A DNA stretch of 64,000 nucleotides, from NCBI GenBank assembly GCA_027487695.1, contig JAIYDB010000024.1:1-64000 (forward strand), given 5' to 3'. Below, one piece after another: positions 1 to 64,000 of the stretch. The notes beneath the pieces are model-generated. The model was not told where the DNA came from, did not search any database, and saw only the letters and a program-made list of their open reading frames with translations. The position numbers and the translations under genes are program-made. Each line of letters opens with the position of its first letter. The stretch's first letter is position 1. Source of the DNA: Cytophagaceae bacterium (GTDB lineage: Bacteria; Bacteroidota; Bacteroidia; Cytophagales; Flexibacteraceae).

Positions 1-21
1 AATATATTAAAAGTTGTGGTT

Positions 22-77
22 GTTCCACGTCTCGGAAAAAAATACGCTTTGCTTATTTTATTCCTAAGACATGGAAC
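22..77. repeat. Long imperfect inverted repeat (hairpin) 3' of the immunity gene
   Basis: Two arms of about 26-27 nt (22-47 and 51-77) are inverted copies of each other around a 3-nt loop. Each begins with a GTTCCA(C/T)GTCT block and ends in an A/T-rich stretch. The element lies just past the 3' end of the leftward gene at 132-605. It could be a terminator for that gene or a small non-autonomous element. A related block, GTTCCACGT followed by TTCCTAAGACA, recurs in opposite orientation at 669-702 on the other side of the gene. Confidence 0.55.
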
Positions 78-131
78 CATAGTTATTTGCAAATTAGGTT
101 TTTGAAGACTTGGAGGCAAAGGGGGGAATTA

Positions 132-605
132 CTATCTATCATATCTTAAAAAAATAATTTCTTTAGGACTCCAAATTTCAGTTATTTTTTGTTTAATGGC
201 TGTAATTCTGTCATCATTATCATCGATTCTCAAACTATGTTCAAATGGAAATTCAATTACAATTATTGGGTTTAGAAATGGATTTATTGAGGTTAAACCA
301 ACACGAAAAGAAATCCTGGTATTTTTTGTATCGTCCTTACCAGACCAAAACCAAACACTTGTTCCTAAGTCAGGAAATTTCTTATCCCAATTTTTATTTA
401 CTTGATTGAACAAGTAATCATAGCTAAAATCCACCTTTTTTTCCAAAGCCTTTTTTCTTGAATATCCTAACTCAAACCAATTACCAAAATAATCAAAATC
501 TAAATCACGAAGAAATATTAGTGTTTCTAATATTTTTGAAGCTAACAATTCTTTTGAGGATTCATTCTTTTCTAATATACATTGGATTACACTTACTTGG
601 TTCAT
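132..605 (-). CDS. Imm52-like immunity protein (putative)
   Basis: A 157-residue soluble protein without signal peptide or membrane segment. From memory its layout resembles the Imm52 family of polymorphic-toxin immunity proteins: an N-terminal helical part, then a W-F-E-L-G-Y-S-R-K-K-A-L block near residues 43-54, then 'LGTSVWFW' near 80-87, a strand with R-V-G-L-T-S, and a strand with N-P-I-I-V-I-E-F-P. Immunity proteins of this kind bind and neutralise a cognate toxin domain encoded directly upstream. The sequence upstream on the same strand is open in one frame and reads like the broken end of a toxin gene that overlaps this start by 42 nt, as toxin-immunity pairs often do. The gene is AT-rich. 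The family assignment is by pattern only; it could be an unrelated hypothetical protein. Confidence 0.5.
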   Translation of the reverse strand: MNQVSVIQCILEKNESSKELLASKILETLIFLRDLDFDYFGNWFELGYSRKKALEKKVDFSYDYLFNQVNKNWDKKFPDLGTSVWFWSGKDDTKNTRISFRVGLTSINPFLNPIIVIEFPFEHSLRIDDNDDRITAIKQKITEIWSPKEIIFLRYDR

Positions 606-791
606 TTTCTTTTTTAGGTGGGTGTTTATAGACCGGTTTTACAAGTGATTCATTCAACTTGTAGCTTGTCTTAGGAACTTAAGGTGTAGCCGCACGTGGA
701 ACTGCTAAACCCACGCCTGTAAGTAGTTCTATTCCAAACGTTATCATACCCAAATATATAAAACCATCTTTAACTTTTTCACATACCTTCT

Positions 792-807
792 TTGGGCTAA
801 AGCCCAA
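792..807. repeat. REP-like palindrome 1
   Basis: TTGGGC-TAAA-GCCCAA: a perfect 6-bp stem with the core GGGCTAAAGCCC. First of four palindromes within 176 nt that share a G-rich arm, an A/T centre and a C-rich arm. Confidence 0.75.
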
Positions 808-825
808 TTGTGTGTAGTTGCTTAT

Positions 826-845
826 CCACGGGTTAAAACCCGTGG
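826..845. repeat. REP-like palindrome 2
   Basis: CCACGGGTT-AA-AACCCGTGG: a perfect 9-bp stem with the core GGGTTAAAACCC, related to palindrome 1 by transitions in the core. Confidence 0.8.
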
Positions 846-914
846 CAATTCATAATCATAGCAAAACTATATCCCGTGTCACCTCATATTTGGTAGTTTG
901 CAAACTATGAATAG

Positions 915-934
915 CCCCCAGTTTTAACTGGGGG
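915..934. repeat. REP-like palindrome 3
   Basis: CCCCCAGTT-TT-AACTGGGGG: a perfect 9-bp stem. The polarity of its core (CAGTTTTAACTG) is inverted relative to palindrome 2, so 2 and 3 form an inverted pair about 70 nt apart. Confidence 0.8.
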
Positions 935-955
935 TAATTTGTGTTACAGCGCAAC

Positions 956-967
956 CGGCTTTAGCCG
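956..967. repeat. REP-like palindrome 4
   Basis: CGGCT-TT-AGCCG: a 5-bp stem with core GGCTTTAGCC, the inverse of the core of palindrome 1. It closes the cluster. Confidence 0.65.
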
Positions 968-1227
968 AAATGTTTCTGGTTTTAAATAAGGATGCTCTTA
1001 CCTTCTCTACTCCTTATTACCTATCCCCTTTACCACCCCAAAAATTTGCCAAAAACCTAGTACCTTAGCCCAACCATACCTCCATTTCTTAGTGCCAAAG
1101 ATTTACCTAAGCCAAGTTCGCCTGCTTAAGTTGTTAGCTTTCAGTATTTTAACCTTAAAGAATTTGACTTGAAAATTTTTCTTGCTTTTTTCCTCTTAAT
1201 CATATACAAAAATCGGGTTTTATTCCC
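968..1227. other. Intergenic region between the REP cluster and rpoC promoter
   Basis: About 260 nt with stops in all frames and no recognisable RNA fold. It includes pyrimidine-rich stretches. I see no gene here. It separates the accessory patch from rpoC and would be where an rpoB-rpoC junction was broken. Confidence 0.6.
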
Positions 1228-1235
1228 TAAATTTG
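1228..1235 (+). promoter_or_regulatory. -7 promoter element of rpoC
   Basis: TAAATTTG matches the Bacteroidota -7 consensus TAnnTTTG exactly. Transcription would start near 1242, leaving a leader of about 115 nt before the rpoC ATG. No good -33 TTTG is visible at the expected distance. Confidence 0.55.
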
Positions 1236-1358
1236 CAGGCTAAATTGGTGGGAAGGGTATGTTGTATCCCTACAATATTACACTTCTGCAAAGGTTAGGC
1301 TAGCCTTTAGCAATGAGCTTCCCTCATTCTCCACAGCCCAAACGTTCAAAAACCGTAT

Positions 1359-4300
1359 ATGGCATTCAGGAAAAATAAGAAACTGAACCAGGATTTTAAC
1401 ACTGTTACTATCAGTCTGGCATCGCCTGAGTCTATTCTTGAATCATCTCACGGTGAGGTGAGGCAACCCGAAACCATTAACTATCGTACCTACAAGCCTG
1501 AAATGGATGGTTTGTTCTGCGAGCGTATTTTTGGTCCGGTGAAAGACTGGGAGTGTCACTGTGGCAAGTACAAGCGTATCCGCTACAAGGGTATCATCTG
1601 CGACCGCTGTGGAGTAGAAGTTACCGAGAAGAAAGTTCGTAGGGAGCGTATGGGCCATATTGAACTGGTAGTGCCTGTGGCGCATATCTGGTACTTTAAG
1701 AGTTTGCCCAACAAAATAGGCTATATGCTTGGGCTTAGCACGAAGAAGCTAGACCAAGTAATTTATTATGAGCGTTACGTAGTTATTCAGGCTGGTTTAT
1801 TGGCTGAAGAGGGCGTTGCAGAAATGGACTTTTTGACCGAGGATGAATACTTGGAAAAAATTGACAAGCTGCCTCGCGAAAACCAAATGTTGGACGATAT
1901 GGACCCTAATAAGTTCATCGCCAAAATGGGTGCCGAAGCCCTTTCTATGTTACTTGGCCGTTTAAACTTAGATACCCTAAGTTATGAATTGCGCCACGCT
2001 GCCGCTAACGATACGTCTCAACAACGCCGTGCCGATGCATTGAAGCGTTTGAAGGTTGTTGAAGCTTTCCGCGATAGCCGTACTCGTATTGATAACCGTC
2101 CGGAATGGATGATTATTAAGATGGTACCAGTTATCCCACCAGAATTGCGCCCATTGGTGCCATTAGATGGTGGTAGGTTTGCTACATCTGACCTTAACGA
2201 TTTGTATCGCAGGGTAATTATCAGAAATAACCGTTTAAAGCGCCTAATCGAAATTAAGGCACCAGACGTAATCTTACGTAACGAAAAGCGTATGTTACAA
2301 GAAGCGGTTGATTCGCTTTTTGATAACAGCCGTAAGGTAAATGCCGTTCGTGCTGAAGGTAACCGTGCTTTGAAATCGTTGAGCGATATGCTTAAAGGTA
2401 AGCAAGGACGTTTCCGTCAGAACTTACTAGGTAAGCGTGTAGATTATTCAGGTCGTTCAGTAATTGTAGTAGGTCCAGAATTAAAAATGCACGAGTGCGG
2501 TTTGCCAAAAGATATGGCAGCCGAACTTTTCAAACCGTTCATTATCAGAAAACTGATTGAGCGTGGCATAGTTAAAACGGTAAAGAGTGCCAAGAAAATT
2601 GTAGACCGCAAAGATTCTGTGGTTTGGGATATTCTTGAAAACGTGTTAAAAGGTCACCCTATCTTATTGAACAGGGCTCCTACACTACACCGTTTAGGTA
2701 TTCAGGCTTTCCAGCCTAAGTTAATTGAAGGTAAGGCTATCCAGTTGCACCCATTAACTTGTACCGCATTCAACGCCGACTTTGACGGTGACCAGATGGC
2801 CGTTCACGTGCCACTAGGTCACGAGGCTATTTTGGAAGCATCGTTATTAATGCTTGCTTCGCACAATATCCTTAACCCAGCAAACGGAGCACCAATTACT
2901 GTACCTTCACAGGACATGGTACTTGGTCTTTATTATATCACTAAAGGCCGTAGAGGCACGCCAGAACACCCAATGTTGGGCGAAGGCAAGCGTTTCTACT
3001 CAGCTGAAGAAGTTATCATTGCTATGAACGAAGGTGCCCTTGAAAAGCACTCTTATATTAAGGTTCGTGTGCGTGAGCGCTTAAAAGATGGTACTTTCCA
3101 AAATGTGTTGAAAGAAACTACCGCTGGTAGAGTTCTATTTAACCAAGTGGTACCAGAAGAAATGGGCTATATTGATCGCCTATTATCTAAGAAGGAACTT
3201 CAGAAGCTAATTGGTGAAGTATTTAAAATCAGCGGAATGGCACGTTGTGCTCAATTCCTAGATGATATTAAGTTCTTAGGTTTCCAAAATGCATTCAAAG
3301 GTGGTTTAAGTATCGGTTTATCTGATGTAAAAATCCCTGACGAAAAAATGCCTCTTATTGCGCAAGCAAAGGCTGAAGTTGCTACAGTATGGGATAACTA
3401 CAACTTCGGTTTAATTACTGAAAATGAGCGTTACAACCAGGTAATTGATATCTGGACCCGTATCAATAGCCAACTTACAGATAGGCTAATGAAGCAGTTG
3501 GAAGAAGATAACCAAGGCTTTAACTCGGTATATATGATGATGCACTCAGGTGCACGTGGTAGCCGTGAACAAATTAGACAGCTAGGTGGTATGAGGGGTC
3601 TGATGGCTAAGCCTCAGAAAAACCTTCAAGGTGGTGTAGGTGAAATTATCGAAAACCCAATCCTTTCTAACTTCAAAGAAGGTTTGGACGTTCTAGAATA
3701 CTTCATCTCTACCCACGGTGCTCGTAAAGGTTTGGCCGATACAGCATTGAAAACTGCCGATGCAGGTTACCTAACTCGTAGGCTTGTAGATGTTGCTCAA
3801 GATGTAGTAATCAATGAAACCGACTGTGGTACGCTACGTGGTTTAATGGTTACTGCCCTTAAGGACAACGACGAAATAGTTGAAAACCTATCTGATAGAA
3901 TTTTAGGACGTACTTCCGTTCACGATATCTATCACCCAGATACCAACGAAATTATTCTCCTTTCAGGCGAAGAAATCACTGAGGATATTGCTGCTAAGAT
4001 AGATGAAGCAATGATTGAAGGTGTTGAAATTCGCTCTGTACTTACCTGCGAAAGTAAGCGTGGAGTTTGTAGCAAGTGCTACGGACGTAACCTTTCAACT
4101 GGCAGAATGGTACAAAAAGGTGAAGCTGCTGGTGTAATTGCTGCACAATCTATTGGTGAGCCTGGTACTCAGCTTACTCTACGTACCTTCCACGTGGGTG
4201 GTACTGCTTCTAACATTGCGGTAGAAGCATCGGTAAAAGCGAAGTATGAAGGTATTATCCGTTTTGAAGAAATCAGATCGGTTAATGGTACCAATATTGA

Positions 4301-5705
4301 TGGCGAAGAAGGACAAGTTGTAATTGGCAGAACTGGCCAGTTATTAACTATCGATGCAAACAATAACCGTACTTTAACTACCACGCAAGTACCTTACGGT
4401 GCTTTCTTGAAAGTGAAAGATGGTCAGAAAGTTGTTAAAGGCGACGATTTAGCCCTTTGGGATCCATACAACGCAGTTATCTTAACTGAATTTGCAGGTA
4501 ACGTATTCTTCGATTCAATTGAAGAAAATGTAACCGTACGTATAGAAACCGATGAAACTACCCAAAATTCAAATAAGGTAATCATCGAAACCAAGGATAA
4601 GAACAAGAACCCATCTATCCGCATCGTTTCAGATGCAGGCGAAGAGAAGAGCTACAACCTACCAGTTGGTGCAATCTTAGCTGTTGAAGATGGTGACCGT
4701 GTTATCTCTGGTAAAATCCTAGCTAAAATACCTCGTGCAGTGGGTAAAACCCGCGATATTACAGGGGGTCTTCCTCGTGTAACTGAACTGTTTGAGGCAC
4801 GTAGCCCAAGTAACCCTGCCGTAGTTTCTGAAATTGACGGTGTGGTATCTTATGGTACTGTGAAGCGTGGTAACCGTGAAATTATTGTTGAAGGTAAGGA
4901 TGGCGTTCGTAAGCGTTATTCAGTGCCATTGAACAAACTAATTCTGGTTCAGGATAATGACTTCGTGAAAGCGGGTATGCCATTATCTGATGGTTCTATT
5001 ACGCCGCTAGATATCCTTGCTATTAAAGGACCAACTGCCGTTCAGGAATATATTGTGAACGAAATTCAGGAAGTTTACCGTTTGCAAGGTGTAAAAATCA
5101 ACGATAAGCACATTGAGTGTATTGTACGCCAAATGATGCAAAAGGTTGAAATTATGGAGCCAGGCGATACCAACTTTATGTACAACCAAAGTGTAGATAA
5201 GTGGAGTTTCCGTGGCGAAAACGACCGTATTTTAGGTATGAAAGTGGTTACCGATGCCGGTGATAGCCCAACCTTTAAGCCAGGTCAGATAGTTTCTTCT
5301 CGTGCATTACGCGATGAAAATGGTGCCTTAAAGCGTAGAGATCAGAAATTAGTAGAGGTTCGCGATGCGGAGCCTGCGGTTTCTCGTCCTATCTTACAAG
5401 GTATTACCCAGGCATCGTTAGGTACAGAAAGCTTTATTTCTGCAGCATCGTTCCAGGAAACGACCAAGGTATTGAGCGAAGCCTCTATCAGAGGTAAGCA
5501 AGACCACCTATTAGGTTTGAAAGAAAATGTAATTGTAGGTCACCTAATACCAGCAGGTTCAGGTTTCAGAGGCTTTGCCGATGTACTTGTAGGCAACCAA
5601 GAAGAACTTGCCCACCTAATGGCAGGTTACAAGAAAGAAGAAGCGGCAGCAGTAGCACCTGCTCCTGCAACAGCTTCAGGTCGCAAGAAAAGAGAAACAG
5701 CATAA
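1359..5705 (+). CDS. rpoC: DNA-directed RNA polymerase subunit beta'
   Basis: Largest subunit of RNA polymerase, forming one side of the active cleft. At 1448 residues it is full length for the Bacteroidota type. The N-terminal zinc site has cysteines at 66, 68, 81 and 84. The catalytic NADFDGD motif, whose three aspartates hold the catalytic magnesium, lies near residues 472-478. The second zinc cluster ([11 protein letters not shown]) is near 897-907, followed by the bridge-helix/trigger-loop region and the '[16 protein letters not shown]' motif. An Ala/Pro-rich tail ends it. The ATG is chosen because MAFRKNKKL is the usual Bacteroidota start. It has its own promoter and terminator, and rpoB is not the upstream gene, which is unusual. 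Confidence 0.99.
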
Positions 5706-5726
5706 GCCAATTTCTTAATCATAATA

Positions 5727-5757
5727 AAAGGGCTATTCGGAAACGGATAGCCCTTTT
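5727..5757 (+). terminator. Intrinsic terminator of rpoC
   Basis: AAAGGGCTATTCG-GAAA-CGGATAGCCC followed by TTTTT: a 10-13 bp stem with a GNRA-type loop, placed 20 nt after the stop codon. Confidence 0.9.
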
Positions 5758-5785
5758 TGGTATGTGTTGGTTAAGAATATAACAG

Positions 5786-6313
5786 TTACCTCACCGCTTC
5801 CACCTTAACCTCTACTTTAACATCATCTCCTAAACCGAAGCTACTTTCGCCTACTTTATAGTCTAATCGATTTATAGTGAATTGCGTGGCAAACTGAGCT
5901 TTATCGCCAGCAATGGTTGCAGTAAAAGGTAGGGTAAGCAATTTTTCTGTAGCTTTTATCTTGAGTTTAAACTGACCTGTATATTGATTTTTTGTAACTG
6001 ATTTAATGCCTCCAACGTACTTTAAACTCATTTCAGGGTAATGTTCACAATCGAAATAATCAGTCTTGCGGAGCACTTTATCTCGAATGCCTAGGCCTGT
6101 ACTAATGGTAGTAGTAAGCACAGTAGCATCTATTTGGGTTTGCGCTAAATTGGTAGGATTAAATAAAATTTTGGCTTCCTTCAATTTGAAATCTCCATCA
6201 GCAGTGGTGCCAAAACCGTGCTTTATGGTAAATTGAATATCGGCTTTGGTTACTATCCAAGTATCTGATTGTAAGGCTGCTATAAGGAGTATGCAGCTAA
6301 TTAATAATTTCAT
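5786..6313 (-). CDS. YceI-family periplasmic protein
   Basis: A 175-residue exported protein with an N-terminal signal peptide (MKLLISCILLIAALQS). The lipocalin-like YceI fold is shown by the opening D-T-W-I-V-T-K-A-D-I-Q-F-T-I-K-H-G-F strand, the central 'IRDKVLRKTDYFDCEHYPEM' block typical of the family, and the closing strands. YceI proteins bind isoprenoid or amphiphilic molecules in a beta-barrel in the periplasm; the ligand here cannot be told. On the same strand, 11 nt before its start, ends a truncated outer-membrane barrel remnant (6325-6504). The gene may therefore have lost its original upstream partner and promoter. Confidence 0.88.
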   Translation of the reverse strand: MKLLISCILLIAALQSDTWIVTKADIQFTIKHGFGTTADGDFKLKEAKILFNPTNLAQTQIDATVLTTTISTGLGIRDKVLRKTDYFDCEHYPEMSLKYVGGIKSVTKNQYTGQFKLKIKATEKLLTLPFTATIAGDKAQFATQFTINRLDYKVGESSFGLGDDVKVEVKVEAVR

Positions 6314-6324
6314 TATTATTGAGT

Positions 6325-6504
6325 TTATCGGATTATATAAGAAATACCTATCATGCCCATTAATGATTTATGGCGGAAACGGTCGTTATTCAGTACTACT
6401 TTTTCTGTGGTTTGGTATTCGGTAAATAAGAAGATAAGTCCACCTTGCAGTGCCCACTCATTAGTAAGCTTATACCGTACAAAAGGTTCGGAATTAAGCC
6501 GATA
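6325..6504 (-). pseudogene. 3' remnant of an outer-membrane beta-barrel protein gene
   Basis: Fifty-nine codons are open and end in TAA, with no start codon at a plausible place. The translation has alternating strand-like segments (SEPFVRYKLTNEWALQGG, then IFLFTEYQTTEKVVL, then NNDRFRHKSLMGMIGISYII) ending in R. This is the pattern of the last barrel strands of small Bacteroidota outer-membrane proteins (opacity/PorT-like), including the turn 'NDRFRHKS' before the final strand. The 5' part is missing: at 6505 the frame hits a stop and the sequence passes into the leader of the rightward thioredoxin gene. I infer a deletion that removed most of the gene. Confidence 0.6.
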
Positions 6505-6507
6505 TTA

Positions 6508-6594
6508 ATGAAACGCATCCTCCACTTAATAATTTTCGTAGGTTTATGTACTGCAACTTCATTACCTTCGTTCTATCAAAAATTTAGACCATGA
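6508..6594 (+). other. Small upstream ORF overlapping the thioredoxin start (28 codons)
   Basis: ATG...TGA encodes MKRILHLIIFVGLCTATSLP plus eight residues. It looks like a signal peptide (basic start, hydrophobic core) cut short. Its TGA overlaps the ATG of the next gene as ATGA. It may be the 5' stub of another lost exported-protein gene, a leader peptide that couples translation, or chance. Confidence 0.3.
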
Positions 6595-7064
6595 AAAAAC
6601 CGTTTTATATCATATTCACGCTGCTATTTGTTGCATCTGTTGGAGTATTTAGTAGTGCATTTACCCCTGCAAAAGCTAAAATTGAAGTATCAACTACCTC
6701 AGCAGAAGGACTTAAGTTCTTCACTGGTACCTTTGAAGAAGCCCTGAAAGCTTCTAAGAAGCAGAACAAGCCTGTCTTTATCGATGCTTATACCGATTGG
6801 TGTGGCTGGTGCAAAAAGATGGACAAATCTACTTTTGCCGATGCGAAGGTAATTGAAGAATTGAACAGCAAATTCATTGTCGTAAAAATGAATATGGAGC
6901 AAGGCGAAGGTCCTGGCATTGCTCAGAAGTATCGTATAGAAGGTTATCCTACTTTTCTATTCTTCGACGAGAAGGGCAAGGAAATTCACCGTATTGTAGG
7001 TTTTGTAAAAGCCGATAAGTTTATCACTGAAAGCCAAACTGCGCTTAAAAACTTTGTAAAGTAA
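6591..7064 (+). CDS. Exported thioredoxin-like protein
   Basis: A 157-residue protein with a signal peptide (about residues 1-28) and one thioredoxin fold. The redox motif is W-C-G-W-C near residues 70-74, preceded by F-I-D-A-Y-T-D. The cis-proline is in 'EGYPTFLFF' near 120. The domain resembles the C-terminal domain of DsbD and the thioredoxin_7/DUF255 group, which act in the periplasm as disulfide reductases or isomerases. Its substrate is unknown. It stands alone, closed by a terminator 28 nt after the stop. The 'K-K-M-D-K-S-T-F' after the active site is the usual helix of this subgroup. Confidence 0.9.
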   Translation: MKKPFYIIFTLLFVASVGVFSSAFTPAKAKIEVSTTSAEGLKFFTGTFEEALKASKKQNKPVFIDAYTDWCGWCKKMDKSTFADAKVIEELNSKFIVVKMNMEQGEGPGIAQKYRIEGYPTFLFFDEKGKEIHRIVGFVKADKFITESQTALKNFVK

Positions 7065-7091
7065 TTTGAGCTAAGTTTAAACGACATAATC

Positions 7092-7123
7092 AAAGACCTT
7101 CAATCCCTTGGAGGTCTTTTTTT
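7092..7123 (+). terminator. Intrinsic terminator after the thioredoxin gene
   Basis: AAAGACCTTCAA-TCCC-TTGGAGGTCTT with one G-U pair, then a run of T. Confidence 0.88.
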
Positions 7124-7223
7124 ATGAGCGTTAGAATTTCATCTTAAGTCCTATTTCTGAAAAAATCAGCTATTTTGCAGCATTAAAGCATTGCCCAAAA
7201 GGCACCATACACCAATTATACCG

Positions 7224-8855
7224 ATGAGTACTACAGAAATATCAAAAAACCGAGTGGCTATGAACGCCCTTTTGGATAACCTAAACCAAAAATTGGCTAA
7301 GGTTTACCTAGGCGGCGGACAAAAGAACATTGATAAGCATAAGGCGAAGGGCAAAATGACTGCCCGTGAACGTATTGATTATCTGATAGATAATGATACT
7401 AATTTCCTTGAAGTAGGTGCTTTTGTTGCCGATGGTATGTACGCCGAAGAAGGCGGTTGCCCGAGTGGTGGCGTAGTAACTGGTATTGGGTATATCCACG
7501 GTAGGCAGGCAATGATTGTAGCCAACGATGCCACAGTTAAGGCTGGTGCTTGGTTCCCTATTACCGCTAAGAAAAATTTAAGAGCGCAAGAAATTGCGAT
7601 GGAGAACCGCTTGCCTATCATTTATTTGGTAGATAGTGCTGGTGTTTATTTGCCGCTACAAGACGAAGTTTTCCCTGATAAGGAACACTTTGGTCGGATT
7701 TTCCGTAACAACGCCATTATGAGCGGTGAGGGTATTCTGCAAATAGCGGCCATTATGGGTAGCTGTGTGGCAGGTGGTGCTTACCTACCTATAATGAGCG
7801 ATGAGGCTATGATTGTAGATGGCACAGGGTCGGTATTCTTGGCTGGTAGCTATTTGGTAAAAAGTGCTATTGGTGAAGATGTTGATAATGAAACACTTGG
7901 TGGTGCAACTACCCATTGTGAAATTAGCGGCGTTACCGATTATAAAATGCCTAACGATGCTGCTTGTTTAAATGCTATTCGCAATGTTATGTCTATGACA
8001 GGCGATTACGATAAGGCAGGTTTCGATAGAATTACCCCGAAAGCACCTGCCTACAATCCTGAGGCCTTACTTGATTTTATCCCAACAGATAGAGGCAAGC
8101 CTTACGATATGTTAGAAATTATCAAATACATAGTAGATGGTAGCGAAGTTGAAGAATACAAGGCTGGTTATGGCAAAACCATTATCACCGCTTATGCTCG
8201 TATCGATGGATGGGCAGTTGGTATAGTAGCTAACCAAAGGATGTTGGTAAAGAATAAGAAAGGCGAAATGCAAATGGGTGGCGTAATCTATTCAGATTCA
8301 GCCGATAAAGCAGCTCGCTTTATTATGAACTGCAACCAAAAGAAAATCCCGTTAATCTTCTTACAAGATGTTACTGGCTTTATGGTCGGTTCACGTTCTG
8401 AGCACGGCGGTATCATTAAGGATGGTGCTAAAATGGTAAACGCAATGGCAAATTGCGTGGTACCTAAGTTTACCTTTATCCTTGGAAATAGCTATGGCGC
8501 AGGTAATTACGCAATGTGCGGCAAGGCGTACGACCCTCGCTTAATTTATGCTTGGCCTACTGCACAGTTAGCGGTAATGAGTGGTGCATCGGCAGCGAAG
8601 ACTTTGGTACAAATACAAGTAGCTAACCTAAAAAGCAAGGGCAAAGAAATTACCCCAGAAGCGGAACAAGAACTACTTAAAACCATTACTGATAGATATA
8701 ACGAGCAACTATCTCCTTACTATGCGGCAAGCCGTTTGTGGGTAGATGGTGTGGTAAATCCATTAGAAACCCGTAATATCATTAGTATGGGTATTGAGGC
8801 GGCTAACCATTCGCCGATTACGAAGCGCTATAATACTGGAGTTATTCAGGTATAA
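7224..8855 (+). CDS. Acyl-CoA carboxylase carboxyltransferase (beta) subunit, methylcrotonyl-CoA type
   Basis: A 543-residue carboxyltransferase of the crotonase-like superfamily. It transfers the carboxyl group from carboxybiotin to an acyl-CoA. The N-terminal half carries 'YLVDSAGVYLPLQDEVFPDK' and 'GSCVAGGAYLPIMSDEAMIV', the pattern of methylcrotonyl-CoA carboxylase beta chains. The C-terminal half has 'ARIDGWAVGIVANQ', 'FLQDVTGFMVG' and 'GNSYGAGNYAMCGKAYDPR'. Leucine degradation is thus more likely than propionyl-CoA carboxylation, though Bacteroidota members of unknown substrate look similar. The ATG at 7224 is preferred over an in-frame TTG at 7191, because the extra residues (PKRHHTPIIP) do not look like family sequence. 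No biotin carboxylase subunit gene is next to it. Confidence 0.92.
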   Translation: MSTTEISKNRVAMNALLDNLNQKLAKVYLGGGQKNIDKHKAKGKMTARERIDYLIDNDTNFLEVGAFVADGMYAEEGGCPSGGVVTGIGYIHGRQAMIVANDATVKAGAWFPITAKKNLRAQEIAMENRLPIIYLVDSAGVYLPLQDEVFPDKEHFGRIFRNNAIMSGEGILQIAAIMGSCVAGGAYLPIMSDEAMIVDGTGSVFLAGSYLVKSAIGEDVDNETLGGATTHCEISGVTDYKMPNDAACLNAIRNVMSMTGDYDKAGFDRITPKAPAYNPEALLDFIPTDRGKPYDMLEIIKYIVDGSEVEEYKAGYGKTIITAYARIDGWAVGIVANQRMLVKNKKGEMQMGGVIYSDSADKAARFIMNCNQKKIPLIFLQDVTGFMVGSRSEHGGIIKDGAKMVNAMANCVVPKFTFILGNSYGAGNYAMCGKAYDPRLIYAWPTAQLAVMSGASAAKTLVQIQVANLKSKGKEITPEAEQELLKTITDRYNEQLSPYYAASRLWVDGVVNPLETRNIISMGIEAANHSPITKRYNTGVIQV

Positions 8856-8880
8856 TTAAAATATAGTTTTGAAAATAAAA

Positions 8881-8915
8881 AATGGACTATCTGAATTTAG
8901 ATAGTCCATTTTTTT
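8881..8915 (+). terminator. Intrinsic terminator after the carboxyltransferase gene
   Basis: AATGGACTATCT-GAATTT-AGATAGTCCATT, a perfect 12-bp stem, then a T run. The A run before it also makes it usable from the other strand, towards which the PhnA-like gene reads. Confidence 0.9.
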
Positions 8916-9012
8916 ATGAATAATTGATTGACAATCAATAATAAAGGTGAAATTTTTCTCGTGCAAAAATAGTAACTAAGATTAATTCAATTTCCTGTTG
9001 AATTAAAATTCC

Positions 9013-9237
9013 TTACCCTTTCTTTACAAACTCCGTTCTCAATACAATACTTGTACCATTAACGCGGCAATCAATTTCTTGGTCGTCCTCAGTTAACTTG
9101 ATTTTCTTTACTGTGGTACCTTTCTTTAAGGTTACGCTGGTGCCCTTTACTTTAAGGTCTTTTATTAGGACTACGGTATCGCCATCGGCTAAGATATTGC
9201 CGTTCACGTCTTTCACTACAATTGGAGCATCTTCCAT
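9013..9237 (-). CDS. PhnA/YjdM-domain protein (short form)
   Basis: A 74-residue soluble protein starting MEDAPIVVKDVNGNILADGD. It is the C-terminal SH3-like barrel of the PhnA/YjdM family without the N-terminal zinc ribbon, a common stand-alone form in Bacteroidota. Visible hallmarks are 'VVKDVNGNILADGDTVVLIKDLKVKG', 'LKKGTTVKKIKL' and 'GTSIVLRTEFVKK'. Despite the old family name, a role in phosphonate metabolism is not established. The frame stays open for 24 more codons upstream, but that part includes a basic, unfamily-like stretch, so the internal ATG is taken as the start. Confidence 0.85.
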   Translation of the reverse strand: MEDAPIVVKDVNGNILADGDTVVLIKDLKVKGTSVTLKKGTTVKKIKLTEDDQEIDCRVNGTSIVLRTEFVKKG

Positions 9238-9308
9238 TTTATATGGGTATGTTTTAGCGCTAAATATGGGCAGTAAGTTAACTTTTATATTCAGCAAAAA
9301 AACTGACA

Positions 9309-10310
9309 CTATACCGAACCTAGCTCAACAATACCAATAGAAAGTATTTTGGTAGTCACTTCTGGTTCTTTCACAATGCCCTTTATGCGATCTATTAATC
9401 GTTGCGCTGCAACCCGACCTACTTCTAAACCACTGTGGTGCAGGTGTGTTAGAGTAGGCTGCATAAAATAAGGCAGGTTCCCATCGGAAATGGCTATTAC
9501 TTTGCAATCGTTCGGAATGCGAATATTAGCTGCATTTAAAGCAGGATACAATCCGGCGGCAACCTCGTCTGACATACAGAAGAAGGCATCAGGTTTATGG
9601 CGTTGCAATAGAGCTGAACTTGCTGCTTGGCATTGTTGCAGACTGCTAGCAAAAATAGTGGGGGCTTTGTAGGCATCAATTCCGTTATCCGCTAAGGCTT
9701 GCTGAAAGCCCTTATGTCGTTCCTGACTGATGCTTATGTTTCTATTGCCGAACAAACCTGCAATGTTTTTCGCTCCCTTTTCAATAAGGTAAGTAACTGC
9801 TTGGTAGGCAACCTCAAAATCGTTAATCAATACTTGGTCAAAAGTGCTTTGCACTACACTTTTATCGAATAATACCACAGGTATGCCCACTTCTTTCAAT
9901 TCTGAAAGATGGTTAACATCACTACTTTCTGCAGAGAGAGAAAGCAATACCCCTTCCATGGAATGGTCGTGACATACCCTCAGGTTCTGTATTTCTCTTT
10001 CTAATGAATCTTGTGATTGCAATACTAGCAACTGGAATCCTTCTCGGTGCACTACTTCTTCTACCCCTTTAATTACGGAAGGGAAAAAGAACATGGTAAT
10101 TTCAGGAATAATCAAGGCTATCAGGTTGCTCCTACTTCGGCGGAGGTTTACTGCCATAAGGTTAGGATGGTAGTTGAGAGCCTTAGCAACCTGCTTTACT
10201 TGCTCTTTAAGAGAGTCTGAAATATCGGGATGGTCGTTCAGTGCCCTAGAAACCGTAGAAGTGCTTACCCCAATTTGCAAAGAAATATCCTTAATAGTAG
10301 CTCTTTTCAT
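9309..10310 (-). CDS. LacI-family transcriptional regulator of the sugar locus
   Basis: 333 residues. An N-terminal LacI helix-turn-helix (T-I-K-D-I-S-L-Q-I-G-V-S-T-S-T-V-S-R-A-L-N) is followed by the hinge 'NLMAVNLRRSRSNLIALIIPEI' and a periplasmic-binding-protein-type sensor domain (about 60-330). Such regulators bind palindromic operators with a central CG and change affinity when a sugar or sugar phosphate binds. The gene diverges from the TonB receptor-hydrolase-kinase-transporter operon. The intergenic region holds a strong LacI-type palindrome (10574-10611), so it very likely controls that operon. A TACTTTTG element (rightward 10361-10368) lies about 50 nt before its start. Confidence 0.93.
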   Translation of the reverse strand: MKRATIKDISLQIGVSTSTVSRALNDHPDISDSLKEQVKQVAKALNYHPNLMAVNLRRSRSNLIALIIPEITMFFFPSVIKGVEEVVHREGFQLLVLQSQDSLEREIQNLRVCHDHSMEGVLLSLSAESSDVNHLSELKEVGIPVVLFDKSVVQSTFDQVLINDFEVAYQAVTYLIEKGAKNIAGLFGNRNISISQERHKGFQQALADNGIDAYKAPTIFASSLQQCQAASSALLQRHKPDAFFCMSDEVAAGLYPALNAANIRIPNDCKVIAISDGNLPYFMQPTLTHLHHSGLEVGRVAAQRLIDRIKGIVKEPEVTTKILSIGIVELGSV

Positions 10311-10360
10311 TTAGGGATGGGGTATGTAAAGGTTTTTAATAATTGGGCGAACTGAAGTTT

Positions 10361-10368
10361 CAAAAGTA
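10361..10368 (-). promoter_or_regulatory. -7 promoter element of the LacI-family gene
   Basis: Read leftwards it is TACTTTTG, an exact match to TAnnTTTG, about 50 nt upstream of the ATG. No -33 element is evident. Confidence 0.4.
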
Positions 10369-10573
10369 ATTAACAAGTTGACCATCTTAGTTTCAGAGAG
10401 GCAAAAAGCAAAATGATGTTTAGAAAACAAAGAAAAGATGCAGCCAAATGTTATTAGGTATTCCTTTTTATGGTGTGAGATTGAGTAGGCGAGTGGGCTA
10501 TTTTGCCGAAAATTATATGGTACTTTATGGTTATTGTATGAGTATGAAAAAATATTTAAAAATATTTTTGGGC

Positions 10574-10611
10574 TGCAATCGTTACCGCAATCGTTTGCGG
10601 GAACGATTGCA
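10574..10611. promoter_or_regulatory. Palindromic operator, probable LacI-family binding site
   Basis: A 38-bp inverted repeat with 16-nt arms (TGCAATCGTTACCGCA and TGCGGGAACGATTGCA) around ATCGTT; 15 of 16 positions pair. Its centre contains CGCAATCGTTTGCG, a near-perfect 14-bp palindrome around CG of the type bound by LacI/PurR-family proteins. AATCGTT occurs three times, twice direct and once inverted. It lies between the divergent LacI-family gene and the receptor operon, about 25 nt upstream of the -33 position of the operon promoter. That placement suits activation or looping as well as repression. Confidence 0.75.
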
Positions 10612-10633
10612 TAAAAAACTGATTTTCAGGCTA

Positions 10634-10664
10634 TTGTGCAATATTTTTTAAGCATTTATACTTG
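10634..10664 (+). promoter_or_regulatory. Promoter of the sugar-utilisation operon
   Basis: A TTG at 10634-10636 and TATACTTG at 10657-10664 (one mismatch to TAnnTTTG) are separated by 20 nt, the spacing expected for Bacteroidota promoters. The operon ATG follows 30 nt later. Confidence 0.5.
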
Positions 10665-10694
10665 CATCAACCAAACTAACCAAAAGTTAAGTAG

Positions 10695-13334
10695 ATGAAA
10701 AAACTATTACGCTTTTCACTAGCGCTATCGCTGGTGCTGTGCCTTTCGTTCACATTTGCCCTTGGCCAAGGCAAAATCTCTGGTAAAGTTACCAGCACCA
10801 CAGGCGAGCCTATGAGCTTTTCAGTGGTATATATTGCCAAAACCAATTACGGCGCAACAGTAGATGTTAACGGTAACTTTACCGTGAGTAAAGTTCCTGC
10901 AGGTACCTACAAGCTTACTGCTTCTTATGTAGGGTACAAGAAATCAGTGAAAGAGGTTACCGTAACCGACAACCAAACTACCAATATTGATTTCGTTTTA
11001 GTGGAAGATACTACTACAAACGAAGTAATTATCACGGGTACTATCAACCCTAAAACTGCCTTAGAGTCTAGTATCTCTATTAGTTCTGTAAAGGCAAGTC
11101 AGTTACAAGAAACTGCACCTCGTTCAACGGCTGAAATTCTGCGTTCGGTTCCTGGTATCCGTTCGGAAGCTTCTGCTGGTGAAGGTAACACCAACATTAC
11201 TGTAAGGGGTGTGCCTATTGCTACAGGTGGTTCTAAGTTCTTACAATTACACGAAGATGGTTTGCCAGTGCTTCAGTTCGGTGATATTGCTTTCGCAACT
11301 GCAGATATCTTTATGCGTGCTGATAATACAGTAGCTCGTGTAGAAGCATTGAGAGGTGGTTCTGCTTCTACTTTAGCTAGTAACTCTCCTGCTGGTATCA
11401 TCAACTTCATCAGTAAGAATGGTAATGTTGCTGGTGGTAGTGTGGCTACAACCTTAGGTTTAGATTACAGAAACTTCCGTACCGATTTTGAATATGGTGC
11501 TCCTATCGCTAATGGATGGAATTTCCACTTAGGAGGTTTCTATCGCCAAGGCGATGGTCCTCGCACTACCAACTTTACCTCAAGCAATGGTGGTCAGTTC
11601 AAGGCTAACCTTACTAAGAACTTTGAAAAGGGTTACGCTAGAGTATATTTCAAATTCTTGAATGATAGAACTCCTGCTTATATGCCAATGCCAATGACCG
11701 TAAGCGGCACAAATGCTGACCCTACCTGGGGTTCAGTTGCTGGTTACGATGCATTAAGAGGTGCTTTGCAAAGTCCTTTCTTACTAAATAACATTGGTAC
11801 TGGTGCAGATGGTAACATTCGCAGAAGCAATATTGCCGATGGTATTAACCCAGTTTCTACTGCAATTGGTTCTGAATTGTCTTTCGATTTAGGCGATGGT
11901 TGGAACTTATTGAATCGTAACCGTTTCGCTATGAACAGCGGTTCATTCACAGCACCATTCCCTGCTCAAGTGGGCGATGCTACTGCAGTTGCTAATCAAA
12001 TTGCTGGCGCTGGTGCAAGAATTACTTATGCAAATGGTGCTGCTTTCCCAACTAATGCAAACGGAAACAACTTGTTAATGCGTATGCACTTGTTCGATAC
12101 TAAGTTGAACAATATGAATAACTTCACTAACGATTTGAATGTGAATAAATCGTTTGGTCAAGTAACTGTAAATGCAGGTATTTATAAGGCTTACCAGGCT
12201 ATCGGGATGTCTTGGTTATGGAACAGCTACCTTACTGATGTAAGTGATAAGGGTTCAAGATTAGTAAACGTAACTAATGCCGCTGGCGATACTGCTTATA
12301 CAGATAATGGCGTTTTAGCTTATGGTACTCCTTTCTGGGGTAACCTACACCGCAACTACGATACCCACTACGATATCACTGCCCCTTATGCAGGTTTTGA
12401 ATACAAGCCTACTGAAAAGTTAACGGTTGATGTGAGCACTCGTTACGATATGGGTCGTGTTTATGGTTCTTTCAACGGTGCCAATACCAAACCTTTAGAT
12501 GTAAACGGCGATGGTACCATTTCTTTTGTTGAGCAAAGGGTAAACGTGATGGATAATACTAAGAGCAATCCAGTTAACTACCGTTATGAATACCTATCGT
12601 ACTCTTTAGGTGCTAACTATATCTTAAATGATAAAATGGCAGTATTTGCCAGACATAGTACTGGTGCTCGTGCCAATGCCGATCGTTTATTATTCGGTCC
12701 GTATATCTTAGCAGATGGTTCTGCTGCAGCAGGCTTAAAATCAGACGTCGTAACTCAAACTGAAGTTGGTTACAAAATGCGTAAGAACAACTATACCATT
12801 AACGCAACTGGTTTCTTAGCTTCTGTAGAAGAGCAAAACTTTGAAGCAACTACCCAAAACTCAGTAAACAGAACTTATACTGCTTACGGTTTGGAATTAG
12901 ACGGTACTGCAACTTTCGGTAACTTCAATATCAGAGGTGGTTTAACTTATACCAAGGCTGAAATTAGCAAAGACGAAATCAACAAAACTCAGGTAGGTAA
13001 TACTCCTCGTCGTCAAGCTCCTTACATCTTCCAAATTATGCCTTCATATACTTACAAGAAGCATAGCATTGGTATCAGTGCAATTGGTACAGGCAAGAGC
13101 TACGCTCAGGACGATAACAAGTTAGTGATGCCAGGCTACACTTACTTCAATGCCTTCATTAACTTCGGTTTAACCGAGAAAATGAGTCTTTCAATCAATG
13201 CCAACAACCTATTCAATACCATTGGTGTAACTGAATCTGAGGAAGGTAGCATTACTGAAAACAGCACAAACATTGTTAGAGCACGTTCTATTGCTGGTCG
13301 TACCATTTCGGCAGCATTAAGAATAAGCTTCTAA
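10695..13334 (+). CDS. TonB-dependent receptor for a sugar
   Basis: An 879-residue outer-membrane transporter. Signal peptide 1-24; CarboxypepD-regulatory-like domain about 25-105 (GKISGKVTSTTGEPMSFSVV...); plug domain about 120-235 with 'TAEILRSVPGIRSE' and 'ITVRGVPI'; then a 22-strand-type barrel ending in the strand 'RTISAALRISF' with a terminal Phe. It imports a large or scarce substrate with energy from TonB/ExbBD. Unlike classical SusC it has no SusD lipoprotein gene beside it. The following hydrolase, kinase and transporter suggest an oligosaccharide such as sucrose. It is the first gene of the operon; the next starts 42 nt downstream. Confidence 0.93.
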   Translation: MKKLLRFSLALSLVLCLSFTFALGQGKISGKVTSTTGEPMSFSVVYIAKTNYGATVDVNGNFTVSKVPAGTYKLTASYVGYKKSVKEVTVTDNQTTNIDFVLVEDTTTNEVIITGTINPKTALESSISISSVKASQLQETAPRSTAEILRSVPGIRSEASAGEGNTNITVRGVPIATGGSKFLQLHEDGLPVLQFGDIAFATADIFMRADNTVARVEALRGGSASTLASNSPAGIINFISKNGNVAGGSVATTLGLDYRNFRTDFEYGAPIANGWNFHLGGFYRQGDGPRTTNFTSSNGGQFKANLTKNFEKGYARVYFKFLNDRTPAYMPMPMTVSGTNADPTWGSVAGYDALRGALQSPFLLNNIGTGADGNIRRSNIADGINPVSTAIGSELSFDLGDGWNLLNRNRFAMNSGSFTAPFPAQVGDATAVANQIAGAGARITYANGAAFPTNANGNNLLMRMHLFDTKLNNMNNFTNDLNVNKSFGQVTVNAGIYKAYQAIGMSWLWNSYLTDVSDKGSRLVNVTNAAGDTAYTDNGVLAYGTPFWGNLHRNYDTHYDITAPYAGFEYKPTEKLTVDVSTRYDMGRVYGSFNGANTKPLDVNGDGTISFVEQRVNVMDNTKSNPVNYRYEYLSYSLGANYILNDKMAVFARHSTGARANADRLLFGPYILADGSAAAGLKSDVVTQTEVGYKMRKNNYTINATGFLASVEEQNFEATTQNSVNRTYTAYGLELDGTATFGNFNIRGGLTYTKAEISKDEINKTQVGNTPRRQAPYIFQIMPSYTYKKHSIGISAIGTGKSYAQDDNKLVMPGYTYFNAFINFGLTEKMSLSINANNLFNTIGVTESEEGSITENSTNIVRARSIAGRTISAALRISF

Positions 13335-13376
13335 TTAACCGCCCTACAATTTCTAGGTCCCAAAACCTGAACTACA

Positions 13377-14591
13377 ATGCAAGGTAATACTACCACAAAG
13401 CCATTAATAGTTGAAGCGCAAAAACGTGCTTGGCAAGTACTTGAGGGGTGCATTACTAGCGAAGGTATTTTAGCTTCGCCTGCCAACCACGATAATTACC
13501 GCAGGGTTTGGGCCAGAGATTCTATGATTGCAGGAATTGCTGGACTATTGGGAAATCATAGTTCAGTAATTGAAGCAATGGTGCAATCTGTAATCACTTT
13601 ACAGAAACACCAAGCTGCTAACGGTCAAATACCATCGAATGTGGGAATTGATGCCCCACAAACAGTGAGCTTTGGTTCATTAGCAGGTAGAGTAGATGCT
13701 ACTACGTGGTGGGTAATTGGAGCTTGTTTGCTCATCAGTAACCAAAAGGAATCTGCGCTAAAACAAGCGTTAGCGCAGCCCATTGCAAAAGCCTTCCAAG
13801 TTCTGAAGGATTGGGAAATGAATGGGCGTGGTTTCATTTACACACCACTGGGTGGCAACTGGGCCGATGAATATATTAGCGAAGGCTATAACCTCTATGA
13901 CCAATGCCTACGTTTGTGGGCATTGCGCATAGCGGGTAAAGTATATGAAAATGAACAGTATATAGCAGATGCAGCAGCGTTAACTACCTTAATAGTGAAT
14001 AACTATTATTACCAAGAAGGTAGTAGTAATCATTACCATGCTGTAGCTTACCAAAAGGCGGAACCTAAACCTTATTTCTGGTTTCAGTTTGGTCCGCAAG
14101 GGTATGATACTCGCTTCGATATGGCTGCCAATGCTTTGGTTTTAATGCTAGAGTTGCATCCTGAACCAACCAAATTAGAGGAATATCTGAAAGAATTAGC
14201 CTTAACTCAAGGCAGATGGATGTTACCCGTTTTCTATCCTGTAATTCAAGAAACAGATCCTGAATGGTTTTTATTGGAACGGAATTACAGCTATTCCTTT
14301 AAAAACAAACCGCACCACTTTCATAATGGAGGCTGTTGGCCCGTATTTATGGGTTGGCTAGGATTAGGATTAGCAAAGCACGGATTGCTTGGGGCTACCC
14401 AAAATATGCAAGAGGCTATAAGTGAATCTCTTGCAGCCGAAGAACCACCTTTCAGCTTTCACGAATATTGGGCAGGCGATAACAATGTGCCAGGCGGGGT
14501 AAAACCTTTGGCTTATACTGCCACAGGAGTGGTGTTATTACAAATTGCTACACAATTGAATTGTAATGAAGTTATTAAAAAGCTTTTCTAA
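13377..14591 (+). CDS. GH100-like (neutral invertase-type) glycoside hydrolase
   Basis: A 404-residue protein without signal peptide, so probably cytoplasmic. It has the (alpha/alpha)6-barrel motifs of the alkaline/neutral invertase family: R-V-W-A-R-D at 43-48; A-G-R-V-D-A-T-T-W-W at 103-112, where Asp108 aligns with the catalytic acid of the 'VDSxxWW' motif; H-N-G-G-C-W-P at 316-322; and F-H-E-Y-W near 361-365, with Glu363 the likely second carboxylate. Such enzymes hydrolyse sucrose to glucose and fructose. Automated annotation often calls relatives amylo-alpha-1,6-glucosidase, so another alpha-glucoside is possible. Its stop overlaps the next start (TAATG), implying translational coupling. 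Confidence 0.75.
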   Translation: MQGNTTTKPLIVEAQKRAWQVLEGCITSEGILASPANHDNYRRVWARDSMIAGIAGLLGNHSSVIEAMVQSVITLQKHQAANGQIPSNVGIDAPQTVSFGSLAGRVDATTWWVIGACLLISNQKESALKQALAQPIAKAFQVLKDWEMNGRGFIYTPLGGNWADEYISEGYNLYDQCLRLWALRIAGKVYENEQYIADAAALTTLIVNNYYYQEGSSNHYHAVAYQKAEPKPYFWFQFGPQGYDTRFDMAANALVLMLELHPEPTKLEEYLKELALTQGRWMLPVFYPVIQETDPEWFLLERNYSYSFKNKPHHFHNGGCWPVFMGWLGLGLAKHGLLGATQNMQEAISESLAAEEPPFSFHEYWAGDNNVPGGVKPLAYTATGVVLLQIATQLNCNEVIKKLF

Positions 14592-15232
14592 TGACTAATG
14601 AAAGCATACTTCTGAAACCTGCCTATTTGGAATTGGGCAAAAATTTGAGCGATATTATATTAGCTAATCAGGAATTACCTAATCATAAAGTTGTTATTTC
14701 GATAGCGGGCGAATCGGGCAGTGGGAAATCGGTAACAGCGAAAGCTTTGCAAGCAGCCTTATTAGAAAATCGTATTGAAAGCGAAATGCTTTCGATGGAT
14801 AATTACTTTAAGTTACCACCAAAAGTAAATCATTTGGCAAGGATGAGTAATATAAGCCAAGTAGGACCACAAGAAGTTAATTTAGAATTATTGCAATTAC
14901 ATATCAATTCATTTAAAGAAGGAATAAATACACTTTCGCTTCCGCTTACAAACTACACTACCGATAGTTTCGATATACAAGAACATTCATTTCAAAATGC
15001 TCAAGTTTTAATTATTGAAGGTACTTATGTATTTACTTTACGAAATACAGATTTCAATATATTTATCAATAGAACCTACCACCAAACAAAGACTGCAAGA
15101 GCGGAACGTAACAGAGATATAATGACCGATTTTGTGGAGCAAGTACTTGAAATAGAACACCATATCATTAAAAAGGGAGCTGAAAAAGCTAACTTGATTA
15201 TTGATTCCAATTACCAAATACACCAACGATAA
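14591..15232 (+). CDS. Uridine kinase/PRK-superfamily P-loop kinase, probable sugar kinase
   Basis: A 213-residue cytoplasmic P-loop kinase. Walker A is G-E-S-G-S-G-K-S at 40-47. The 'LSMDNYFKLPP' segment places Asp70 where uridine kinases carry the catalytic Asp-Asp/Asp-Asn-Tyr. The strand 'VLIIEGTYVF' (139-148) is the Walker-B-like region, and R-A-E-R-N-R-D (170-176) is the lid motif. The family includes uridine kinase, phosphoribulokinase, pantothenate kinase and other small-molecule kinases. Its position between an invertase-like hydrolase and a sugar transporter, with one-base overlaps on both sides, suggests that it phosphorylates the released hexose. That is inference; a nucleoside substrate is not excluded. 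Confidence 0.82.
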   Translation: MTNESILLKPAYLELGKNLSDIILANQELPNHKVVISIAGESGSGKSVTAKALQAALLENRIESEMLSMDNYFKLPPKVNHLARMSNISQVGPQEVNLELLQLHINSFKEGINTLSLPLTNYTTDSFDIQEHSFQNAQVLIIEGTYVFTLRNTDFNIFINRTYHQTKTARAERNRDIMTDFVEQVLEIEHHIIKKGAEKANLIIDSNYQIHQR

Positions 15233-16539
15233 TGCAAAAACCGAAGTTAAAATTTTGGCAAATCTGGAACATGAGTTTCGGGTTTCTAGGAATACAGTAT
15301 GCCTTTGGTTTACAGCAAGCCAATATGAGCCCTATTTATCGTTACCTAGGTGCCGAAGAATCTGAAATACCGTGGTTGTGGTTGGCAGGACCTATCACGG
15401 GCTTATTGATACAGCCTGTAATTGGTGCAATGAGCGATAAAACCTGGAACAAGAAATGGGGACGCAGACGTCCGTATTTTGCAATTGGCGCTATTCTAAC
15501 CAGTATAGCCTTGGTGCTAATGCCTTATTCTACTTCGTTATGGATGGCCGCCTCGTTATTATGGTTGTTAGATGGTGCGGCTAACGTAACTATGGAGCCA
15601 TTCCGCGCCCTTATTGCAGATAAACTACCCGATGAACAGCGTAGTATTGGCTACTCTCTACAAAGCTTTTTTGTAGGGGCTGGGCAAACCCTTGCCAATT
15701 TAATGCCTATTGTGCTAGCCTCGTTTGGGGTGGCAACAGTTGCAGGAGCTAATAGTCACGATATTCCAGACTTTGTGAAATGGTCCTTCTTTATAGGAGC
15801 TGCCTCTATATTAGTTTCTATAGGGATTACCGTTTTCACCACCACCGAATACCCTCCAACACCTGAAGAATTAGAAGAACAAAAGGCAGAGAAAAGACCG
15901 ATCTTTACTGATATCCTTGAGTCGTTCAAGAGTATGCCTAAAGCCATGAAGCAATTATGGTGGGTGAAATTCTTTACTTGGTATAGCCTGCCCTTGATGT
16001 GGCAATACTTAGCTATAGCCATTGCATTCAGGGTATTCCATACCAGCGACCCTACTTCATCAGGCTTTGCAGAAGGTGTAAAATGGGGCAACATAGGCTT
16101 AGCAGTATTCAATGTATTTTGCTTATTGTTTTCTGTTTTATTACCCGAATTGAGCAGGAAGTTTCAGCCTAAATATGTGCATGCCTTGGCATTAACTACG
16201 GGTGGCATTGGCTTTATAGCCATGAATTTCTTTACCCACCAATACCAGTATATGGGAGGAATGGCGTTAGTAGGAATAGCTTGGGCATCAATCATGAGTA
16301 CCCCGTATGTGATTCTTTCCAATGGTGTACCTCCAAAGAAAATGGGTGTGTATATGGGTATATTCAATATGTTTATCGTAGTGCCACAAATTGCCAATAT
16401 GGTGAGCATACCATTCATATATAACAGTCTTTTAGGAGGCGATCCTGCGCATGCGCTTGTGTTGGCTGGCTTTGGTTTGGTGGTAGCTGCTTACTTCAGT
16501 ACAAGACTTAGAGCCCACCACGAAGTGTTTAAAAGTTAA
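15232..16539 (+). CDS. SLC45/GPH-type sugar transporter (MFS)
   Basis: A 435-residue inner-membrane protein with about 12 predicted helices. The N-terminal part (KFWQIWNMSFGFLGIQYAFG, then Y-R-Y-L-G-A) and the motif 'GPITGLLIQPVIGAMSDKTW' with 'GRRRPYFAIG' after it are characteristic of the sucrose/maltose:H+ symporter family SLC45 and its bacterial relatives. It would carry the intact disaccharide from the periplasm to the cytoplasmic hydrolase. It is the last gene of the operon, its ATG overlapping the kinase stop by one base. No clear terminator follows. Confidence 0.9.
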   Translation: MQKPKLKFWQIWNMSFGFLGIQYAFGLQQANMSPIYRYLGAEESEIPWLWLAGPITGLLIQPVIGAMSDKTWNKKWGRRRPYFAIGAILTSIALVLMPYSTSLWMAASLLWLLDGAANVTMEPFRALIADKLPDEQRSIGYSLQSFFVGAGQTLANLMPIVLASFGVATVAGANSHDIPDFVKWSFFIGAASILVSIGITVFTTTEYPPTPEELEEQKAEKRPIFTDILESFKSMPKAMKQLWWVKFFTWYSLPLMWQYLAIAIAFRVFHTSDPTSSGFAEGVKWGNIGLAVFNVFCLLFSVLLPELSRKFQPKYVHALALTTGGIGFIAMNFFTHQYQYMGGMALVGIAWASIMSTPYVILSNGVPPKKMGVYMGIFNMFIVVPQIANMVSIPFIYNSLLGGDPAHALVLAGFGLVVAAYFSTRLRAHHEVFKS

Positions 16540-16655
16540 AAAAATTATATGCCAACTTGGTTTCATTTTGCCGAAGTAAATTTGGATAGTTTAAGATAAA
16601 CTCAAAGGTAGTATGGTCTATATGGCCTTATAAGCAATATGCTCAAATAGGCTAA

Positions 16656-16686
16656 TTTGAATTAATATAACACCTTGCTATTTTTG
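16656..16686 (+). promoter_or_regulatory. Promoter of the exported protein gene at 16708
   Basis: TTTG at 16656-16659 and TATTTTTG at 16679-16686, spaced by 19 nt: an ideal Bacteroidota -33/-7 promoter. Transcription would start near 16693. Confidence 0.7.
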
Positions 16687-16707
16687 TAGTTTAAACATTA
16701 AGACTTA

Positions 16708-17484
16708 ATGTCTTTTTTCAAAATGAAACTTAGTAAACTAACTATAATTACCCTTTTAGCAGCTTTTTGCCTGATTTTTCAAGCAAATGTAAGTACTGCC
16801 CAGTCCCTAATTGTAGGGATACCTTCCGCAACCGTTGCCCATAAAGGACACTTTGAAATCACTCACGAATCGCAAGTGAATAGGTGGAGTCAGAATAAAT
16901 TACGTTGGAATTCCTTTAGCTTCTTATGCTACGGAGTAAATAAGAAATTAGAGTTAACTGCATCTTTAAGTAACCTGAACAATCAAGGTATTCAGAATGT
17001 GACAACTGGTGCAGGTTTTAAATTTGTGCAACCTTTGGTAGATAGTTCAAGCGGCTTAAAGGCTTGGGAGCCAAAATGGGTATTAGGCTCAAATGCCTTG
17101 TATTCAATTAGCAGAAACACACTCGGAGGTTGGGTTTATACAATGGGTAGCTTCCGATTGCCTAAGTTAAAAACCAGACTTACAGGTGGGGTTAGTTATG
17201 CCACCTCTGAGTTATATGGACACAGATATAGGTTTATGCAAGAAACCCAAATGCTATCGGTTAATCCCGTTCGCAAGGCTACTTTGCTTTGTGGCGTTGA
17301 GCAACCTATTACCAAGCACTTTTCTGTAATTGCTGATTATTTTAGCGGTTCTCACGATTTAGCAGCCCTCATTATGGCAGTTCAGTACGAAACGGAAAAT
17401 AACGTGTTTATTCTAGGCTACAAACTCCCTAACGAAACGCAGGAAACCGATGCAATTGTAATTGAAGTAATGCATAGGTTCTAA
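16708..17484 (+). CDS. Exported protein of unknown function, probable outer-membrane barrel
   Basis: I do not recognise a named family. The 258-residue product has a signal peptide (to about residue 31, VSTAQS). An in-frame ATG five codons in (16723, MKLSKLTI) is an equally good start. The mature part alternates short polar turns with amphipathic strands (for example 'GHFEITHESQVNR', 'KKLELTASLSNLNNQG', 'NNVFILGYKLP') and ends in a strand with a C-terminal Phe, as in outer-membrane beta-barrels. It is monocistronic, with its own promoter and a bidirectional terminator. The substrate or role cannot be inferred. Confidence 0.8.
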   Translation: MSFFKMKLSKLTIITLLAAFCLIFQANVSTAQSLIVGIPSATVAHKGHFEITHESQVNRWSQNKLRWNSFSFLCYGVNKKLELTASLSNLNNQGIQNVTTGAGFKFVQPLVDSSSGLKAWEPKWVLGSNALYSISRNTLGGWVYTMGSFRLPKLKTRLTGGVSYATSELYGHRYRFMQETQMLSVNPVRKATLLCGVEQPITKHFSVIADYFSGSHDLAALIMAVQYETENNVFILGYKLPNETQETDAIVIEVMHRF

Positions 17485-17492
17485 TATAGAGG

Positions 17493-17536
17493 TACATAAA
17501 AAAGCAGCGAGGGTGACTTCGCTGCTTTTTTTATGT
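17493..17536. terminator. Bidirectional terminator between convergent genes
   Basis: TACATAAAAAAGCAGCGA...TCGCTGCTTTTTTTATGTA: long complementary arms with an A run before and a T run after the GC stem, between the gene ending at 17484 and the leftward gene ending at 17607. The GCAGCGA/TCGCTGC core recurs in the terminators at 43755 and 44476. Confidence 0.88.
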
Positions 17537-17606
17537 ATAGGATACTTAGCTTTTCTGTCGAAATAGTCGGTTTTAGCTTGTATATTCGTTTGTAAGCTTA
17601 TATATC

Positions 17607-18308
17607 TTACTTCAAAACCAGCTTCGCAAAAATATCTGCTGTTTTGTAGCCTTGGTTTTTGTCTTCGCCTGCTACAAAAACATTGCCTATAAAGTTTTCA
17701 CGTTCTGGGCTTTTATCGTTATCGCAATAGGCAATGGCAAAACCTAGCGTATGTCCTTTTTTAAGGGTTAAAGGAGTGTTCTTTTCTCTATCTACATAAG
17801 TATCTGGATAAATAGCGTAGGCACATTCCCAAACTGTTTTGTTGCCTTTGGTAATACGCTTGGTAATTACATGCTCATTATAATAATGGGGCTTACTATT
17901 GGGACCGAAGTCTGTGGTTTTGCCATCTAATGCCGTATGGTATGCCCAAGCATTATAGCTGGCGAGGTGGTCCCCTCCGGAAGCATCGGCATCTATGAAT
18001 ATTTCCAGACAATCATCGTCCCAATATTTATCCAAGCCATCAGGGTGAATATCTATCAGCGTATCGTCTTCTATTTCAGCCAGCACGTATAGATATTTAC
18101 TATCCCAACTTAGTTTATAGCGACCTTTAAAATCGCCTTTCGCCATTGGCTTGCCTAACCAAACTTGGTCGATAGGTAGCCAAGTTGCTGCCTTCGAGCA
18201 GGCATCGGTGGGTTTGCCGTCAATGATTGGGGCTTTGGTGGCCTTGTTTGCCACCAAAGTAGGGGTAGCAAATAATGAGGCTATAAGGGTGATAACTATA
18301 GGTAGCAT
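17607..18308 (-). CDS. CBM9-like (DOMON-fold) exported sugar-binding protein
   Basis: 233 residues with a signal peptide (about 1-19) and one carbohydrate-binding-module family 9 type domain. The hallmarks are A-P-I-I-D-G-K-P-T-D near the start, 'RYKLSWDSKYLYVLAEIEDD', 'YWDDDCLEIFIDADASGG' (aspartates that in the family bind calcium) and the late 'LGFAIAYCDND'. Stand-alone proteins of this kind in Bacteroidota are secreted or periplasmic and bind sugars or haem-like ligands; the ligand here is unknown. It lies between convergent and codirectional neighbours with no evident partner. Confidence 0.85.
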   Translation of the reverse strand: MLPIVITLIASLFATPTLVANKATKAPIIDGKPTDACSKAATWLPIDQVWLGKPMAKGDFKGRYKLSWDSKYLYVLAEIEDDTLIDIHPDGLDKYWDDDCLEIFIDADASGGDHLASYNAWAYHTALDGKTTDFGPNSKPHYYNEHVITKRITKGNKTVWECAYAIYPDTYVDREKNTPLTLKKGHTLGFAIAYCDNDKSPERENFIGNVFVAGEDKNQGYKTADIFAKLVLK

Positions 18309-18347
18309 TATTTCTTTGTTGAATGTTGTTTGCTGAAATATACTGCT

Positions 18348-21300
18348 TTACAGTAAATTAGGCATCAACAACATTTCAGCTCTTTCGTAGGTGATTCCCA
18401 TACGTTTGGCGTAATCAGTAACTTGATCGGTACTAATTTTACCTAGACCGAAATACCTTGCCTCTGGTCGCCAGAAATACCAACCACAAACCGCTGCGGT
18501 TGGGTACATCGCATAGCTTTCAGTAAGGTATAATTCTTCATTTGGTATATCCAATAGCTTAAATAGCAGTTCCTTTTGACTGTGCTCAGGACAAGCTGGA
18601 TAGCCTGGTGCTGGTCGTATCCCTTGGTACTCTTCATCAATTAGTTGCTGAACGCTACCTTGTTCTGCTCTAGCATATCCCCAAATACGGGTGCGGACTT
18701 CCAAGTGCATATATTCTGCTGCGGCCTCTGCTAATCTATCGGCAAGGGCTTTGAGCATGATGTTTTGGTACTGGTCTAGCTGCTCATCTGCTTCTGCGAT
18801 AAGCTGTTCTAAACCTAAACCGGCAGTTACCGCAAAAGCACCGATATAATCAGGGCCCACTTCTGCAGGAGCAACAAAATCGGCTAAAGCAAGATTCGGC
18901 TGCCCTTTGGCTTTTGCATTTTGCTGACGTAAAGTTGGCAAAATATGGGTAGTCCCATTCGCTTCAATCACTATATCATTACCCTTTGAATGCGCAGGGA
19001 ACAACTGCACCCAAGCCTTAGCGCATAGACGAGGGTCTTTCACTATTTTACGGAGTAATACTTGTGCGTCGTTATACAAACGGGTGGCTTCTTCCCCAAC
19101 TATATGATCTGATAGAATGGCTGGGAACTTTCCAGCTAATCCCCAAGCACTGAAAAAAGGTGTCCAATCGATGTACTGACTTAGTTTTTGTGTATTCAGA
19201 ATTACCTCTTGTCGTTCTAAAGTACGAGGTATTGGGGCAGGTTCGGTAAAATCGGCAATCAATCTATTAGCAGTAGCATCTTCTAAAGAAATCAATTTCT
19301 TTTCTTGCTGACGTGCTAAGAACTGCTCTCGAAGTTCATCATATTCCGCACGAATATCCTTGGCATAGAGTGCTTTATGTTCTACAGAAGTGATTTTTGA
19401 AAATACAGGAACCGACCTACTCGCATCTAATACGTGAATAACTGAACCACTATAATGTGGCGCAATTTTAACGGCAGTATGTACCCTACTGGTAGTGGCA
19501 CCACCTATGATGATAGGCAATTTCATTCTTCGTCTTTCCATTTCACGTGCCACAAATACCATCTCATCTAACGATGGTGTAATTAAACCGCTTAAACCAA
19601 TGGCATCCACCTCTAATTCAATAGCCTTTTGCAGAATAGTATCGCAAGGAACCATAACGCCTAAGTCAATCACTTCAAAGTTGTTACAGGCTAAAACTAC
19701 GCCTACAATGTTCTTACCGATATCGTGCACATCGCCCTTCACGGTAGCCATTAAAATGCGTCCTGCCTTGGTAGATGCACCCGTTTTTTCGGCATCCATA
19801 AAGGGTTCTAAGTAGGCAACTGCCCGCTTCATTACCCTGGCCGATTTTACTACTTGAGGAAGGAACATTTTGCCTTCGCCAAATAAATCGCCTACGATGT
19901 TCATACCAGCCATTAACGGACCTTCAATTACCTTTAATGGCGTTTTAAACTCTTCCATGGCTTCCGCCATATCGGCTTCCACAAATTCGGCAATGCCTTT
20001 CACTAGACTTTGAGTGATGCGTTCTTGTAATGGAAAAGTGCGCCATTCCAACTGCTTTACTTCAGCAGTTTTATCGTTTTTCAGGCTTTCCGCAAAGGTG
20101 ATAATTCGTTCAGTAGCATCAGGACGACGGTTCCAAAGTACATCTTCTACGTGCTCCAAAAGGTCAGGAGCTATTTGTTCGTACACGGTAATCATCCCTG
20201 CATTTACAATGCCCATATCCAAACCCTCTTGAATGGCCTTATATAGAAATGCCGAGTGCATAGCCTCACGCAATAAATCATTACCACGGAAACTGAAGCT
20301 GATATTACTGATACCCCCACTTACCTTTGCGTAAGGTAGATTCTCCTTTATCCATCTAGTAGCACGAACAAAGTCTATCGCATAGTTCTTATGTTCCTCA
20401 ATACCAGTACCTACAGTAAGGATATTAGGATCAAAAATAATGTCTTGCGGAGGGAAGTTTACCTTTTCAGTAAGCAGTTTATAGGCTCTCTCACATATTT
20501 GAATTCTGCGTTCGTAGCTATCGGCTTGTCCTTGCTCATCGAAAGCCATTACCACAACCGCTGCACCGTACTGTTTTATCAGATTTGCGTGATGCAAGAA
20601 GGCTTCTTCTCCTTCTTTAAGTGATATACTATTAACGATGCTTTTTCCTTGTAGGCATTGTAAACCTGCTTCAATAATCTCCCATTTAGAACTATCAATC
20701 ATTACAGGAACCCTACTAATATCAGGCTCGGCGACTATCAAATGCAAGAAGGTACGCATTGCTTCAACGCCATCAAGCATACCATCGTCCATATTAACGT
20801 CAATTACTTGGGCGCCACCTTCTACTTGTTGTCTGGCAATTTCAAGGGCCTTATCATAATTACCTTCCCTAATTAGCTTAGCAAATGCTCTTGAGCCTGT
20901 TACATTGGTACGTTCGCCAATATTAATAAAGTTGCTGCCAGGGAATACTTTTAGTGGTTCTAGCCCACTCAAAGCCATATCTGGAGCAATTTCAGGCAAT
21001 GGTCTTGGTGCTGCATTAGCTGCCAAACGAGCAATTTCTCGGATATGATCTGGGGTAGTGCCGCAGCAACCGCCAAGGATATTCACCAACTTATCGTCTA
21101 AATAAGATTGTAAGGCCTTACCCATTTCTTGGGCGGTTTCATCGTATTCGCCAAATGCATTTGGCAAGCCCGCATTCGGATAAGCCGATACATAAAGACC
21201 TGATTTATTGGCTAATTCTGCTACATAATTGCGCAACATATCAGCACCTAAGGCACAGTTAAAACCAACACTAAGCAATGGTAAATGACTTATAGAAATC

Positions 21301-21980
21301 ATAAACGCCTCAGCGGTTTGTCCGCTTAGGGTACGTCCACTGGCATCGGTAATGGTGCCGCTTACCATAATAGGAACCTCGCTACCTCTTGACTTAAACT
21401 CCTCAGCAATAGCGAATAAGGCAGCCTTAGCATTGAGGGTATCGAAAACGGTTTCTACTAAAAGTATATCAACCCCACCATCTAATAAGGCCTTTACCTG
21501 AAACTGATACGCCTCTACCAAATCATTAAAGGTTACCGCCCTAAAGCCAGGATTGTTTACATCAGGAGATAAGGATGCCGTTTTATTGGTAGGACCTACC
21601 GCCCCTGCTACCCAACGAGGTTTTTCAGGGGTAGAAAATTCGGATGTTGCTTGTTTTGCGAGTTTAGCAGCCTGATAATTAATATCGTACACCGCACTTT
21701 CTAAGGCATAATCGGCTTGGGCAATGGTAGTTCCGCTGAAGGTATTGGTCTCTAAAATATCTGAGCCTGCTTCTAAATACTGGCGGTGGATTTCCAAAAT
21801 CACATCCGGACGGGTGATGTTCAGGATATCGTTATTGCCTTGTAACGGGTGAGAATGGTCGCGGAAACGGTCGCCTCTAAAGTCTGCTTCCTCCAACTTA
21901 TAGCGTTGGATCATCGTGCCCATAGCACCGTCTAGAATAAGGACTTTATTTTTAAGCGATTGATATATAGGGTGTTGCAT
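18348..21980 (-). CDS. metH: Cobalamin-dependent methionine synthase
   Basis: A 1210-residue full-length MetH, which transfers a methyl group from methyltetrahydrofolate to homocysteine via cobalamin. Domains in order: homocysteine-binding barrel with the zinc cysteines in 'GFNCALG' (about 239) and '[10 protein letters not shown]' (about 305); pterin-binding domain ([17 protein letters not shown], then [11 protein letters not shown]); cobalamin-binding domain with D-V-H-D-I-G-K-N near 749, whose His ligates cobalt; and the SAM-binding reactivation domain with R-P-A-P-G-Y-P-A-C near 1121. All modules are intact. A SAM-I riboswitch in the leader would shut expression when SAM is plentiful, consistent with its role. 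Confidence 0.99.
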
Positions 21981-22024
21981 TGCTTTGTTGTTGAATGTGC
22001 TACCAAGTAGCGAAACCCTATCAA

Positions 22025-22062
22025 CGAAAAAGCAAAGAGCCTTGGTTACCCGTGAAGGTAAA
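22025..22062 (-). promoter_or_regulatory. Possible expression platform of the SAM riboswitch
   Basis: Just after the aptamer, read leftwards, a short hairpin TTACC-TTCAC-GGGTAA is followed by a pyrimidine-rich stretch ending in CTTTTTC. It could act as a weak terminator that competes with the aptamer stem. Whether control is transcriptional or translational is not clear from the sequence. Confidence 0.35.
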
Positions 22063-22069
22063 CATTGCG

Positions 22070-22194
22070 CTTATCTGTCCACCGCTAAAAGGTAGCGATG
22101 GTGGAACGTGGCACCGTATAAAAGCAGATGGTGTAACTACTTAAAGGGTTGCCAAGACATCAGCGGGTCCAATCCCTCCGTCTTTCGTGATAAG
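22070..22194 (-). ncRNA. SAM-I (S-box) riboswitch upstream of metH
   Basis: On the metH strand the leader has the S-box consensus in order: a P1 strand CTTATC; GACGGAGGGATTGGACCCG; the conserved CTTGGCAACC; GGTGCCACGTTCCA; and GACA followed by GATAAG, which closes P1 perfectly (6 bp). These are the conserved core positions of the SAM-I aptamer. The aptamer is 125 nt and starts about 90 nt before... the metH ATG on its 3' side. A TATATTTA element at 22199-22206 (leftwards) would start transcription right at the aptamer. Family knowledge: SAM binding turns the downstream methionine gene off. Confidence 0.93.
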
Positions 22195-22198
22195 AATG

Positions 22199-22206
22199 TA
22201 AATATA
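22199..22206 (-). promoter_or_regulatory. Probable -7 element of the metH transcript
   Basis: Read leftwards TATATTTA, one mismatch to TAnnTTTG, 5 nt before the SAM aptamer P1 stem. Its position fits a transcript that begins with the riboswitch. Confidence 0.4.
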
Positions 22207-22276
22207 ACAGAAAAAGGGATAGGAGGGTTATGGGTGGGGAAATTTGAGTTTGCATTTAAAAATCTCGTTCCTTGAT

Positions 22277-22284
22277 TATATTTG
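22277..22284 (+). promoter_or_regulatory. -7 promoter element of the DarT-like/NADAR-like pair
   Basis: TATATTTG matches TAnnTTTG exactly and lies 31 nt before the toxin ATG. A TTTG at 22249-22252 is 24 nt upstream, slightly farther than usual for a -33 element. Confidence 0.55.
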
Positions 22285-22315
22285 TCTAATTATTTACTAA
22301 TAAATTAAATTCCGT

Positions 22316-23242
22316 ATGGATTTGCTAAAAGCTTTTCTTTCTATTATTGTTGCGTTTTTGCCTATGTACTTGATTAATAGATTGATTAAGTATTGGGAAA
22401 AAAGGGCACATGAAAGAAAAATGCAAGCATTAAAAATCGAATGGGAAAATAAAAGAATGCTGCAAAGACAGCAAGAAATTGAAGCTGAAAGCAAAAAGAA
22501 AAAGACGTTAATACCCGAGCGGGAAACTGCAGTTTTATTAAAAAATAAACTTGAATTAGAACTTAAAAACAGGAAAAAACAGGAAGAAGCTGCAACTAAA
22601 CAGCGCATTAAGCAAAAAGAAGAAAAAGCTAAAGCGGAAGAACAACAAAAAATATTTCAAGAACAAGAACGTCAAAAATATGAATTTGAGATTTGGATAA
22701 AAAATAATTACAAACCTAATTGGTTAGAATTTCAAGAGGTTTTTGAGCAACAAGGAATAAAACACTTTTATCATTTTACCGATAATTCTAATATTCCTGC
22801 AATAAAGCTTCATAAAGGACTATATAGTTGGGCTGATGCCCAAAGAATTGGTATTGAAATCCCAAGGCCTGGTGGTGGTGATTTAAGCAGAAGTTTAGAT
22901 CAGCGTTATGGTTTACAAAACTATGTAAGAGTTTCATTTACAAAATCCCATCCAATGTTGTATATTGCTAAGAATGACGGTAGAATTATCGAACCAGTTT
23001 TGCTTGAAATTAGTTTAGATGTAGCCTATTTAAATGAAACAAGATTTTCAAATATGAATGCTACAAAGACTGGTCATAGCCAAGGTAAAAATATTGAAGA
23101 CTTGAAGAATATTCGCTTCGATTTAGTAAAACAGCCCAATCACTTTGATATCCAAGATGACGAAAAACACTTTTATCAAGCAGAGATCTTAGTAAAACAA
23201 AAAATAGAATTGAAACATATAACTAAAATAATTAAATTATAA
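22316..23242 (+). CDS. Membrane-tethered DarT-like (DUF4433) ADP-ribosyltransferase toxin
   Basis: 308 residues in three parts. Residues 5-23 form a hydrophobic helix (KAFLSIIVAFLPMYLINRL) that should anchor the protein in the membrane. Residues about 28-125 are a Lys/Glu/Gln-rich coiled coil. Residues about 140-305 resemble the DarT/DUF4433 fold: Y-H-F-T-D-N with His153 where DarT binds NAD+; 'YVRVSFTKSHPMLYIA' (203-218); an Asn/Lys/Gly loop 'NATKTGHSQGKNIEDL' (248-263); and the final strand 'FYQAEILVK' with Glu290 in the place of the catalytic glutamate. DarT enzymes ADP-ribosylate bases in DNA and act as toxins, including in phage defence. DarT is normally soluble, so the N-terminal extension is unusual. 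It is followed after 3 nt by its probable antidote. Confidence 0.72.
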   Translation: MDLLKAFLSIIVAFLPMYLINRLIKYWEKRAHERKMQALKIEWENKRMLQRQQEIEAESKKKKTLIPERETAVLLKNKLELELKNRKKQEEAATKQRIKQKEEKAKAEEQQKIFQEQERQKYEFEIWIKNNYKPNWLEFQEVFEQQGIKHFYHFTDNSNIPAIKLHKGLYSWADAQRIGIEIPRPGGGDLSRSLDQRYGLQNYVRVSFTKSHPMLYIAKNDGRIIEPVLLEISLDVAYLNETRFSNMNATKTGHSQGKNIEDLKNIRFDLVKQPNHFDIQDDEKHFYQAEILVKQKIELKHITKIIKL

Positions 23243-23245
23243 TTA

Positions 23246-23932
23246 ATGATACACGTTGATTCTAAGAAAAAGTCTTTAAAAACTCTTGGTAAGTTATATC
23301 CGAATGCGAAAATCATCGATGTCACTTCAAAGGGAGAAAAACCTTGGGTTAAAGTTAGTCCTTTTTATCCTCATGGAGGTATTCCAGTTCCTCATTCACA
23401 AGGTAGTTATGCTATGTCAGTTGAAGGAATTTGGCAAGGTTTAAAGGTCTTCGAAACTGAAGATATAGATATTTCTAAATTTGAAGTTAAGAATATGAAG
23501 GGGATCAAAAGAACAGTAAGAAAATTTGGTAAGCCACTTGGTCATAGAAAGGGTGTTAATGGAACAGAGTTATTAGATTATGTATCCGCTAGAAAACAGA
23601 TTTACTTAGTTGCTTATGCATGGATGCTTGACAATACAGCTCAAGATGTAATCCAGTTATTAAAATCGGAAGCAGAAAAAAATGACATTGTTTTACTTGA
23701 TTACGATACAAATGGTGAGATTGAAAATACAAACCGTCCTTTATCTCACGCTTCGTTAGTCAAAAGATATCTATATAAAAAATATCCTGAACTTTCTGAC
23801 CTTGTATTTGAGTTAAAACCAGATGAAAAAAAATCACTTACCAAGGAAAAAAAGAAAAGAAAATCTAGTATTAAATCAACATTAAACAGCAAAAGATTAG
23901 ATAGTTCGCAATTGGAACTAAATTTTGGTTAG
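23246..23932 (+). CDS. NADAR-like (DUF6939-type) protein, probable antitoxin
   Basis: A 228-residue soluble protein. Its core resembles NADAR/YbiA-like domains: 'VSPFYPHGGIPVP' (37-49) aligns by eye with the F-S-N-F-Y-P opening. S-V-E-G-I-W-Q-G-L-K-V-F (58-69) aligns with the S-x-E-H-x-x-Q-x-x-K motif carrying a conserved Glu (Glu60). 'RKFGKPLGHRKG' (92-103) aligns with the later L-G-R segment. NADAR domains remove ADP-ribose from modified guanine and are known as antidotes of some DarT toxins. The last 35 residues are a Lys/Ser-rich tail. The start lies 3 nt after the toxin stop, so the two form one operon. I recall the overall family as DUF6939; that name and the NADAR relation are from memory and pattern. 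Confidence 0.65.
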   Translation: MIHVDSKKKSLKTLGKLYPNAKIIDVTSKGEKPWVKVSPFYPHGGIPVPHSQGSYAMSVEGIWQGLKVFETEDIDISKFEVKNMKGIKRTVRKFGKPLGHRKGVNGTELLDYVSARKQIYLVAYAWMLDNTAQDVIQLLKSEAEKNDIVLLDYDTNGEIENTNRPLSHASLVKRYLYKKYPELSDLVFELKPDEKKSLTKEKKKRKSSIKSTLNSKRLDSSQLELNFG

Positions 23933-24011
23933 TCGAACAAGCCTTAGGATACTACCAACTACAATCTGCAAGAGCAGTAATTAAGGGCTGGTTAGTGGTG
24001 GTGAGATAACC

Positions 24012-26996
24012 CTACTCCAATATCTCCGTAATATCCTTTGCAGAGAGCGACTTTACAAAGCTTTCCTCGGTAATAATAAGGTCTTGCATGAGCTTGCGCT
24101 TGCCTTGTTGCAGGGTTAAGATTTTCTCTTCTACCGTTTCACGGGTAATGAATTTGTAAATGAACACCGTTTTATCCTGACCTATGCGGTGGGCACGATC
24201 AATCGCTTGGGCCTCAATGGCAGGGTTCCACCAAGGGTCTAGGATAAATACATAATCTGCAGCGGTGAGATTCAATCCCGTTCCTCCTGCTTTTAACGAT
24301 ATCAGAAACACCTTCACATCAGGATTGGTTTGGAAGGTATCAACAGGTTCTCTTCTATCTCGAGTGCTGCCGTCTAGGTAAGCAAAGTTGATATTCCTGC
24401 TTTCCAGTTCTTCTTTTACAATTTTCAGGTGCTTCACAAACTGAGAGAAAACCAGCACTTTATGGTTCTCATCTATCGCTTCTTGCAGCTTATAGATAAC
24501 ATCTTCCAGTTTTCCACTACCGCCTGAATAGCTTTCTTCTACCATTTTAGGATGGTTGGCAATCTGACGTAATTGGGTAAGTCCCTGCAAAACAAAGAGC
24601 TGACTTTGAGCCACCCCCATGGTTTCAATTCGCTCCAGAATTTGGTTGCGATAAAAGTTCTTCGCGCTTTCGTATTCTTCAGCGTGTTCGGCTGGCATGG
24701 TGCAGTATTGCACACTTTCAACCTTTTCAGGTAGTTCTGTGGCTACCTGCATTTTACTACGACGCATAATAAAGGGCTTTACTATGGCGTGTAGCTTTTG
24801 AAGCTTCTGCTCGCTGCCTCGCTTTTCAATAGGATTCAAGAACTCATTTTTAAAGAAGTTCTGGCTACCTAAAAGTCCAGGATTGATAAAGTTCATCTGA
24901 CTCCATAAATCCATCGTGCTATTTTCCAGCGGGGTACCTGTAAGTATAAGTTTATGGTTAGCCCTTAGCCTAGTTACCGATTTGCTAATGATAGAGTTCG
25001 GATTCTTAATAGCCTGACTTTCATCTAATACAATATAATTGAAAGGGAACATCTCCAGCATTTCAATATCGGCACGGAGGGTACCGTAGCTGGTCATAAT
25101 TACATCGTAATACGGAAAACTACCTACAGACTTCTCTCTGGCCGAACCTGTATAATTCATCACCTTTAGCTTAGGACAGAACTTTTTCGCCTCCATTTCC
25201 CAGTTATACATTAAAGAAGTTGGCGCAACTAAAAGAGATGGTTTACCTTCCCCTAGTTCTTTTTGGTATTGCAGCAAAGTAAGGGTTTGCACCGTTTTAC
25301 CCAGACCCATATCATCGGCCAAGCATCCGCCAAACTTGTACTTGTTTAGGAAAAGCATCCAATCTAAGCCTGCCTTTTGGTAAGGACGTAACGTTCCTTT
25401 AAAGCCTTTTGGTAGTTCGCAAGGTTCAATTGCAGTGAAATTGCGAAGTTTTTGCAGTTTTTCACTTATCCTAACTTGGGCTGTACCTCCATTTTGGGCA
25501 TCTTCCACCAAAGAAATATGGTGGTGGCTTAGGTAGAATTGGTCGGTCTCCTTGTTCTCCTTAGCGAAGGCAAGTAGTTCGGCATATTGGTCAATCCATT
25601 CTTGAGGGATAATGGCTATTTCGCCATTCGGTAGCAAGAACTCCTTTTGCTTATTCAGAATCAGGTTCCTGATTTGAATAAACGGAATTTCAAATTCCCC
25701 GAATCTGATACGAGCCTCAATATCAAACCAATCTCGGTTTTCATTGATTTTGAGTTCGAAGGTCATTTTTCCGAAGAAGTATTTCGGTGCTTCTGCAGGA
25801 CTATCTTGTATTAAGAAGGCTGGCGTTTCGCCATCCTGATTCAAGTAGCTGTTTATCCAAGCAAGTCCTTCGGCGCGGGGTAGGGTAGCCTTGCCAAAAT
25901 GCAAGACCAAGCCCAATTCCTTAATCCTATTGATTACCTCCTTTTCCCATTCAGGCTGCCGAGGAGTTTTAACAAAAGTATAATCGTCCGTTTCGGTATC
26001 GTGATGAACAGATACATCTGCCTCAGTCTTTATTTCACCTGGAAAGCAATTTTCTCCATAGTTGAAATACAATTCAAAGGAGAACTTATTGTTATCAGAA
26101 TTTGAGTTATTCGTTTCGGGCTCGCTTTCTTCAGGACCTAATAAGCTCAACTTTAAAGGCTTGGAATGAATAAGCTCTCTAACTTTTAAGGTAGCGTAAG
26201 GGTCTGCCAAGTTATGCTCAATTTCAAATCCACGCGATTCAACATCGAACTGGGCAATTAAGGTAGCAATGAAGTTTTTATAATACTTTTCTTCAACCTG
26301 CTTGCGCACCTCAATAAACTGCTTACTGAAGAAAGGCTTTAGTTTTTGACCGTCAATTTTATTATCAAGAGCAAAAACCATATTGGTAACCACCACATAG
26401 CCAGGGGTATTACACAAAACGAAGTTTTCTGGATACAATACTCGTTGTCGGTTACCCTTATATTCTAGGGTAACAAAGTAGCGGGTATGGTCGGTTTGCT
26501 TATGAAAATGGAAGGTAAGGTGTGCGTTTTCTCTCCCAAATTGCAGTTGCCTAATGGCAGGTTCCCCATCGTCTGAGGTTACGAATAGCTTTTTAGTAGG
26601 TAGTAGTTTTAGGATTTCGGCTTTTCTGCGTTCAATATAGTTTTCAATCTGGTCTTGAACTAGTTTATCGCCTTTGGTGCTATCGTAAGTTTTAAGGTAA
26701 AAATCGTTGAGGGTACTTTTCTTAGGTGAAAACCGCTTATGTATAGCATCTTGAGTAATTTCTTCAATGAGCTTAATAATTTGGTAATCAGCTTCGTTTA
26801 ATTTATCGGCAAACTCTTTGGCGTTCTTAGTCCCTATGCTTTTATGGTCAAGTGTTAACCTTCCGTTGTTATCGGTTTGTACCGCATAAGCCTCAAACAG
26901 ATAGCCAAGGAACTGATGCTGGTATATAGAATAAATGACCTGATACGGTTTTGCGGTTGTCACTTTTAAAAATCGGGTGATAAAACTAAACTTCAA
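24012..26996 (-). CDS. SNF2-family DEAD/DEAH-box helicase
   Basis: A 994-residue Swi2/Snf2-type ATPase that translocates on double-stranded DNA. An N-terminal half of about 540 residues without a named domain precedes the motor: Walker A 'DDMGLGKTVQTL' near 559, the D-E-S-Q box (DEAH-like, 'VLDESQAIKN') near 657, 'LTGTPLENS', and motif VI 'RAHRIGQ' near 932. The architecture matches the common Bacteroidota chromosomal SNF2 helicase, whose exact role (transcription or nucleoid remodelling) is not well defined. It converges on the toxin-antitoxin pair and has its own promoter, so it is not part of that operon. Confidence 0.93.
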   Translation of the reverse strand: MKFSFITRFLKVTTAKPYQVIYSIYQHQFLGYLFEAYAVQTDNNGRLTLDHKSIGTKNAKEFADKLNEADYQIIKLIEEITQDAIHKRFSPKKSTLNDFYLKTYDSTKGDKLVQDQIENYIERRKAEILKLLPTKKLFVTSDDGEPAIRQLQFGRENAHLTFHFHKQTDHTRYFVTLEYKGNRQRVLYPENFVLCNTPGYVVVTNMVFALDNKIDGQKLKPFFSKQFIEVRKQVEEKYYKNFIATLIAQFDVESRGFEIEHNLADPYATLKVRELIHSKPLKLSLLGPEESEPETNNSNSDNNKFSFELYFNYGENCFPGEIKTEADVSVHHDTETDDYTFVKTPRQPEWEKEVINRIKELGLVLHFGKATLPRAEGLAWINSYLNQDGETPAFLIQDSPAEAPKYFFGKMTFELKINENRDWFDIEARIRFGEFEIPFIQIRNLILNKQKEFLLPNGEIAIIPQEWIDQYAELLAFAKENKETDQFYLSHHHISLVEDAQNGGTAQVRISEKLQKLRNFTAIEPCELPKGFKGTLRPYQKAGLDWMLFLNKYKFGGCLADDMGLGKTVQTLTLLQYQKELGEGKPSLLVAPTSLMYNWEMEAKKFCPKLKVMNYTGSAREKSVGSFPYYDVIMTSYGTLRADIEMLEMFPFNYIVLDESQAIKNPNSIISKSVTRLRANHKLILTGTPLENSTMDLWSQMNFINPGLLGSQNFFKNEFLNPIEKRGSEQKLQKLHAIVKPFIMRRSKMQVATELPEKVESVQYCTMPAEHAEEYESAKNFYRNQILERIETMGVAQSQLFVLQGLTQLRQIANHPKMVEESYSGGSGKLEDVIYKLQEAIDENHKVLVFSQFVKHLKIVKEELESRNINFAYLDGSTRDRREPVDTFQTNPDVKVFLISLKAGGTGLNLTAADYVFILDPWWNPAIEAQAIDRAHRIGQDKTVFIYKFITRETVEEKILTLQQGKRKLMQDLIITEESFVKSLSAKDITEILE

Positions 26997-27030
26997 ATTA
27001 AGTGAAAAAATGCAGGCAATGGGTTCTTGC

Positions 27031-27038
27031 CAAAGTTA
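27031..27038 (-). promoter_or_regulatory. -7 promoter element of the SNF2 gene
   Basis: Read leftwards TAACTTTG, an exact TAnnTTTG match about 35 nt before the ATG. Confidence 0.5.
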
Positions 27039-27138
27039 TCTTTTGGTTATTGTTTCAGGCTTTTCCACTCTTTTTTTTGATTGAAAAGACTTATGTTTGG
27101 CTTAGTAGATTGTGGTACTTAATATTACAATCTGAAAT

Positions 27139-27186
27139 ATGAATACCTTTTTAGTAAAAACCCCACCTGAATTACCTACCCAATGA
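27139..27186 (+). other. Small upstream ORF overlapping the terC start (15 codons)
   Basis: ATG...TGA encodes MNTFLVKTPPELPTQ. Its TGA overlaps the ATG of the TerC gene as ATGA, so it could couple or modulate translation. No SD sequence is visible. It may be chance. Confidence 0.25.
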
Positions 27187-28235
27187 GCAACGAGATTTTG
27201 ACCTTTAGTCTGTTCTTAACCTTTATTGGTGGTATGTTGGCGCTTGATTTAGGGGTGCTGAATAAGAAGAACCACATTATCAGTTTTAAGGAGGCAGGTA
27301 TTTGGTCAGGGGTTTGGGTAAGTATTGCGCTTATATTCTTCATCCTTCTTCGGTATAATGGCGAGTTGGTGCACGGCATTTTTTCAATTGCCGATTTGCA
27401 AGCCTTAAAAGCCAAGTACAACCAACCTTTCCTGATTGATGCTTCAGCAAGTTTTGCCCAGAATTTAGATACTTATAGGCTAAATCTAGCTACTGAGTTC
27501 ATTACAGGTTATTTGATTGAATATGCCCTTTCGGTAGATAATATCTTTGTTATTATCCTGATATTCAGCTCATTTTCAGTGAGAGAGAAGTATTACAAAA
27601 AGGTACTTTTCTGGGGAATACTTGGGGCGGTACTTATGCGCTTCATATTCATATTTTTAGGCGCAGCCTTATTACAACAGTTTGATTGGGTGCTTTATGT
27701 GTTTGGCGGCTTCTTGATTTTAACAGGCGTAAAAATGCTTTTTGATGGCGACGATGATGGTCCAATAGAACCTAGCAGTCACCCAATTGTAAAGTTTACT
27801 AGCAAGTATTTCTCTGTATTCCCAAAGTACGTACGGGAGAATTTCTTTATCCGAAAGAAGGGAAAGTTGATGCTCACTCCGCTTTTCGTGGTGCTTTTGA
27901 TTATTGAATTTACCGATCTAATTTTTGCAGTAGATAGCGTGCCTGCGGTTTTCGCAATCACTAAAGACCCTTATATTGTGTTCTTTAGCAATATTTTCGC
28001 CATCATGGGACTGCGCTCTATGTTCTTTTTCTTAGCAAGTGTAATGCACCTGTTCCACTATTTAAAGCTGGGACTTAGTGTGTTGCTGCCATTCATTGGT
28101 GCTAAAATGATTTTCCACCACTGGCTAGAATCGGTCGGGTTTACCAATGTGTATTCATTACTTGTAATCTTGGGTATTTTAGGTGTTAGCGTATTGGCGA
28201 GTGTATTGTTTCCGAAGGCAAAAACTGAGGTTTAG
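27183..28235 (+). CDS. TerC/Alx-family integral membrane protein
   Basis: 350 residues and about nine membrane helices. The family motifs are clear: 'FIGGMLALDLGVLNKK' near the N terminus; 'EYALSVDNIFVIILIFSSF' with the conserved S-V-D-N; 'LGAVLMRFIFIFLGAAL'; 'EFTDLIFAVDSVPAVFAITKDPYIVFFSNIFAIMGLRS' with the second acidic D-S-V-P-A site. TerC/Alx proteins export manganese or support metal loading of secreted proteins. The link to tellurite resistance is historical, and no ter genes are nearby. The leader shows no yybP-ykoY (manganese) riboswitch fold that I can detect. Confidence 0.95.
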   Translation: MSNEILTFSLFLTFIGGMLALDLGVLNKKNHIISFKEAGIWSGVWVSIALIFFILLRYNGELVHGIFSIADLQALKAKYNQPFLIDASASFAQNLDTYRLNLATEFITGYLIEYALSVDNIFVIILIFSSFSVREKYYKKVLFWGILGAVLMRFIFIFLGAALLQQFDWVLYVFGGFLILTGVKMLFDGDDDGPIEPSSHPIVKFTSKYFSVFPKYVRENFFIRKKGKLMLTPLFVVLLIIEFTDLIFAVDSVPAVFAITKDPYIVFFSNIFAIMGLRSMFFFLASVMHLFHYLKLGLSVLLPFIGAKMIFHHWLESVGFTNVYSLLVILGILGVSVLASVLFPKAKTEV

Positions 28236-28291
28236 TCAACCAAAAGATTATACTATAAAGGCAATTGTTTTGCCTGGCTAACAGAATAACA

Positions 28292-28319
28292 TTTGGGTAA
28301 TATTAAAAAACTATCTTTG
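28292..28319 (+). promoter_or_regulatory. Promoter of the secreted CHU_C protein gene
   Basis: TATCTTTG (28312-28319) is an exact -7 element. TTTG at 28292-28295 is a -33 candidate with 16-nt spacing. The start codon follows 27 nt later. Confidence 0.6.
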
Positions 28320-28346
28320 TGGTAATTATAGCCACACTGTAAAAGA

Positions 28347-31088
28347 GTGAAACAACTTCTTCTAAGAATTACCTTCTTACTTTTAATCTTAGGAAATGCC
28401 TACGGTCAGGTTCCTATTACTACTTTTCCTTTTTCCTACAACCAAAGCTTTACGGGACCTTCACCTTGTGCTACCTGCGATGTCTTTAATTTGAATAACC
28501 CTGTTTATTTTCAGTTTCAGAACAACCAAACCTACTTAGGTTGGTATGTTTCTAATAAGCCAGGCAATGCCAACAATCACCCACTAAATGGGTTGTTGGT
28601 TTTTGATCAGCCTCTTGAATACGATAATACGGGTATTATGAGCATGCGCTTTGCAGGTACCGATGGTGCCTTAGGCGGAAGACCATCAACCAGTAACGAT
28701 GAATTATATTATGGCGTAAGGTTTGTAAATAATTCAGGTTGTGCAATTAACACTATTCAAGTTAATTTCAGATTAGAACAATATACCATAGCCGCTCAGA
28801 ATGAAGGGAGTACCAATGGTCAACACGCTTGGGATTTTAGTTATTCACTTACTGCAAATGCCGATATATTAAACCCTAATGGATGGATTAATGTCCCTTC
28901 TTTACGCACTTTAGGCTTAAGGCAAAGTACTTGTGGAAGTGGTACTACAATATGTTCAGGAGGTTTTATAGATGGTAACCTGCCTGCTAATAGCCGCAGA
29001 ATGCCAGCCTCTGGAAATCAAGTAATTAATTTAAGTTCTCCTTGGCAGCCTGGTACTGAGTTATTTATCAGAATTTCCGATCCTGATTATTTAGGAAACG
29101 ACCATAGCTACTACATTGACGATTTTAACCTTTCTATTCCTACCGGAACAGGTATCAATAAACCAGTAATTTCCGCAACAAGCCTAACTACTATTTCAGC
29201 TACTAGAACCGATGCTACTATTTTAGCAAGGGTACCAAGCACAGGAGCAAATGGTTACTTGGTAGTTCGAACAACTGATACCACTCGTAGGGCACGTCCT
29301 GCCGACTTTAAAGTATATAGGGTAGGCGATACCGTAGGAAGTGGTCAAGTAATCAGAGTTCAACGCAGTTCAAGTACAAGTTTCTTGCTAAACGAAACAG
29401 GGCTAGACCGTTGCAGCTTTGCTTACAAGTATATTCTCTATCCCTTTAACGAAGCAAGTTTAGAAAGCGGTTGCGTGGCTTATAAAACACGAGATTCTGT
29501 AACGGTAAAACTGCCTAAACTGCCTTGTAACAATATCAATATTACTACTCCTAATAACGCAAGGTATTGCCCGGCGGATTCTGTCCCTTATCGGTTTACC
29601 TATGCTACAGGCGTTGGAGCACCACCTACCTTTACTATTCAGGTAGTTAATCCTGCAGCTAATTATGCCGTATTGGCTACTAAAGAAGTGGGACCAACCG
29701 ATACCGTTGGCAGAATTGCCTTAAATGAAGGTGCCCCTCAAGGTGGTCCTTATACACTATGGATTTTCAGTAATCCTGTTGGGTTAAGAGATACTAGCAA
29801 CCAACGCTTCTTCGTAATTCAAGGGGTTACTAGGGTAGCGCTAGATGGTCCAACTATCAGATGTACCAATGAGGCTACCACCGATTTTACCATAGATGGT
29901 GAATTAGTAACTGGTACATTCTATACGCCTCGCTTGGTTCCAGCCAATGCAGGAACGGTTACCAGAAATAATGAAACTGTAACTATAACTTGGGCAGCTA
30001 ACTTCTCCGATACCGGGTATGTATATGTAGATGCTATCAATGGTTGCGGTGCAAAACCTTCAGATACCATTCAAGTGATTTCCAGAGATGGAATTACCCT
30101 TAGAGCAACTACTGATTGGAATAATTTGGATTGCGATACACTCGCTCAATTCCGTTTAACCGATTCATTACCTGCGGGAGTAAAACCTAATTGGACTATT
30201 GTATTTGGTAGTGGTGGCAAATTCAGAGATAGTAATAGTTCTACCGCTATACTTGAAGGTAAACCTGGCGAAACGTATGTAGTTAGGCTTTCAGTATTGC
30301 CTAATTTGTGCTTAGAGTCGTCTCTAAACTTTACAGTTAATTTAAGGAATAAGATACCAAATCCTGCAGTTTCGGATTTAGGTATTTGTAATGCAGGAAT
30401 ACTCAAGTTTCAGGTGCCTGGCACTGCCGATACCGTGATTTGGTATTCTGACCCTCGTGGGTTTAATCGTATCACTGAGCCTACCACAAACGATTCTGTG
30501 TTGATTCAACGCAATACTGGAGATACTGTTTTATATGTATCTAACTACAGTAATGGTTGCCGATCGTTACCCATACCAGTAAAAGGTACTATTTATACTC
30601 CTGAACCTGTACAAGTTGCATTTGCTGATACTGTTGTAGGTTTAGGGAAAGCAGTTAATCTGGCAGCCCAAGGTAGTGTTACTTATCGTTGGTCGCCAGC
30701 TGAAGGACTTTCAGATACTACTGTTGCCAATCCGTCCGCCAGCCCACTGTTTACTACTACCTATACTGTTACAGGTACCGATGCCAATGGTTGTATTACA
30801 CTAAGCCAAGTTATTGTGAGGGTAGATAATAAGATTAAATTCCCGAACGTAATCACAGTTGATGGCGATGGTATTAACGACTTTTGGCAAGTTGGAGAAG
30901 TGCCGTTTAAAGAATGTAATCTGGAAATCTTCAATAGATTTGGTACCAAAGTTTACCAAGATAATAACCGCATCCCTAAATGGACTGCCGAGAATATGGT
31001 AGGTGGTTTATACTACATTACCCTTTCGGGTACCCTAGCCGATAGCTCGCCCGTTACCTATAAAGGTTGGGTTCAAGTACTTAAATAA
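28347..31088 (+). CDS. Large secreted protein with gliding-motility C-terminal (CHU_C) sorting domain
   Basis: 913 residues; GTG start directly before a signal peptide (KQLLLRITFLLLILGNAYGQ). The first part (about 30-270) looks like a lectin/jelly-roll-type module, with cysteine pairs and 'DHSYYIDDFNLS'. The middle (about 270-820) is a series of Ig-like/PKD-like beta domains. The last 85 residues are the CHU_C/T9SS type B domain: 'FPNVITVDGDGINDFWQVG', 'LEIFNRFGTKVYQ', 'GGLYYITLSG' and the final 'YKGWVQVLK'. Such proteins are exported by the type IX system and act at the cell surface in adhesion or gliding. No enzymatic motif is visible. Confidence 0.93.
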   Translation: MKQLLLRITFLLLILGNAYGQVPITTFPFSYNQSFTGPSPCATCDVFNLNNPVYFQFQNNQTYLGWYVSNKPGNANNHPLNGLLVFDQPLEYDNTGIMSMRFAGTDGALGGRPSTSNDELYYGVRFVNNSGCAINTIQVNFRLEQYTIAAQNEGSTNGQHAWDFSYSLTANADILNPNGWINVPSLRTLGLRQSTCGSGTTICSGGFIDGNLPANSRRMPASGNQVINLSSPWQPGTELFIRISDPDYLGNDHSYYIDDFNLSIPTGTGINKPVISATSLTTISATRTDATILARVPSTGANGYLVVRTTDTTRRARPADFKVYRVGDTVGSGQVIRVQRSSSTSFLLNETGLDRCSFAYKYILYPFNEASLESGCVAYKTRDSVTVKLPKLPCNNINITTPNNARYCPADSVPYRFTYATGVGAPPTFTIQVVNPAANYAVLATKEVGPTDTVGRIALNEGAPQGGPYTLWIFSNPVGLRDTSNQRFFVIQGVTRVALDGPTIRCTNEATTDFTIDGELVTGTFYTPRLVPANAGTVTRNNETVTITWAANFSDTGYVYVDAINGCGAKPSDTIQVISRDGITLRATTDWNNLDCDTLAQFRLTDSLPAGVKPNWTIVFGSGGKFRDSNSSTAILEGKPGETYVVRLSVLPNLCLESSLNFTVNLRNKIPNPAVSDLGICNAGILKFQVPGTADTVIWYSDPRGFNRITEPTTNDSVLIQRNTGDTVLYVSNYSNGCRSLPIPVKGTIYTPEPVQVAFADTVVGLGKAVNLAAQGSVTYRWSPAEGLSDTTVANPSASPLFTTTYTVTGTDANGCITLSQVIVRVDNKIKFPNVITVDGDGINDFWQVGEVPFKECNLEIFNRFGTKVYQDNNRIPKWTAENMVGGLYYITLSGTLADSSPVTYKGWVQVLK

Positions 31089-31161
31089 GGCTTTAAACCA
31101 AGTTTCTTGAAATAAATCAAGAATTTTTGCATAAAGCCTACCAACTAATAAAACAAAACCC

Positions 31162-31169
31162 TATCTTTG
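31162..31169 (+). promoter_or_regulatory. -7 promoter element of rpsT
   Basis: TATCTTTG, an exact TAnnTTTG match, 46 nt before the ATG. Confidence 0.6.
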
Positions 31170-31215
31170 CAATCCATTTCGGAAACAGAGTAAAAGCAGA
31201 ATACAAAACCATCTT

Positions 31216-31470
31216 ATGGCTAATCATAAATCGTCAATCAAGAGAATTCGTTCAAACGAGGCTAAGCGTCTACGTAATCGTTACCAGTTAAAAACTACTC
31301 GTACTTTTGCTAAGCGTTTAATGAAACTAACTGACAAAACTGAAGCTACTTCATTATTGAAGAAAGTTTACAGCATGTTAGACAGATTGGCTAAGAAAAA
31401 CATTATCCACAAAAACAAGGCAGCTAACAATAAGAGTCAATTAGCTCTTATGGTTAATAAATTAGCCTAA
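31216..31470 (+). CDS. rpsT: 30S ribosomal protein S20
   Basis: An 84-residue, very basic protein beginning MANHKSSIKRIRSNEAKRLR, the S20 signature, with the Lys/Arg-rich helical pattern through to 'KNIIHKNKAANNKSQL'. S20 binds 16S rRNA during early assembly of the small subunit. Length is normal. It is transcribed alone, from its own promoter to the terminator at 31527. Confidence 0.98.
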   Translation: MANHKSSIKRIRSNEAKRLRNRYQLKTTRTFAKRLMKLTDKTEATSLLKKVYSMLDRLAKKNIIHKNKAANNKSQLALMVNKLA

Positions 31471-31526
31471 ACTGTTTCTGATTCCGAAATCAGTTCAATA
31501 GGAATTTTGCCAATTGGCTAAATATA

Positions 31527-31558
31527 AAAAGCACCAATATGTAAATATTGGTGCTTTT
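31527..31558. terminator. Terminator shared by rpsT and the convergent glycosyltransferase gene
   Basis: AAAAGCACCAATAT-GTAA-ATATTGGTGCTTTT: a 14-bp perfect stem with A and T runs on either side, usable in both directions. Confidence 0.88.
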
Positions 31559-31589
31559 ACTTTTTATGTATGTCTAGGGCCTTCTAGCT

Positions 31590-32645
31590 CTATCCTAATA
31601 CGTTCTTATAAACCTGAAAGGTATCACTAGCACATTGCTCCCAAGTGAAGTCTTGGCTGTATGTATGAGCTTCTTTGGCTTTTTCTGCTGCTAAACTTTT
31701 ATTGTTTAAAATATGAACCATAGCTTTGGCAATTGCCTCTGGTTCTTGCACGTTCACTTCCCAAGCGTGGTTATGGCTAATTTCAGCACATGCACCAAAG
31801 TTGGCAGTAATTACAGGACAGCTTGCCAACATTGCCTCTAAAATGGGTAAGCCAAAACCTTCGTACAAACTAGGATATACAAAAGCAGTGGCGGAGCTAA
31901 GTAATGCTGCCCGTCTCTCGTTTGTAATAAAGCCTTCATAGCTAATAGCAGCTTTCACTTTAGAGCTTTCAAGTTCTTCTAAAATAGCACCACCGCCTAA
32001 ACCTGTTCCGCCAGCCAGAATAAGCCGAGCTTTAGGTTCTTGTTCGTAAACCAAAGCAAAGGCTTTCAATAAGTTGCTAATATTTTTGCGGGCTTCAATG
32101 GTTCCTATGTAAACAAATAATGGAGTTTCACTTTCCTTTCGTGGAACCAAGTTTAAGTGGTTAATACCGCTATGTATTGCAGTTACCATACCCTTTGTAT
32201 GTGGGAAAAGCGTTTCAAGTTCTTCTTTTACAAATTCCGATACTGTAATAATATGATCGGGTTTGCAGCCGAAAAGCATCTGCTTAAAATTCTTATGGGC
32301 AAGTTTTGCGTTTTCAATCCCATAAAAAGGCTGGAAGGTTACCAAATCATGAATGGTTACCACCTTCTTAAAACTACCATTTTTAGGAATTTTGAAATCG
32401 GGTCCGTGAAAAATATCGGTTCCTCCCAAAGTTAATTGGGGTAGGTTAGGGAAGTAAGCCTTTGGCTTAATGCCTAAATGCGAATTTATATAATGCGCTT
32501 TTTTCCAGCGACTTACTCTGTAACTTGCGCTAAAATCAATGGCTTTATATGCCATTAAAGCCTTAGCAAGAGCTTGTGCATACACACCAACTCCTGTTAA
32601 ACGAGCTTGACAAAGGGAAGTACTATCGAAGCTTAAACGTAACAT
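31590..32645 (-). CDS. Family 4 glycosyltransferase (GT-B)
   Basis: A 351-residue GT-B-fold glycosyltransferase. The N-terminal acceptor domain starts 'LTGVGVYAQALAKAL'. The C-terminal donor domain has 'LFVYIGTIEARKNISNLLKAF', 'LILAGGTGLGG' and the E-x7-E motif in 'YPSLYEGFGLPILEAMLASCPVI', all typical of the GT4 family that uses nucleotide-sugar donors. It would build a cell-surface polysaccharide or glycoprotein glycan. It diverges from three further glycosyltransferase genes, with which it probably forms a functional cluster. Donor and acceptor cannot be inferred. Confidence 0.92.
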   Translation of the reverse strand: MLRLSFDSTSLCQARLTGVGVYAQALAKALMAYKAIDFSASYRVSRWKKAHYINSHLGIKPKAYFPNLPQLTLGGTDIFHGPDFKIPKNGSFKKVVTIHDLVTFQPFYGIENAKLAHKNFKQMLFGCKPDHIITVSEFVKEELETLFPHTKGMVTAIHSGINHLNLVPRKESETPLFVYIGTIEARKNISNLLKAFALVYEQEPKARLILAGGTGLGGGAILEELESSKVKAAISYEGFITNERRAALLSSATAFVYPSLYEGFGLPILEAMLASCPVITANFGACAEISHNHAWEVNVQEPEAIAKAMVHILNNKSLAAEKAKEAHTYSQDFTWEQCASDTFQVYKNVLG

Positions 32646-32697
32646 TGCTTAAATTGTAGCCTGCAAATTGCTTATTTAACTGCAATAAAAATACCTA

Positions 32698-33528
32698 ATG
32701 AATACTTGTATCAGTGTAATTATTCCAATTTACAATAAAGCCGAGCTCACTGGGCAGTGTGTTGGTTTAAATATTGACCATGCCAATACCTTTTGTGAAT
32801 GGGTTGTGATTGATAATAATTCAGATACAGTTACTAAGGAAATGTTGCTGCAACTAAAAGCGAAAGCAGAGGCAAAGGGACACTTATTCCAAATTATAAC
32901 AGAAACATCTAATACTGGAGTGGCAAGGGCTTGGAACAAAGGAATGAGTGTAGCCACAGGTACCCACTATTGCATTCTAAATAATGATTGCGTAATGCAA
33001 CCAGGTTGGGATGCAGGGCTTTTAGATGAAGTAAAACTTGGTAAATTGAAGCTGTTTAGTCCGCAGGTGCTAGAGCCTAATCATTTTAAAGAACCTTATT
33101 CTTTAACCATGTTTTTAGAACAAGAGCATTGGCGTTTTATGAGTGAGCGAAATAGAGGTAGGTATCAGAAAGGGTTCTTTGGTGGGGTAGTTATTTTTGG
33201 CGCTGCCGAAGTATTTAATACCATTGGCAAGTTTGATGAGGAACTTTGGCTTAGCCTAGAAGATATGGATTACGAATATAGAGCACATTTGAAGCAAATA
33301 CCTATAGGCATTTGTGGTAGTGTATCGGCATTTCACTTTGTTAGTGCAACCCGTAAAGAGGTGCCAATGAGCGAAGTAAAGAACAGAGATTATTTTAAAA
33401 ATAAATGGGGTTGGGATTTTACTGAAAATGAAAATACCTTTCCCAATAAATTAAACCGGAAGTATTCTAAATGGCTACTACGAAATAGAGCATACCTAAG
33501 TAGCGTTAAAATTTCAGTACCACAATAA
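32698..33528 (+). CDS. Family 2 glycosyltransferase (GT-A)
   Basis: 276 residues. It has the GT2 opening 'CISVIIPIYNKAELTGQCV', the 'WVVIDNNSD' strand, 'NTGVARAWNKG' and the metal-binding region 'YCILNNDCVM' (a D-x-D variant N-N-D). Later come 'GGVVIFGAAEVFNTIGKFDEELWLSLEDMDYEYR', where E-D-M-D-Y is the usual acceptor/base loop, and 'AFHFVSAT'. The fold resembles rhamnosyl- and other surface-glycan transferases. First of three codirectional genes; the next starts 12 nt after its stop. Confidence 0.92.
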   Translation: MNTCISVIIPIYNKAELTGQCVGLNIDHANTFCEWVVIDNNSDTVTKEMLLQLKAKAEAKGHLFQIITETSNTGVARAWNKGMSVATGTHYCILNNDCVMQPGWDAGLLDEVKLGKLKLFSPQVLEPNHFKEPYSLTMFLEQEHWRFMSERNRGRYQKGFFGGVVIFGAAEVFNTIGKFDEELWLSLEDMDYEYRAHLKQIPIGICGSVSAFHFVSATRKEVPMSEVKNRDYFKNKWGWDFTENENTFPNKLNRKYSKWLLRNRAYLSSVKISVPQ

Positions 33529-33540
33529 TATCACCAGAAA

Positions 33541-34383
33541 ATGATTTACGATTGCTTTGCGTTTTTTAATGAATTAGACCTTTTAGAAATCAGGTTAAAC
33601 GAACTTGATAAAGTGGTAGATAAGTTTGTTCTGGTAGAAGCTACGCGCACCTTTCAGAAGGCCCCTAAACCTTTGTACTTTGCTGAAAACAAGGAACGCT
33701 TCGCTAAATTTTTACCGAAGATTGAACACGTAGTGGTAGATTTTTATCCATCGTTCTTTAGAAAGTTTAGAGTACCTACACCTTGGGATTACGATAACCA
33801 CCAAAAGGAGCAAATTTTGTTAGGCTTAAAAAATGCCAAACCTACCGATGTAATCATCATTTCTGATTTGGATGAAATTCCTAAGGCTTCCGATGTAGCT
33901 AAATACGCCCATACCCCAGGCATTAAAGTGTTTGAACAACGCCTTTATTATTACTATTTGAATTGCCAATGCAACCATTTCAATACAAATGGCAATCATT
34001 ACATAGCCCAGTATAACAGAGATAATATTGGTTATTGGAGAGGTACTGTAATGTGTAATTTTAAGGATGTAAAATCTGTAAAGCTAACAAGGCGTTATCG
34101 CGATCAATTATCTGATCGCCACGTAATTGTACCTGATAGTGGCTGGCATTTTTCATATTTAGGCGGGGTTGAAAAAATTATTGATAAACTAGAAGCCTAT
34201 ACCCACCACGAACACAATACCGATCATTATAAGAACAAAGCATTTATAGAGCAATCAATAAACGAAGGAAAAAGTATTTACGATCCTATTACTACTTTTG
34301 AAGTTATTCCTGTAAACGAAGTATTACCGCTTTGGGTAGGTGAAAATCAGGAAAGAATGAAGCATCTGATACGCACCATTTAA
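33541..34383 (+). CDS. Family 17 glycosyltransferase
   Basis: 280 residues resembling the GT17 family, whose eukaryotic member is MGAT3 (beta-1,4-N-acetylglucosaminyltransferase). Recognisable blocks are 'YDCFAFFNELDLLEIRLNELDKVVDKFVLVEAT', 'DVIIISDLDEIPK' with the metal-binding D-L-D-E, and 'SGWHFSYLGG'. Bacterial GT17 proteins sit in glycan-synthesis clusters and probably transfer GlcNAc-type sugars, but the reaction is unproven. The ATG of the next gene overlaps its stop by one base. Confidence 0.9.
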   Translation: MIYDCFAFFNELDLLEIRLNELDKVVDKFVLVEATRTFQKAPKPLYFAENKERFAKFLPKIEHVVVDFYPSFFRKFRVPTPWDYDNHQKEQILLGLKNAKPTDVIIISDLDEIPKASDVAKYAHTPGIKVFEQRLYYYYLNCQCNHFNTNGNHYIAQYNRDNIGYWRGTVMCNFKDVKSVKLTRRYRDQLSDRHVIVPDSGWHFSYLGGVEKIIDKLEAYTHHEHNTDHYKNKAFIEQSINEGKSIYDPITTFEVIPVNEVLPLWVGENQERMKHLIRTI

Positions 34384-35468
34384 TGAGAATACTACACGTT
34401 CTAACTCAGTTTGCTTTAACAGGTGCAGAAGTATATGCCGCCACCCTTGCCAATGCCCAAATAGCAGAAGGCAATGAGGTGTTTATTGTTTCACCGTTTT
34501 GGCATAGCAAAGTAAGTGCGAAGGTGGTGAAATTACCTCTTGGATACGGGGCAATTAGCAAGCGTATTAAATCGGTTTTTATGCTTCGTAACCTTATAAA
34601 GCGGTTGCAGATAGATGTGGTGCACGCACATAGCAGGGCAAGTAGTTGGGTATGTTATTTTGCTACCAAAGGCACCGGGGTTCCATTTATTAGTACAGTT
34701 CACGGTAGGCAACACCTACACAAATACAAGAGAAATTCAGATGTTTATGGTGCAAGGGTAATAGCAGTATGTGAAAATATTAAGTTACACCTAGTGGGTG
34801 AAATGGGGATGAATGCGGCCAAAATTTCTGTAATTCCAAATGGAATGAACTTCCCTGAGTTGTTAACTGAAACAGATTCGGTTTTGCCGCAATGGAATGG
34901 CGTTACACTTTGTATTCCAGGTAGAACAACAGGGCCCAAAGGCGATAGAACGGGTCTTATTATCAGTAAAATACTGCCCAATTTATTCCAAAAGCATCCA
35001 GATTTCCGGGTGGTGATTGTTGGGGGCGATTTAACTGACTTAAATCCAAACTTTCAGCAAGCTTGGGTTAGTTTAGCAAGCAAATACCCACAACAATGTA
35101 TATGGGTAGGCTTTGTGAATAATCTGAAGGATTATATAGCTAGTTCTCAGATTGTTATTGGAAGTGGTAGGGTAGCCATTGAAGCTATTGCGGCCAATAT
35201 TGTTACGCTATCTTTCGGTGAAAGTTGTTATAACGGTATAGTAAAGCCTGATACTATTTCAGAGGCTATGGCGAGTAATTTTGGCGATATATCTCCTTCT
35301 ATGCCATTGCCTATGGTTGACTGGGAAAAGGTGGCGAATGATATAGAGTTGGCAATTACAGCTAAGCTAGGATTGGAAGTTAGAAACCAAGTTCTGGCAT
35401 CATATAGCTTACCTACTGTACTTGACCAAGTAAATGGTGTTTACCAAGAAGTATTAAGAAAGCAATAG
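34383..35468 (+). CDS. Family 4 glycosyltransferase (second)
   Basis: 361 residues, GT-B fold. N-terminal domain: 'MRILHVLTQFALTGAEVYAATLA', 'DVVHAHSRASSWVCYFAT' and 'ISTVHGRQ'. C-terminal donor-binding domain: 'AAKISVIPNGMNF', 'PGRTTGPKGDRTGLI', 'VVIVGGDL' and 'IVIGSGRVAIEAIAANIVTLSFG'. The first Glu of the canonical E-x7-E motif is replaced (G-S-G-R-V-A-I-E-A), as in several GT4 subgroups. Translationally coupled to the GT17 gene. It ends one base before the convergent GH3 gene ends, so the two 3' ends abut with no terminator. Confidence 0.9.
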   Translation: MRILHVLTQFALTGAEVYAATLANAQIAEGNEVFIVSPFWHSKVSAKVVKLPLGYGAISKRIKSVFMLRNLIKRLQIDVVHAHSRASSWVCYFATKGTGVPFISTVHGRQHLHKYKRNSDVYGARVIAVCENIKLHLVGEMGMNAAKISVIPNGMNFPELLTETDSVLPQWNGVTLCIPGRTTGPKGDRTGLIISKILPNLFQKHPDFRVVIVGGDLTDLNPNFQQAWVSLASKYPQQCIWVGFVNNLKDYIASSQIVIGSGRVAIEAIAANIVTLSFGESCYNGIVKPDTISEAMASNFGDISPSMPLPMVDWEKVANDIELAITAKLGLEVRNQVLASYSLPTVLDQVNGVYQEVLRKQ

Positions 35469-37160
35469 TTACTGAGCTATACTTTGGCTTATTGATTTAG
35501 CCTGGGTATTTCCTAAAAGTAAGTTCGGAGCTAGCGACTGGGTAATGTAGTTATCTTCATTCATGAGCAATATATTCTTAACGCTCTTGAATTTAGGCAA
35601 AGCATACGGACTTCCAAAAACTATAAGAGTGATTTGGTTATGCTTATTTAACTTTTCTAGTAGATTAAGATATGATTGGTTGGTACGTACTTTACCGCTA
35701 ATGCCTTGGTTAATATTAAAGTAGGCCACCACCAACTTTTTATTTTTGAGCTTGGCCAATTGCTTAGTTTGCTTATTGATATTTTGAAGCGTAACCTTTT
35801 CAATTGGATAATTACCCAATGCTTTTACCTTTTTATCAAAGAAACTGGTATTACCTGAGTTTAAAGTGATAAAGGTTACCTTATCTGATGGGTTTAATAG
35901 TAGGCTTGGATTGCCTTTGGTAAACACAGCATCGGCGAACATTTGCCTAAGCAAATCATCGGTTTTTGGGAGGTTGAGTTGGGATACTAGGTTTTTTATT
36001 TCAATGGGTTGCAGTTTATGCAACTGTGCCTTGTGTTTGGCTTCTAGTATTTTTTGAACCTTCAGATTGAGTTCTGCTTCAGGAAAGTCGTTTGTGATTA
36101 CTGCATTCTTAATTACTGAAATTGCTTCTGGGATATACTCTGAAAAAATAAGCACATCGTTTCCTGCTTTTAACGCTTTCAGTTCTAATTCCCCTGGTTT
36201 ATGGTATTTGGTAACCGCGCGCATATTTAGGGCATCGGTAAAGACGAGTCCTTTAAATCCCATTTTAGCTTTCAAAATATCCTGTATCAGAATTTTAGAA
36301 ACTGAAGCAGCTTGGTTTTTTTGTTCGTCAATTTTTGGGATATTCAAATGTCCAATCATAATGGACTGTAAACCTTCTGCTATTAGTTTTTTGTAGGGTA
36401 CTAAATCGGTACTATCTAATTCTTCTAGGCTTTTATTGAGGGTGGGTAGGCTTATATGGCTATCTTTTCCTACGTTTCCGTGACCTGGAAAATGCTTGGC
36501 GTTTGCTATGATGCCATGGTCTTGCAGGCCCTTCATATAGGCTGTGGAAAGGCTGGTTACTAAGGCAGAATTATCACCAAACGATCTATTCCCGATAATC
36601 GGATTACGTTTATTGGTATTCAAATCAACCACAGGACTAAACGAAAGGTGCACATTAAGCAGTTTCATTTGCCTTGCGATATCTTTGCCCATGGCGTACA
36701 CTTGTTCGGGCTTGTTGGCACTGCCTAGCGTCATTTGCCTTGGGAAGCTTGGTACGCTATCTAATTGCATTCCCAATCCCCATTCGGCATCCATACCAAT
36801 GAGCAGTTTTGTTTTAGCCATCGCTTGTAAGCGGTTGGTCATGATGGCTTGCCTTACCGGCCCCCCTTTCATAAAAATGAGTCCGCCAATATGGTGGTTC
36901 TCAACAAGATTGGCTAGGGCTTTAAAATGCTTTTCACTTCGGCAACTATAAGCATCGGCCATAAAAAGCTGACCTATTTTTTCATCTAAGGTCATTTGCT
37001 GCAAAGTTTGGGTAGCCCAAGCTTCTGAAGAAACTATGAAAGAATCTGGCTTAGATTTAGTTGTTGGTAAATTACGGTCTTTAGCCTCATGCTCTGTAAA
37101 GCCAAAAACGATGGCTATACAAATACAACTTAGGGCAATAAGAATCCAAACTTTCCGCAT
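35469..37160 (-). CDS. GH3 N-acetylhexosaminidase-like protein (NagZ type), stand-alone
   Basis: 563 residues with a signal peptide or anchor at the N terminus (KVWILIALSCICIAIVFGF). The GH3 N-terminal barrel spans about 50-370, with 'LIGMDAEWGLGMQLDS', the NagZ catalytic loop K-H-F-P-G-H-G-N-V-G-K-D-S-H near 223 and the nucleophile segment F-T-D-A-L-N-M near 308. A GH3 C-terminal-type domain follows (about 400-560). NagZ-like enzymes release beta-N-acetylglucosamine from cell-wall fragments. It is closely similar over its length to the first half of the next leftward gene and lacks the serine-hydrolase domain, so the two arose by tandem duplication. Confidence 0.92.
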   Translation of the reverse strand: MRKVWILIALSCICIAIVFGFTEHEAKDRNLPTTKSKPDSFIVSSEAWATQTLQQMTLDEKIGQLFMADAYSCRSEKHFKALANLVENHHIGGLIFMKGGPVRQAIMTNRLQAMAKTKLLIGMDAEWGLGMQLDSVPSFPRQMTLGSANKPEQVYAMGKDIARQMKLLNVHLSFSPVVDLNTNKRNPIIGNRSFGDNSALVTSLSTAYMKGLQDHGIIANAKHFPGHGNVGKDSHISLPTLNKSLEELDSTDLVPYKKLIAEGLQSIMIGHLNIPKIDEQKNQAASVSKILIQDILKAKMGFKGLVFTDALNMRAVTKYHKPGELELKALKAGNDVLIFSEYIPEAISVIKNAVITNDFPEAELNLKVQKILEAKHKAQLHKLQPIEIKNLVSQLNLPKTDDLLRQMFADAVFTKGNPSLLLNPSDKVTFITLNSGNTSFFDKKVKALGNYPIEKVTLQNINKQTKQLAKLKNKKLVVAYFNINQGISGKVRTNQSYLNLLEKLNKHNQITLIVFGSPYALPKFKSVKNILLMNEDNYITQSLAPNLLLGNTQAKSISQSIAQ

Positions 37161-37203
37161 TTATTACCTAGCAATAAACCTGTTGTAGTAAAGGTGTTTA
37201 CTA

Positions 37204-37211
37204 CAAACATA
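37204..37211 (-). promoter_or_regulatory. -7 element before the stand-alone GH3 gene
   Basis: Read leftwards TATGTTTG, an exact match within the 71-nt gap between the two GH3 genes. This second copy may thus be transcribed on its own. Confidence 0.4.
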
Positions 37212-37231
37212 AACGGAAGAAACTACCAATG

Positions 37232-40207
37232 CTACTTTTTGGTAGAAGATTCTGCTGGAATATCAGGATTGTTGATGGTGATACTCTTGTAAACGGCTTC
37301 TAACATTCTGGTACGAACGTTCATATTGATCAGTTTCTTGTTATCAACTGAAGGGTAAACTCGGTTACTCAAGAATACAAAAACCAAGTTATACATAGGG
37401 TCTGCCCAAACACACGTACCTGTAAATCCTGTATGCCCAAATGCATTTACACCTGCGGTGCTAGGCAAGGCACTTAATGCCAAATTAGGGTTTACTTTAT
37501 CCCAGCCTAACCCACGATAACCTGGGCTTTGGGTAGCAATAAATGTATCAAGTGTAGATTTTTGGAAGTAATCTATACCTGCATAGCTGCCACCTTGCAG
37601 GTTCATATACATAACCTTGGCAAGGTCATTAGCATTGCCAAAAAGGCCTGCATGACCACCTATACCTCCTAATAAAGCTGCGCCTTGGTCGTGCACTAAG
37701 CCATGCACAAGGGTTTTGCGGAATAAAGAATCGGCCTCGGTAGGGGCAATTTGTTTTTTATCGACAGTTTTTTCCGGTATAAATCCTAGACTACCAGCAC
37801 CTAAATTGTGGTACATTTCTTCTGAAAAGCTTTCTACGGTTTCGGCTAGTAAAGTATCGGCAATACGCTTCAAGAAGTAAAAACTCAAGTCGGAATACTT
37901 ATAAGGATAGGTAGTGCTATCGGCATTCTTTTTTAATCTAGGCGAACGCAGAATTTGTGCCCAAATACTATCTTGAGTAAAGCTCGCGCTATATAAAAAT
38001 GGAGCTACTTTATTGGGAAAAGTATCTGATTGCACAGGCGAATACCAAAAACTTGATGGCCTGCCTGATGTATCAATTGTGTTTTTCCAGAATGGGATAA
38101 AGGACTGCAAACCAGCGGTATGCGTTAGTAACTGCCTTATAGTTGTAGTTTGAAACTGTGTATTTCTGAAACTTGGTAAGTAATCTGCCACCGTGCCATT
38201 TAACGAAAGCGCTTTGTTATCATACAAATACATAATGGCTTGCAGGGTAGCTGCAACCTTGGTTACTGAGGCAACATCGTAAATAGTGCTGTTGTTAATC
38301 TTAGTAGTATCCTGATAAGTAAGGGTTCCAAAGTTTTTCTGATAAACCACGGCTCCATCTTTCATTACCAATACTTGCATCCCTGGAGTAGCTTTGGCTT
38401 TAATGGCATCGTTGGCAATTTTATCTATGTTTTCTAATTCACGCATTTGCATACCCAAGGCTGCTGGGTGCCTATACGTGATACGACCAACTTCCTTCGT
38501 ATGCTGATGAAAGCCTAATGTAAGCGCCTCGCTCACATTCACAGGTAGCATACCACCGCCTGCACTACCTCCAAATATAATTTGAGGGGCAAGCCTATGG
38601 GTATAGGCATTATCTTCATACATACAAACTACACTAGGTTGCTTTCTGAAGTTTTTTAGGGAATATGGGTTGCCAAAAACCACCAAAATTACCTTGGCCT
38701 GCTTGCTCAGGTTTTCTAATAAACTCAGGTACTTAGGACTTATGTTCGTTTTAATGCTTGCTCTATTATTTACTCTGAACAAACCAACAATTACCGTATT
38801 CAAACCTTTAATTTTATCTAATAATGAATCGGTATAAGCAGGGGTGGTTTTATCGTCTATGTTGTAGTGGGTAAAGGTGCTGTAATTATCAAGCATTGCC
38901 TGAAAATTGCTCGGATTCTTGGCATTGATTGATATGCTGATAAAGTTGCCATTCAACTTTTTGATGGGCAACATGGCATTCTCGTTCGCTACTACTGTGG
39001 CGGCCTTTAAATAGGTTTCTTCAATAAAGGCTTGGGTTTCTGGTCGGTTTAAGTCCTGATATAAGTTCTTAATTTCTACAGGTTTGTAGTTTGCTAAGCC
39101 AGCAAAATACTTGGCTTCCAAAATTCGCTTTACGCTTTCTTCTAGATCCTTATAGCTTAAATCGCCTCTAACTAAGGCAGCTTTTATACTATCAATGGCA
39201 ACGGGTACATCCTCTGGAAATAACAAAATATCGTTACCTGCTTTTAGCGCTAAGACTTCTAAAAGACCAGGCTTATAAAAGCTAGAAACCCCTTTCATAT
39301 TGAGGGCATCGGTAAAGATAAGCCCCTTAAAGTTTAGCTTTTCACGCAGATATTTCTTTACAATATTGGGCGAAAGCGTACTCGCTCTATTAAATGCAGT
39401 ATCCATACTAGGCACGTATAAATGCCCTACCATTATGGATTTAATTCCTCCATTGATAAGCTGATTGAAGGGAACCCAATCCGTTTCTTCTAACTGACCT
39501 ACTGATTTACTGATTATTGGCAGCGAAAGGTGGCTATCAGATGCTGCATCGCCGTGGCCTGGAAAGTGCTTGGCATTTGCAAGGATTCCATTGTTTTGCA
39601 GTCCTTGCATATAAGCTTCGGAGAGTTTAGCCACTTGTTGTGGGTTTTCACCAAACGAACGGTTGCCAATTACAGGGTTCAATGGGTTGCTATTCACATC
39701 TACCACAGGGCTAAAAGAAACATGAACCCCTAATCTGCGGCATTGCCAAGCTATTTCTGCCCCCATTCTGTAGACCAAAGCAGGGTTATGGGTAGCCCCA
39801 TAAGTCATTTGTAAAGGATAAATAGGAGTACTATCTAAGCGCATACTTAGTCCCCATTCGGCATCCATACCAATAAGTAATTTAGTTTTGGCAAGTGCCT
39901 GCAACCTGTTTTGCATAGTGGCTTGCCTTGTAGGGCCACCTTGAAAAAATATAAGTCCTCCAATTTTACTTTCAGTAATTAGTTTAGCTAGTTCAGCCTC
40001 GTGCTTGGCATCCTTATTGGAGTAGGCAGCCACCATAAATAGCTGTCCAATGCGCTCATCAATAGATAGTTGATTGAAAATACTATCTACCCAAATGCTT
40101 TTTTTAGAAGGCATTATTGGCTCTTCAGGCTTATTTCCCCCAGCAAATACATTACTACTTATGAGTAAGGTGAGAACATAAAAAAAGACACTATATTGCT
40201 TAGGCAT
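37232..40207 (-). CDS. GH3 beta-N-acetylhexosaminidase fused to a serine hydrolase (class C beta-lactamase fold)
   Basis: A 991-residue exported fusion. Signal peptide about 1-23. GH3 N-terminal barrel with 'KHFPGHGDAASDSH' near 217 (catalytic His/Asp loop) and 'FTDALNMKGV' near 298 (nucleophile Asp). A GH3 C-terminal domain runs to about 575. Then comes a beta-lactamase/transpeptidase-like domain with S-V-T-K (S-x-x-K) near 647, Y-S-D near 772 and H-T-G near 925, so all three active-site motifs are intact. This fusion is a known Bacteroidota architecture for peptidoglycan recycling: one half cleaves GlcNAc linkages and the other probably acts on peptides or esters. It is not a resistance gene by this evidence. 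Confidence 0.94.
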   Translation of the reverse strand: MPKQYSVFFYVLTLLISSNVFAGGNKPEEPIMPSKKSIWVDSIFNQLSIDERIGQLFMVAAYSNKDAKHEAELAKLITESKIGGLIFFQGGPTRQATMQNRLQALAKTKLLIGMDAEWGLSMRLDSTPIYPLQMTYGATHNPALVYRMGAEIAWQCRRLGVHVSFSPVVDVNSNPLNPVIGNRSFGENPQQVAKLSEAYMQGLQNNGILANAKHFPGHGDAASDSHLSLPIISKSVGQLEETDWVPFNQLINGGIKSIMVGHLYVPSMDTAFNRASTLSPNIVKKYLREKLNFKGLIFTDALNMKGVSSFYKPGLLEVLALKAGNDILLFPEDVPVAIDSIKAALVRGDLSYKDLEESVKRILEAKYFAGLANYKPVEIKNLYQDLNRPETQAFIEETYLKAATVVANENAMLPIKKLNGNFISISINAKNPSNFQAMLDNYSTFTHYNIDDKTTPAYTDSLLDKIKGLNTVIVGLFRVNNRASIKTNISPKYLSLLENLSKQAKVILVVFGNPYSLKNFRKQPSVVCMYEDNAYTHRLAPQIIFGGSAGGGMLPVNVSEALTLGFHQHTKEVGRITYRHPAALGMQMRELENIDKIANDAIKAKATPGMQVLVMKDGAVVYQKNFGTLTYQDTTKINNSTIYDVASVTKVAATLQAIMYLYDNKALSLNGTVADYLPSFRNTQFQTTTIRQLLTHTAGLQSFIPFWKNTIDTSGRPSSFWYSPVQSDTFPNKVAPFLYSASFTQDSIWAQILRSPRLKKNADSTTYPYKYSDLSFYFLKRIADTLLAETVESFSEEMYHNLGAGSLGFIPEKTVDKKQIAPTEADSLFRKTLVHGLVHDQGAALLGGIGGHAGLFGNANDLAKVMYMNLQGGSYAGIDYFQKSTLDTFIATQSPGYRGLGWDKVNPNLALSALPSTAGVNAFGHTGFTGTCVWADPMYNLVFVFLSNRVYPSVDNKKLINMNVRTRMLEAVYKSITINNPDIPAESSTKK

Positions 40208-40244
40208 TACCTCAAATTCAGCTATTTACTATATATTTCGCTGG

Positions 40245-40274
40245 CAAAGCTAATCAATGCCAAGCAACATTCAA
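40245..40274 (-). promoter_or_regulatory. Promoter of the GH3-serine hydrolase gene
   Basis: Read leftwards: a TTG (40272-40274), 19 nt, then TAGCTTTG (40245-40252), an exact -7 element. Confidence 0.5.
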
Positions 40275-40302
40275 TTTACCTTGTAATAGTGCTTAAGGAA
40301 AT

Positions 40303-40896
40303 ATGCTGGAAACCCTAACAAGCATAGATAGAACCTTACTTCTATTTATAAACGAATTGCACCACCCTGTATTGGATGGAATAATGATGGCCTTTACGCA
40401 CAAGCTTACTTGGATTCCCTTGTATTTGGGCATTATTGGGTTTTTGGTTTATAGGTACGGCAAAAAGGCAATTAGCATTGTAGTGATGATAGTGCTTTTG
40501 GTAGTTGCTGTCGATCAGTTTTGTGCACGAGTATTAAAACCTGGTTTTGAAAGGGTAAGGCCTTGCCACGCCTCAGATTTGCAGCCTTATATCCATACGC
40601 CTTTAGGTTGTGGTGGTCAGTACGGTTTTGTAAGCAACCACGCAGCTAATACTTTCGCATTGGCAGCAATCATGTTTTTAATGTTCAATTACAGACACCC
40701 TAAGGTAAAATGGCTTTTCGTTTGGACATTCCTAGTTTCCTATTCTAGAGTGTATTTAGCTGCCCATTACCCTGCCGATGTAGTGGCCGGTTCGCTAGTT
40801 GGAGGTGTTTTTGCGGCTGTGTTTTATTACTTTTATAGAAGGCTAGCTTCTATGCTAGGCGATAACAGTTTCTTTTTAATAAAGGCACTTCGATAA
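40303..40896 (+). CDS. PAP2-family membrane phosphatase
   Basis: 197 residues with about six membrane helices. The three PAP2 motifs are present: K-P-G-F-E-R-V-R-P near 79-87, S-N-H-A-A-N near 109-114 (with Asn in place of the usual Gly of P-S-G-H) and S-R-V-Y-L-A-A-H-Y-P-A-D near 147-158. These position the catalytic histidines at the periplasmic face. Likely substrate is undecaprenyl diphosphate or another lipid phosphate, which would fit the neighbouring cell-wall and glycan genes. Substrate is inferred only. Confidence 0.92.
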   Translation: MLETLTSIDRTLLLFINELHHPVLDGIMMAFTHKLTWIPLYLGIIGFLVYRYGKKAISIVVMIVLLVVAVDQFCARVLKPGFERVRPCHASDLQPYIHTPLGCGGQYGFVSNHAANTFALAAIMFLMFNYRHPKVKWLFVWTFLVSYSRVYLAAHYPADVVAGSLVGGVFAAVFYYFYRRLASMLGDNSFFLIKALR

Positions 40897-40937
40897 AATA
40901 CTGTAATCTTGCAGGCGTTTTACCTGCATTAGCTACT

Positions 40938-41699
40938 ATGAAACTCGCATTTCGCAAACAAGGAGAAGGAAGTAAGAACCTAATTATATGCCACGGTGTA
41001 TTTGGCTCCTCAGATAACTGGCTCACTGTAAGTAAACTGCTTTCTCCAGCATATACCATTTGGATGGTTGATATGCGCAACCACGGCCGAAGTGAACATA
41101 CAGAAGTGCATAGTTATGAAGCTATGGCTGCCGATTTGGTAGAATTTATTACCGACCATCACTTACTAGGTGCTGTACTGCTTGGGCATAGTATGGGTGG
41201 AAAAGCTGTAATGCAATTCGCTTGGAAGCATAGCCATTTAATCAGCAAGTTAGTTGTGGTTGACATTGCTCCTCGTTTTTACGGAAAGCACCACGATAAT
41301 ATATTAGAGGGCTTAGCAGCTATCCCAATTGCTACTTTGCAAAATAGACAAGATGCCGATACAATTTTGTCCCAATATGTTAAAGAATCAGATACACGTC
41401 AGTTTCTACTTAAAAACCTTTATAGAAAAGAAGAAGGTGGTTTCGGTTGGAGAATAAACTTGCCAACACTTAAAAATACCATTGAAAATATAGGCGAAAG
41501 CTTGCCAGAAACAGCTGAAATTGCCTTGCCTACACTGTTTATAAGAGGTGAATTAAGTTACTATATTAGAGATACAGACCTTGAACTAATAGGACAAATT
41601 TTTAAAGATTACCAGTTAGTAACCATAGCCAATGCGGGTCATTGGGTACAAGCTGAACAGCCTAAGGCATTTGCCGAGGCACTTAATGCGTTTATATAA
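40938..41699 (+). CDS. Alpha/beta-hydrolase (YbfF-like esterase)
   Basis: 253 residues, cytoplasmic. Oxyanion-hole H-G-V-F-G-S-S-D-N-W near 21-30, 'DMRNHGRSEHT', nucleophile elbow G-H-S-M-G-G at 84-89 (Ser86), and the catalytic His in 'ANAGHWVQAEQP' near 238. The pattern matches the YbfF/acyl-esterase subgroup, which hydrolyses short acyl esters or acyl-CoA; the natural substrate is unknown. It is followed after 2 nt by a lipoprotein gene, suggesting cotranscription. Confidence 0.92.
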   Translation: MKLAFRKQGEGSKNLIICHGVFGSSDNWLTVSKLLSPAYTIWMVDMRNHGRSEHTEVHSYEAMAADLVEFITDHHLLGAVLLGHSMGGKAVMQFAWKHSHLISKLVVVDIAPRFYGKHHDNILEGLAAIPIATLQNRQDADTILSQYVKESDTRQFLLKNLYRKEEGGFGWRINLPTLKNTIENIGESLPETAEIALPTLFIRGELSYYIRDTDLELIGQIFKDYQLVTIANAGHWVQAEQPKAFAEALNAFI

Positions 41700-41701
41700 T
41701 T

Positions 41702-42553
41702 GTGAAGAGTTTTAGTAAGTACATATTGGTGTTTTTAATGTTAGCAGTTGCTTTTAGTGCCTGCCAGCAAAAACGCTATTACGATTATATTATGGACGAT
41801 AACGGTACCGATAAACCCGTTATCTATAAAGATACCCTTGCCAGCGATAAGCGCAAGGAAAGGGTAAAGAAACCTAAACGCAAAACTTTTTACGGTATTA
41901 AAACACGTAAAGCATACACCAAAACGGTGAAAGGTAGAAATGTTACCTATGAGTTATTCTATATTTTAAAGAAGCCGCAACCTCCGCAGCCATTTGTGAA
42001 AGATATCTATTGGTTTCACACCAAAAGAAGGCAAGTTATTGTAGGAGCTATCCCTGAAAAGGAAAAGCGATACGCAAAAATTATGCACGGCCCTTACCGC
42101 AAGGTTTTGAACAAGCAAACCGTGGAAGAGGGTATCTTTTATTTGGGAGCCAAACACGGCCGATGGGAAAAATATGAGACAGGTGAGCAAGAGATATTGG
42201 CCGATAAATTAAAGTATTACAAAGGTCATTCTAAGGAAGCCTTAATTACTTACTACGACTTGGAAAAGACCAAGGTAAAGGAAGTTATCCCTGTAATCAA
42301 CGGTAAAAAGGAAGGAGAATACCTGTTCTTTACGCCTGCTGGTGTGCTTATTGAAACAGGCAAATACGAAAACGATATTAAGGTAGGGCAGTGGAAAGAA
42401 TTCTTTGAACAGAAAGGACGTATCAAAAAAATATGGCAGCATGCACCTGATGGCTTTGCTACAAGTTTTGTGGGTTACCTGATGTATGAATACGACTTCA
42501 ATGGGATAATGACATATTCCAAGGAGGAAGAGGACAAAAAGAAGAAAAAATAG
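41702..42553 (+). CDS. MORN-repeat-like lipoprotein
   Basis: 283 residues; GTG start followed by a lipoprotein signal (YILVFLMLAVAFSAC, Cys near residue 20). The mature protein is rich in Lys and Tyr. In the second half it has imperfect repeats of the G-x-x-x-G-x-W/E-x-x-Y/F type ('GAKHGRWEKYET', 'GKKEGEYLFFTPAGVLIETGKYENDIKVGQWKEFF'). These are the MORN/YwqK-like repeats common in Bacteroidota lipoproteins, with no known activity. The C terminus is a Lys/Glu run. Probably in an operon with the alpha/beta-hydrolase. Confidence 0.85.
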   Translation: MKSFSKYILVFLMLAVAFSACQQKRYYDYIMDDNGTDKPVIYKDTLASDKRKERVKKPKRKTFYGIKTRKAYTKTVKGRNVTYELFYILKKPQPPQPFVKDIYWFHTKRRQVIVGAIPEKEKRYAKIMHGPYRKVLNKQTVEEGIFYLGAKHGRWEKYETGEQEILADKLKYYKGHSKEALITYYDLEKTKVKEVIPVINGKKEGEYLFFTPAGVLIETGKYENDIKVGQWKEFFEQKGRIKKIWQHAPDGFATSFVGYLMYEYDFNGIMTYSKEEEDKKKKK

Positions 42554-42607
42554 CCTTATTTTATGGTTTAAAGGTACATATATAGTTTTTTATACAAGCA
42601 ATGGTAT

Positions 42608-42615
42608 TACATTTG
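42608..42615 (+). promoter_or_regulatory. -7 promoter element of the SUMF1-like gene
   Basis: TACATTTG, an exact TAnnTTTG match, 25 nt before the ATG. Confidence 0.5.
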
Positions 42616-42640
42616 GATTAAATACCACATAACCAAAAAA

Positions 42641-43729
42641 ATGAAAGTATTAACTATCCTAGTTGCGCTATTAGTTTCAATTACTAGTGTTTCAGCGCAA
42701 GCAAAAAAACAGCCTGCTAAATCAAAAAAAGTTACTACAGCATCAAAAAAAGCTACTTCAAAATCTGATGCTTATATATTAGTAAGCTCTACAGCAAAAG
42801 GAAGCTTATTTTTAGATGGTAAGGCAAGTGGTTCTGTAACACCAAAAACTCCTTTAAAAGTTAACCTGCCTGCTATGGGTAGCTTTAAAGTAAAGGTAGT
42901 TTCTGCTGAAAACTCGAAAGATGTTTTAGAGCAAGTTGTTAAAGTTACAGCTAAAGGACAAACCCTTGTCGATTTAGATTTAGCTTCAGTAATCAAAACT
43001 AGAAAAGACAAAGAAGCAGAAGCTGAACGCAAAAAGCCTTTCATCTCCAAATTGGTAGGTAAACTAATTATGGTTGAAGGTGGTGAATTCAATATGGGTT
43101 GCACTGCTGAACAAACTGAGTTTTGTGAGCCAGCGGAAAAGCCATCTCACAGAGTGAAAGTAGGTAATTTCTATATGGGTGAATCGGAAATTACCCAAGG
43201 TCAGTGGATTGCTGTAATGGGCGATAACCCAAGCAAGTTCCCAGATTGTAAAGAATGTCCGGTTGAAAATGTAAGTATGGACGATATCAATGCTTTTATT
43301 AAAGAATTGAACCGTAGAGAAGGTGCTGACAAATACCGGCTACCTACAGAAGCTGAGTGGGAATATGCTGCCAAAGGCGGTAACAAACCTCACGGATTTA
43401 TGTACAGTGGTGGCAAGGAGCTAAATGAAGTTGGCTGGTTTAAAGAAAATAGTGGAGGCAAAACGCACCCTGTTAAGACTAAAACTGCTAACAACCTTGG
43501 CTTTTATGATATGAATGGTAATGTAGATGAGTGGTGTGTTGATAACTATGAAGCCTACGGAACCGATTTTGAAGAAAATCCTAAAGTAAGCAATGGCGAT
43601 AAGTACTATGTAGTACGCGGTGGTTCTTGGGGCGATGTACCTGCAGATTGCAGAGTTACCGTGCGTGACCAAGAAGAGCGCAAAGCCAGGTTCGATACCT
43701 TTGGTTTCCGTATAGTAAGGAATTACTAG
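42641..43729 (+). CDS. PEGA plus SUMF1/FGE-sulfatase-fold exported protein
   Basis: 362 residues. Signal peptide (LTILVALLVSITSVSAQA), a Lys/Ser/Thr-rich linker, then a PEGA-like beta domain (about 43-118: 'KGSLFLDGKASGSVTPKTPLKVNLP'). The SUMF1 fold occupies about 140-362: 'MVEGGEFNMGC', 'GESEITQGQWIAVMGDNPSKF', 'RLPTEAEWEYAAKGG', 'DMNGNVDEWC', 'VVRGGSWGD' and 'FGFRIVR'. True formylglycine-generating enzymes need a pair of cysteines after R-G-G-S; here only one Cys (in 'ADCRVTVRD') follows, so it is unlikely to mature sulfatases. A structural or adaptor role, as for GldK-like proteins, is more plausible. Confidence 0.92.
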   Translation: MKVLTILVALLVSITSVSAQAKKQPAKSKKVTTASKKATSKSDAYILVSSTAKGSLFLDGKASGSVTPKTPLKVNLPAMGSFKVKVVSAENSKDVLEQVVKVTAKGQTLVDLDLASVIKTRKDKEAEAERKKPFISKLVGKLIMVEGGEFNMGCTAEQTEFCEPAEKPSHRVKVGNFYMGESEITQGQWIAVMGDNPSKFPDCKECPVENVSMDDINAFIKELNRREGADKYRLPTEAEWEYAAKGGNKPHGFMYSGGKELNEVGWFKENSGGKTHPVKTKTANNLGFYDMNGNVDEWCVDNYEAYGTDFEENPKVSNGDKYYVVRGGSWGDVPADCRVTVRDQEERKARFDTFGFRIVRNY

Positions 43730-43754
43730 TCAATTTAGAATTGATTATAAATAT

Positions 43755-43794
43755 AAAAGCAGCGAGGTGACTCGCTGCTTTTTTGATGGTTAAT
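43755..43794 (+). terminator. Terminator after the SUMF1-like gene; copy 1 of a 40-nt exact repeat
   Basis: GCAGCGAG-GTGA-CTCGCTGC followed by TTTTTT. The 40 nt from AAAAGCAGC to GGTTAAT are repeated exactly at 44476-44515. Confidence 0.9.
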
Positions 43795-43805
43795 TATAAC
43801 TCAAA

Positions 43806-44321
43806 TTACCTTGCTCTCTCAAAGCTTATTGGTCTGAACTCCCATTTGTGCAGGTAGTAGTCATTTTCTACTACGCGCTTTCCGTTTGAAAAGGCAAGAA
43901 AGGGATTTTCAGATGCTGAACTCGCAGTATCGGCAAAGTAAACGCTATCACGAGCATCGCCCCAATAAGGGCGATAGTTGTAATGCGTTACCTTTCCATT
44001 AGCAAAATGCAATTCAAGCCTTTCAAATTGACCCCAATTACGTGTTGAGGTAAATGGGGTATTTTGAAAAGTTTTTTGATTTGATTTAACTGAAATAGTA
44101 AGCCTTTCAATTGATCCATTTTTTACAAATAAGGAATCAATGAATCTTCCTTCCCTTCTGGTATTTGAGGAGTCATAAAATGCCTTTAAAGTAAAATCAT
44201 AACCAGTATTATTGGTTATTTGGTAAACTGATTTGGTTAAAAGCCTTGGGACCGACTCAGGAACGCTATCACAAGAGAAAAACACCATAATAAGGAAAAC
44301 TATTACTAAAACTTGTTTCAT
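43806..44321 (-). CDS. Lipoprotein of unknown function
   Basis: 171 residues when started at the ATG at 44321. The start is chosen because it puts a lipoprotein signal first (KQVLVIVFLIMVFFSC, Cys about 17). The frame stays open for 17 codons upstream. The mature part is beta-rich ('VYQITNNTGYDFTLKAFYDSS', 'IERLTISVKSNQK', 'LELHFANGKVTHYNY'). I recognise no family. It lies between two copies of a 40-nt terminator repeat and may have been inserted or duplicated as a cassette. A short truncated coding frame precedes it on the same strand. Confidence 0.78.
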   Translation of the reverse strand: MKQVLVIVFLIMVFFSCDSVPESVPRLLTKSVYQITNNTGYDFTLKAFYDSSNTRREGRFIDSLFVKNGSIERLTISVKSNQKTFQNTPFTSTRNWGQFERLELHFANGKVTHYNYRPYWGDARDSVYFADTASSASENPFLAFSNGKRVVENDYYLHKWEFRPISFERAR

Positions 44322-44328
44322 AACGCTC

Positions 44329-44409
44329 CTAATTGGTTGTTTCAATATCTTCAAAGTTGGCATCTGATCCAAAACGGTTACAAGGGGTTGCTACCCAATA
44401 ATCAAACAT
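44329..44409 (-). pseudogene. Short ORF, possible gene remnant upstream of the lipoprotein
   Basis: A leftward frame ending in TAG at 44329 encodes N-P-T-E-D-K-I-E-E then MFDYWVATPCNRFGSDANFE and D-I-E-T-T-N. The first ATG leaves 26 residues, but the frame is open further upstream without a start, into the terminator repeat. It reads like the end of a larger protein cut at the repeat. It stops 8 nt before the lipoprotein ATG. Function unknown. Confidence 0.35.
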
Positions 44410-44475
44410 TTCTTCGATTTTATCTTCAGTAGGGTTATCGTAATTATTAATTATAAAGTTAATAACTAATACCCA

Positions 44476-44515
44476 AAAAGCAGCGAGGTGACTCGCTGCT
44501 TTTTTGATGGTTAAT
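44476..44515 (+). repeat. Copy 2 of the 40-nt terminator repeat
   Basis: Identical over 40 nt to 43755-43794, including the hairpin, T run and the following GATGGTTAAT. Here no rightward gene precedes it closely, so its presence is not explained by termination alone. Leftward it would lie between the 72-residue membrane protein gene and the remnant ORF. Confidence 0.9.
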
Positions 44516-44539
44516 GCGTTATTTGCTTTTCAATGGATA

Positions 44540-44758
44540 CTACTTCGCTGTAACCTTTGGAGCTGTAACCTTACGAATAAGTAAGTAAATAGCATAAAGC
44601 ATACAAGCATAGCTACCATAAGTAGTGACTATTAGAATCCAATCCACGCCTATTTTAGCGAGTGGGAAAACTAAGAATGTCGCAAGTAAAAATGCAATAA
44701 TAGAAGTACCGAAAAACAGGAATAGGATTCCTCCCCAAGTTGGATTGGTTGGTTTCAT
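44540..44758 (-). CDS. Small membrane protein, two helices
   Basis: 72 residues: a short polar start (MKPTNPTWG), helix one (GILFLFFGTSIIAFLLATFL), helix two (WILIVTTYGSYACMLYAIYLLI) and a basic tail (RKVTAPKVTAK). No family recognised. It starts 9 nt after the stop of the upstream lipoprotein gene on the same strand, so the two are probably cotranscribed. Confidence 0.7.
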   Translation of the reverse strand: MKPTNPTWGGILFLFFGTSIIAFLLATFLVFPLAKIGVDWILIVTTYGSYACMLYAIYLLIRKVTAPKVTAK

Positions 44759-44767
44759 ATATGGTTT

Positions 44768-45493
44768 TTATTTAGTTTTAGGAATTTCAGGTAAAAGTTT
44801 GCCATTACAATCTACAGCATCCCAGCCAAATTTAATAGCAAAAAAACAATAAATGTTAGCAGCTAAAACGGTGGGTCCTGTCATTGTTGCGGGATGGTTA
44901 TTATAAAAACAAAGTGTATATTCCATACATTCTGCTTTGTCTTTCCAAGGACGTAGATTAGGAAAATTAGGCAAGTCTGGGTTTTGCGTTTCGTTAACCC
45001 TTAAACCATTATTAACATCATAATAGGCTATATAATTAACATCGTCGATTGGAGCATAAATATACTCTTTTCCTGAGTAACTGCTATTTGTCGAAGTATT
45101 GGCAGAATAAAGGTAAACAGTTCCCATAATTGTATTTCCTGAAGTACTATTCAAGGTATCCATAGTCCAAGTTATACATCCGAAGTCATTTCCTAGTAGT
45201 TTAGTTGAACGAGTAATAAAAAGCACTACACCGTTCATGTTATTAGGAATTTTGTACCAAGCAGTATCATTTCCTGGGTCAAATGATGCTTGATATTCCG
45301 ATGATGCCTTTAGTTTTAAAAGGTCAGGATCAGAAGCACTAACAAGTATTGGAGTGCCTGTTTGAAACGTCAAACCAGAAAGAGGTTTCATGACCGTTTC
45401 ATTACCTTTATTAGGTTTCGGCTCATCATTTTTTTCTTGATGAGAGCATGCAACTGTAAGAAACAGTGCAGGAATTAGGAGTAGCTTTCGCAT
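44768..45493 (-). CDS. Lipoprotein of unknown function
   Basis: 241 residues with a lipoprotein signal (RKLLLIPALFLTVAC, Cys16) and a Lys/Asn/Glu-rich linker after it. The mature part is beta-rich, with 'GVVLFITRSTKLLGNDFGC' and 'GKEYIYAPIDDVNYIAYYDVN'. It has a Cys-containing C-terminal third ('AECMEYTLCFYNNHPA'). No family recognised. It heads a probable two-gene unit with the small membrane protein. Confidence 0.78.
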   Translation of the reverse strand: MRKLLLIPALFLTVACSHQEKNDEPKPNKGNETVMKPLSGLTFQTGTPILVSASDPDLLKLKASSEYQASFDPGNDTAWYKIPNNMNGVVLFITRSTKLLGNDFGCITWTMDTLNSTSGNTIMGTVYLYSANTSTNSSYSGKEYIYAPIDDVNYIAYYDVNNGLRVNETQNPDLPNFPNLRPWKDKAECMEYTLCFYNNHPATMTGPTVLAANIYCFFAIKFGWDAVDCNGKLLPEIPKTK

Positions 45494-45895
45494 AATTTTA
45501 ATGATTTTTAAACTAAGTGCAATTACCCCCCCACCAATGTTAATTTATTGTTAATTAAATATTAATAAATAGTTAAATTTTAGTATTTTAAAGTAACATA
45601 TATTAATAGTGATATTTTATCTTGATTTAATGCAATTATTTATCCTTTTAAATAGGAAGTAAATCCCTAGAAGCAATGTAAAGTGGTTATTACTTGTTAT
45701 ACAAACTGCAAAAGATCCATGTTTATAAGTATTAGTTTATGTGGCCAAATTAGAAGTGTAAGAATAATACTACCATTATTAGTAGTATTTGGAGGTAGTT
45801 TAGTTTATGGAAATTCATCTTAGTAATTAGTATGCAATTATTAATACAAAATTGCATTAATAAGTAACTACAAATTCACATAAAAATAAACCTCC
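45494..45895. other. AT-rich intergenic region
   Basis: About 400 nt with many stops in all frames and runs of A/T. It must contain the leader of the leftward lipoprotein gene, but no exact -7 element is visible. I see no RNA fold and no gene. Confidence 0.6.
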
Positions 45896-47107
45896 CTAAC
45901 TAAACTTCATTGCCTTTACTGGACTTATTCTATTCACTACCACCAACGGTAACACTAACGATAGGGCAGTAATGGTTAGTGTAATTAGGTTAATCACCAA
46001 AAAGTCGGTCCACGGCCAAGCAATGGGCACAAAACTCATATAGTAGTTTTCAGGATCTAGCGGTATTATTTGGAATTGCCATTGTAGCCACGCTAGTAAA
46101 AAGCCTATGGCATTGCCAATTAACATTCCTTGTAGTAGTATTCTGATACCTGTGAGCAGGAATATATTTCTCACTTGCAGGTTGTTAGCGCCTATGGTTT
46201 TTAAAATCCCCACCATTGGGCTGCGTTCCAAAACCATCAGCAATAAGGTGCTTGCCATATTAAAGCAGGCTACTATAATGATGAGGATAGTTAGTATTTC
46301 TACGTTCCTACCTATTACTTGTAGCCAATCAAATATTTGGGCGAATCGTTGGGTTACCGGGGTTATGCCCAATTCCACAGGTAGGGATTTTTCTATTTTA
46401 CCTGCCTCGTAAATCCAGTTTTCTTGGTCTTTAAGTAGCACTTCTAATCCGTGGGCGGTTCCGCTTGGCCAAGTGTTGAGTTCTCTTATCAGCTCTATAT
46501 CCGTGAAAATAAAGCTGTTATCATAGTCTTCTAGTCCGCTGGTGAAAGTGCCCACTACTTGCACTTTTCTAAATTTCGGCGGATTCTGTAAAAAGTAAAG
46601 CCAAGCCACGCTATCTACTCCTGTTTGAAGTAGGTTAGCTTGTTTGGTGCTTACTATTATAGGGACCAGATTGGTATCGGCTAGGGTTTTACTAAGATTA
46701 GCGTCTGTAATTTGGGCAAAACCAGTGGGTAGGTGTTTTAGGTCGTACCCTTTTACGAGCACGCCTTGCAATTGAGAACCCGTTTTTAAAATAGCGGGCT
46801 TTTGAGCAAACACCACCGCACTTTTTACACTTGGATTTTCAGATAAAGCACCAGCAAGTGCATTGGCATTAGGAATATCAGGCAGTTCATAAGCCGATTC
46901 TGAAAGTCCGTTTATAGTGAAATGGGCATTAAGTCCGTATATCTTCCTTTCTATCTCATCGCGAAAGCCTTTTAGTATGGCTACACTCAAAATCATTACC
47001 GCCATACCTAAGGCTATGGTAATGGTGGCAATTCTAATTACGGTTGCAGCAAAACTTTGCCCTTTGTTAAAGCGTATTTTCTGACTGATGTATAGGGCTA
47101 CGTTCAC
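45896..47107 (-). CDS. FtsX/LolE-type ABC transporter permease
   Basis: 403 residues with the four-helix MacB/LolC/FtsX layout. Helix one is at about 22-46 ('VIRIATITIALGMAVMILSVAILKG'). A periplasmic domain of about 200 residues follows, then three C-terminal helices with the FtsX-domain motif 'LERSPMVGILKTIGANNLQVRNIFLLTGIRILLQG'. The N-terminal 'LYISQKIRF...GQSFAATVIRIATITIALGMAVMILSVAI' is typical of LolC/E-like lipoprotein-release permeases in Bacteroidota. No ATPase gene is adjacent, which is common for this group. Confidence 0.92.
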   Translation of the reverse strand: MNVALYISQKIRFNKGQSFAATVIRIATITIALGMAVMILSVAILKGFRDEIERKIYGLNAHFTINGLSESAYELPDIPNANALAGALSENPSVKSAVVFAQKPAILKTGSQLQGVLVKGYDLKHLPTGFAQITDANLSKTLADTNLVPIIVSTKQANLLQTGVDSVAWLYFLQNPPKFRKVQVVGTFTSGLEDYDNSFIFTDIELIRELNTWPSGTAHGLEVLLKDQENWIYEAGKIEKSLPVELGITPVTQRFAQIFDWLQVIGRNVEILTILIIIVACFNMASTLLLMVLERSPMVGILKTIGANNLQVRNIFLLTGIRILLQGMLIGNAIGFLLAWLQWQFQIIPLDPENYYMSFVPIAWPWTDFLVINLITLTITALSLVLPLVVVNRISPVKAMKFS

Positions 47108-47211
47108 TTTTTAGGTTAAGATATTACAAGGGTACTTTTTTGTAATGCAGTGCAAATATAATCTACTCTGTAATGCTCAAGTTTGTATTGTATAAATACC
47201 ACCCCCGATAA

Positions 47212-47355
47212 ATGAAACTAAACAAGATTAATTTAAGGTTGCTACTTGCCATAGTACTCTTGGTTGGTGTAATGACCGATTCAGCCTTGAAGCTATTTAG
47301 TAACAGTAGTTATACTGCATCGCCAGCCATGGTGAGTAGGGTAGCAGCCAAATAA
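47212..47355 (+). CDS. Possible small exported peptide (47 residues)
   Basis: ATG...TAA encodes a basic start (MKLNKINLR), a hydrophobic core (LLLAIVLLVGVMTDSALKLF) and a short polar tail ending A-A-K. It resembles a signal peptide plus a short mature peptide, or a single-pass membrane peptide. It lies alone between a leftward permease gene and the VWA operon. Too short to prove; conservation would decide. Confidence 0.4.
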   Translation: MKLNKINLRLLLAIVLLVGVMTDSALKLFSNSSYTASPAMVSRVAAK

Positions 47356-47437
47356 AGTTTTCAATATTAACGCCAATTTCGGCATTAGAATACCTGAAAT
47401 AGTTTTCAGGTATTTTTTTGTGGCTAATTTGCAGCTT

Positions 47438-48343
47438 ATGAAATGGCGCCTATCGGTTTTTGGGGTTTTTGCATTGCTTTTTTGGCAGGTAGATAGCTAT
47501 GCCCAAATTGCCGATAAAGTGAGCTGCAAGATTAACTTCTTAACAGATAGTATTAAAATTGGGCAGCCTGTGGCGGTTTCTGTATTGGTGAAGCACCCAG
47601 TAAACTCTGAGGTTTTGTTTCCTGATAGCAATTTGAATATTGAACCACTTCAAATTATTGAAAAATCTTGGTTCCCCACTAAGTCAGATTCTTTATTTAG
47701 TACCGATAGTGCCATTTATTGGGTAACTACTTGGCAACCAGCTAGAGGGTACTCGCTTTCGTTTCCTGTGTATTTGCTAAATGAATTAGGCGATAGCACC
47801 ACAATTATCAGTAATTCAGATACCTTGTTTTTCAAGTCGGTTTTTGTGCCACAGCAAAGCAAAGGGGTAAAAGCTGAAACCAACTTCTCCTTTATCCAGC
47901 CCTTGTTTAACTATCCGTATTGGGCATTGGGTGGGGGATTAGCCTCTGTTGTTGTGATTGCGTTGTTGTTTTTCTTCGCCAAGCCTTTGCAGCGAGGGAT
48001 AAGGCTATTGTTACTTTGGCGAACAGCAAGAATTTTCGATAGTAATTTTGAAAGATTAGCATTACAGGCTACTAGGTCTAAAAATATCAAGCTATTGGAG
48101 CAATCGTTAAACCTTTGGAAGCAGCATTTGGAACGACTTACCAATAAGGCTTTTACCACTTATACCACCAAAGATTTCTATAACGATTTGGAAGACGAGC
48201 AGCTATTGGAAGTACTTCAACGTATAGACAGAGGTATTTACGGTGGCTCTGAAGAGGTAATTGGTGCCGATATTTTTCCCGTGTTAAAGGGCTATGCCCT
48301 CAAATTTTACAAGGAACGGAGGCTTGCCATAAGCAATGAATAA
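47438..48343 (+). CDS. Membrane protein of the VWA (Bat-like) operon
   Basis: 301 residues from the ATG at 47438, chosen over an in-frame GTG six codons upstream because it opens a clean signal peptide (KWRLSVFGVFALLFWQVDSYAQ). A periplasmic beta-sandwich part (about 25-160: 'CKINFLTDSIKIGQPVAVSVLVKHPV') resembles the first domain of BatD/oxygen-tolerance-type proteins. One membrane helix (WALGGGLASVVVIALLFFF) and a helical cytoplasmic tail of about 120 residues follow. Its stop overlaps the next start by 8 nt. It probably forms a membrane complex with the VWA protein. Function is unknown. Confidence 0.8.
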   Translation: MKWRLSVFGVFALLFWQVDSYAQIADKVSCKINFLTDSIKIGQPVAVSVLVKHPVNSEVLFPDSNLNIEPLQIIEKSWFPTKSDSLFSTDSAIYWVTTWQPARGYSLSFPVYLLNELGDSTTIISNSDTLFFKSVFVPQQSKGVKAETNFSFIQPLFNYPYWALGGGLASVVVIALLFFFAKPLQRGIRLLLLWRTARIFDSNFERLALQATRSKNIKLLEQSLNLWKQHLERLTNKAFTTYTTKDFYNDLEDEQLLEVLQRIDRGIYGGSEEVIGADIFPVLKGYALKFYKERRLAISNE

Positions 48344-49388
48344 CGATCCGATATTAAACGGGCTGTGGTTTTCACTAGGTTGGTTTTCGCCAGCTAAGTT
48401 ATTCGCCTATAGCTATGGGCGTCCCTTGTTTTTATATGCCATTGGCTTTATTCCCTTGGTATTTATATTCAGGTTCCTGATTTATAATAGCTTCAGGTTT
48501 AGATTTAAAGTAGCCCCAATAGAAGGAAAACTCACGAGAAGCTGGACTTCTTGGTTGCGTTTTGTGCCAGGTACTTTACTTAGTTTGGCTATTGGCTGTG
48601 TACTGCTTGCCTTATCAAGACCACAAACCAGTGAAGTATTTCAGGAACAGTTAGCCCAAGGGATAGATATTGTAATTGCCCTAGATGTATCAGAATCAAT
48701 GGGTATTGAAGATTTGCAGCCCAATAGGTTGGAAGCAGCTAAAGGCTTGGCTCAGCAATTTCTAATAGCCAGAAAATCTGATAGAATTGGGTTAGTTGCC
48801 TTTGCAGCACAATCTTATAGCGTAATGCCCTTAACACCAGATAAAGCCTTGTTGGCAGCATCGTTAAAAAACTTTGACTTTGCTATGATTGAACAAGGGG
48901 GCACAGCTATTGGCAATGCCCTAGGAGTTTCTATTAACCGTTTGCGTAGTAGCCAGAGTAAAAGCAAGGCTATCCTTATTATATCAGATGGTAATAATAC
49001 TGCTGGAAATATAGACCCTAACACGGCTGCTACTCTTGCCAAAGCGTTTAAAATAAAGATTTACAGCATTTTGGTGGGTAAAGGCGGTTTGGTTCCTTTT
49101 GGTAAGAATTCCGATGGTACCATTCAGATGATTGATAACTCAGTAGATGAAAGCACCCTCAGAAATGTAGCCCGTCTGTCAGATGGTAAGTATTTTAGAG
49201 CAACTGATAACGCCGCACTTACCACAGTATTCAAAGAAATAGACAAATTGGAAACCAGTAATGTTAAGCTAAATACCTACACTTTAAGTACCGATTACTA
49301 TGCCATCTATAGTGCTTGGGCACTCATTTTTATTGCCTTATGGCTTTTTTCGAAGGCTACTTTTATGGGTAATATACTGGAAGACTAA
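48336..49388 (+). CDS. BatA-like VWA-domain membrane protein
   Basis: 350 residues: two N-terminal helices (about 28-45 and 70-92), a von Willebrand A domain (about 105-290), and a C-terminal helix (about 325-343). The metal-ion-dependent adhesion site is intact (D-V-S-E-S-M, a D-x-S-x-S motif, with 'GGTAIGNAL' and 'ILIISDGNN'). In most Bacteroidota BatA sits in a moxR-DUF58-batA-batB-batC-batD run. Here only a BatD-like partner is present and no MoxR, DUF58 or BatB gene is adjacent. Likely roles are in envelope integrity or stress tolerance, unproven here. Confidence 0.9.
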   Translation: MNNDPILNGLWFSLGWFSPAKLFAYSYGRPLFLYAIGFIPLVFIFRFLIYNSFRFRFKVAPIEGKLTRSWTSWLRFVPGTLLSLAIGCVLLALSRPQTSEVFQEQLAQGIDIVIALDVSESMGIEDLQPNRLEAAKGLAQQFLIARKSDRIGLVAFAAQSYSVMPLTPDKALLAASLKNFDFAMIEQGGTAIGNALGVSINRLRSSQSKSKAILIISDGNNTAGNIDPNTAATLAKAFKIKIYSILVGKGGLVPFGKNSDGTIQMIDNSVDESTLRNVARLSDGKYFRATDNAALTTVFKEIDKLETSNVKLNTYTLSTDYYAIYSAWALIFIALWLFSKATFMGNILED

Positions 49389-49615
49389 TTTTACTAGGCA
49401 AAATTAGGACTAAAGATTAGCCGTGCTATTGTTAAGGGAATATTGTTTTTATACAAATTTTGCCGTTTCGTTGGTTTCTGGCATAAGCTTTTTGTAATTT
49501 TACCACCTCATTAAAGAACATTCATCGGCGTTCTTGGGTTATGGAACCTTGTTATTGCTGATATATTGATTAGTATTTAACTGAAAAGTACCCGAACAAC
49601 GCGTTAATAACAACA

Positions 49616-50731
49616 ATGAAAAAAGCTCTTATCACTGGTATTACTGGGCAGGATGGTGCCTACCTAACTGAACTTTTGTTAAACAAAGGTTATGAAGTTC
49701 ACGGTATCAAACGTAGATCTTCTTTATTTAATACCGACCGTATTGACCACCTGTACCAAGATCCTCACGATAAGAATATCCGTTTTAAGTTGCACTACGG
49801 CGATCTTTCAGATTCTACCAACTTAATCCGTATTATTCAGGAAGTTCAGCCAGACGAAATATATAACTTAGGTGCAATGAGCCACGTAAAAGTGAGCTTT
49901 GATACTCCTGAGTACACTGCTAATGCCGATGGTATTGGTACGCTTCGTATTTTGGAAGCTATCCGTATTTTAGGATTAGTTGAAAAAACTAAGATTTACC
50001 AAGCTTCTACTTCTGAACTTTATGGTTTAGTACAAGAAGTTCCTCAATCTGAAAAAACTCCATTTTACCCACGTTCGCCTTATGCTGTGGCTAAAATGTA
50101 TGCATATTGGATTACAGTAAACTATCGTGAAGCTTACGGTATGTATGCTTGTAACGGTATCCTATTCAATCACGAATCACCTTTACGTGGCGAAACTTTC
50201 GTAACCCGTAAAATTACCAGAGCGGTATCTCGTATTGCTATGGGTTTACAAGAAAAATTATTCTTAGGTAACCTAGATTCTCAACGCGATTGGGGCCACG
50301 CTAAGGATTATGTAGAAGCTATGTACCTTATTCTTCAGCAAGAAAAGGCCGAAGACTTTGTAATTGCTACTGGCGTAACTACCCGTGTACGTGAGTTTGT
50401 ACGTATGGCTTTTGCAGAATGTGGTATTACTGTTGAATTTAAAGGTGAAGGTGTTAATGAAGTAGGTTTTGTAACCGCTTGTAATAACCCAGAATACCAA
50501 GTTGCTATTGGTAAGGAAGTTGTAGCGGTCGATTCTCGTTACTTCCGTCCTACAGAAGTAGAACTATTAATTGGCGACCCTACCAAGAGCAAGACTCAAC
50601 TAGGTTGGGAACCAAAATACGATCTTAAAATGCTCGTTAACGATATGATGACTGCTGATATCAAGCTATTTAAGCGTGATACATACCTTCAAAAAGGTGG
50701 TCACAAGATTATGAACTATCACGAGTTATAG
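49616..50731 (+). CDS. gmd: GDP-mannose 4,6-dehydratase
   Basis: 371 residues, an extended short-chain dehydrogenase that converts GDP-mannose to GDP-4-keto-6-deoxymannose, the first step to GDP-L-fucose. NAD(P) motif G-I-T-G-Q-D-G-A-Y near 8-16, '[18 protein letters not shown]', catalytic 'ASTSELYG' (Ser/Thr and Glu) and Y-A-V-A-K near 160 are all present, as is '[20 protein letters not shown]'. Full length. The fcl gene follows 67 nt downstream. Confidence 0.98.
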
Positions 50732-50748
50732 TAGAAAATAATAATCCA

Positions 50749-50780
50749 AGGGGCGTTCTTAATTAGGACGCCCTTCTTGG
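50749..50780 (+). terminator. Hairpin between gmd and fcl
   Basis: AAGGGGCGTTC-TTAATTA-GGACGCCCTT forms a GC-rich stem, but the tail is CTTCTTGG rather than a clean T run. It may attenuate rather than end the transcript, or stabilise the gmd 3' end. Confidence 0.5.
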
Positions 50781-50798
50781 TAAAAACAATCATTTTCA

Positions 50799-51740
50799 AT
50801 GGAAAAGAACGCCAAAATTTATATTGCTGGTCACCGTGGTATGGTGGGTAGTGCTATTATGCGTAACCTACAAGCGGCAGGTTACAACAACTTTGTAACC
50901 CGTACAAGTAGTGAATTAGATTTAAGAGATACCCAAGCTGTAGCTAGTTTCTTTGCTGCCGAAAAGCCTGATTATGTGTTTTTAGCAGCGGCAAAAGTGG
51001 GTGGTATTGTCGCTAACAATACTTACCGTGCCGATTTTATCTATGAGAACTTAATGATTCAGAACAATGTAATTCACCAATCGTATTTGAACGGGGTGAA
51101 GAAACTATTGTTCTTGGGATCGTCTTGTATATATCCAAAAATGGCGCCTCAGCCGTTGAAGGAAGAATACTTACTTACTGGCTTATTAGAGCCTACCAAT
51201 GAGCCTTATGCCATTGCAAAAATTGCTGGTATTAAGATGTGCGATGCATACAGAGATCAGTATGGCTGTAACTTTATATCGGTAATGCCTACAAACCTAT
51301 ATGGCCCTAACGATAATTACGACCTTAACAATAGTCACGTATTACCAGCACTTATTCGTAAGTTCCACGAAGCTAAAATGAGCGGTAATGCAGAAGTAGT
51401 TTGCTGGGGTAGCGGTTCGCCAATGCGCGAGTTCTTACACGCCGATGATTTGGCTGAGGCTTGTGTGTATTTGATGCATAATTATAGTGAGCCTAGCTTA
51501 GTTAACATTGGCACTGGTACCGATGTAACAATTAAGGAATTGGCAGAGACTGTGGCCAAAACTGTAGGTTTTGAAGGTACTATATTTTGGGATACAACCA
51601 AACCAGATGGCACTCCTCGTAAACTGATGGATGTAAGTAAGTTACATAGCTATGGCTGGAAGCATAAAATTGAACTTGCCGATGGTATTGCTTCAGTTTA
51701 TGCTGAAGTAAAAGATACTTTAATGGCTCCAAGAGCTTAA
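50799..51740 (+). CDS. fcl: GDP-L-fucose synthase
   Basis: A 313-residue epimerase/reductase that turns GDP-4-keto-6-deoxymannose into GDP-L-fucose with NADPH. N-terminal G-H-R-G-M-V-G-S near 11-18; '[20 protein letters not shown]' with the catalytic Ser/Cys; Y-A-I-A-K (Tyr/Lys) near 142; '[13 protein letters not shown]'; and '[19 protein letters not shown]'. Full length. Its product would feed the glycosyltransferases elsewhere in the window or in the genome. Confidence 0.98.
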
Positions 51741-51760
51741 ACAAATTTTGGATTTAATTC

Positions 51761-51807
51761 ATAGTTCATTAAAAAAGCCCGCGAAGCGGGCTTTTTTAAT
51801 GAACTAT
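51761..51807. terminator. Bidirectional terminator between fcl and the SpoIIE phosphatase gene
   Basis: A perfect 22-bp stem (ATAGTTCATTAAAAAAGCCC plus GC, and its complement) around GAA, with A and T runs placed for both directions. Confidence 0.93.
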
Positions 51808-51823
51808 AGTTTAGCGTTGGTTT

Positions 51824-53299
51824 TTAAGCTATATGTTCGACTGCCTTGTTTGAAGTAACCTTCACACAATCGTCTATTTCAAAGCCTATCATCAACATAT
51901 CATCGGTTTGAGGGGTGTTTCCTTGCCATTGAGTAAGGCTGTGTTCAAGTATTTCACCAATGTAATTACTCGGTTTTTTGCTATTTGAAATTAGGGTTTC
52001 CCTAAGCTGATTAATCATAAATTTCTTACCGTTTTTGATACCTATTTGGTCTGTAATGCCATCGGTAAACAAATAGATTTGATCGGTCTGTTGTAAAGTA
52101 ATCTCAATTTGATCGTAGCATTCTAATAGGTTAATGCAGCTTCCAATTGAAAACTTACTGCCTTTGGTTTCTATCAATTCGCCATTTCTTACAATAAGTA
52201 AAGGTCTTTTAGCACCTGAAAAAAGTAATTGTTTGGCATCTGGACTTATTCTAATTAAGGCAATATCCATTCCTTCGTGAGTATTTACAGCTCCTTCTGA
52301 ATGCGATTTGCGTATTCTGATATTCAGGTTCTCGAGAAAATCTTTTGGGGTAGGGAGGTGCTTTTCTTCAAATATCTGATTTAACAATGTAGCTCCTAAA
52401 ACGGTCATTAATGCTCCTGGTACACCATGTCCGGTACAATCGGCTACTGCCAAATAGGTATATCCTGCTTTTTGCCGGAACCAGAAGAAATCGCCACTTA
52501 CAATATCTTTCGGTTTACTAATGATAAAGCAATTTGGCAACTTGTTGTTTAACTCATTTACGGGAGAAAGGATAGATTCTTGTATTTTTTTGGCATAGCT
52601 AAGGCTGTCTGTAATTCTAAGGTAGGCAGCCTGTAGTTCTACTTGTTGGGTTTTAATTGCACTATTCTGTAAAACGATTTCTTCGTTTTGGTTTGCTAAT
52701 TTTATGTTGGCAGAATCTAATAAATAGCGCTGGGTAATTTCAGTAAGGAAAGCATCGTAACGCATTTTGCCTGTGATTGCAGGGATTAGCATAGCTGTAA
52801 ATACTACTAAACCTCCATTTCTGAAATGAATATTGAAGGTATCGATCCCAAAAAACAAGAAGAACACTATTGATAAAAGTAAAGCATATCCAACAAAAAC
52901 TAGGCTATTCATAGGCCGCCAAGCAAGTGCAGCCCCCAGACTCAGATAATAAGCGGCAGCCCCTAAGTTATAAGTGAGCATTGCATTTTCTGGAACCACG
53001 TTCATGGTATATAGTACCTGACAAAGTAATGGCGCCAACGATAAATGAGTGCCTACTTCCATATTCAGCAAGTTTTTTGATACAAGCGCATATAATCCTA
53101 AACAAAAAACTAAAAGTGTTATTCTTATAATTATGAACTGATCGAATACTAAAGGTGCTAAGAACCAGTCAAAAGGTAACCAAGCCAGATTGATTAGTGG
53201 AGTAACTAATAAACCAAGCAAGGAGGTAGATTTAAAAGTTCTAATCCGTTCTTCGTCAATTCTTGATTTTGGAATTTTATCGTAGGAACTATACTGCAT
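51824..53299 (-). CDS. SpoIIE/PP2C-type serine phosphatase with N-terminal membrane domain
   Basis: 491 residues: about five membrane helices (35-190), a coiled-coil linker (about 195-245, Q/N-rich heptads) and a SpoIIE phosphatase domain (about 255-475). Metal-binding motifs are visible: 'KDIVSGDFFWF', 'LAVADCTGHGVPGALMT' with the conserved D-x-x-G-H-G, 'FSGAKRPLLIV' and 'FTDGITDQIG'. Such enzymes dephosphorylate anti-sigma antagonist proteins or other regulators; the membrane part may sense an unknown signal. No partner kinase or STAS protein is nearby. Confidence 0.93.
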   Translation of the reverse strand: MQYSSYDKIPKSRIDEERIRTFKSTSLLGLLVTPLINLAWLPFDWFLAPLVFDQFIIIRITLLVFCLGLYALVSKNLLNMEVGTHLSLAPLLCQVLYTMNVVPENAMLTYNLGAAAYYLSLGAALAWRPMNSLVFVGYALLLSIVFFLFFGIDTFNIHFRNGGLVVFTAMLIPAITGKMRYDAFLTEITQRYLLDSANIKLANQNEEIVLQNSAIKTQQVELQAAYLRITDSLSYAKKIQESILSPVNELNNKLPNCFIISKPKDIVSGDFFWFRQKAGYTYLAVADCTGHGVPGALMTVLGATLLNQIFEEKHLPTPKDFLENLNIRIRKSHSEGAVNTHEGMDIALIRISPDAKQLLFSGAKRPLLIVRNGELIETKGSKFSIGSCINLLECYDQIEITLQQTDQIYLFTDGITDQIGIKNGKKFMINQLRETLISNSKKPSNYIGEILEHSLTQWQGNTPQTDDMLMIGFEIDDCVKVTSNKAVEHIA

Positions 53300-53433
53300 T
53301 TTTAACTTTTTAATAGTGTTTACAGCGGATAAATATGCTAATGAAAATAGAGTTGTTATTGATTTTTGAAGTAAGCAATATGTTTACTTATCTGAAATTT
53401 AGCTAGAAGAACTAGGTTAGACTTAAAGGTGAC

Positions 53434-53441
53434 TATTTTTG
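53434..53441 (+). promoter_or_regulatory. -7 promoter element before the degenerate adenylate-forming gene
   Basis: TATTTTTG, an exact TAnnTTTG match, 57 nt before the ATG. It suggests the gene is still transcribed. Confidence 0.45.
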
Positions 53442-53497
53442 CTCACTTTGTTTTGCCATCATAGTAATATATATGGTGAAATGAGTGATAAAGATAT

Positions 53498-54622
53498 TTG
53501 AATAACATGATTAATTTTTGGCAACGCAAGCCTAAGTTCAACAATAATTCCGCTGCAGTTGATAGAATTGGGGGACCTTCTATCACTTATGGAGAACTAC
53601 ATACTTTGGCAGAAACTATCAATATTATGCTACCCAAAGAAAAGCAATTGGTAGCCTTATTGTGGACCAATAGTATTCATTGTTTAGCAGGTTACCTATC
53701 GGCGCTAAAAGGAGGACACACAGTTATTGTATTAGATGGAGCAGCGCCAGCCACTACTTTATACCCAATACTGCAAACCTATATGCCAAACTATGTTTGG
53801 AAGCCTAAAAATTGGGGAAACCCTAATGCTGTATTAGGCAAAGAATATAGTTTGATGCCATTTAATGAAGATGCTATTCAACTAAATCCCGATTTAGCTT
53901 TACTTATGCCTTTGCCAGAAGCAGGAACAAGCGGCTTAATGCGTTATAGCTATGAAAGTTTACAACACCAGGCAGAATCGTTGGCGGAGTTTATAGACGT
54001 GAAGGAGATTGATAAGGTACTTCAGTTAGTTCCTTATATATCAATTACTGGCTTAGGACTTTTAAACGCTTGCATTCACAGAGGTAGCTGTCAAGCTTTT
54101 GTTGGGGAAGAATATACAGCAGATGAAAGCGGTTCCTTTTTTGAAGATTTCAAACCTACAGTTTTACTAACCGATAGCTATTCAATAGAATCTGATAAGC
54201 TGATAAAATTTGAATTACCTAGTGTTTCACAAGTTGTGCTGATAAATTACTTTGGTATAAAGCCACAACTTCCAAATTGGGTAAGTACAAAAATTGTAAG
54301 TAACGTAACGGTGCAATCCATTTTTCAGATTGCTTCAATAGGAGTAGTATCTGGTTTAGTAGTAGGTTCAGAAGTAGCAAGTAGTTTAACTTTTGGTAGC
54401 GCACTGCCTTTGACCAGATTAGATGTACTAGATAGTAATACTGGTATTAAGGTTAAGCAAGCAGATACCCAAGGCAATTTATTGTTAAGAAGTATAGGAT
54501 TACCATATGGGCCAGCAACTGAGATTTCAGACCTAGACTTACCAGATGTATTTGAAGGAAAGCTAGACCTAAATTGCACTGGCTATTTTGCTGAAAGTGG
54601 TCTTTACTATTTTGCTGAATAA
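53498..54622 (+). CDS. Truncated, degenerate adenylate-forming (AMP-binding) protein
   Basis: 374 residues that follow the order of the large domain of acyl-CoA synthetases: 'ITYGELHTLAETIN', 'VALLWTNSIHCLAGYLSALKGGHTVIVLD', then a P-loop-like region. The canonical T-S-G-S-T-G-x-P-K is changed to P-E-A-G-T-S-G-L-M-R. The Y-G-x-T-E motif is lost (I-A-S-I-G-V-V-S-G), and the T-G-D motif reads C-T-G-Y near the end. The protein stops right there, so the C-terminal lid domain is absent. It cannot be a normal ligase. It could be a non-catalytic scaffold, a decayed MenE-like enzyme or a pseudogene still under a promoter. The frame is clean, with no frameshift. Confidence 0.75.
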   Translation: MNNMINFWQRKPKFNNNSAAVDRIGGPSITYGELHTLAETINIMLPKEKQLVALLWTNSIHCLAGYLSALKGGHTVIVLDGAAPATTLYPILQTYMPNYVWKPKNWGNPNAVLGKEYSLMPFNEDAIQLNPDLALLMPLPEAGTSGLMRYSYESLQHQAESLAEFIDVKEIDKVLQLVPYISITGLGLLNACIHRGSCQAFVGEEYTADESGSFFEDFKPTVLLTDSYSIESDKLIKFELPSVSQVVLINYFGIKPQLPNWVSTKIVSNVTVQSIFQIASIGVVSGLVVGSEVASSLTFGSALPLTRLDVLDSNTGIKVKQADTQGNLLLRSIGLPYGPATEISDLDLPDVFEGKLDLNCTGYFAESGLYYFAE

Positions 54623-54655
54623 TTCTAAGGAGATTGGTAAAGAATTACGGTAAAA

Positions 54656-54685
54656 CAAAAAGTCAGGCTAGGGGCCTGACTTTTT
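54656..54685 (+). terminator. Terminator after the degenerate AMP-binding gene
   Basis: AAAAAGTCAGGC-TAGG-GGCCTGACTTTTT: about 10 bp of GC-containing stem with A and T tails. Confidence 0.88.
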
Positions 54686-54814
54686 GTAGCATAAATAAAC
54701 CACTATGAAACAAACAAATTTGCCCAAATAGTCTTATCAACTACTTAGAGCAAGCACAAATATACTATTCTTTTACGGAATTGCACTATATCGGGAATTT
54801 TAGTATAGAACATA

Positions 54815-54844
54815 AAAAAGCCACAGTTTTGCAACTGTGGCTTT
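54815..54844 (-). terminator. Terminator of the leftward CHU_C protein gene
   Basis: AAAGCCACAGTT-TTGC-AACTGTGGCTTT with a further T run on the leftward strand (CTTTTTTATG), 25 nt after the stop. Confidence 0.88.
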
Positions 54845-54869
54845 GTATTATTTAAGTTAACTAAAGTTA

Positions 54870-57515
54870 TTACTTGAGTACTTGAACCCAGCCTTTAAAG
54901 GTGCCTTTAGTTTTCTTATTGGTAACTAAGTAGTAGTACATACCGCCAGGAACGTTATTAGCATTCCAATCGTTTTTGTAATCTGAGTTTTCATAAATGA
55001 TTTGTCCCCATCTGTTAAATACAGATAACTCATACTCTCCGCCTTCAGCTAAGAATTGAAGGTAATCGTTTTTAGGGTTGTCATCGCCAGGTGTGATTAC
55101 GTTAGGGAATGTTGGGATTTTTAAGATCACTTCAATACAAGTATCAAGGATACAAGTATTTCTGTTTACAGCAGCACTTAGCTGATCATAAGCTCTCAAA
55201 CAAGCTCTAACTCTTACAGTATCTGTACCTGGAGGCGCTGTTCTGTATTCTCTAACGTAAGTTTGATTAAAATCGTTAGTAGTAAAACGAACAGAATCTT
55301 CAAATGTCCACTCGTAAGTAATACCATCTGAAGGTAAGCCCTCAAGTCTGTCAGCAATTAAACGCTTAGATGCATTAGAAAATTCAATAGAAGCAGGGAA
55401 TGTAGCTACACCATCATTTAAAACTTTTTCACCAATGGCAGGTACTACTTGAATTGCATTCCTAATGTAAAGGGCTGGACGACCAAAACCAGGGATTATA
55501 TTATCACAGCCGTAGGTAGAGTCTATAACTCTTACACGATAGTAAGCAAATTCATCTGGTACAGTTACAGGATTTAAGAACTGACCAAATGCTACGCTAT
55601 CGCCAAGGAAAGGAGATTCGTTACTTGATACTGAGTACCAAGTATAAGAACGCTTTTCTGTTGCAGGGTTAATGATTGATAAACCACCTGGACCTTCTGC
55701 ATAACAAGTAGTATCGGCCGATACAATGTTTGCATTTGGAATAGGGAAGAATCTGACAGTGTACGTCTTTTGATCTTCACAGCCAGTGCTTAAAGGATTA
55801 CCAACTACACCCAATGGGAAGCGATGCTTTAATCTAAAGTATCTACTTTGAATGCCTTCAGTTCCAGGGTTTTCTAGAATACTGTCAGCTACGAAAATAA
55901 CACTTACCTTTTTCCACTCTGTTAACTGAGAAGATGGTCTAAATCTAGGTGAGCTTGTGCTTAAATTACCAAATGGCGGTGCCGATGGTATTTCACTTAT
56001 TTTGCCAGGCCTATCAATCGTAAACCAATCATCGTCGTTTTGGTTGGTTTCTCCACCAAGTGCAGTAAGTTTGAGTACTTGCCAATCATAAACCCCTATT
56101 GTAGTATCTGTTGAAGCTGGAGCTTCTAAAGGGAAATCGAACCGTTTATTGAGTGTGACGGAAAGCGTGTCAAAATTATTGGGTAGGGCACATCGGACGT
56201 TTCCAACAAAGTTTCTGACCAGATAAGGAGATATAACAAACTTCACGGTATCGTCAATATACCTATCACCGCAAATATCTGGGATAGTATCCTTGTATCT
56301 TATTGCAAATCTGCCAGCTCTACCTGGAGTAAAGTTTATTCTCCAAAGTGCAGCAGAAATAGGATCATCTACTGGTAAAACTTCGTTCACAGCAAATGAT
56401 GTACTATCAACACCATCAGGGGTATCGGCATCTAATTGGAATACTTTAAAATCGTTAGTTCCAATTTGATCGTTTCTGGTTGGGCTTGTAAATCTTACTA
56501 CAACACCACCAGAGGCACAATAATTACTGTCTTGTAATAAGGCAGTATCTAGTTTGTAAGCAGAAGGTACTGGGCTAACGTCGGCAGTAATACCGTCGCG
56601 TAATTCGTTGGCGCAACGGCCGCGGAAATCTACTTTATAACCTTTAAGGTTGTTATTGGTAAAGCCATCTACCGCTAGTATATAACGTTCTCCAACAAAA
56701 ACAGGGAATGGAGCACCATAACGACCGCCTTGAGCGCCTTGGTCACAAGATGGGGTAGTACCATCAGGTAATTCAAAAATACCGGTTGGGCCTCTAGCTG
56801 CACTCCAGTTACAACATACAACTGTACTATTGTTTGATGCAATAGAATTACAAGCAGCTCTTCTTGTTCTGAAATCGTTAATTCGGAAAACTATCCAGTC
56901 ATAATCTACACTACCGATGTTATCTGCACCAAAATCGTTACAGAATCGAGGGTTTGTAGGATCAATGGTATCGCAATTACAAGGTGGCGATGCAGTTGTT
57001 TGGTCGCAATCGGCTGGGTTTGGTGGTACGTCGCAAGGGAAAATCTTTAATCTTAACTTACCTGCTGGGGCACCAACAATATAAGGCTGACCTGGAAGTG
57101 GGCGAATTTCAAAAACATACCAAGATGTTTGGCGTTCGTTAACACCGAAACAGGTGGTGCCTACAGGAGGTAAATCGAACTGGCTACATCCTTGGCCGCA
57201 AATAGCTGCGTTAAAACCTGTTGTTGGTCCATAACCTACAGAGGCAACGTCATTTACCAATGAACACAATGGCAGTGCACCGCAACAATCTTGGTGTGGC
57301 TTGTGTGTATAGTTGATTGGACATAGAGGTCCATTTGGATTTGTAAATGTAGCTGGCGGACATCCTAACCAGTCATCTGAACTTGGGTATGGCCAGTTAT
57401 TTACGTCGTAAGGACACCTGGACCTGAAACTTCCTTGCGCAAACACTGAGGCTAAGCCAGTGATTAGCAACAAGATGAGTGTAGGTAAAATCCTACTTTT
57501 CATGGTGTTTATCAT
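54870..57515 (-). CDS. Large secreted Cys-rich protein with CHU_C gliding-type sorting domain
   Basis: 881 residues; signal peptide (SRILPTLILLLITGLASVFAQ). The first 300 residues are Cys-rich (many C-x-C and C-C pairs, for example 'HQDCCGALPLC' and 'PPCNCDTIDP') with Gly/Asp loops, reminiscent of Ca-binding surface modules. The middle consists of PKD/Ig-like beta domains with repeated D-T/S motifs. The C-terminal 85 residues are the T9SS type B/CHU_C domain: 'FPNVITPGDDNPKNDYLQFL', 'YELSVFNRWGQIIYE', 'VPGGMYYYLVTN' and 'FKGWVQVLK'. The last residues match the protein at 28347. It lies 37 nt downstream of a YceI-like gene and is probably cotranscribed with it. Confidence 0.93.
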   Translation of the reverse strand: MINTMKSRILPTLILLLITGLASVFAQGSFRSRCPYDVNNWPYPSSDDWLGCPPATFTNPNGPLCPINYTHKPHQDCCGALPLCSLVNDVASVGYGPTTGFNAAICGQGCSQFDLPPVGTTCFGVNERQTSWYVFEIRPLPGQPYIVGAPAGKLRLKIFPCDVPPNPADCDQTTASPPCNCDTIDPTNPRFCNDFGADNIGSVDYDWIVFRINDFRTRRAACNSIASNNSTVVCCNWSAARGPTGIFELPDGTTPSCDQGAQGGRYGAPFPVFVGERYILAVDGFTNNNLKGYKVDFRGRCANELRDGITADVSPVPSAYKLDTALLQDSNYCASGGVVVRFTSPTRNDQIGTNDFKVFQLDADTPDGVDSTSFAVNEVLPVDDPISAALWRINFTPGRAGRFAIRYKDTIPDICGDRYIDDTVKFVISPYLVRNFVGNVRCALPNNFDTLSVTLNKRFDFPLEAPASTDTTIGVYDWQVLKLTALGGETNQNDDDWFTIDRPGKISEIPSAPPFGNLSTSSPRFRPSSQLTEWKKVSVIFVADSILENPGTEGIQSRYFRLKHRFPLGVVGNPLSTGCEDQKTYTVRFFPIPNANIVSADTTCYAEGPGGLSIINPATEKRSYTWYSVSSNESPFLGDSVAFGQFLNPVTVPDEFAYYRVRVIDSTYGCDNIIPGFGRPALYIRNAIQVVPAIGEKVLNDGVATFPASIEFSNASKRLIADRLEGLPSDGITYEWTFEDSVRFTTNDFNQTYVREYRTAPPGTDTVRVRACLRAYDQLSAAVNRNTCILDTCIEVILKIPTFPNVITPGDDNPKNDYLQFLAEGGEYELSVFNRWGQIIYENSDYKNDWNANNVPGGMYYYLVTNKKTKGTFKGWVQVLK

Positions 57516-57552
57516 CTTATTATCGGGTGTAAAGGTTGGTCGGGAGTAGTTA

Positions 57553-58101
57553 TTAGTAAGCTAGTTGAATTCTGAAACTACCATTGTAGGTATTTTGCAA
57601 ATCTGCTGGAATGCTATTCCCAAAGGTGTTTACGTTAACCGTAAAATCTGTTGTGAAATGATATACGCCTCTATTATCTCTGCTAAATGTAATAGGCAGG
57701 GTAATTGGAGCTCTTACGCCAGATATTTTTAGTAATCCTGGAATTTGTAATGTTACAGATTGTCCTTTGTTCAATTCTCTGATATTAGCTGCTGGGTTAT
57801 CAGGTGTGAATTCTAAAAGGTTATATCTCAGATTAAAAATCTGGTCAAACGCAGTATTCTCTGAAGCATTAGCCGCCTTGAATGTGGCTAATTTGCAAGC
57901 GAATCCAAAATAATGGGTTCCTAAATCAATGTTAGCATCAACTGCATCTGAATTATAATCAACAGAACCAGAGTTGGTAAGCATTGAAAGCGTAGCTCTA
58001 TTACATCTGCCGCCTACTTGTAAAGCATAAGAGGCTTGTGCCATTGCTGCACTACTAACTAAGACGAAGAGGAATAGGAGGGGGAGTAGTTTTTTTCTCA
58101 T
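57553..58101 (-). CDS. YceI-like exported protein
   Basis: 182 residues with a signal peptide (RKKLLPLLFLFVLVSSAAMAQ). The C-terminal half has the YceI-type strands ('VTLQIPGLLKISGVRAPITLPITFSRDNRGVYHFTTDFTVN', 'TYNGSFRIQLAY'). The N-terminal half ('ATLSMLTNSGSVDYNSDAVDANIDLGTHYFGFACKLATF') is more divergent than in the protein at 5786. It probably binds an amphiphilic ligand in the periplasm or at the surface. It is the first gene of a unit with the CHU_C protein, under the promoter at 58163-58193. Confidence 0.72.
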   Translation of the reverse strand: MRKKLLPLLFLFVLVSSAAMAQASYALQVGGRCNRATLSMLTNSGSVDYNSDAVDANIDLGTHYFGFACKLATFKAANASENTAFDQIFNLRYNLLEFTPDNPAANIRELNKGQSVTLQIPGLLKISGVRAPITLPITFSRDNRGVYHFTTDFTVNVNTFGNSIPADLQNTYNGSFRIQLAY

Positions 58102-58162
58102 TGTAACAGTTTTCTGAAATTTTTTAATTGTCGGACAGAAACCTAGCAGTGTAATTCAACTA

Positions 58163-58193
58163 CAAAGTTATTCTGTTTGAGCAATTATCCAAA
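58163..58193 (-). promoter_or_regulatory. Promoter of the YceI-like/CHU_C unit
   Basis: Read leftwards: TTTG (58190-58193), 19 nt, TAACTTTG (58163-58170). Both elements match the Bacteroidota consensus with ideal spacing. The leader is about 55 nt. Confidence 0.75.
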
Positions 58194-58300
58194 AGGAAGT
58201 ACTTAAAAAAAAATAAAGTGCCGAAAAATATGCGGTCTATTTTTTATTTAGCCTACTAAAACTGCTGAAAATGTGGATTTTGCAGGGATTGCGATAAAAA

Positions 58301-58337
58301 AAGATGGTCAGAAAATTTTCTGACCATCTTAAAATAT
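58301..58337 (-). terminator. Terminator of the rpsF-rpsR-rplI operon
   Basis: AAGATGGTCAGAAAA and TTTTCTGACCATCTT form a perfect 30-bp palindrome. On the leftward strand it is followed by TTTTTTTATCG. It lies 38 nt past the rplI stop. Confidence 0.92.
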
Positions 58338-58374
58338 TACGTAAGATTTTACTTAAAAAGTAAGTTGCCAGAAA

Positions 58375-58818
58375 TTAGTCGGCAATTACTTCAAAGTTAA
58401 CTGTGTGCTTAACTTCTTTGTGTAAAGAAAGCAATGCAGTAAACTCACCTAAGTTTTTAACATCTTCGTTAAAGCTAATGCGCTTTCTATCTACATCAAA
58501 ACCTTTATCTCTAAGGGCATCTGATAATTGTAGGGTAGTTACAGCACCAAAAATTTTGCCATTTTCGCCAGCTTTAGCTTTGATTGTTAGCTTCATTTCG
58601 CCAATGCCTTCGGCAATAGCAATAGCAGCAGTCTTAATTTTCTCAGCTTTGTGGGCTGCTTGCTTTAAGTTTTCGGCAAGTTGCTTTCTAGCACTTTCAG
58701 TAGCTAAGATTGCAAAACCTTGTGGTATAAGGTAGTTACGGCCAAAACCTGGACGTACACTCACCACATCGTTTTTATAACCGAGGTTCTTAACATCGTC
58801 TTTCAGAATAAGTTCCAT
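58375..58818 (-). CDS. rplI: 50S ribosomal protein L9
   Basis: 147 residues. The N-terminal L9 signature is clear (MELILKDDVKNLGYKNDVVS, then V-R-P-G-F-G-R-N-Y-L-I-P-Q-G-F-A). The connecting helix and C-terminal domain follow ('AGENGKIFGAVTTLQLSDAL'). L9 binds 23S rRNA near the L1 stalk. Last gene of the operon. Confidence 0.98.
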   Translation of the reverse strand: MELILKDDVKNLGYKNDVVSVRPGFGRNYLIPQGFAILATESARKQLAENLKQAAHKAEKIKTAAIAIAEGIGEMKLTIKAKAGENGKIFGAVTTLQLSDALRDKGFDVDRKRISFNEDVKNLGEFTALLSLHKEVKHTVNFEVIAD

Positions 58819-58845
58819 TATTATGTTAGTTTAGTGGTGAATGGT

Positions 58846-59115
58846 TTATTTTAATGAATCTGTTACGTAAGGCAATAATGATAAATGCCTAGCACGCTTT
58901 ACAGCCTGAGCTACTTTCTTCTGGAATTTAGAAGAAGTACCAGTTAAGCGACGTGGATAGATTTTACCTTGATCGTTTACGAACTTTAATAAGAAGTTAG
59001 CATCCTTATAATCGATATAGCGGATACCATTCTTTTTGAAGCGGCAATACTTTTTGCGCATTTCAGGCTTGTTAACCTGATCGCTATTGTTAGTAGTGTT
59101 CGGATTGTTAGCCAT
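58846..59115 (-). CDS. rpsR: 30S ribosomal protein S18
   Basis: 89 residues. The N-terminal tail has a Q-V-N-K-P-E-M segment that varies in the phylum, then the conserved core 'KYCRFKKNGIRYIDYKDANFLLKFV' and 'GKIYPRRLTGTSSKFQKKVAQAVKRARHLSLLPY'. S18 pairs with S6 on 16S rRNA. Two bases separate it from rpsF. Confidence 0.98.
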   Translation of the reverse strand: MANNPNTTNNSDQVNKPEMRKKYCRFKKNGIRYIDYKDANFLLKFVNDQGKIYPRRLTGTSSKFQKKVAQAVKRARHLSLLPYVTDSLK

Positions 59116-59117
59116 TA

Positions 59118-59483
59118 TTATGATGCGGTTGTGGTTTCAGGGGTTTGTTTTTTGAACTTTCCGCTTCTACGCTTATCGTTATACTCAAGAGCATACTTAT
59201 CTAGCGAAGTGGTAAGGAAACGAATAATGTTTTCATCTCTGCGGAACTCTGTTTCCAAAGTTGCTACAACAGGAGTTTCGGCATTAAACTCGATATAAAC
59301 GTAGTAGCCAGTTGTTTTGTGGTCGATTGTGTAAGCAAGCTTACGTAATCCCCACTCTTCAACGTTAACTACATCTGCCCCTTGGTCGGTTAAAACCTTA
59401 GTGAATTTGGTAACGGTGTCCTTTGCCTGAGTTTCAGTCAAAATGGGAGTTAGAATGAACACCGTTTCATAGCTCTTTTTCAT
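59118..59483 (-). CDS. rpsF: 30S ribosomal protein S6
   Basis: 121 residues, starting 'MKKSYETVFILTPILTETQ', with the ferredoxin-like strands 'VVNVEEWGLRKLAYTIDHKTTGYYVYIEFNA' and 'DENIIRFLTTSLDKYALEY' and a short basic tail. First gene of the S6-S18-L9 operon, under the -7 element at 59518. Confidence 0.98.
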   Translation of the reverse strand: MKKSYETVFILTPILTETQAKDTVTKFTKVLTDQGADVVNVEEWGLRKLAYTIDHKTTGYYVYIEFNAETPVVATLETEFRRDENIIRFLTTSLDKYALEYNDKRRSGKFKKQTPETTTAS

Positions 59484-59517
59484 TGCTACAGAACGTAATA
59501 GGTTAAAATTAGGACTG

Positions 59518-59525
59518 CAAAGGTA
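59518..59525 (-). promoter_or_regulatory. -7 promoter element of the rpsF operon
   Basis: Read leftwards TACCTTTG, an exact match 35 nt before the rpsF ATG. Confidence 0.6.
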
Positions 59526-59584
59526 AGTAATTTATTATGAATACCTAAGCTATTATCTATTTTCTTTTTGTGAGCTAAGTGCAT

Positions 59585-59619
59585 AAAAAAGCACCAACCT
59601 ATTTGATAAGTTGGTGCCT
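59585..59619 (-). terminator. Terminator of the TPR-protein gene
   Basis: On the leftward strand GGCACCAACTTATCAAATAGGTTGGTGC followed by TTTTTTATG: an 8-bp outer stem with a loose interior loop. Confidence 0.82.
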
Positions 59620-59639
59620 TGCTGTTTTGATAACTAAAA

Positions 59640-60365
59640 CTATTCAGCTGTAGCAGCTTCTAATCTTGCTTTTGCTTTTTTAGCTTCCATTACATCGGCC
59701 GATAGAGGGTATTTTGTAACAATTCTATCGTAAGTAGAAAGTGCTTCTGTAAGGTTGTTATTTAACTCTTGTGCCAAGGCTAATTTTGATAAATAACCTG
59801 GAGTAAAGCGCTCGTTTGGATAGTAATCTGATGCTTTTGAATAGAACTTCTGCGCTTCAGCGTAGTTTTTCTGCTCAAGGTAAGCATCGCCAATCAGGGA
59901 ATAAGCTCTTGCTTGGATAAGCAAATCATTGCTCTTAAAGTTACTAAGTGCTTCAATAGCTTCAGGGAACTTACCTTTCTTTAATTGAATTGCACCAATA
60001 TAAAAGTTGGCTTGGTTAGCTGCATTCGTGCCAGAGTAGTCTTCTGCAATAGCCTTTAGGCCTGGCTCATTGGTACCTTTGCCATTTAAAGCTCTATCTA
60101 ATGAATCGGCTTCAAATGCGTACACTGAACGGAACAAAAGCTCTTGGGCTTCAGTATCTTTTTCTTGGTCGGCAGATTGTAAATAGAAATAACCACCACC
60201 AATTAAGGCAATACCAATAACTGCACCCAAAATTATATTTTGGTATTTGGTCCAAAGATTAGTTTCCGTGCCTAGTGAATCGGCATTGAAGGTTTGATCT
60301 GGAGCCGCAGGAATAGCGGTAGGGTTCGTAATTTCAGTAGCCTGTTGCTGCTTATTTTCGGCCAT
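59640..60365 (-). CDS. TPR-repeat membrane-anchored protein
   Basis: 241 residues: a polar N-terminal segment (about 1-38), one membrane helix (NIILGAVIGIALIGGGYFYLQ, about 44-64), then about five tetratricopeptide repeats (for example 'LLIQARAYSLIGDAYLEQKNYAEAQKFYSKASDYYPNE'). The layout resembles YfgM/ancillary SecYEG-type TPR proteins and the Bacteroidota family often found near ribosomal or cell-wall genes. It probably mediates protein contacts at the periplasmic face. It has its own promoter. Confidence 0.88.
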   Translation of the reverse strand: MAENKQQQATEITNPTAIPAAPDQTFNADSLGTETNLWTKYQNIILGAVIGIALIGGGYFYLQSADQEKDTEAQELLFRSVYAFEADSLDRALNGKGTNEPGLKAIAEDYSGTNAANQANFYIGAIQLKKGKFPEAIEALSNFKSNDLLIQARAYSLIGDAYLEQKNYAEAQKFYSKASDYYPNERFTPGYLSKLALAQELNNNLTEALSTYDRIVTKYPLSADVMEAKKAKARLEAATAE

Positions 60366-60384
60366 AGTTATTTAAATTGAGGTG

Positions 60385-60414
60385 CAAAGATAGGTAAGCC
60401 TATTTAATATGCAA
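60385..60414 (-). promoter_or_regulatory. Promoter of the TPR-protein gene
   Basis: Read leftwards: CTTG near 60411-60414, 19 nt, TATCTTTG (60385-60392). The -7 element is exact and the spacing ideal. Confidence 0.6.
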
Positions 60415-60476
60415 GTATGCTGCACTTTACAACCATAAATTACTTGCTATTATGATGTGTTTACCTTAGCAGACAA

Positions 60477-60504
60477 TAAAAAATCCCTACCAAGGGTAGG
60501 GATT
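60477..60504 (-). terminator. Terminator of msrB
   Basis: AAATCCCTACC-AA-GGGTAGGGATTT; on the leftward strand a run of T follows. It lies 7 nt past the msrB stop. Confidence 0.88.
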
Positions 60505-60510
60505 TGGCAT

Positions 60511-60996
60511 TTATTTGGCTTTTTCAAATTCTAAACTAACGCTATTAATACAATAACGTAAGCCTGTAGGATTAGGACCATCGTCAAAAACGTGACCTAA
60601 ATGGCCACCGCAACTCGCACAAACTACTTCTGTACGAACCATACCGTGGCTTTTATCGGTAATGGCTTTAACGGTTCCTTTCTTTATAACATCAAAGAAA
60701 CTAGGCCAGCCTGTGCCGCTATCAAACTTTTGTTCGCTGCTGAAAAGTGGGGTATGGCAACCGTTACATTTATAGGTTCCTTTTTCGTGGTTATCGTAAT
60801 AGGCACCTGTGAAAGCACGTTCTGTGCCTTTTTCACGTAGTACACGATAGGCATCTGGACCAAGTTCAGCCTTCCACTGGGCTTCTGTTTTTTGAATAGG
60901 ATAGTTTTCCATTTCTTTTTTTGCTTTAGGTTGTTGACCGCAAGCATTTAGGGTTGTTGTGAGTACTAGGGCTAGTAATATTACTATTTTCTGCAT
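60511..60996 (-). CDS. msrB: Peptide-methionine (R)-S-oxide reductase, lipoprotein form
   Basis: 161 residues. The lipoprotein signal ([18 protein letters not shown], Cys near 19) places it in the envelope. The MsrB domain has both zinc pairs (K-C-N-G-C and [17 protein letters not shown]) and the catalytic cysteine in R-Y-C-I-N-S-V-S-L. '[10 protein letters not shown]' forms part of the substrate pocket. It repairs R-methionine sulfoxide in envelope proteins, with electrons probably from a periplasmic thioredoxin-like partner such as the one at 6591. Monocistronic. Confidence 0.96.
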
Positions 60997-61134
60997 TTTA
61001 TGTTTTGTGGTTTAGTGCGTGAAAACTTTGAGTTCAACATATATACGTTATAGTTTGGTAAATAGTTGTTGTAGCTTAAAATCTATATACTGAACTTACG
61101 GCTCCAAACTTAAGTTCTTACATACTTAACGTAG

Positions 61135-61142
61135 TAACTTTG
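61135..61142 (+). promoter_or_regulatory. -7 promoter element of pgk
   Basis: TAACTTTG, an exact match 42 nt before the pgk ATG. Confidence 0.55.
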
Positions 61143-61183
61143 GGTTTGGTTACGTTTAGCAATTTCTAATTTATCCATATCAG

Positions 61184-62374
61184 ATGATTACCTTAGATCA
61201 GTTTAATTTTAGCGGTAAGCGTGCCGTTGTTCGTGTAGATTTTAATGTGCCATTGCACAAAACCACTTTTGAAGTTACTGACGATATTAGGATTCGTTCG
61301 GCAGTACCTACGATTAAGAAAATACTAGCCGATGGCGGTTCTGTGGTGCTCATGTCTCACCTTGGCAGACCAAAAGAAGGCCCTGAAGATAAATATAGCC
61401 TTCGTCATATCGTTTCTACAGTAGAAAAGAACTTAGGCATTTCTATTCAATTTGCTTCAGATTGCATAGGCGAAGAGGCAGAAACCTTAGCAAATAACCT
61501 TAAAGCAGGTGAGGTATTACTTTTAGAAAACCTACGTTTCTATAAGGAAGAAGAAAAAGGCAATTTAGAGTTCGCGCAAAAGTTAGCTAAGCTAGGCAAT
61601 GTATATGTGAACGATGCCTTCGGTACAGCTCATAGAGCTCATGCTTCTACTGCGGTAATGGCTCAATTCTTTACTGATAAGGTTTGTGGCTACCTAATGC
61701 AGGCTGAATTAGATAACGCTAAAAAGGTGCTTGACGAAGTTCAACATCCTTATACTGCGATTATGGGTGGCGCTAAGATTAGTGATAAGATTTTAATTAT
61801 TGAGCGTTTGCTAGATAAGGTTGATAACCTAATTATAGGTGGCGGTATGGCTTATACTTTCTTCAAGGCAATGGGTGGCGAAATTGGCAAATCGTTGGTG
61901 GAAGCCGATAGATTAGAATTAGCTAAGGAATTGATTGAAAAGGCTAAAGCAAAGGGCGTAAACCTATTACTACCTTCTGATAGTAAAATTGCTGATGCTT
62001 TTAGTAATGATGCAAATGCTGAATACGCCCAAAACGATGCTATTAAGGCCGATTATATGGGTCTGGACATTGGTCCTGATGCCATTAAGGTATTCTCTGA
62101 AACAGTAGCAAGCAGCAAAACCATTCTTTGGAACGGACCGATGGGTGTTTTTGAAATGCCAAACTTTGCTGCAGGAACGCAGGCTATTGCAAACGCTGTA
62201 GTAAAAGCAACTGAAGAAAACGGTGCTTTCTCATTGATTGGCGGTGGCGATAGTGCTGCTGCTATTTCACAGATGGGTATGGCTGATAGAGTAAGCTATG
62301 TATCTACTGGCGGTGGTGCCTTGCTAGAATATATGGAAGGCAAAGAACTTCCGGGTGTTGTAGCTTTGCAATAA
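61184..62374 (+). CDS. pgk: Phosphoglycerate kinase
   Basis: A 396-residue glycolytic enzyme that makes ATP from 1,3-bisphosphoglycerate. N-terminal '[13 protein letters not shown]' (signature), '[19 protein letters not shown]', '[15 protein letters not shown]', '[17 protein letters not shown]'. C-terminal nucleotide-binding part: '[14 protein letters not shown]', '[14 protein letters not shown]', '[13 protein letters not shown]' and '[13 protein letters not shown]'. Full length and intact, with its own promoter. Confidence 0.99.
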
Positions 62375-62454
62375 GAAACTTAGGCTTGCCTACGTTCTGA
62401 AATCAAATAGAATTTTAAGCAGAAACTATCTGCTTAGTCCATAAACAAAAGCAA

Positions 62455-63636
62455 ATGCCATTAGCATTGAAAGATTTAGTACTTAAGCCGGGCCGTGATA
62501 GAGCGGTCCGGCTTTATCATCCTTGGGTATTTAGTGGGGCAGTTCAAAAACTGCCTAAGGCTGAAACAGGCGATATCATTAGGATTGTAGATGCCGAAGG
62601 TAAAGCCTTAGGGATGGGCTTCTTTGATAGCAAGAGCCAGATTGTAGCCCGCATTTTCCATTTCGGTGAGGCTGTTGAAGCATCACATTCTTTCTGGAAG
62701 GAAAAAATTACAAGGGCTTTGGCTTTGCGTAAGGAATTGGTTGCCACACCTGAAACCAATACCTACCGACTTATTCACGCTGAAGGTGATGGTATGCCTG
62801 GTGTAATTGCTGATGTTTATGGTGGACATACGGTAGTGCTGCAATTGAGAACCCAAGGTTCTGAAAGATTAGCCGGTACTTTGGTAGATATACTAAAGGA
62901 ATTGGGATTTGAACGTGCCTACCTTAAAAATAAGCAATACGATGGTGAAACATCGGCTGGGTCAATTCCAGATGGTTTTCTATTTGGGGAAGGCGATGTT
63001 GCATTTAATACCCTTGAAAATGGTTTGCAGTTTGAAGTTAACGTAGCTACGGGTCAGAAAACAGGTTTCTTTATTGACCAAAGAGTGAACAGAAAACTTC
63101 TAGGCGAAATGAGTGCAGGCAAAAAAGTACTCAATGCCTTTGCTTATTCTGGCGGCTTTAGTGTGTATGCATTGGCTAATGGCGCTGCTGAGGTGCATTC
63201 GGTTGATATTAGTAAGGATGCTATTGCACTGGCTAATAAGAATATCGCACTTAATTTTCCGGAAGCAAATCACACTGGCATAGCGGCTGACTGCTTCAAC
63301 TTCTTGAAAGAAACCGAGGAACAATACGACCTTATTTGCTTGGACCCTCCTGCTTTTGCAAAGAGTATTGGTGCTAAAGATAGGGCGGCTCGCGGATATA
63401 AGGAGTTGAATATGAAGGGTATAAAGAAAGTGAAGCCAGGCGGTATTGTATTTACTTTCTCTTGTTCGCAAGTGATTGACCGTGATTTGTTCCGTAAGAT
63501 TGTGTTTGGTGCTGCAGCAGATGTACACAGGAATGTGCGCATTATTGAGCAACTATCTCAACCAGCCGATCATCCTATTAATATATACCACCCTGAAGGG
63601 GAGTATTTGAAAGGACTTGTATTGTATGTGGAATAG
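62455..63636 (+). CDS. RlmI-like rRNA (cytosine-C5) methyltransferase
   Basis: 393 residues: N-terminal PUA domain (about 4-80, 'LKPGRDRAVRLYHPWVFSGAV'), an EEHEE-like linker domain (about 85-190), and a Rossmann-fold methyltransferase. The SAM motif is 'VLNAFAYSGGFSVYALANGAAEVHSVDIS' near 222-250. The D-P-P-A-F motif is near 299, and 'FTFSCSQ' with the catalytic Cys is near 340. The architecture matches RlmI, which makes m5C1962 in 23S rRNA; specificity is inferred from the family. Its last 11 nt overlap the start of lptC. Confidence 0.93.
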   Translation: MPLALKDLVLKPGRDRAVRLYHPWVFSGAVQKLPKAETGDIIRIVDAEGKALGMGFFDSKSQIVARIFHFGEAVEASHSFWKEKITRALALRKELVATPETNTYRLIHAEGDGMPGVIADVYGGHTVVLQLRTQGSERLAGTLVDILKELGFERAYLKNKQYDGETSAGSIPDGFLFGEGDVAFNTLENGLQFEVNVATGQKTGFFIDQRVNRKLLGEMSAGKKVLNAFAYSGGFSVYALANGAAEVHSVDISKDAIALANKNIALNFPEANHTGIAADCFNFLKETEEQYDLICLDPPAFAKSIGAKDRAARGYKELNMKGIKKVKPGGIVFTFSCSQVIDRDLFRKIVFGAAADVHRNVRIIEQLSQPADHPINIYHPEGEYLKGLVLYVE

Positions 63637-64000
63637 GCTAATTGTTGCTTTATTGGTTGTTATAGGGATAGCTTCTTGTAATACTAAGGAGGTAAATCCT
63701 GCTGATATTGTGTATTACAGCGGTCCTGTGGCTACTGCTTATAATCTACGTACCGAATATTCTGATAGTGCCAGAACAAAGGTTGTGGTAAATAGCAAGT
63801 TGCAATTAGAATACTCTGATGGTGATAGGGAGTTTCCGCAAGGGATACAGGTAGATTTCTATAATCCTGATGGTAAAAATGCAGCTCGTTTAACGGCAAA
63901 TTATGCACGTTACGAAAAGCAAACTAACCTTTATATTGCTACAGGCAACGTGATTATCAGAGATTTTATAGAAACCAAAACCCTGAATACCGAGGAACTG
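63626..64000 (+). CDS. lptC: LPS export periplasmic protein LptC (partial, cut by the window end)
   Basis: The first 125 codons are present; the gene runs off the window. The ATG lies inside the end of the previous gene. A membrane anchor or lipoprotein-type start (RLIVALLVVIGIASC) is followed by the LptC beta-jellyroll: 'YYSGPVATAYNLRTEYSDSARTKVVVNSKLQLEYSDGDREFPQG', 'IQVDFYNPDG', 'LTANYARYEKQTNLYIATGNVIIRD'. LptC receives LPS from the LptBFG transporter and passes it to LptA. The overlap implies translational coupling to the methyltransferase gene. Confidence 0.9.
   Translation, partial: MWNRLIVALLVVIGIASCNTKEVNPADIVYYSGPVATAYNLRTEYSDSARTKVVVNSKLQLEYSDGDREFPQGIQVDFYNPDGKNAARLTANYARYEKQTNLYIATGNVIIRDFIETKTLNTEEL

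Follow-up and report, generated by a model that had tools for sequence, protein, structure and literature searches.

What does a kinase with a uridine-kinase-like fold phosphorylate in the middle of a sugar operon? In a 64,000-nt stretch of DNA, which we call the window, such a kinase (K; Table 1) is encoded between a glycoside hydrolase and a transporter, and a reading of the sequence alone had placed it where a hexokinase would be expected, as a possible sugar kinase of a different fold. We consider it probable that K is a stand-alone sucrose kinase of the AgaSK family, which phosphorylates sucrose before the GH100-like hydrolase encoded beside it splits the resulting phosphosucrose.

The operon and the fold of K

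The operon is preceded by a divergent gene for a LacI-family regulator and a perfect palindrome, after which come the genes for a TonB receptor, the GH100-like hydrolase, K and a SUC-like symporter; K overlaps each neighbor by a single base (TAATG at both joints). The position between a hydrolase and a transporter is therefore confirmed, the former being GH100-like and the latter SUC-like. The transporter scores 110 bits against TIGR01301, below the cut-off of 511, and resembles the plant SUC-type sugar:H+ symporters, with SUC1 as its best PDB match; on this likeness we propose that it may carry sucrose.

Two further observations concern the flanks. The LacI-TonB intergenic region holds an additional half-site together with the LacI-type palindrome (10575-10610), and several relatives carry related CAAACGTTTG palindromes at the same position. 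Past the operon, an ORF of 258 aa (16708-17484) has no Pfam or NCBIfam match.

Table 1. Features of the operon and of K (positions in the window)
Feature	Position	Strand	Basis or remark
LacI-family regulator, divergent	9309..10310	-	Pfam/NCBIfam; found in relatives
Perfect palindrome GCAATCGTT-N6-AACGATTGC, putative operator, between LacI and TonB genes	10587..10610		0 expected (100 shuffles)
TonB-dependent outer-membrane receptor, putative outer-membrane sucrose importer	10695..13334	+	family match; found in K and PfkB loci
GH100-like glycoside hydrolase, 404 aa, putative sucrose-6-phosphate hydrolase (or invertase)	13377..14591	+	PF12899
K, PRK/uridine-kinase fold, stand-alone, putative ATP:sucrose kinase	14591..15232	+	213 aa, intact ORF
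K, Walker A GESGSGKS, residues 40-47	14708..14731	+	translation; conserved in alignments A1 and A5
K, residues 70-80 (D70, Y72, P77, N80)	14798..14830	+	alignment
K, lid RAERNRD, residues 170-176	15098..15118	+	alignment
MFS transporter, SUC/SLC45 type, putative sucrose symporter	15232..16539	+	TIGR01301, PDB match SUC1

K matches the PRK/uridine kinase family PF00485 at 46.1 bits (cut-off 22), and its AlphaFold model (mean pLDDT 92.1) takes the PRK/uridine-kinase/pantothenate-kinase fold on structure alignment, which together bear out the earlier description of a PRK/uridine-kinase-fold P-loop kinase; the Walker A and the lid are both present, as had been read. PDB structures matching the model include pantothenate kinases (Z about 20), 1rz3 (19.4), uridine kinase 3asy (17.3) and also phosphoribulokinases. 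Among Pfam matches up to an E of 1, neither the ROK (PF00480) nor the PfkB (PF00294) family matches K, and kinship with these sugar kinases was rejected. In NCBIfam, K scores highest against uridine kinase models, reaching 55-56 bits where the cut-offs are 180 and 220.

Kinship with the AgaSK sucrose-kinase domain

When K was searched by tblastn against plasmids, two matches were obtained, one in Gemmatirosa (43% identity) and one in Agathobacter rectalis (25%). The latter covers residues 750-946 of a 946-residue protein, the C-terminal domain of an AgaSK-type alpha-galactosidase, and a gtfA gene comes next. AgaSK of Ruminococcus gnavus combines an alpha-galactosidase and a sucrose kinase in one protein; its kinase domain, taken alone, phosphorylates sucrose with a Km of 1.0 mM and a kcat of 2.4 per s, and a separate kinase gene is mentioned for one Clostridium (PMC7688924, cited, like the other papers below, from excerpts). 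Sucrose-kinase activity in the PRK fold is thus already known, and we refer to this type of domain (UniProt G4T4R7 according to an excerpt of PMC7688924), a P-loop kinase of about 215 aa like K, as SK.

Several comparisons place K beside SK. The AgaSK domain, searched against the Chryseobacterium taeanense genome, found K as its best match (6e-16), the sole other match lying at 2.8e-7. A profile of six K's scored the main K group at 179-341 bits, the AgaSK domain at 92 and canonical uridine kinases (Udk) at 32-56. In a tree of 79 rows K and SK formed neighboring groups that stood together, with nine canonical Udk sequences apart (support 100/100), and the window K clustered with two relatives from its own family (99/97). 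Eight columns (P77, N80, R84, G92, E95, T166, R175 and E189) show a conservation across K and SK that does not extend to Udk; P77 and N80 are invariant across 35 K and 17 SK rows and different in the nine Udk rows, and R170, R173 and R175 of the lid are invariant across the same K and SK rows. Given that the tree contains long branches that meet, of which the program warned, the placement rests jointly on the tree, the reciprocal Chryseobacterium match and the eight shared columns. K is nearer to SK than to canonical Udk, although its identity to SK is 25%, a value that itself weighs against the sucrose-kinase reading.

Like SK, K belongs to a sucrose operon and has relatives with a phosphorylase partner. 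It differs from SK in being a separate gene and in its setting, a Gram-negative operon with TonB and MFS genes, where a GH100-like hydrolase stands in place of a GH36 enzyme and the phosphorylase. That phosphorylase is sucrose 6F-phosphate phosphorylase (SPP, GH13_18), of which two types are known, a strict one marked by the motif KxxYYQ and another marked by GFDVHQ (motif meanings from excerpts of PMC7178133 and PMC6720575). RgSPP, which adjoins AgaSK, is reported to accept only the fructose-6 ester (PMC6521584, PMC7688924), and the locus link between AgaSK and SPP is already in print (PMC6521584, PMC7178133).

This link recurs in every Lachnospiraceae SK locus examined. In 200 genomes of that one family, chosen as the family of locus L089, 17 had an SK match, and SPP was adjacent or fused in all 16 loci examined (G888 was left out), with SK and SPP forming a single ORF in three (L159, L166, L169). 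Fourteen of the 16 loci show KxxYYQ; in L158 the YYQ is present and the lysine at that place is not, and L159 is truncated. Since a strict phosphorylase would be useless without phosphosucrose, the adjoining kinases are its obvious source.

SPP also stands beside K itself. Locus L060 has the operon of the window with SPP in place of GH100, and this phosphorylase has strict SPP 6s9u as its best PDB match (679 bits, all other PDB sequences scoring 299 or less), the KxxYYQ motif, and aligned equivalents of Arg152, Lys364, Tyr377 and Lys434, residues to which the affinity for fructose 6-phosphate is reported to be partly due (PMC6720575, PMC7178133). The phosphorylase of L082 is without KxxYYQ and belongs to the other type (best PDB match 6s9v, 706 bits; GFDVHQ), and that of L071 is a partial KxxYYQ-type SPP; the phosphorylases of L071 (265 aa) and L081 (92 aa) end at contig or frame ends, before a readable loop-A motif. 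In the 79-row tree the K of L060 nests with K's that are linked or fused to GH100 (L144, L063, L064; support 98/94), which suggests that SPP and GH100 partners draw on a single kinase product. While the phosphosucrose consumers are seen beside relatives and the partner of the window K is the GH100-like hydrolase, it is on this nesting that we carry the phosphosucrose inference over to the window K.

The GH100-like partner and the exchange of K with PfkB

A GH100-like gene lies directly upstream in the four closest K homologues from outside the genome (phylum scan) and in Gemmatirosa, which argues that the adjacency is not due to chance. Two genomes from the window's own family (G398, G401) have the same operon, with identities of 69% for the TonB receptor, 52% for the hydrolase, 50-51% for K and 72% for the transporter.

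With the GH100-like alignment as query we scanned 395 genomes of the phylum, and 18 had a hydrolase at E<=1e-20, 14 of them at about 1e-101 or better. K adjoins the hydrolase in five of these 14 (G000, the window's assembly, G095, G118, G254, G372), a PfkB kinase does so in seven (G068, G339, G343, G300, G138 and G080, and fused in G231), and neither does in two (G274, G388); the 12 genomes with an adjacent kinase therefore divide into five with K, seven with PfkB and none with both. Three of the four genomes with weaker hydrolases were without a K match in the stretches fetched, G016 having been left out. In a class scan, also of 395 genomes and partly overlapping the first set, K occurred in six genomes and the hydrolase in 11. 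Both occurred in five, so that the co-occurrence with the GH100-like gene, which the sequence-only reading had named as a check, holds for five of the six K genomes. PfkB occupies the slot in all six genomes that had the hydrolase and no K, and the sixth K genome (G470, stretch L142) has a phosphorylase instead of the hydrolase, with genes as in L060.

A wider comparison gave the same exchange. Among relatives with a GH100-like gene and a sugar transporter, PfkB comes right after the hydrolase in nine loci and is fused to it in one more (L102-L107, L109 and L139-L141, the fused one being L109), K takes the slot after the hydrolase in 19 K-linked loci of the hydrolase comparison set, and two loci (L108, L110) have no kinase beside the hydrolase among the neighbors scanned. 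TonB receptors recur in K and PfkB loci alike, and LacI regulators are present in relatives too. The sugar-kinase slot supposed in the sequence-only reading is thus real as a slot. The PfkB kinases share with K the slot and the GH100-like partner, but their fold is unrelated and they presumably act on freed hexose. Five of them, scanned against the fructokinase model PRK09434, scored 112-129 bits with a cut-off of 450 (it was the top-ranked model for one of them and the runner-up for the other four), and we therefore rejected treating them as proven fructokinases. The natural hydrolase-PfkB fusion at L109:7028-9187 is a counterpart of the GH100-K fusions.

That K alternates with PfkB as a plain fructokinase might, the two never occurring together in the GH100-like loci examined, speaks against our reading and for an alternative in which K is a PRK-fold fructokinase or glucokinase, a non-orthologous replacement of PfkB, and the GH100-like enzyme splits sucrose first. 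The hydrolase itself bears on the choice. It matches PF12899 at 38.8 bits (cut-off 23.6) and has no signal peptide evident by eye; its D164 and E363 are invariant in 21 rows and align with an Asp and a Glu of 5goo, the InvA comparison in which we take these to be the catalytic residues. Its model lies nearest to true invertases (6ttj, Z 40.5; 5z74, the InvB-sucrose complex, Z 39.5), and it has in common with the GH100 alkaline/neutral invertases (InvA, InvB, Arabidopsis Inv2) the fold (Z 39-40) and the conserved Asp and Glu, while identity to them is just 19-20%. When 18 K-type rows (17 K-linked hydrolases and L110) were compared with 10 PfkB-linked hydrolases for a phosphate pocket, 10 columns discriminated between the groups and no basic residue was gained across the K group; the hydrolases of two K-linked loci (L068, L079) fall with the PfkB-linked ones. 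K309, an Arg in the comparison, was ruled out as a phosphate contact since InvA and InvB align a Lys there too. That no pocket was found is a negative result that counts against our reading.

Invertase-like model, missing phosphate site and alternation with PfkB together make a fructokinase conceivable, and the PRK-fold protein 3c8u, annotated as a 'putative fructose transport system kinase' and matched by the K model at Z 18.1, offers a precedent in name. We nevertheless regard it as unlikely, given that the AgaSK domain phosphorylates sucrose, that the SPPs beside K relatives would be left with no evident source of phosphosucrose, and that the K of L060 is nested among GH100-linked K's. Kinship with AgaSK and the slot in a sugar operon thus support the earlier notion of a sugar kinase of a different fold; the expectation of a fructokinase or glucokinase in the place of a hexokinase is probably wrong, since the AgaSK domain, the neighbors that consume sucrose 6F-phosphate (both SPP types) and the fusions point to a disaccharide substrate.

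The proposed pathway and the wider K family

For the sucrose kinase that we favor, we infer the substrate of K, the position of the phosphate and the substrate of the GH100-like protein as follows. Sucrose would be taken up by way of the TonB receptor and then the SUC-like symporter; K would use ATP to phosphorylate it in the cytoplasm, the fructosyl C6 being the likeliest position, and the GH100-like hydrolase would split the resulting sucrose 6-phosphate to glucose and fructose 6-phosphate. The released glucose could be phosphorylated by the three ROK kinases found in a scan of the window's genome, which could provide hexokinase activity under any of the readings. The order in K loci would thus be 'phosphorylate, then split' and that in the PfkB sister loci 'split, then phosphorylate', with an equal net result and ATP cost. 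The AgaSK product is reported to be phosphorylated on C6 of glucose (excerpt of PMC7688924); the gene context favors the fructose-6 ester over that position.

Phosphorylated sucrose is also what is split in the familiar phosphotransferase (PTS) pathway, in which ScrA takes up sucrose and the GH32 enzyme ScrB is the sucrose-6-phosphate hydrolase. The pathway proposed for K differs in that ATP would supply the phosphate once sucrose is inside the cell and the hydrolase would be of GH100, and no PTS EIIC scored over the family cut-off in the window's genome. If true, this would be a little-known mode of sucrose use, in which phosphate is added to intact sucrose before splitting; it would add a sucrose pathway for Gram-negative bacteria without a sucrose PTS, predict a new GH100 specificity, that of a sucrose-6-phosphate hydrolase, and correct the annotation of K relatives, which score best to 'uridine kinase' models. 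As far as our searches show, the GH100 partnership, the exchange of K with PfkB, the Bacteroidota form and the breadth of the family are new: in open-licence papers, searched by titles and the starts of abstracts, we found neither a stand-alone Bacteroidota sucrose kinase nor a GH100 enzyme with a kinase.

How far such a pathway might extend can be gauged from a contig scan that gave 30 loci from many phyla, two of which were set aside (L086 is a K piece cut at a contig end, L089 is not K). Of the remaining 28, 10 have a GH100-like gene as direct neighbor or fusion partner (the latter in L063, L064 and L068), four a GH13_18 phosphorylase (L060, L071, L081, L082) and eight a GT4 neighbor; in three (L075, L076, L088) the neighbors are proteins of about 690-760 aa that are homologous to one another and, where scanned, gave no Pfam or NCBIfam match, two have trehalose or GH65 genes (L084, L085), and one (L080) has nothing recognized. 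Six of the GT4 neighbors are near full-length sucrose-phosphate-synthase matches below the cut-off: those of L067, L069, L073 and L074 reach 240-288 bits (cut-off 576), and those of L083 and L077 score better to the MshA model. The other two (L070, L078) are weak. Their assignment as sucrose-phosphate synthases was rejected, only L071 passing NCBI's cut-off, and we take these neighbors as supporting context at most. In L071 (311-4079; Magnetococcales) a sucrose-phosphate synthase-phosphatase over NCBI's cut-offs is followed by K and then SPP, which would set sucrose synthesis and recycling side by side.

Somewhat more tentatively, as a reading to which we give slightly less than even odds, K may represent a widespread PTS-free pathway in which an ATP:sucrose 6F-kinase acts first and the consumer depends on the lineage, being one of the two phosphorylase types, perhaps a reversed sucrose-phosphate synthase, or a GH100 enzyme specific for sucrose 6-phosphate. 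The GH100 enzymes of Bacteroidota and Gemmatimonadota would then be the first with that specificity, and the wider family would consist of kinases of non-reducing disaccharides with a trehalose-linked branch. Given that the origin of sucrose 6F-phosphate is left open in a review of GH13_18 phosphorylases (excerpt of PMC7178133), stand-alone sucrose kinases beside both SPP types would answer where it comes from, and the natural GH100-kinase and kinase-phosphorylase fusions are ready-made test enzymes.

The proteins adjoining K at L075:6723-8801, L076:8635-10728 and L088:8357-10630, from two spirochaetes and one acidimicrobial genome, are 43-53% identical to one another and by eye look like a diverged GH13 enzyme. 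Trehalose-related neighbors occur on a distant branch of the family: a 944-aa ORF from Kiritimatiellae (L085:4832-7666) joins a K-like kinase to OtsA (GT20) and OtsB (trehalose phosphatase), possibly as a trehalose- or glucose-kinase fusion, and in Neomarinimicrobiota (L084:4623-8639) the neighbors of a K-like kinase are SSF symporters and a phosphorylase in which HAD and GH65 are fused. These two loci, together with a trehalase gene near a K relative in L036, would suit a K that phosphorylates some other disaccharide, such as trehalose or a sucrose analogue, with the GH100-like protein hydrolyzing the resulting phosphate ester; given that the L084/L085 branch is long, separate and without N80, R170 and R175, and that the operon has a SUC-like transporter and a GH100-like hydrolase, we think this quite improbable.

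Most improbable of all is that a sugar operon has captured the uridine kinase of the organism and that K is this enzyme: K is the sole PF00485 protein in its genome and shares with Udk the fold, the Walker A and the Asp and Tyr after strand 2, but it scores 55.1 bits to TIGR00235, a quarter of the cut-off of 220.3, is without the ERG-type lid motif (ERGYD in Udk), lies outside the Udk clade (100/100) and in a sugar operon, and the own-family genomes G398 and G401 have a canonical udk in addition to the same operon. No canonical uridine kinase was found in the window's assembly, while a PF00485 match at E<=2e-30 was obtained for 21 of 23 other relatives; at 96% completeness, the assembly may simply have missed its udk.

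The sequence-only reading had held that frequent homologues outside sugar loci would tell against a sugar kinase. Such homologues are indeed frequent (24 of 35 K-matching genomes), but all belong to one distant branch, family f19, at 28-34% identity and separate in the tree at 100/100. Its genomes are of 2-3 Mb and often carry two K-like copies (L040, L043, L045 and others); no GH100-like or transporter match was present in the 14 stretches fetched, and the neighbors in the five stretches annotated are menaquinone, DUF4403, nucleotidase, uroporphyrinogen, NrfD and histidine-kinase genes, or unmatched. Residues 80, 170 and 175 are Arg, Gln and Lys in f19, and this difference from K suggests that the branch probably acts on another substrate.
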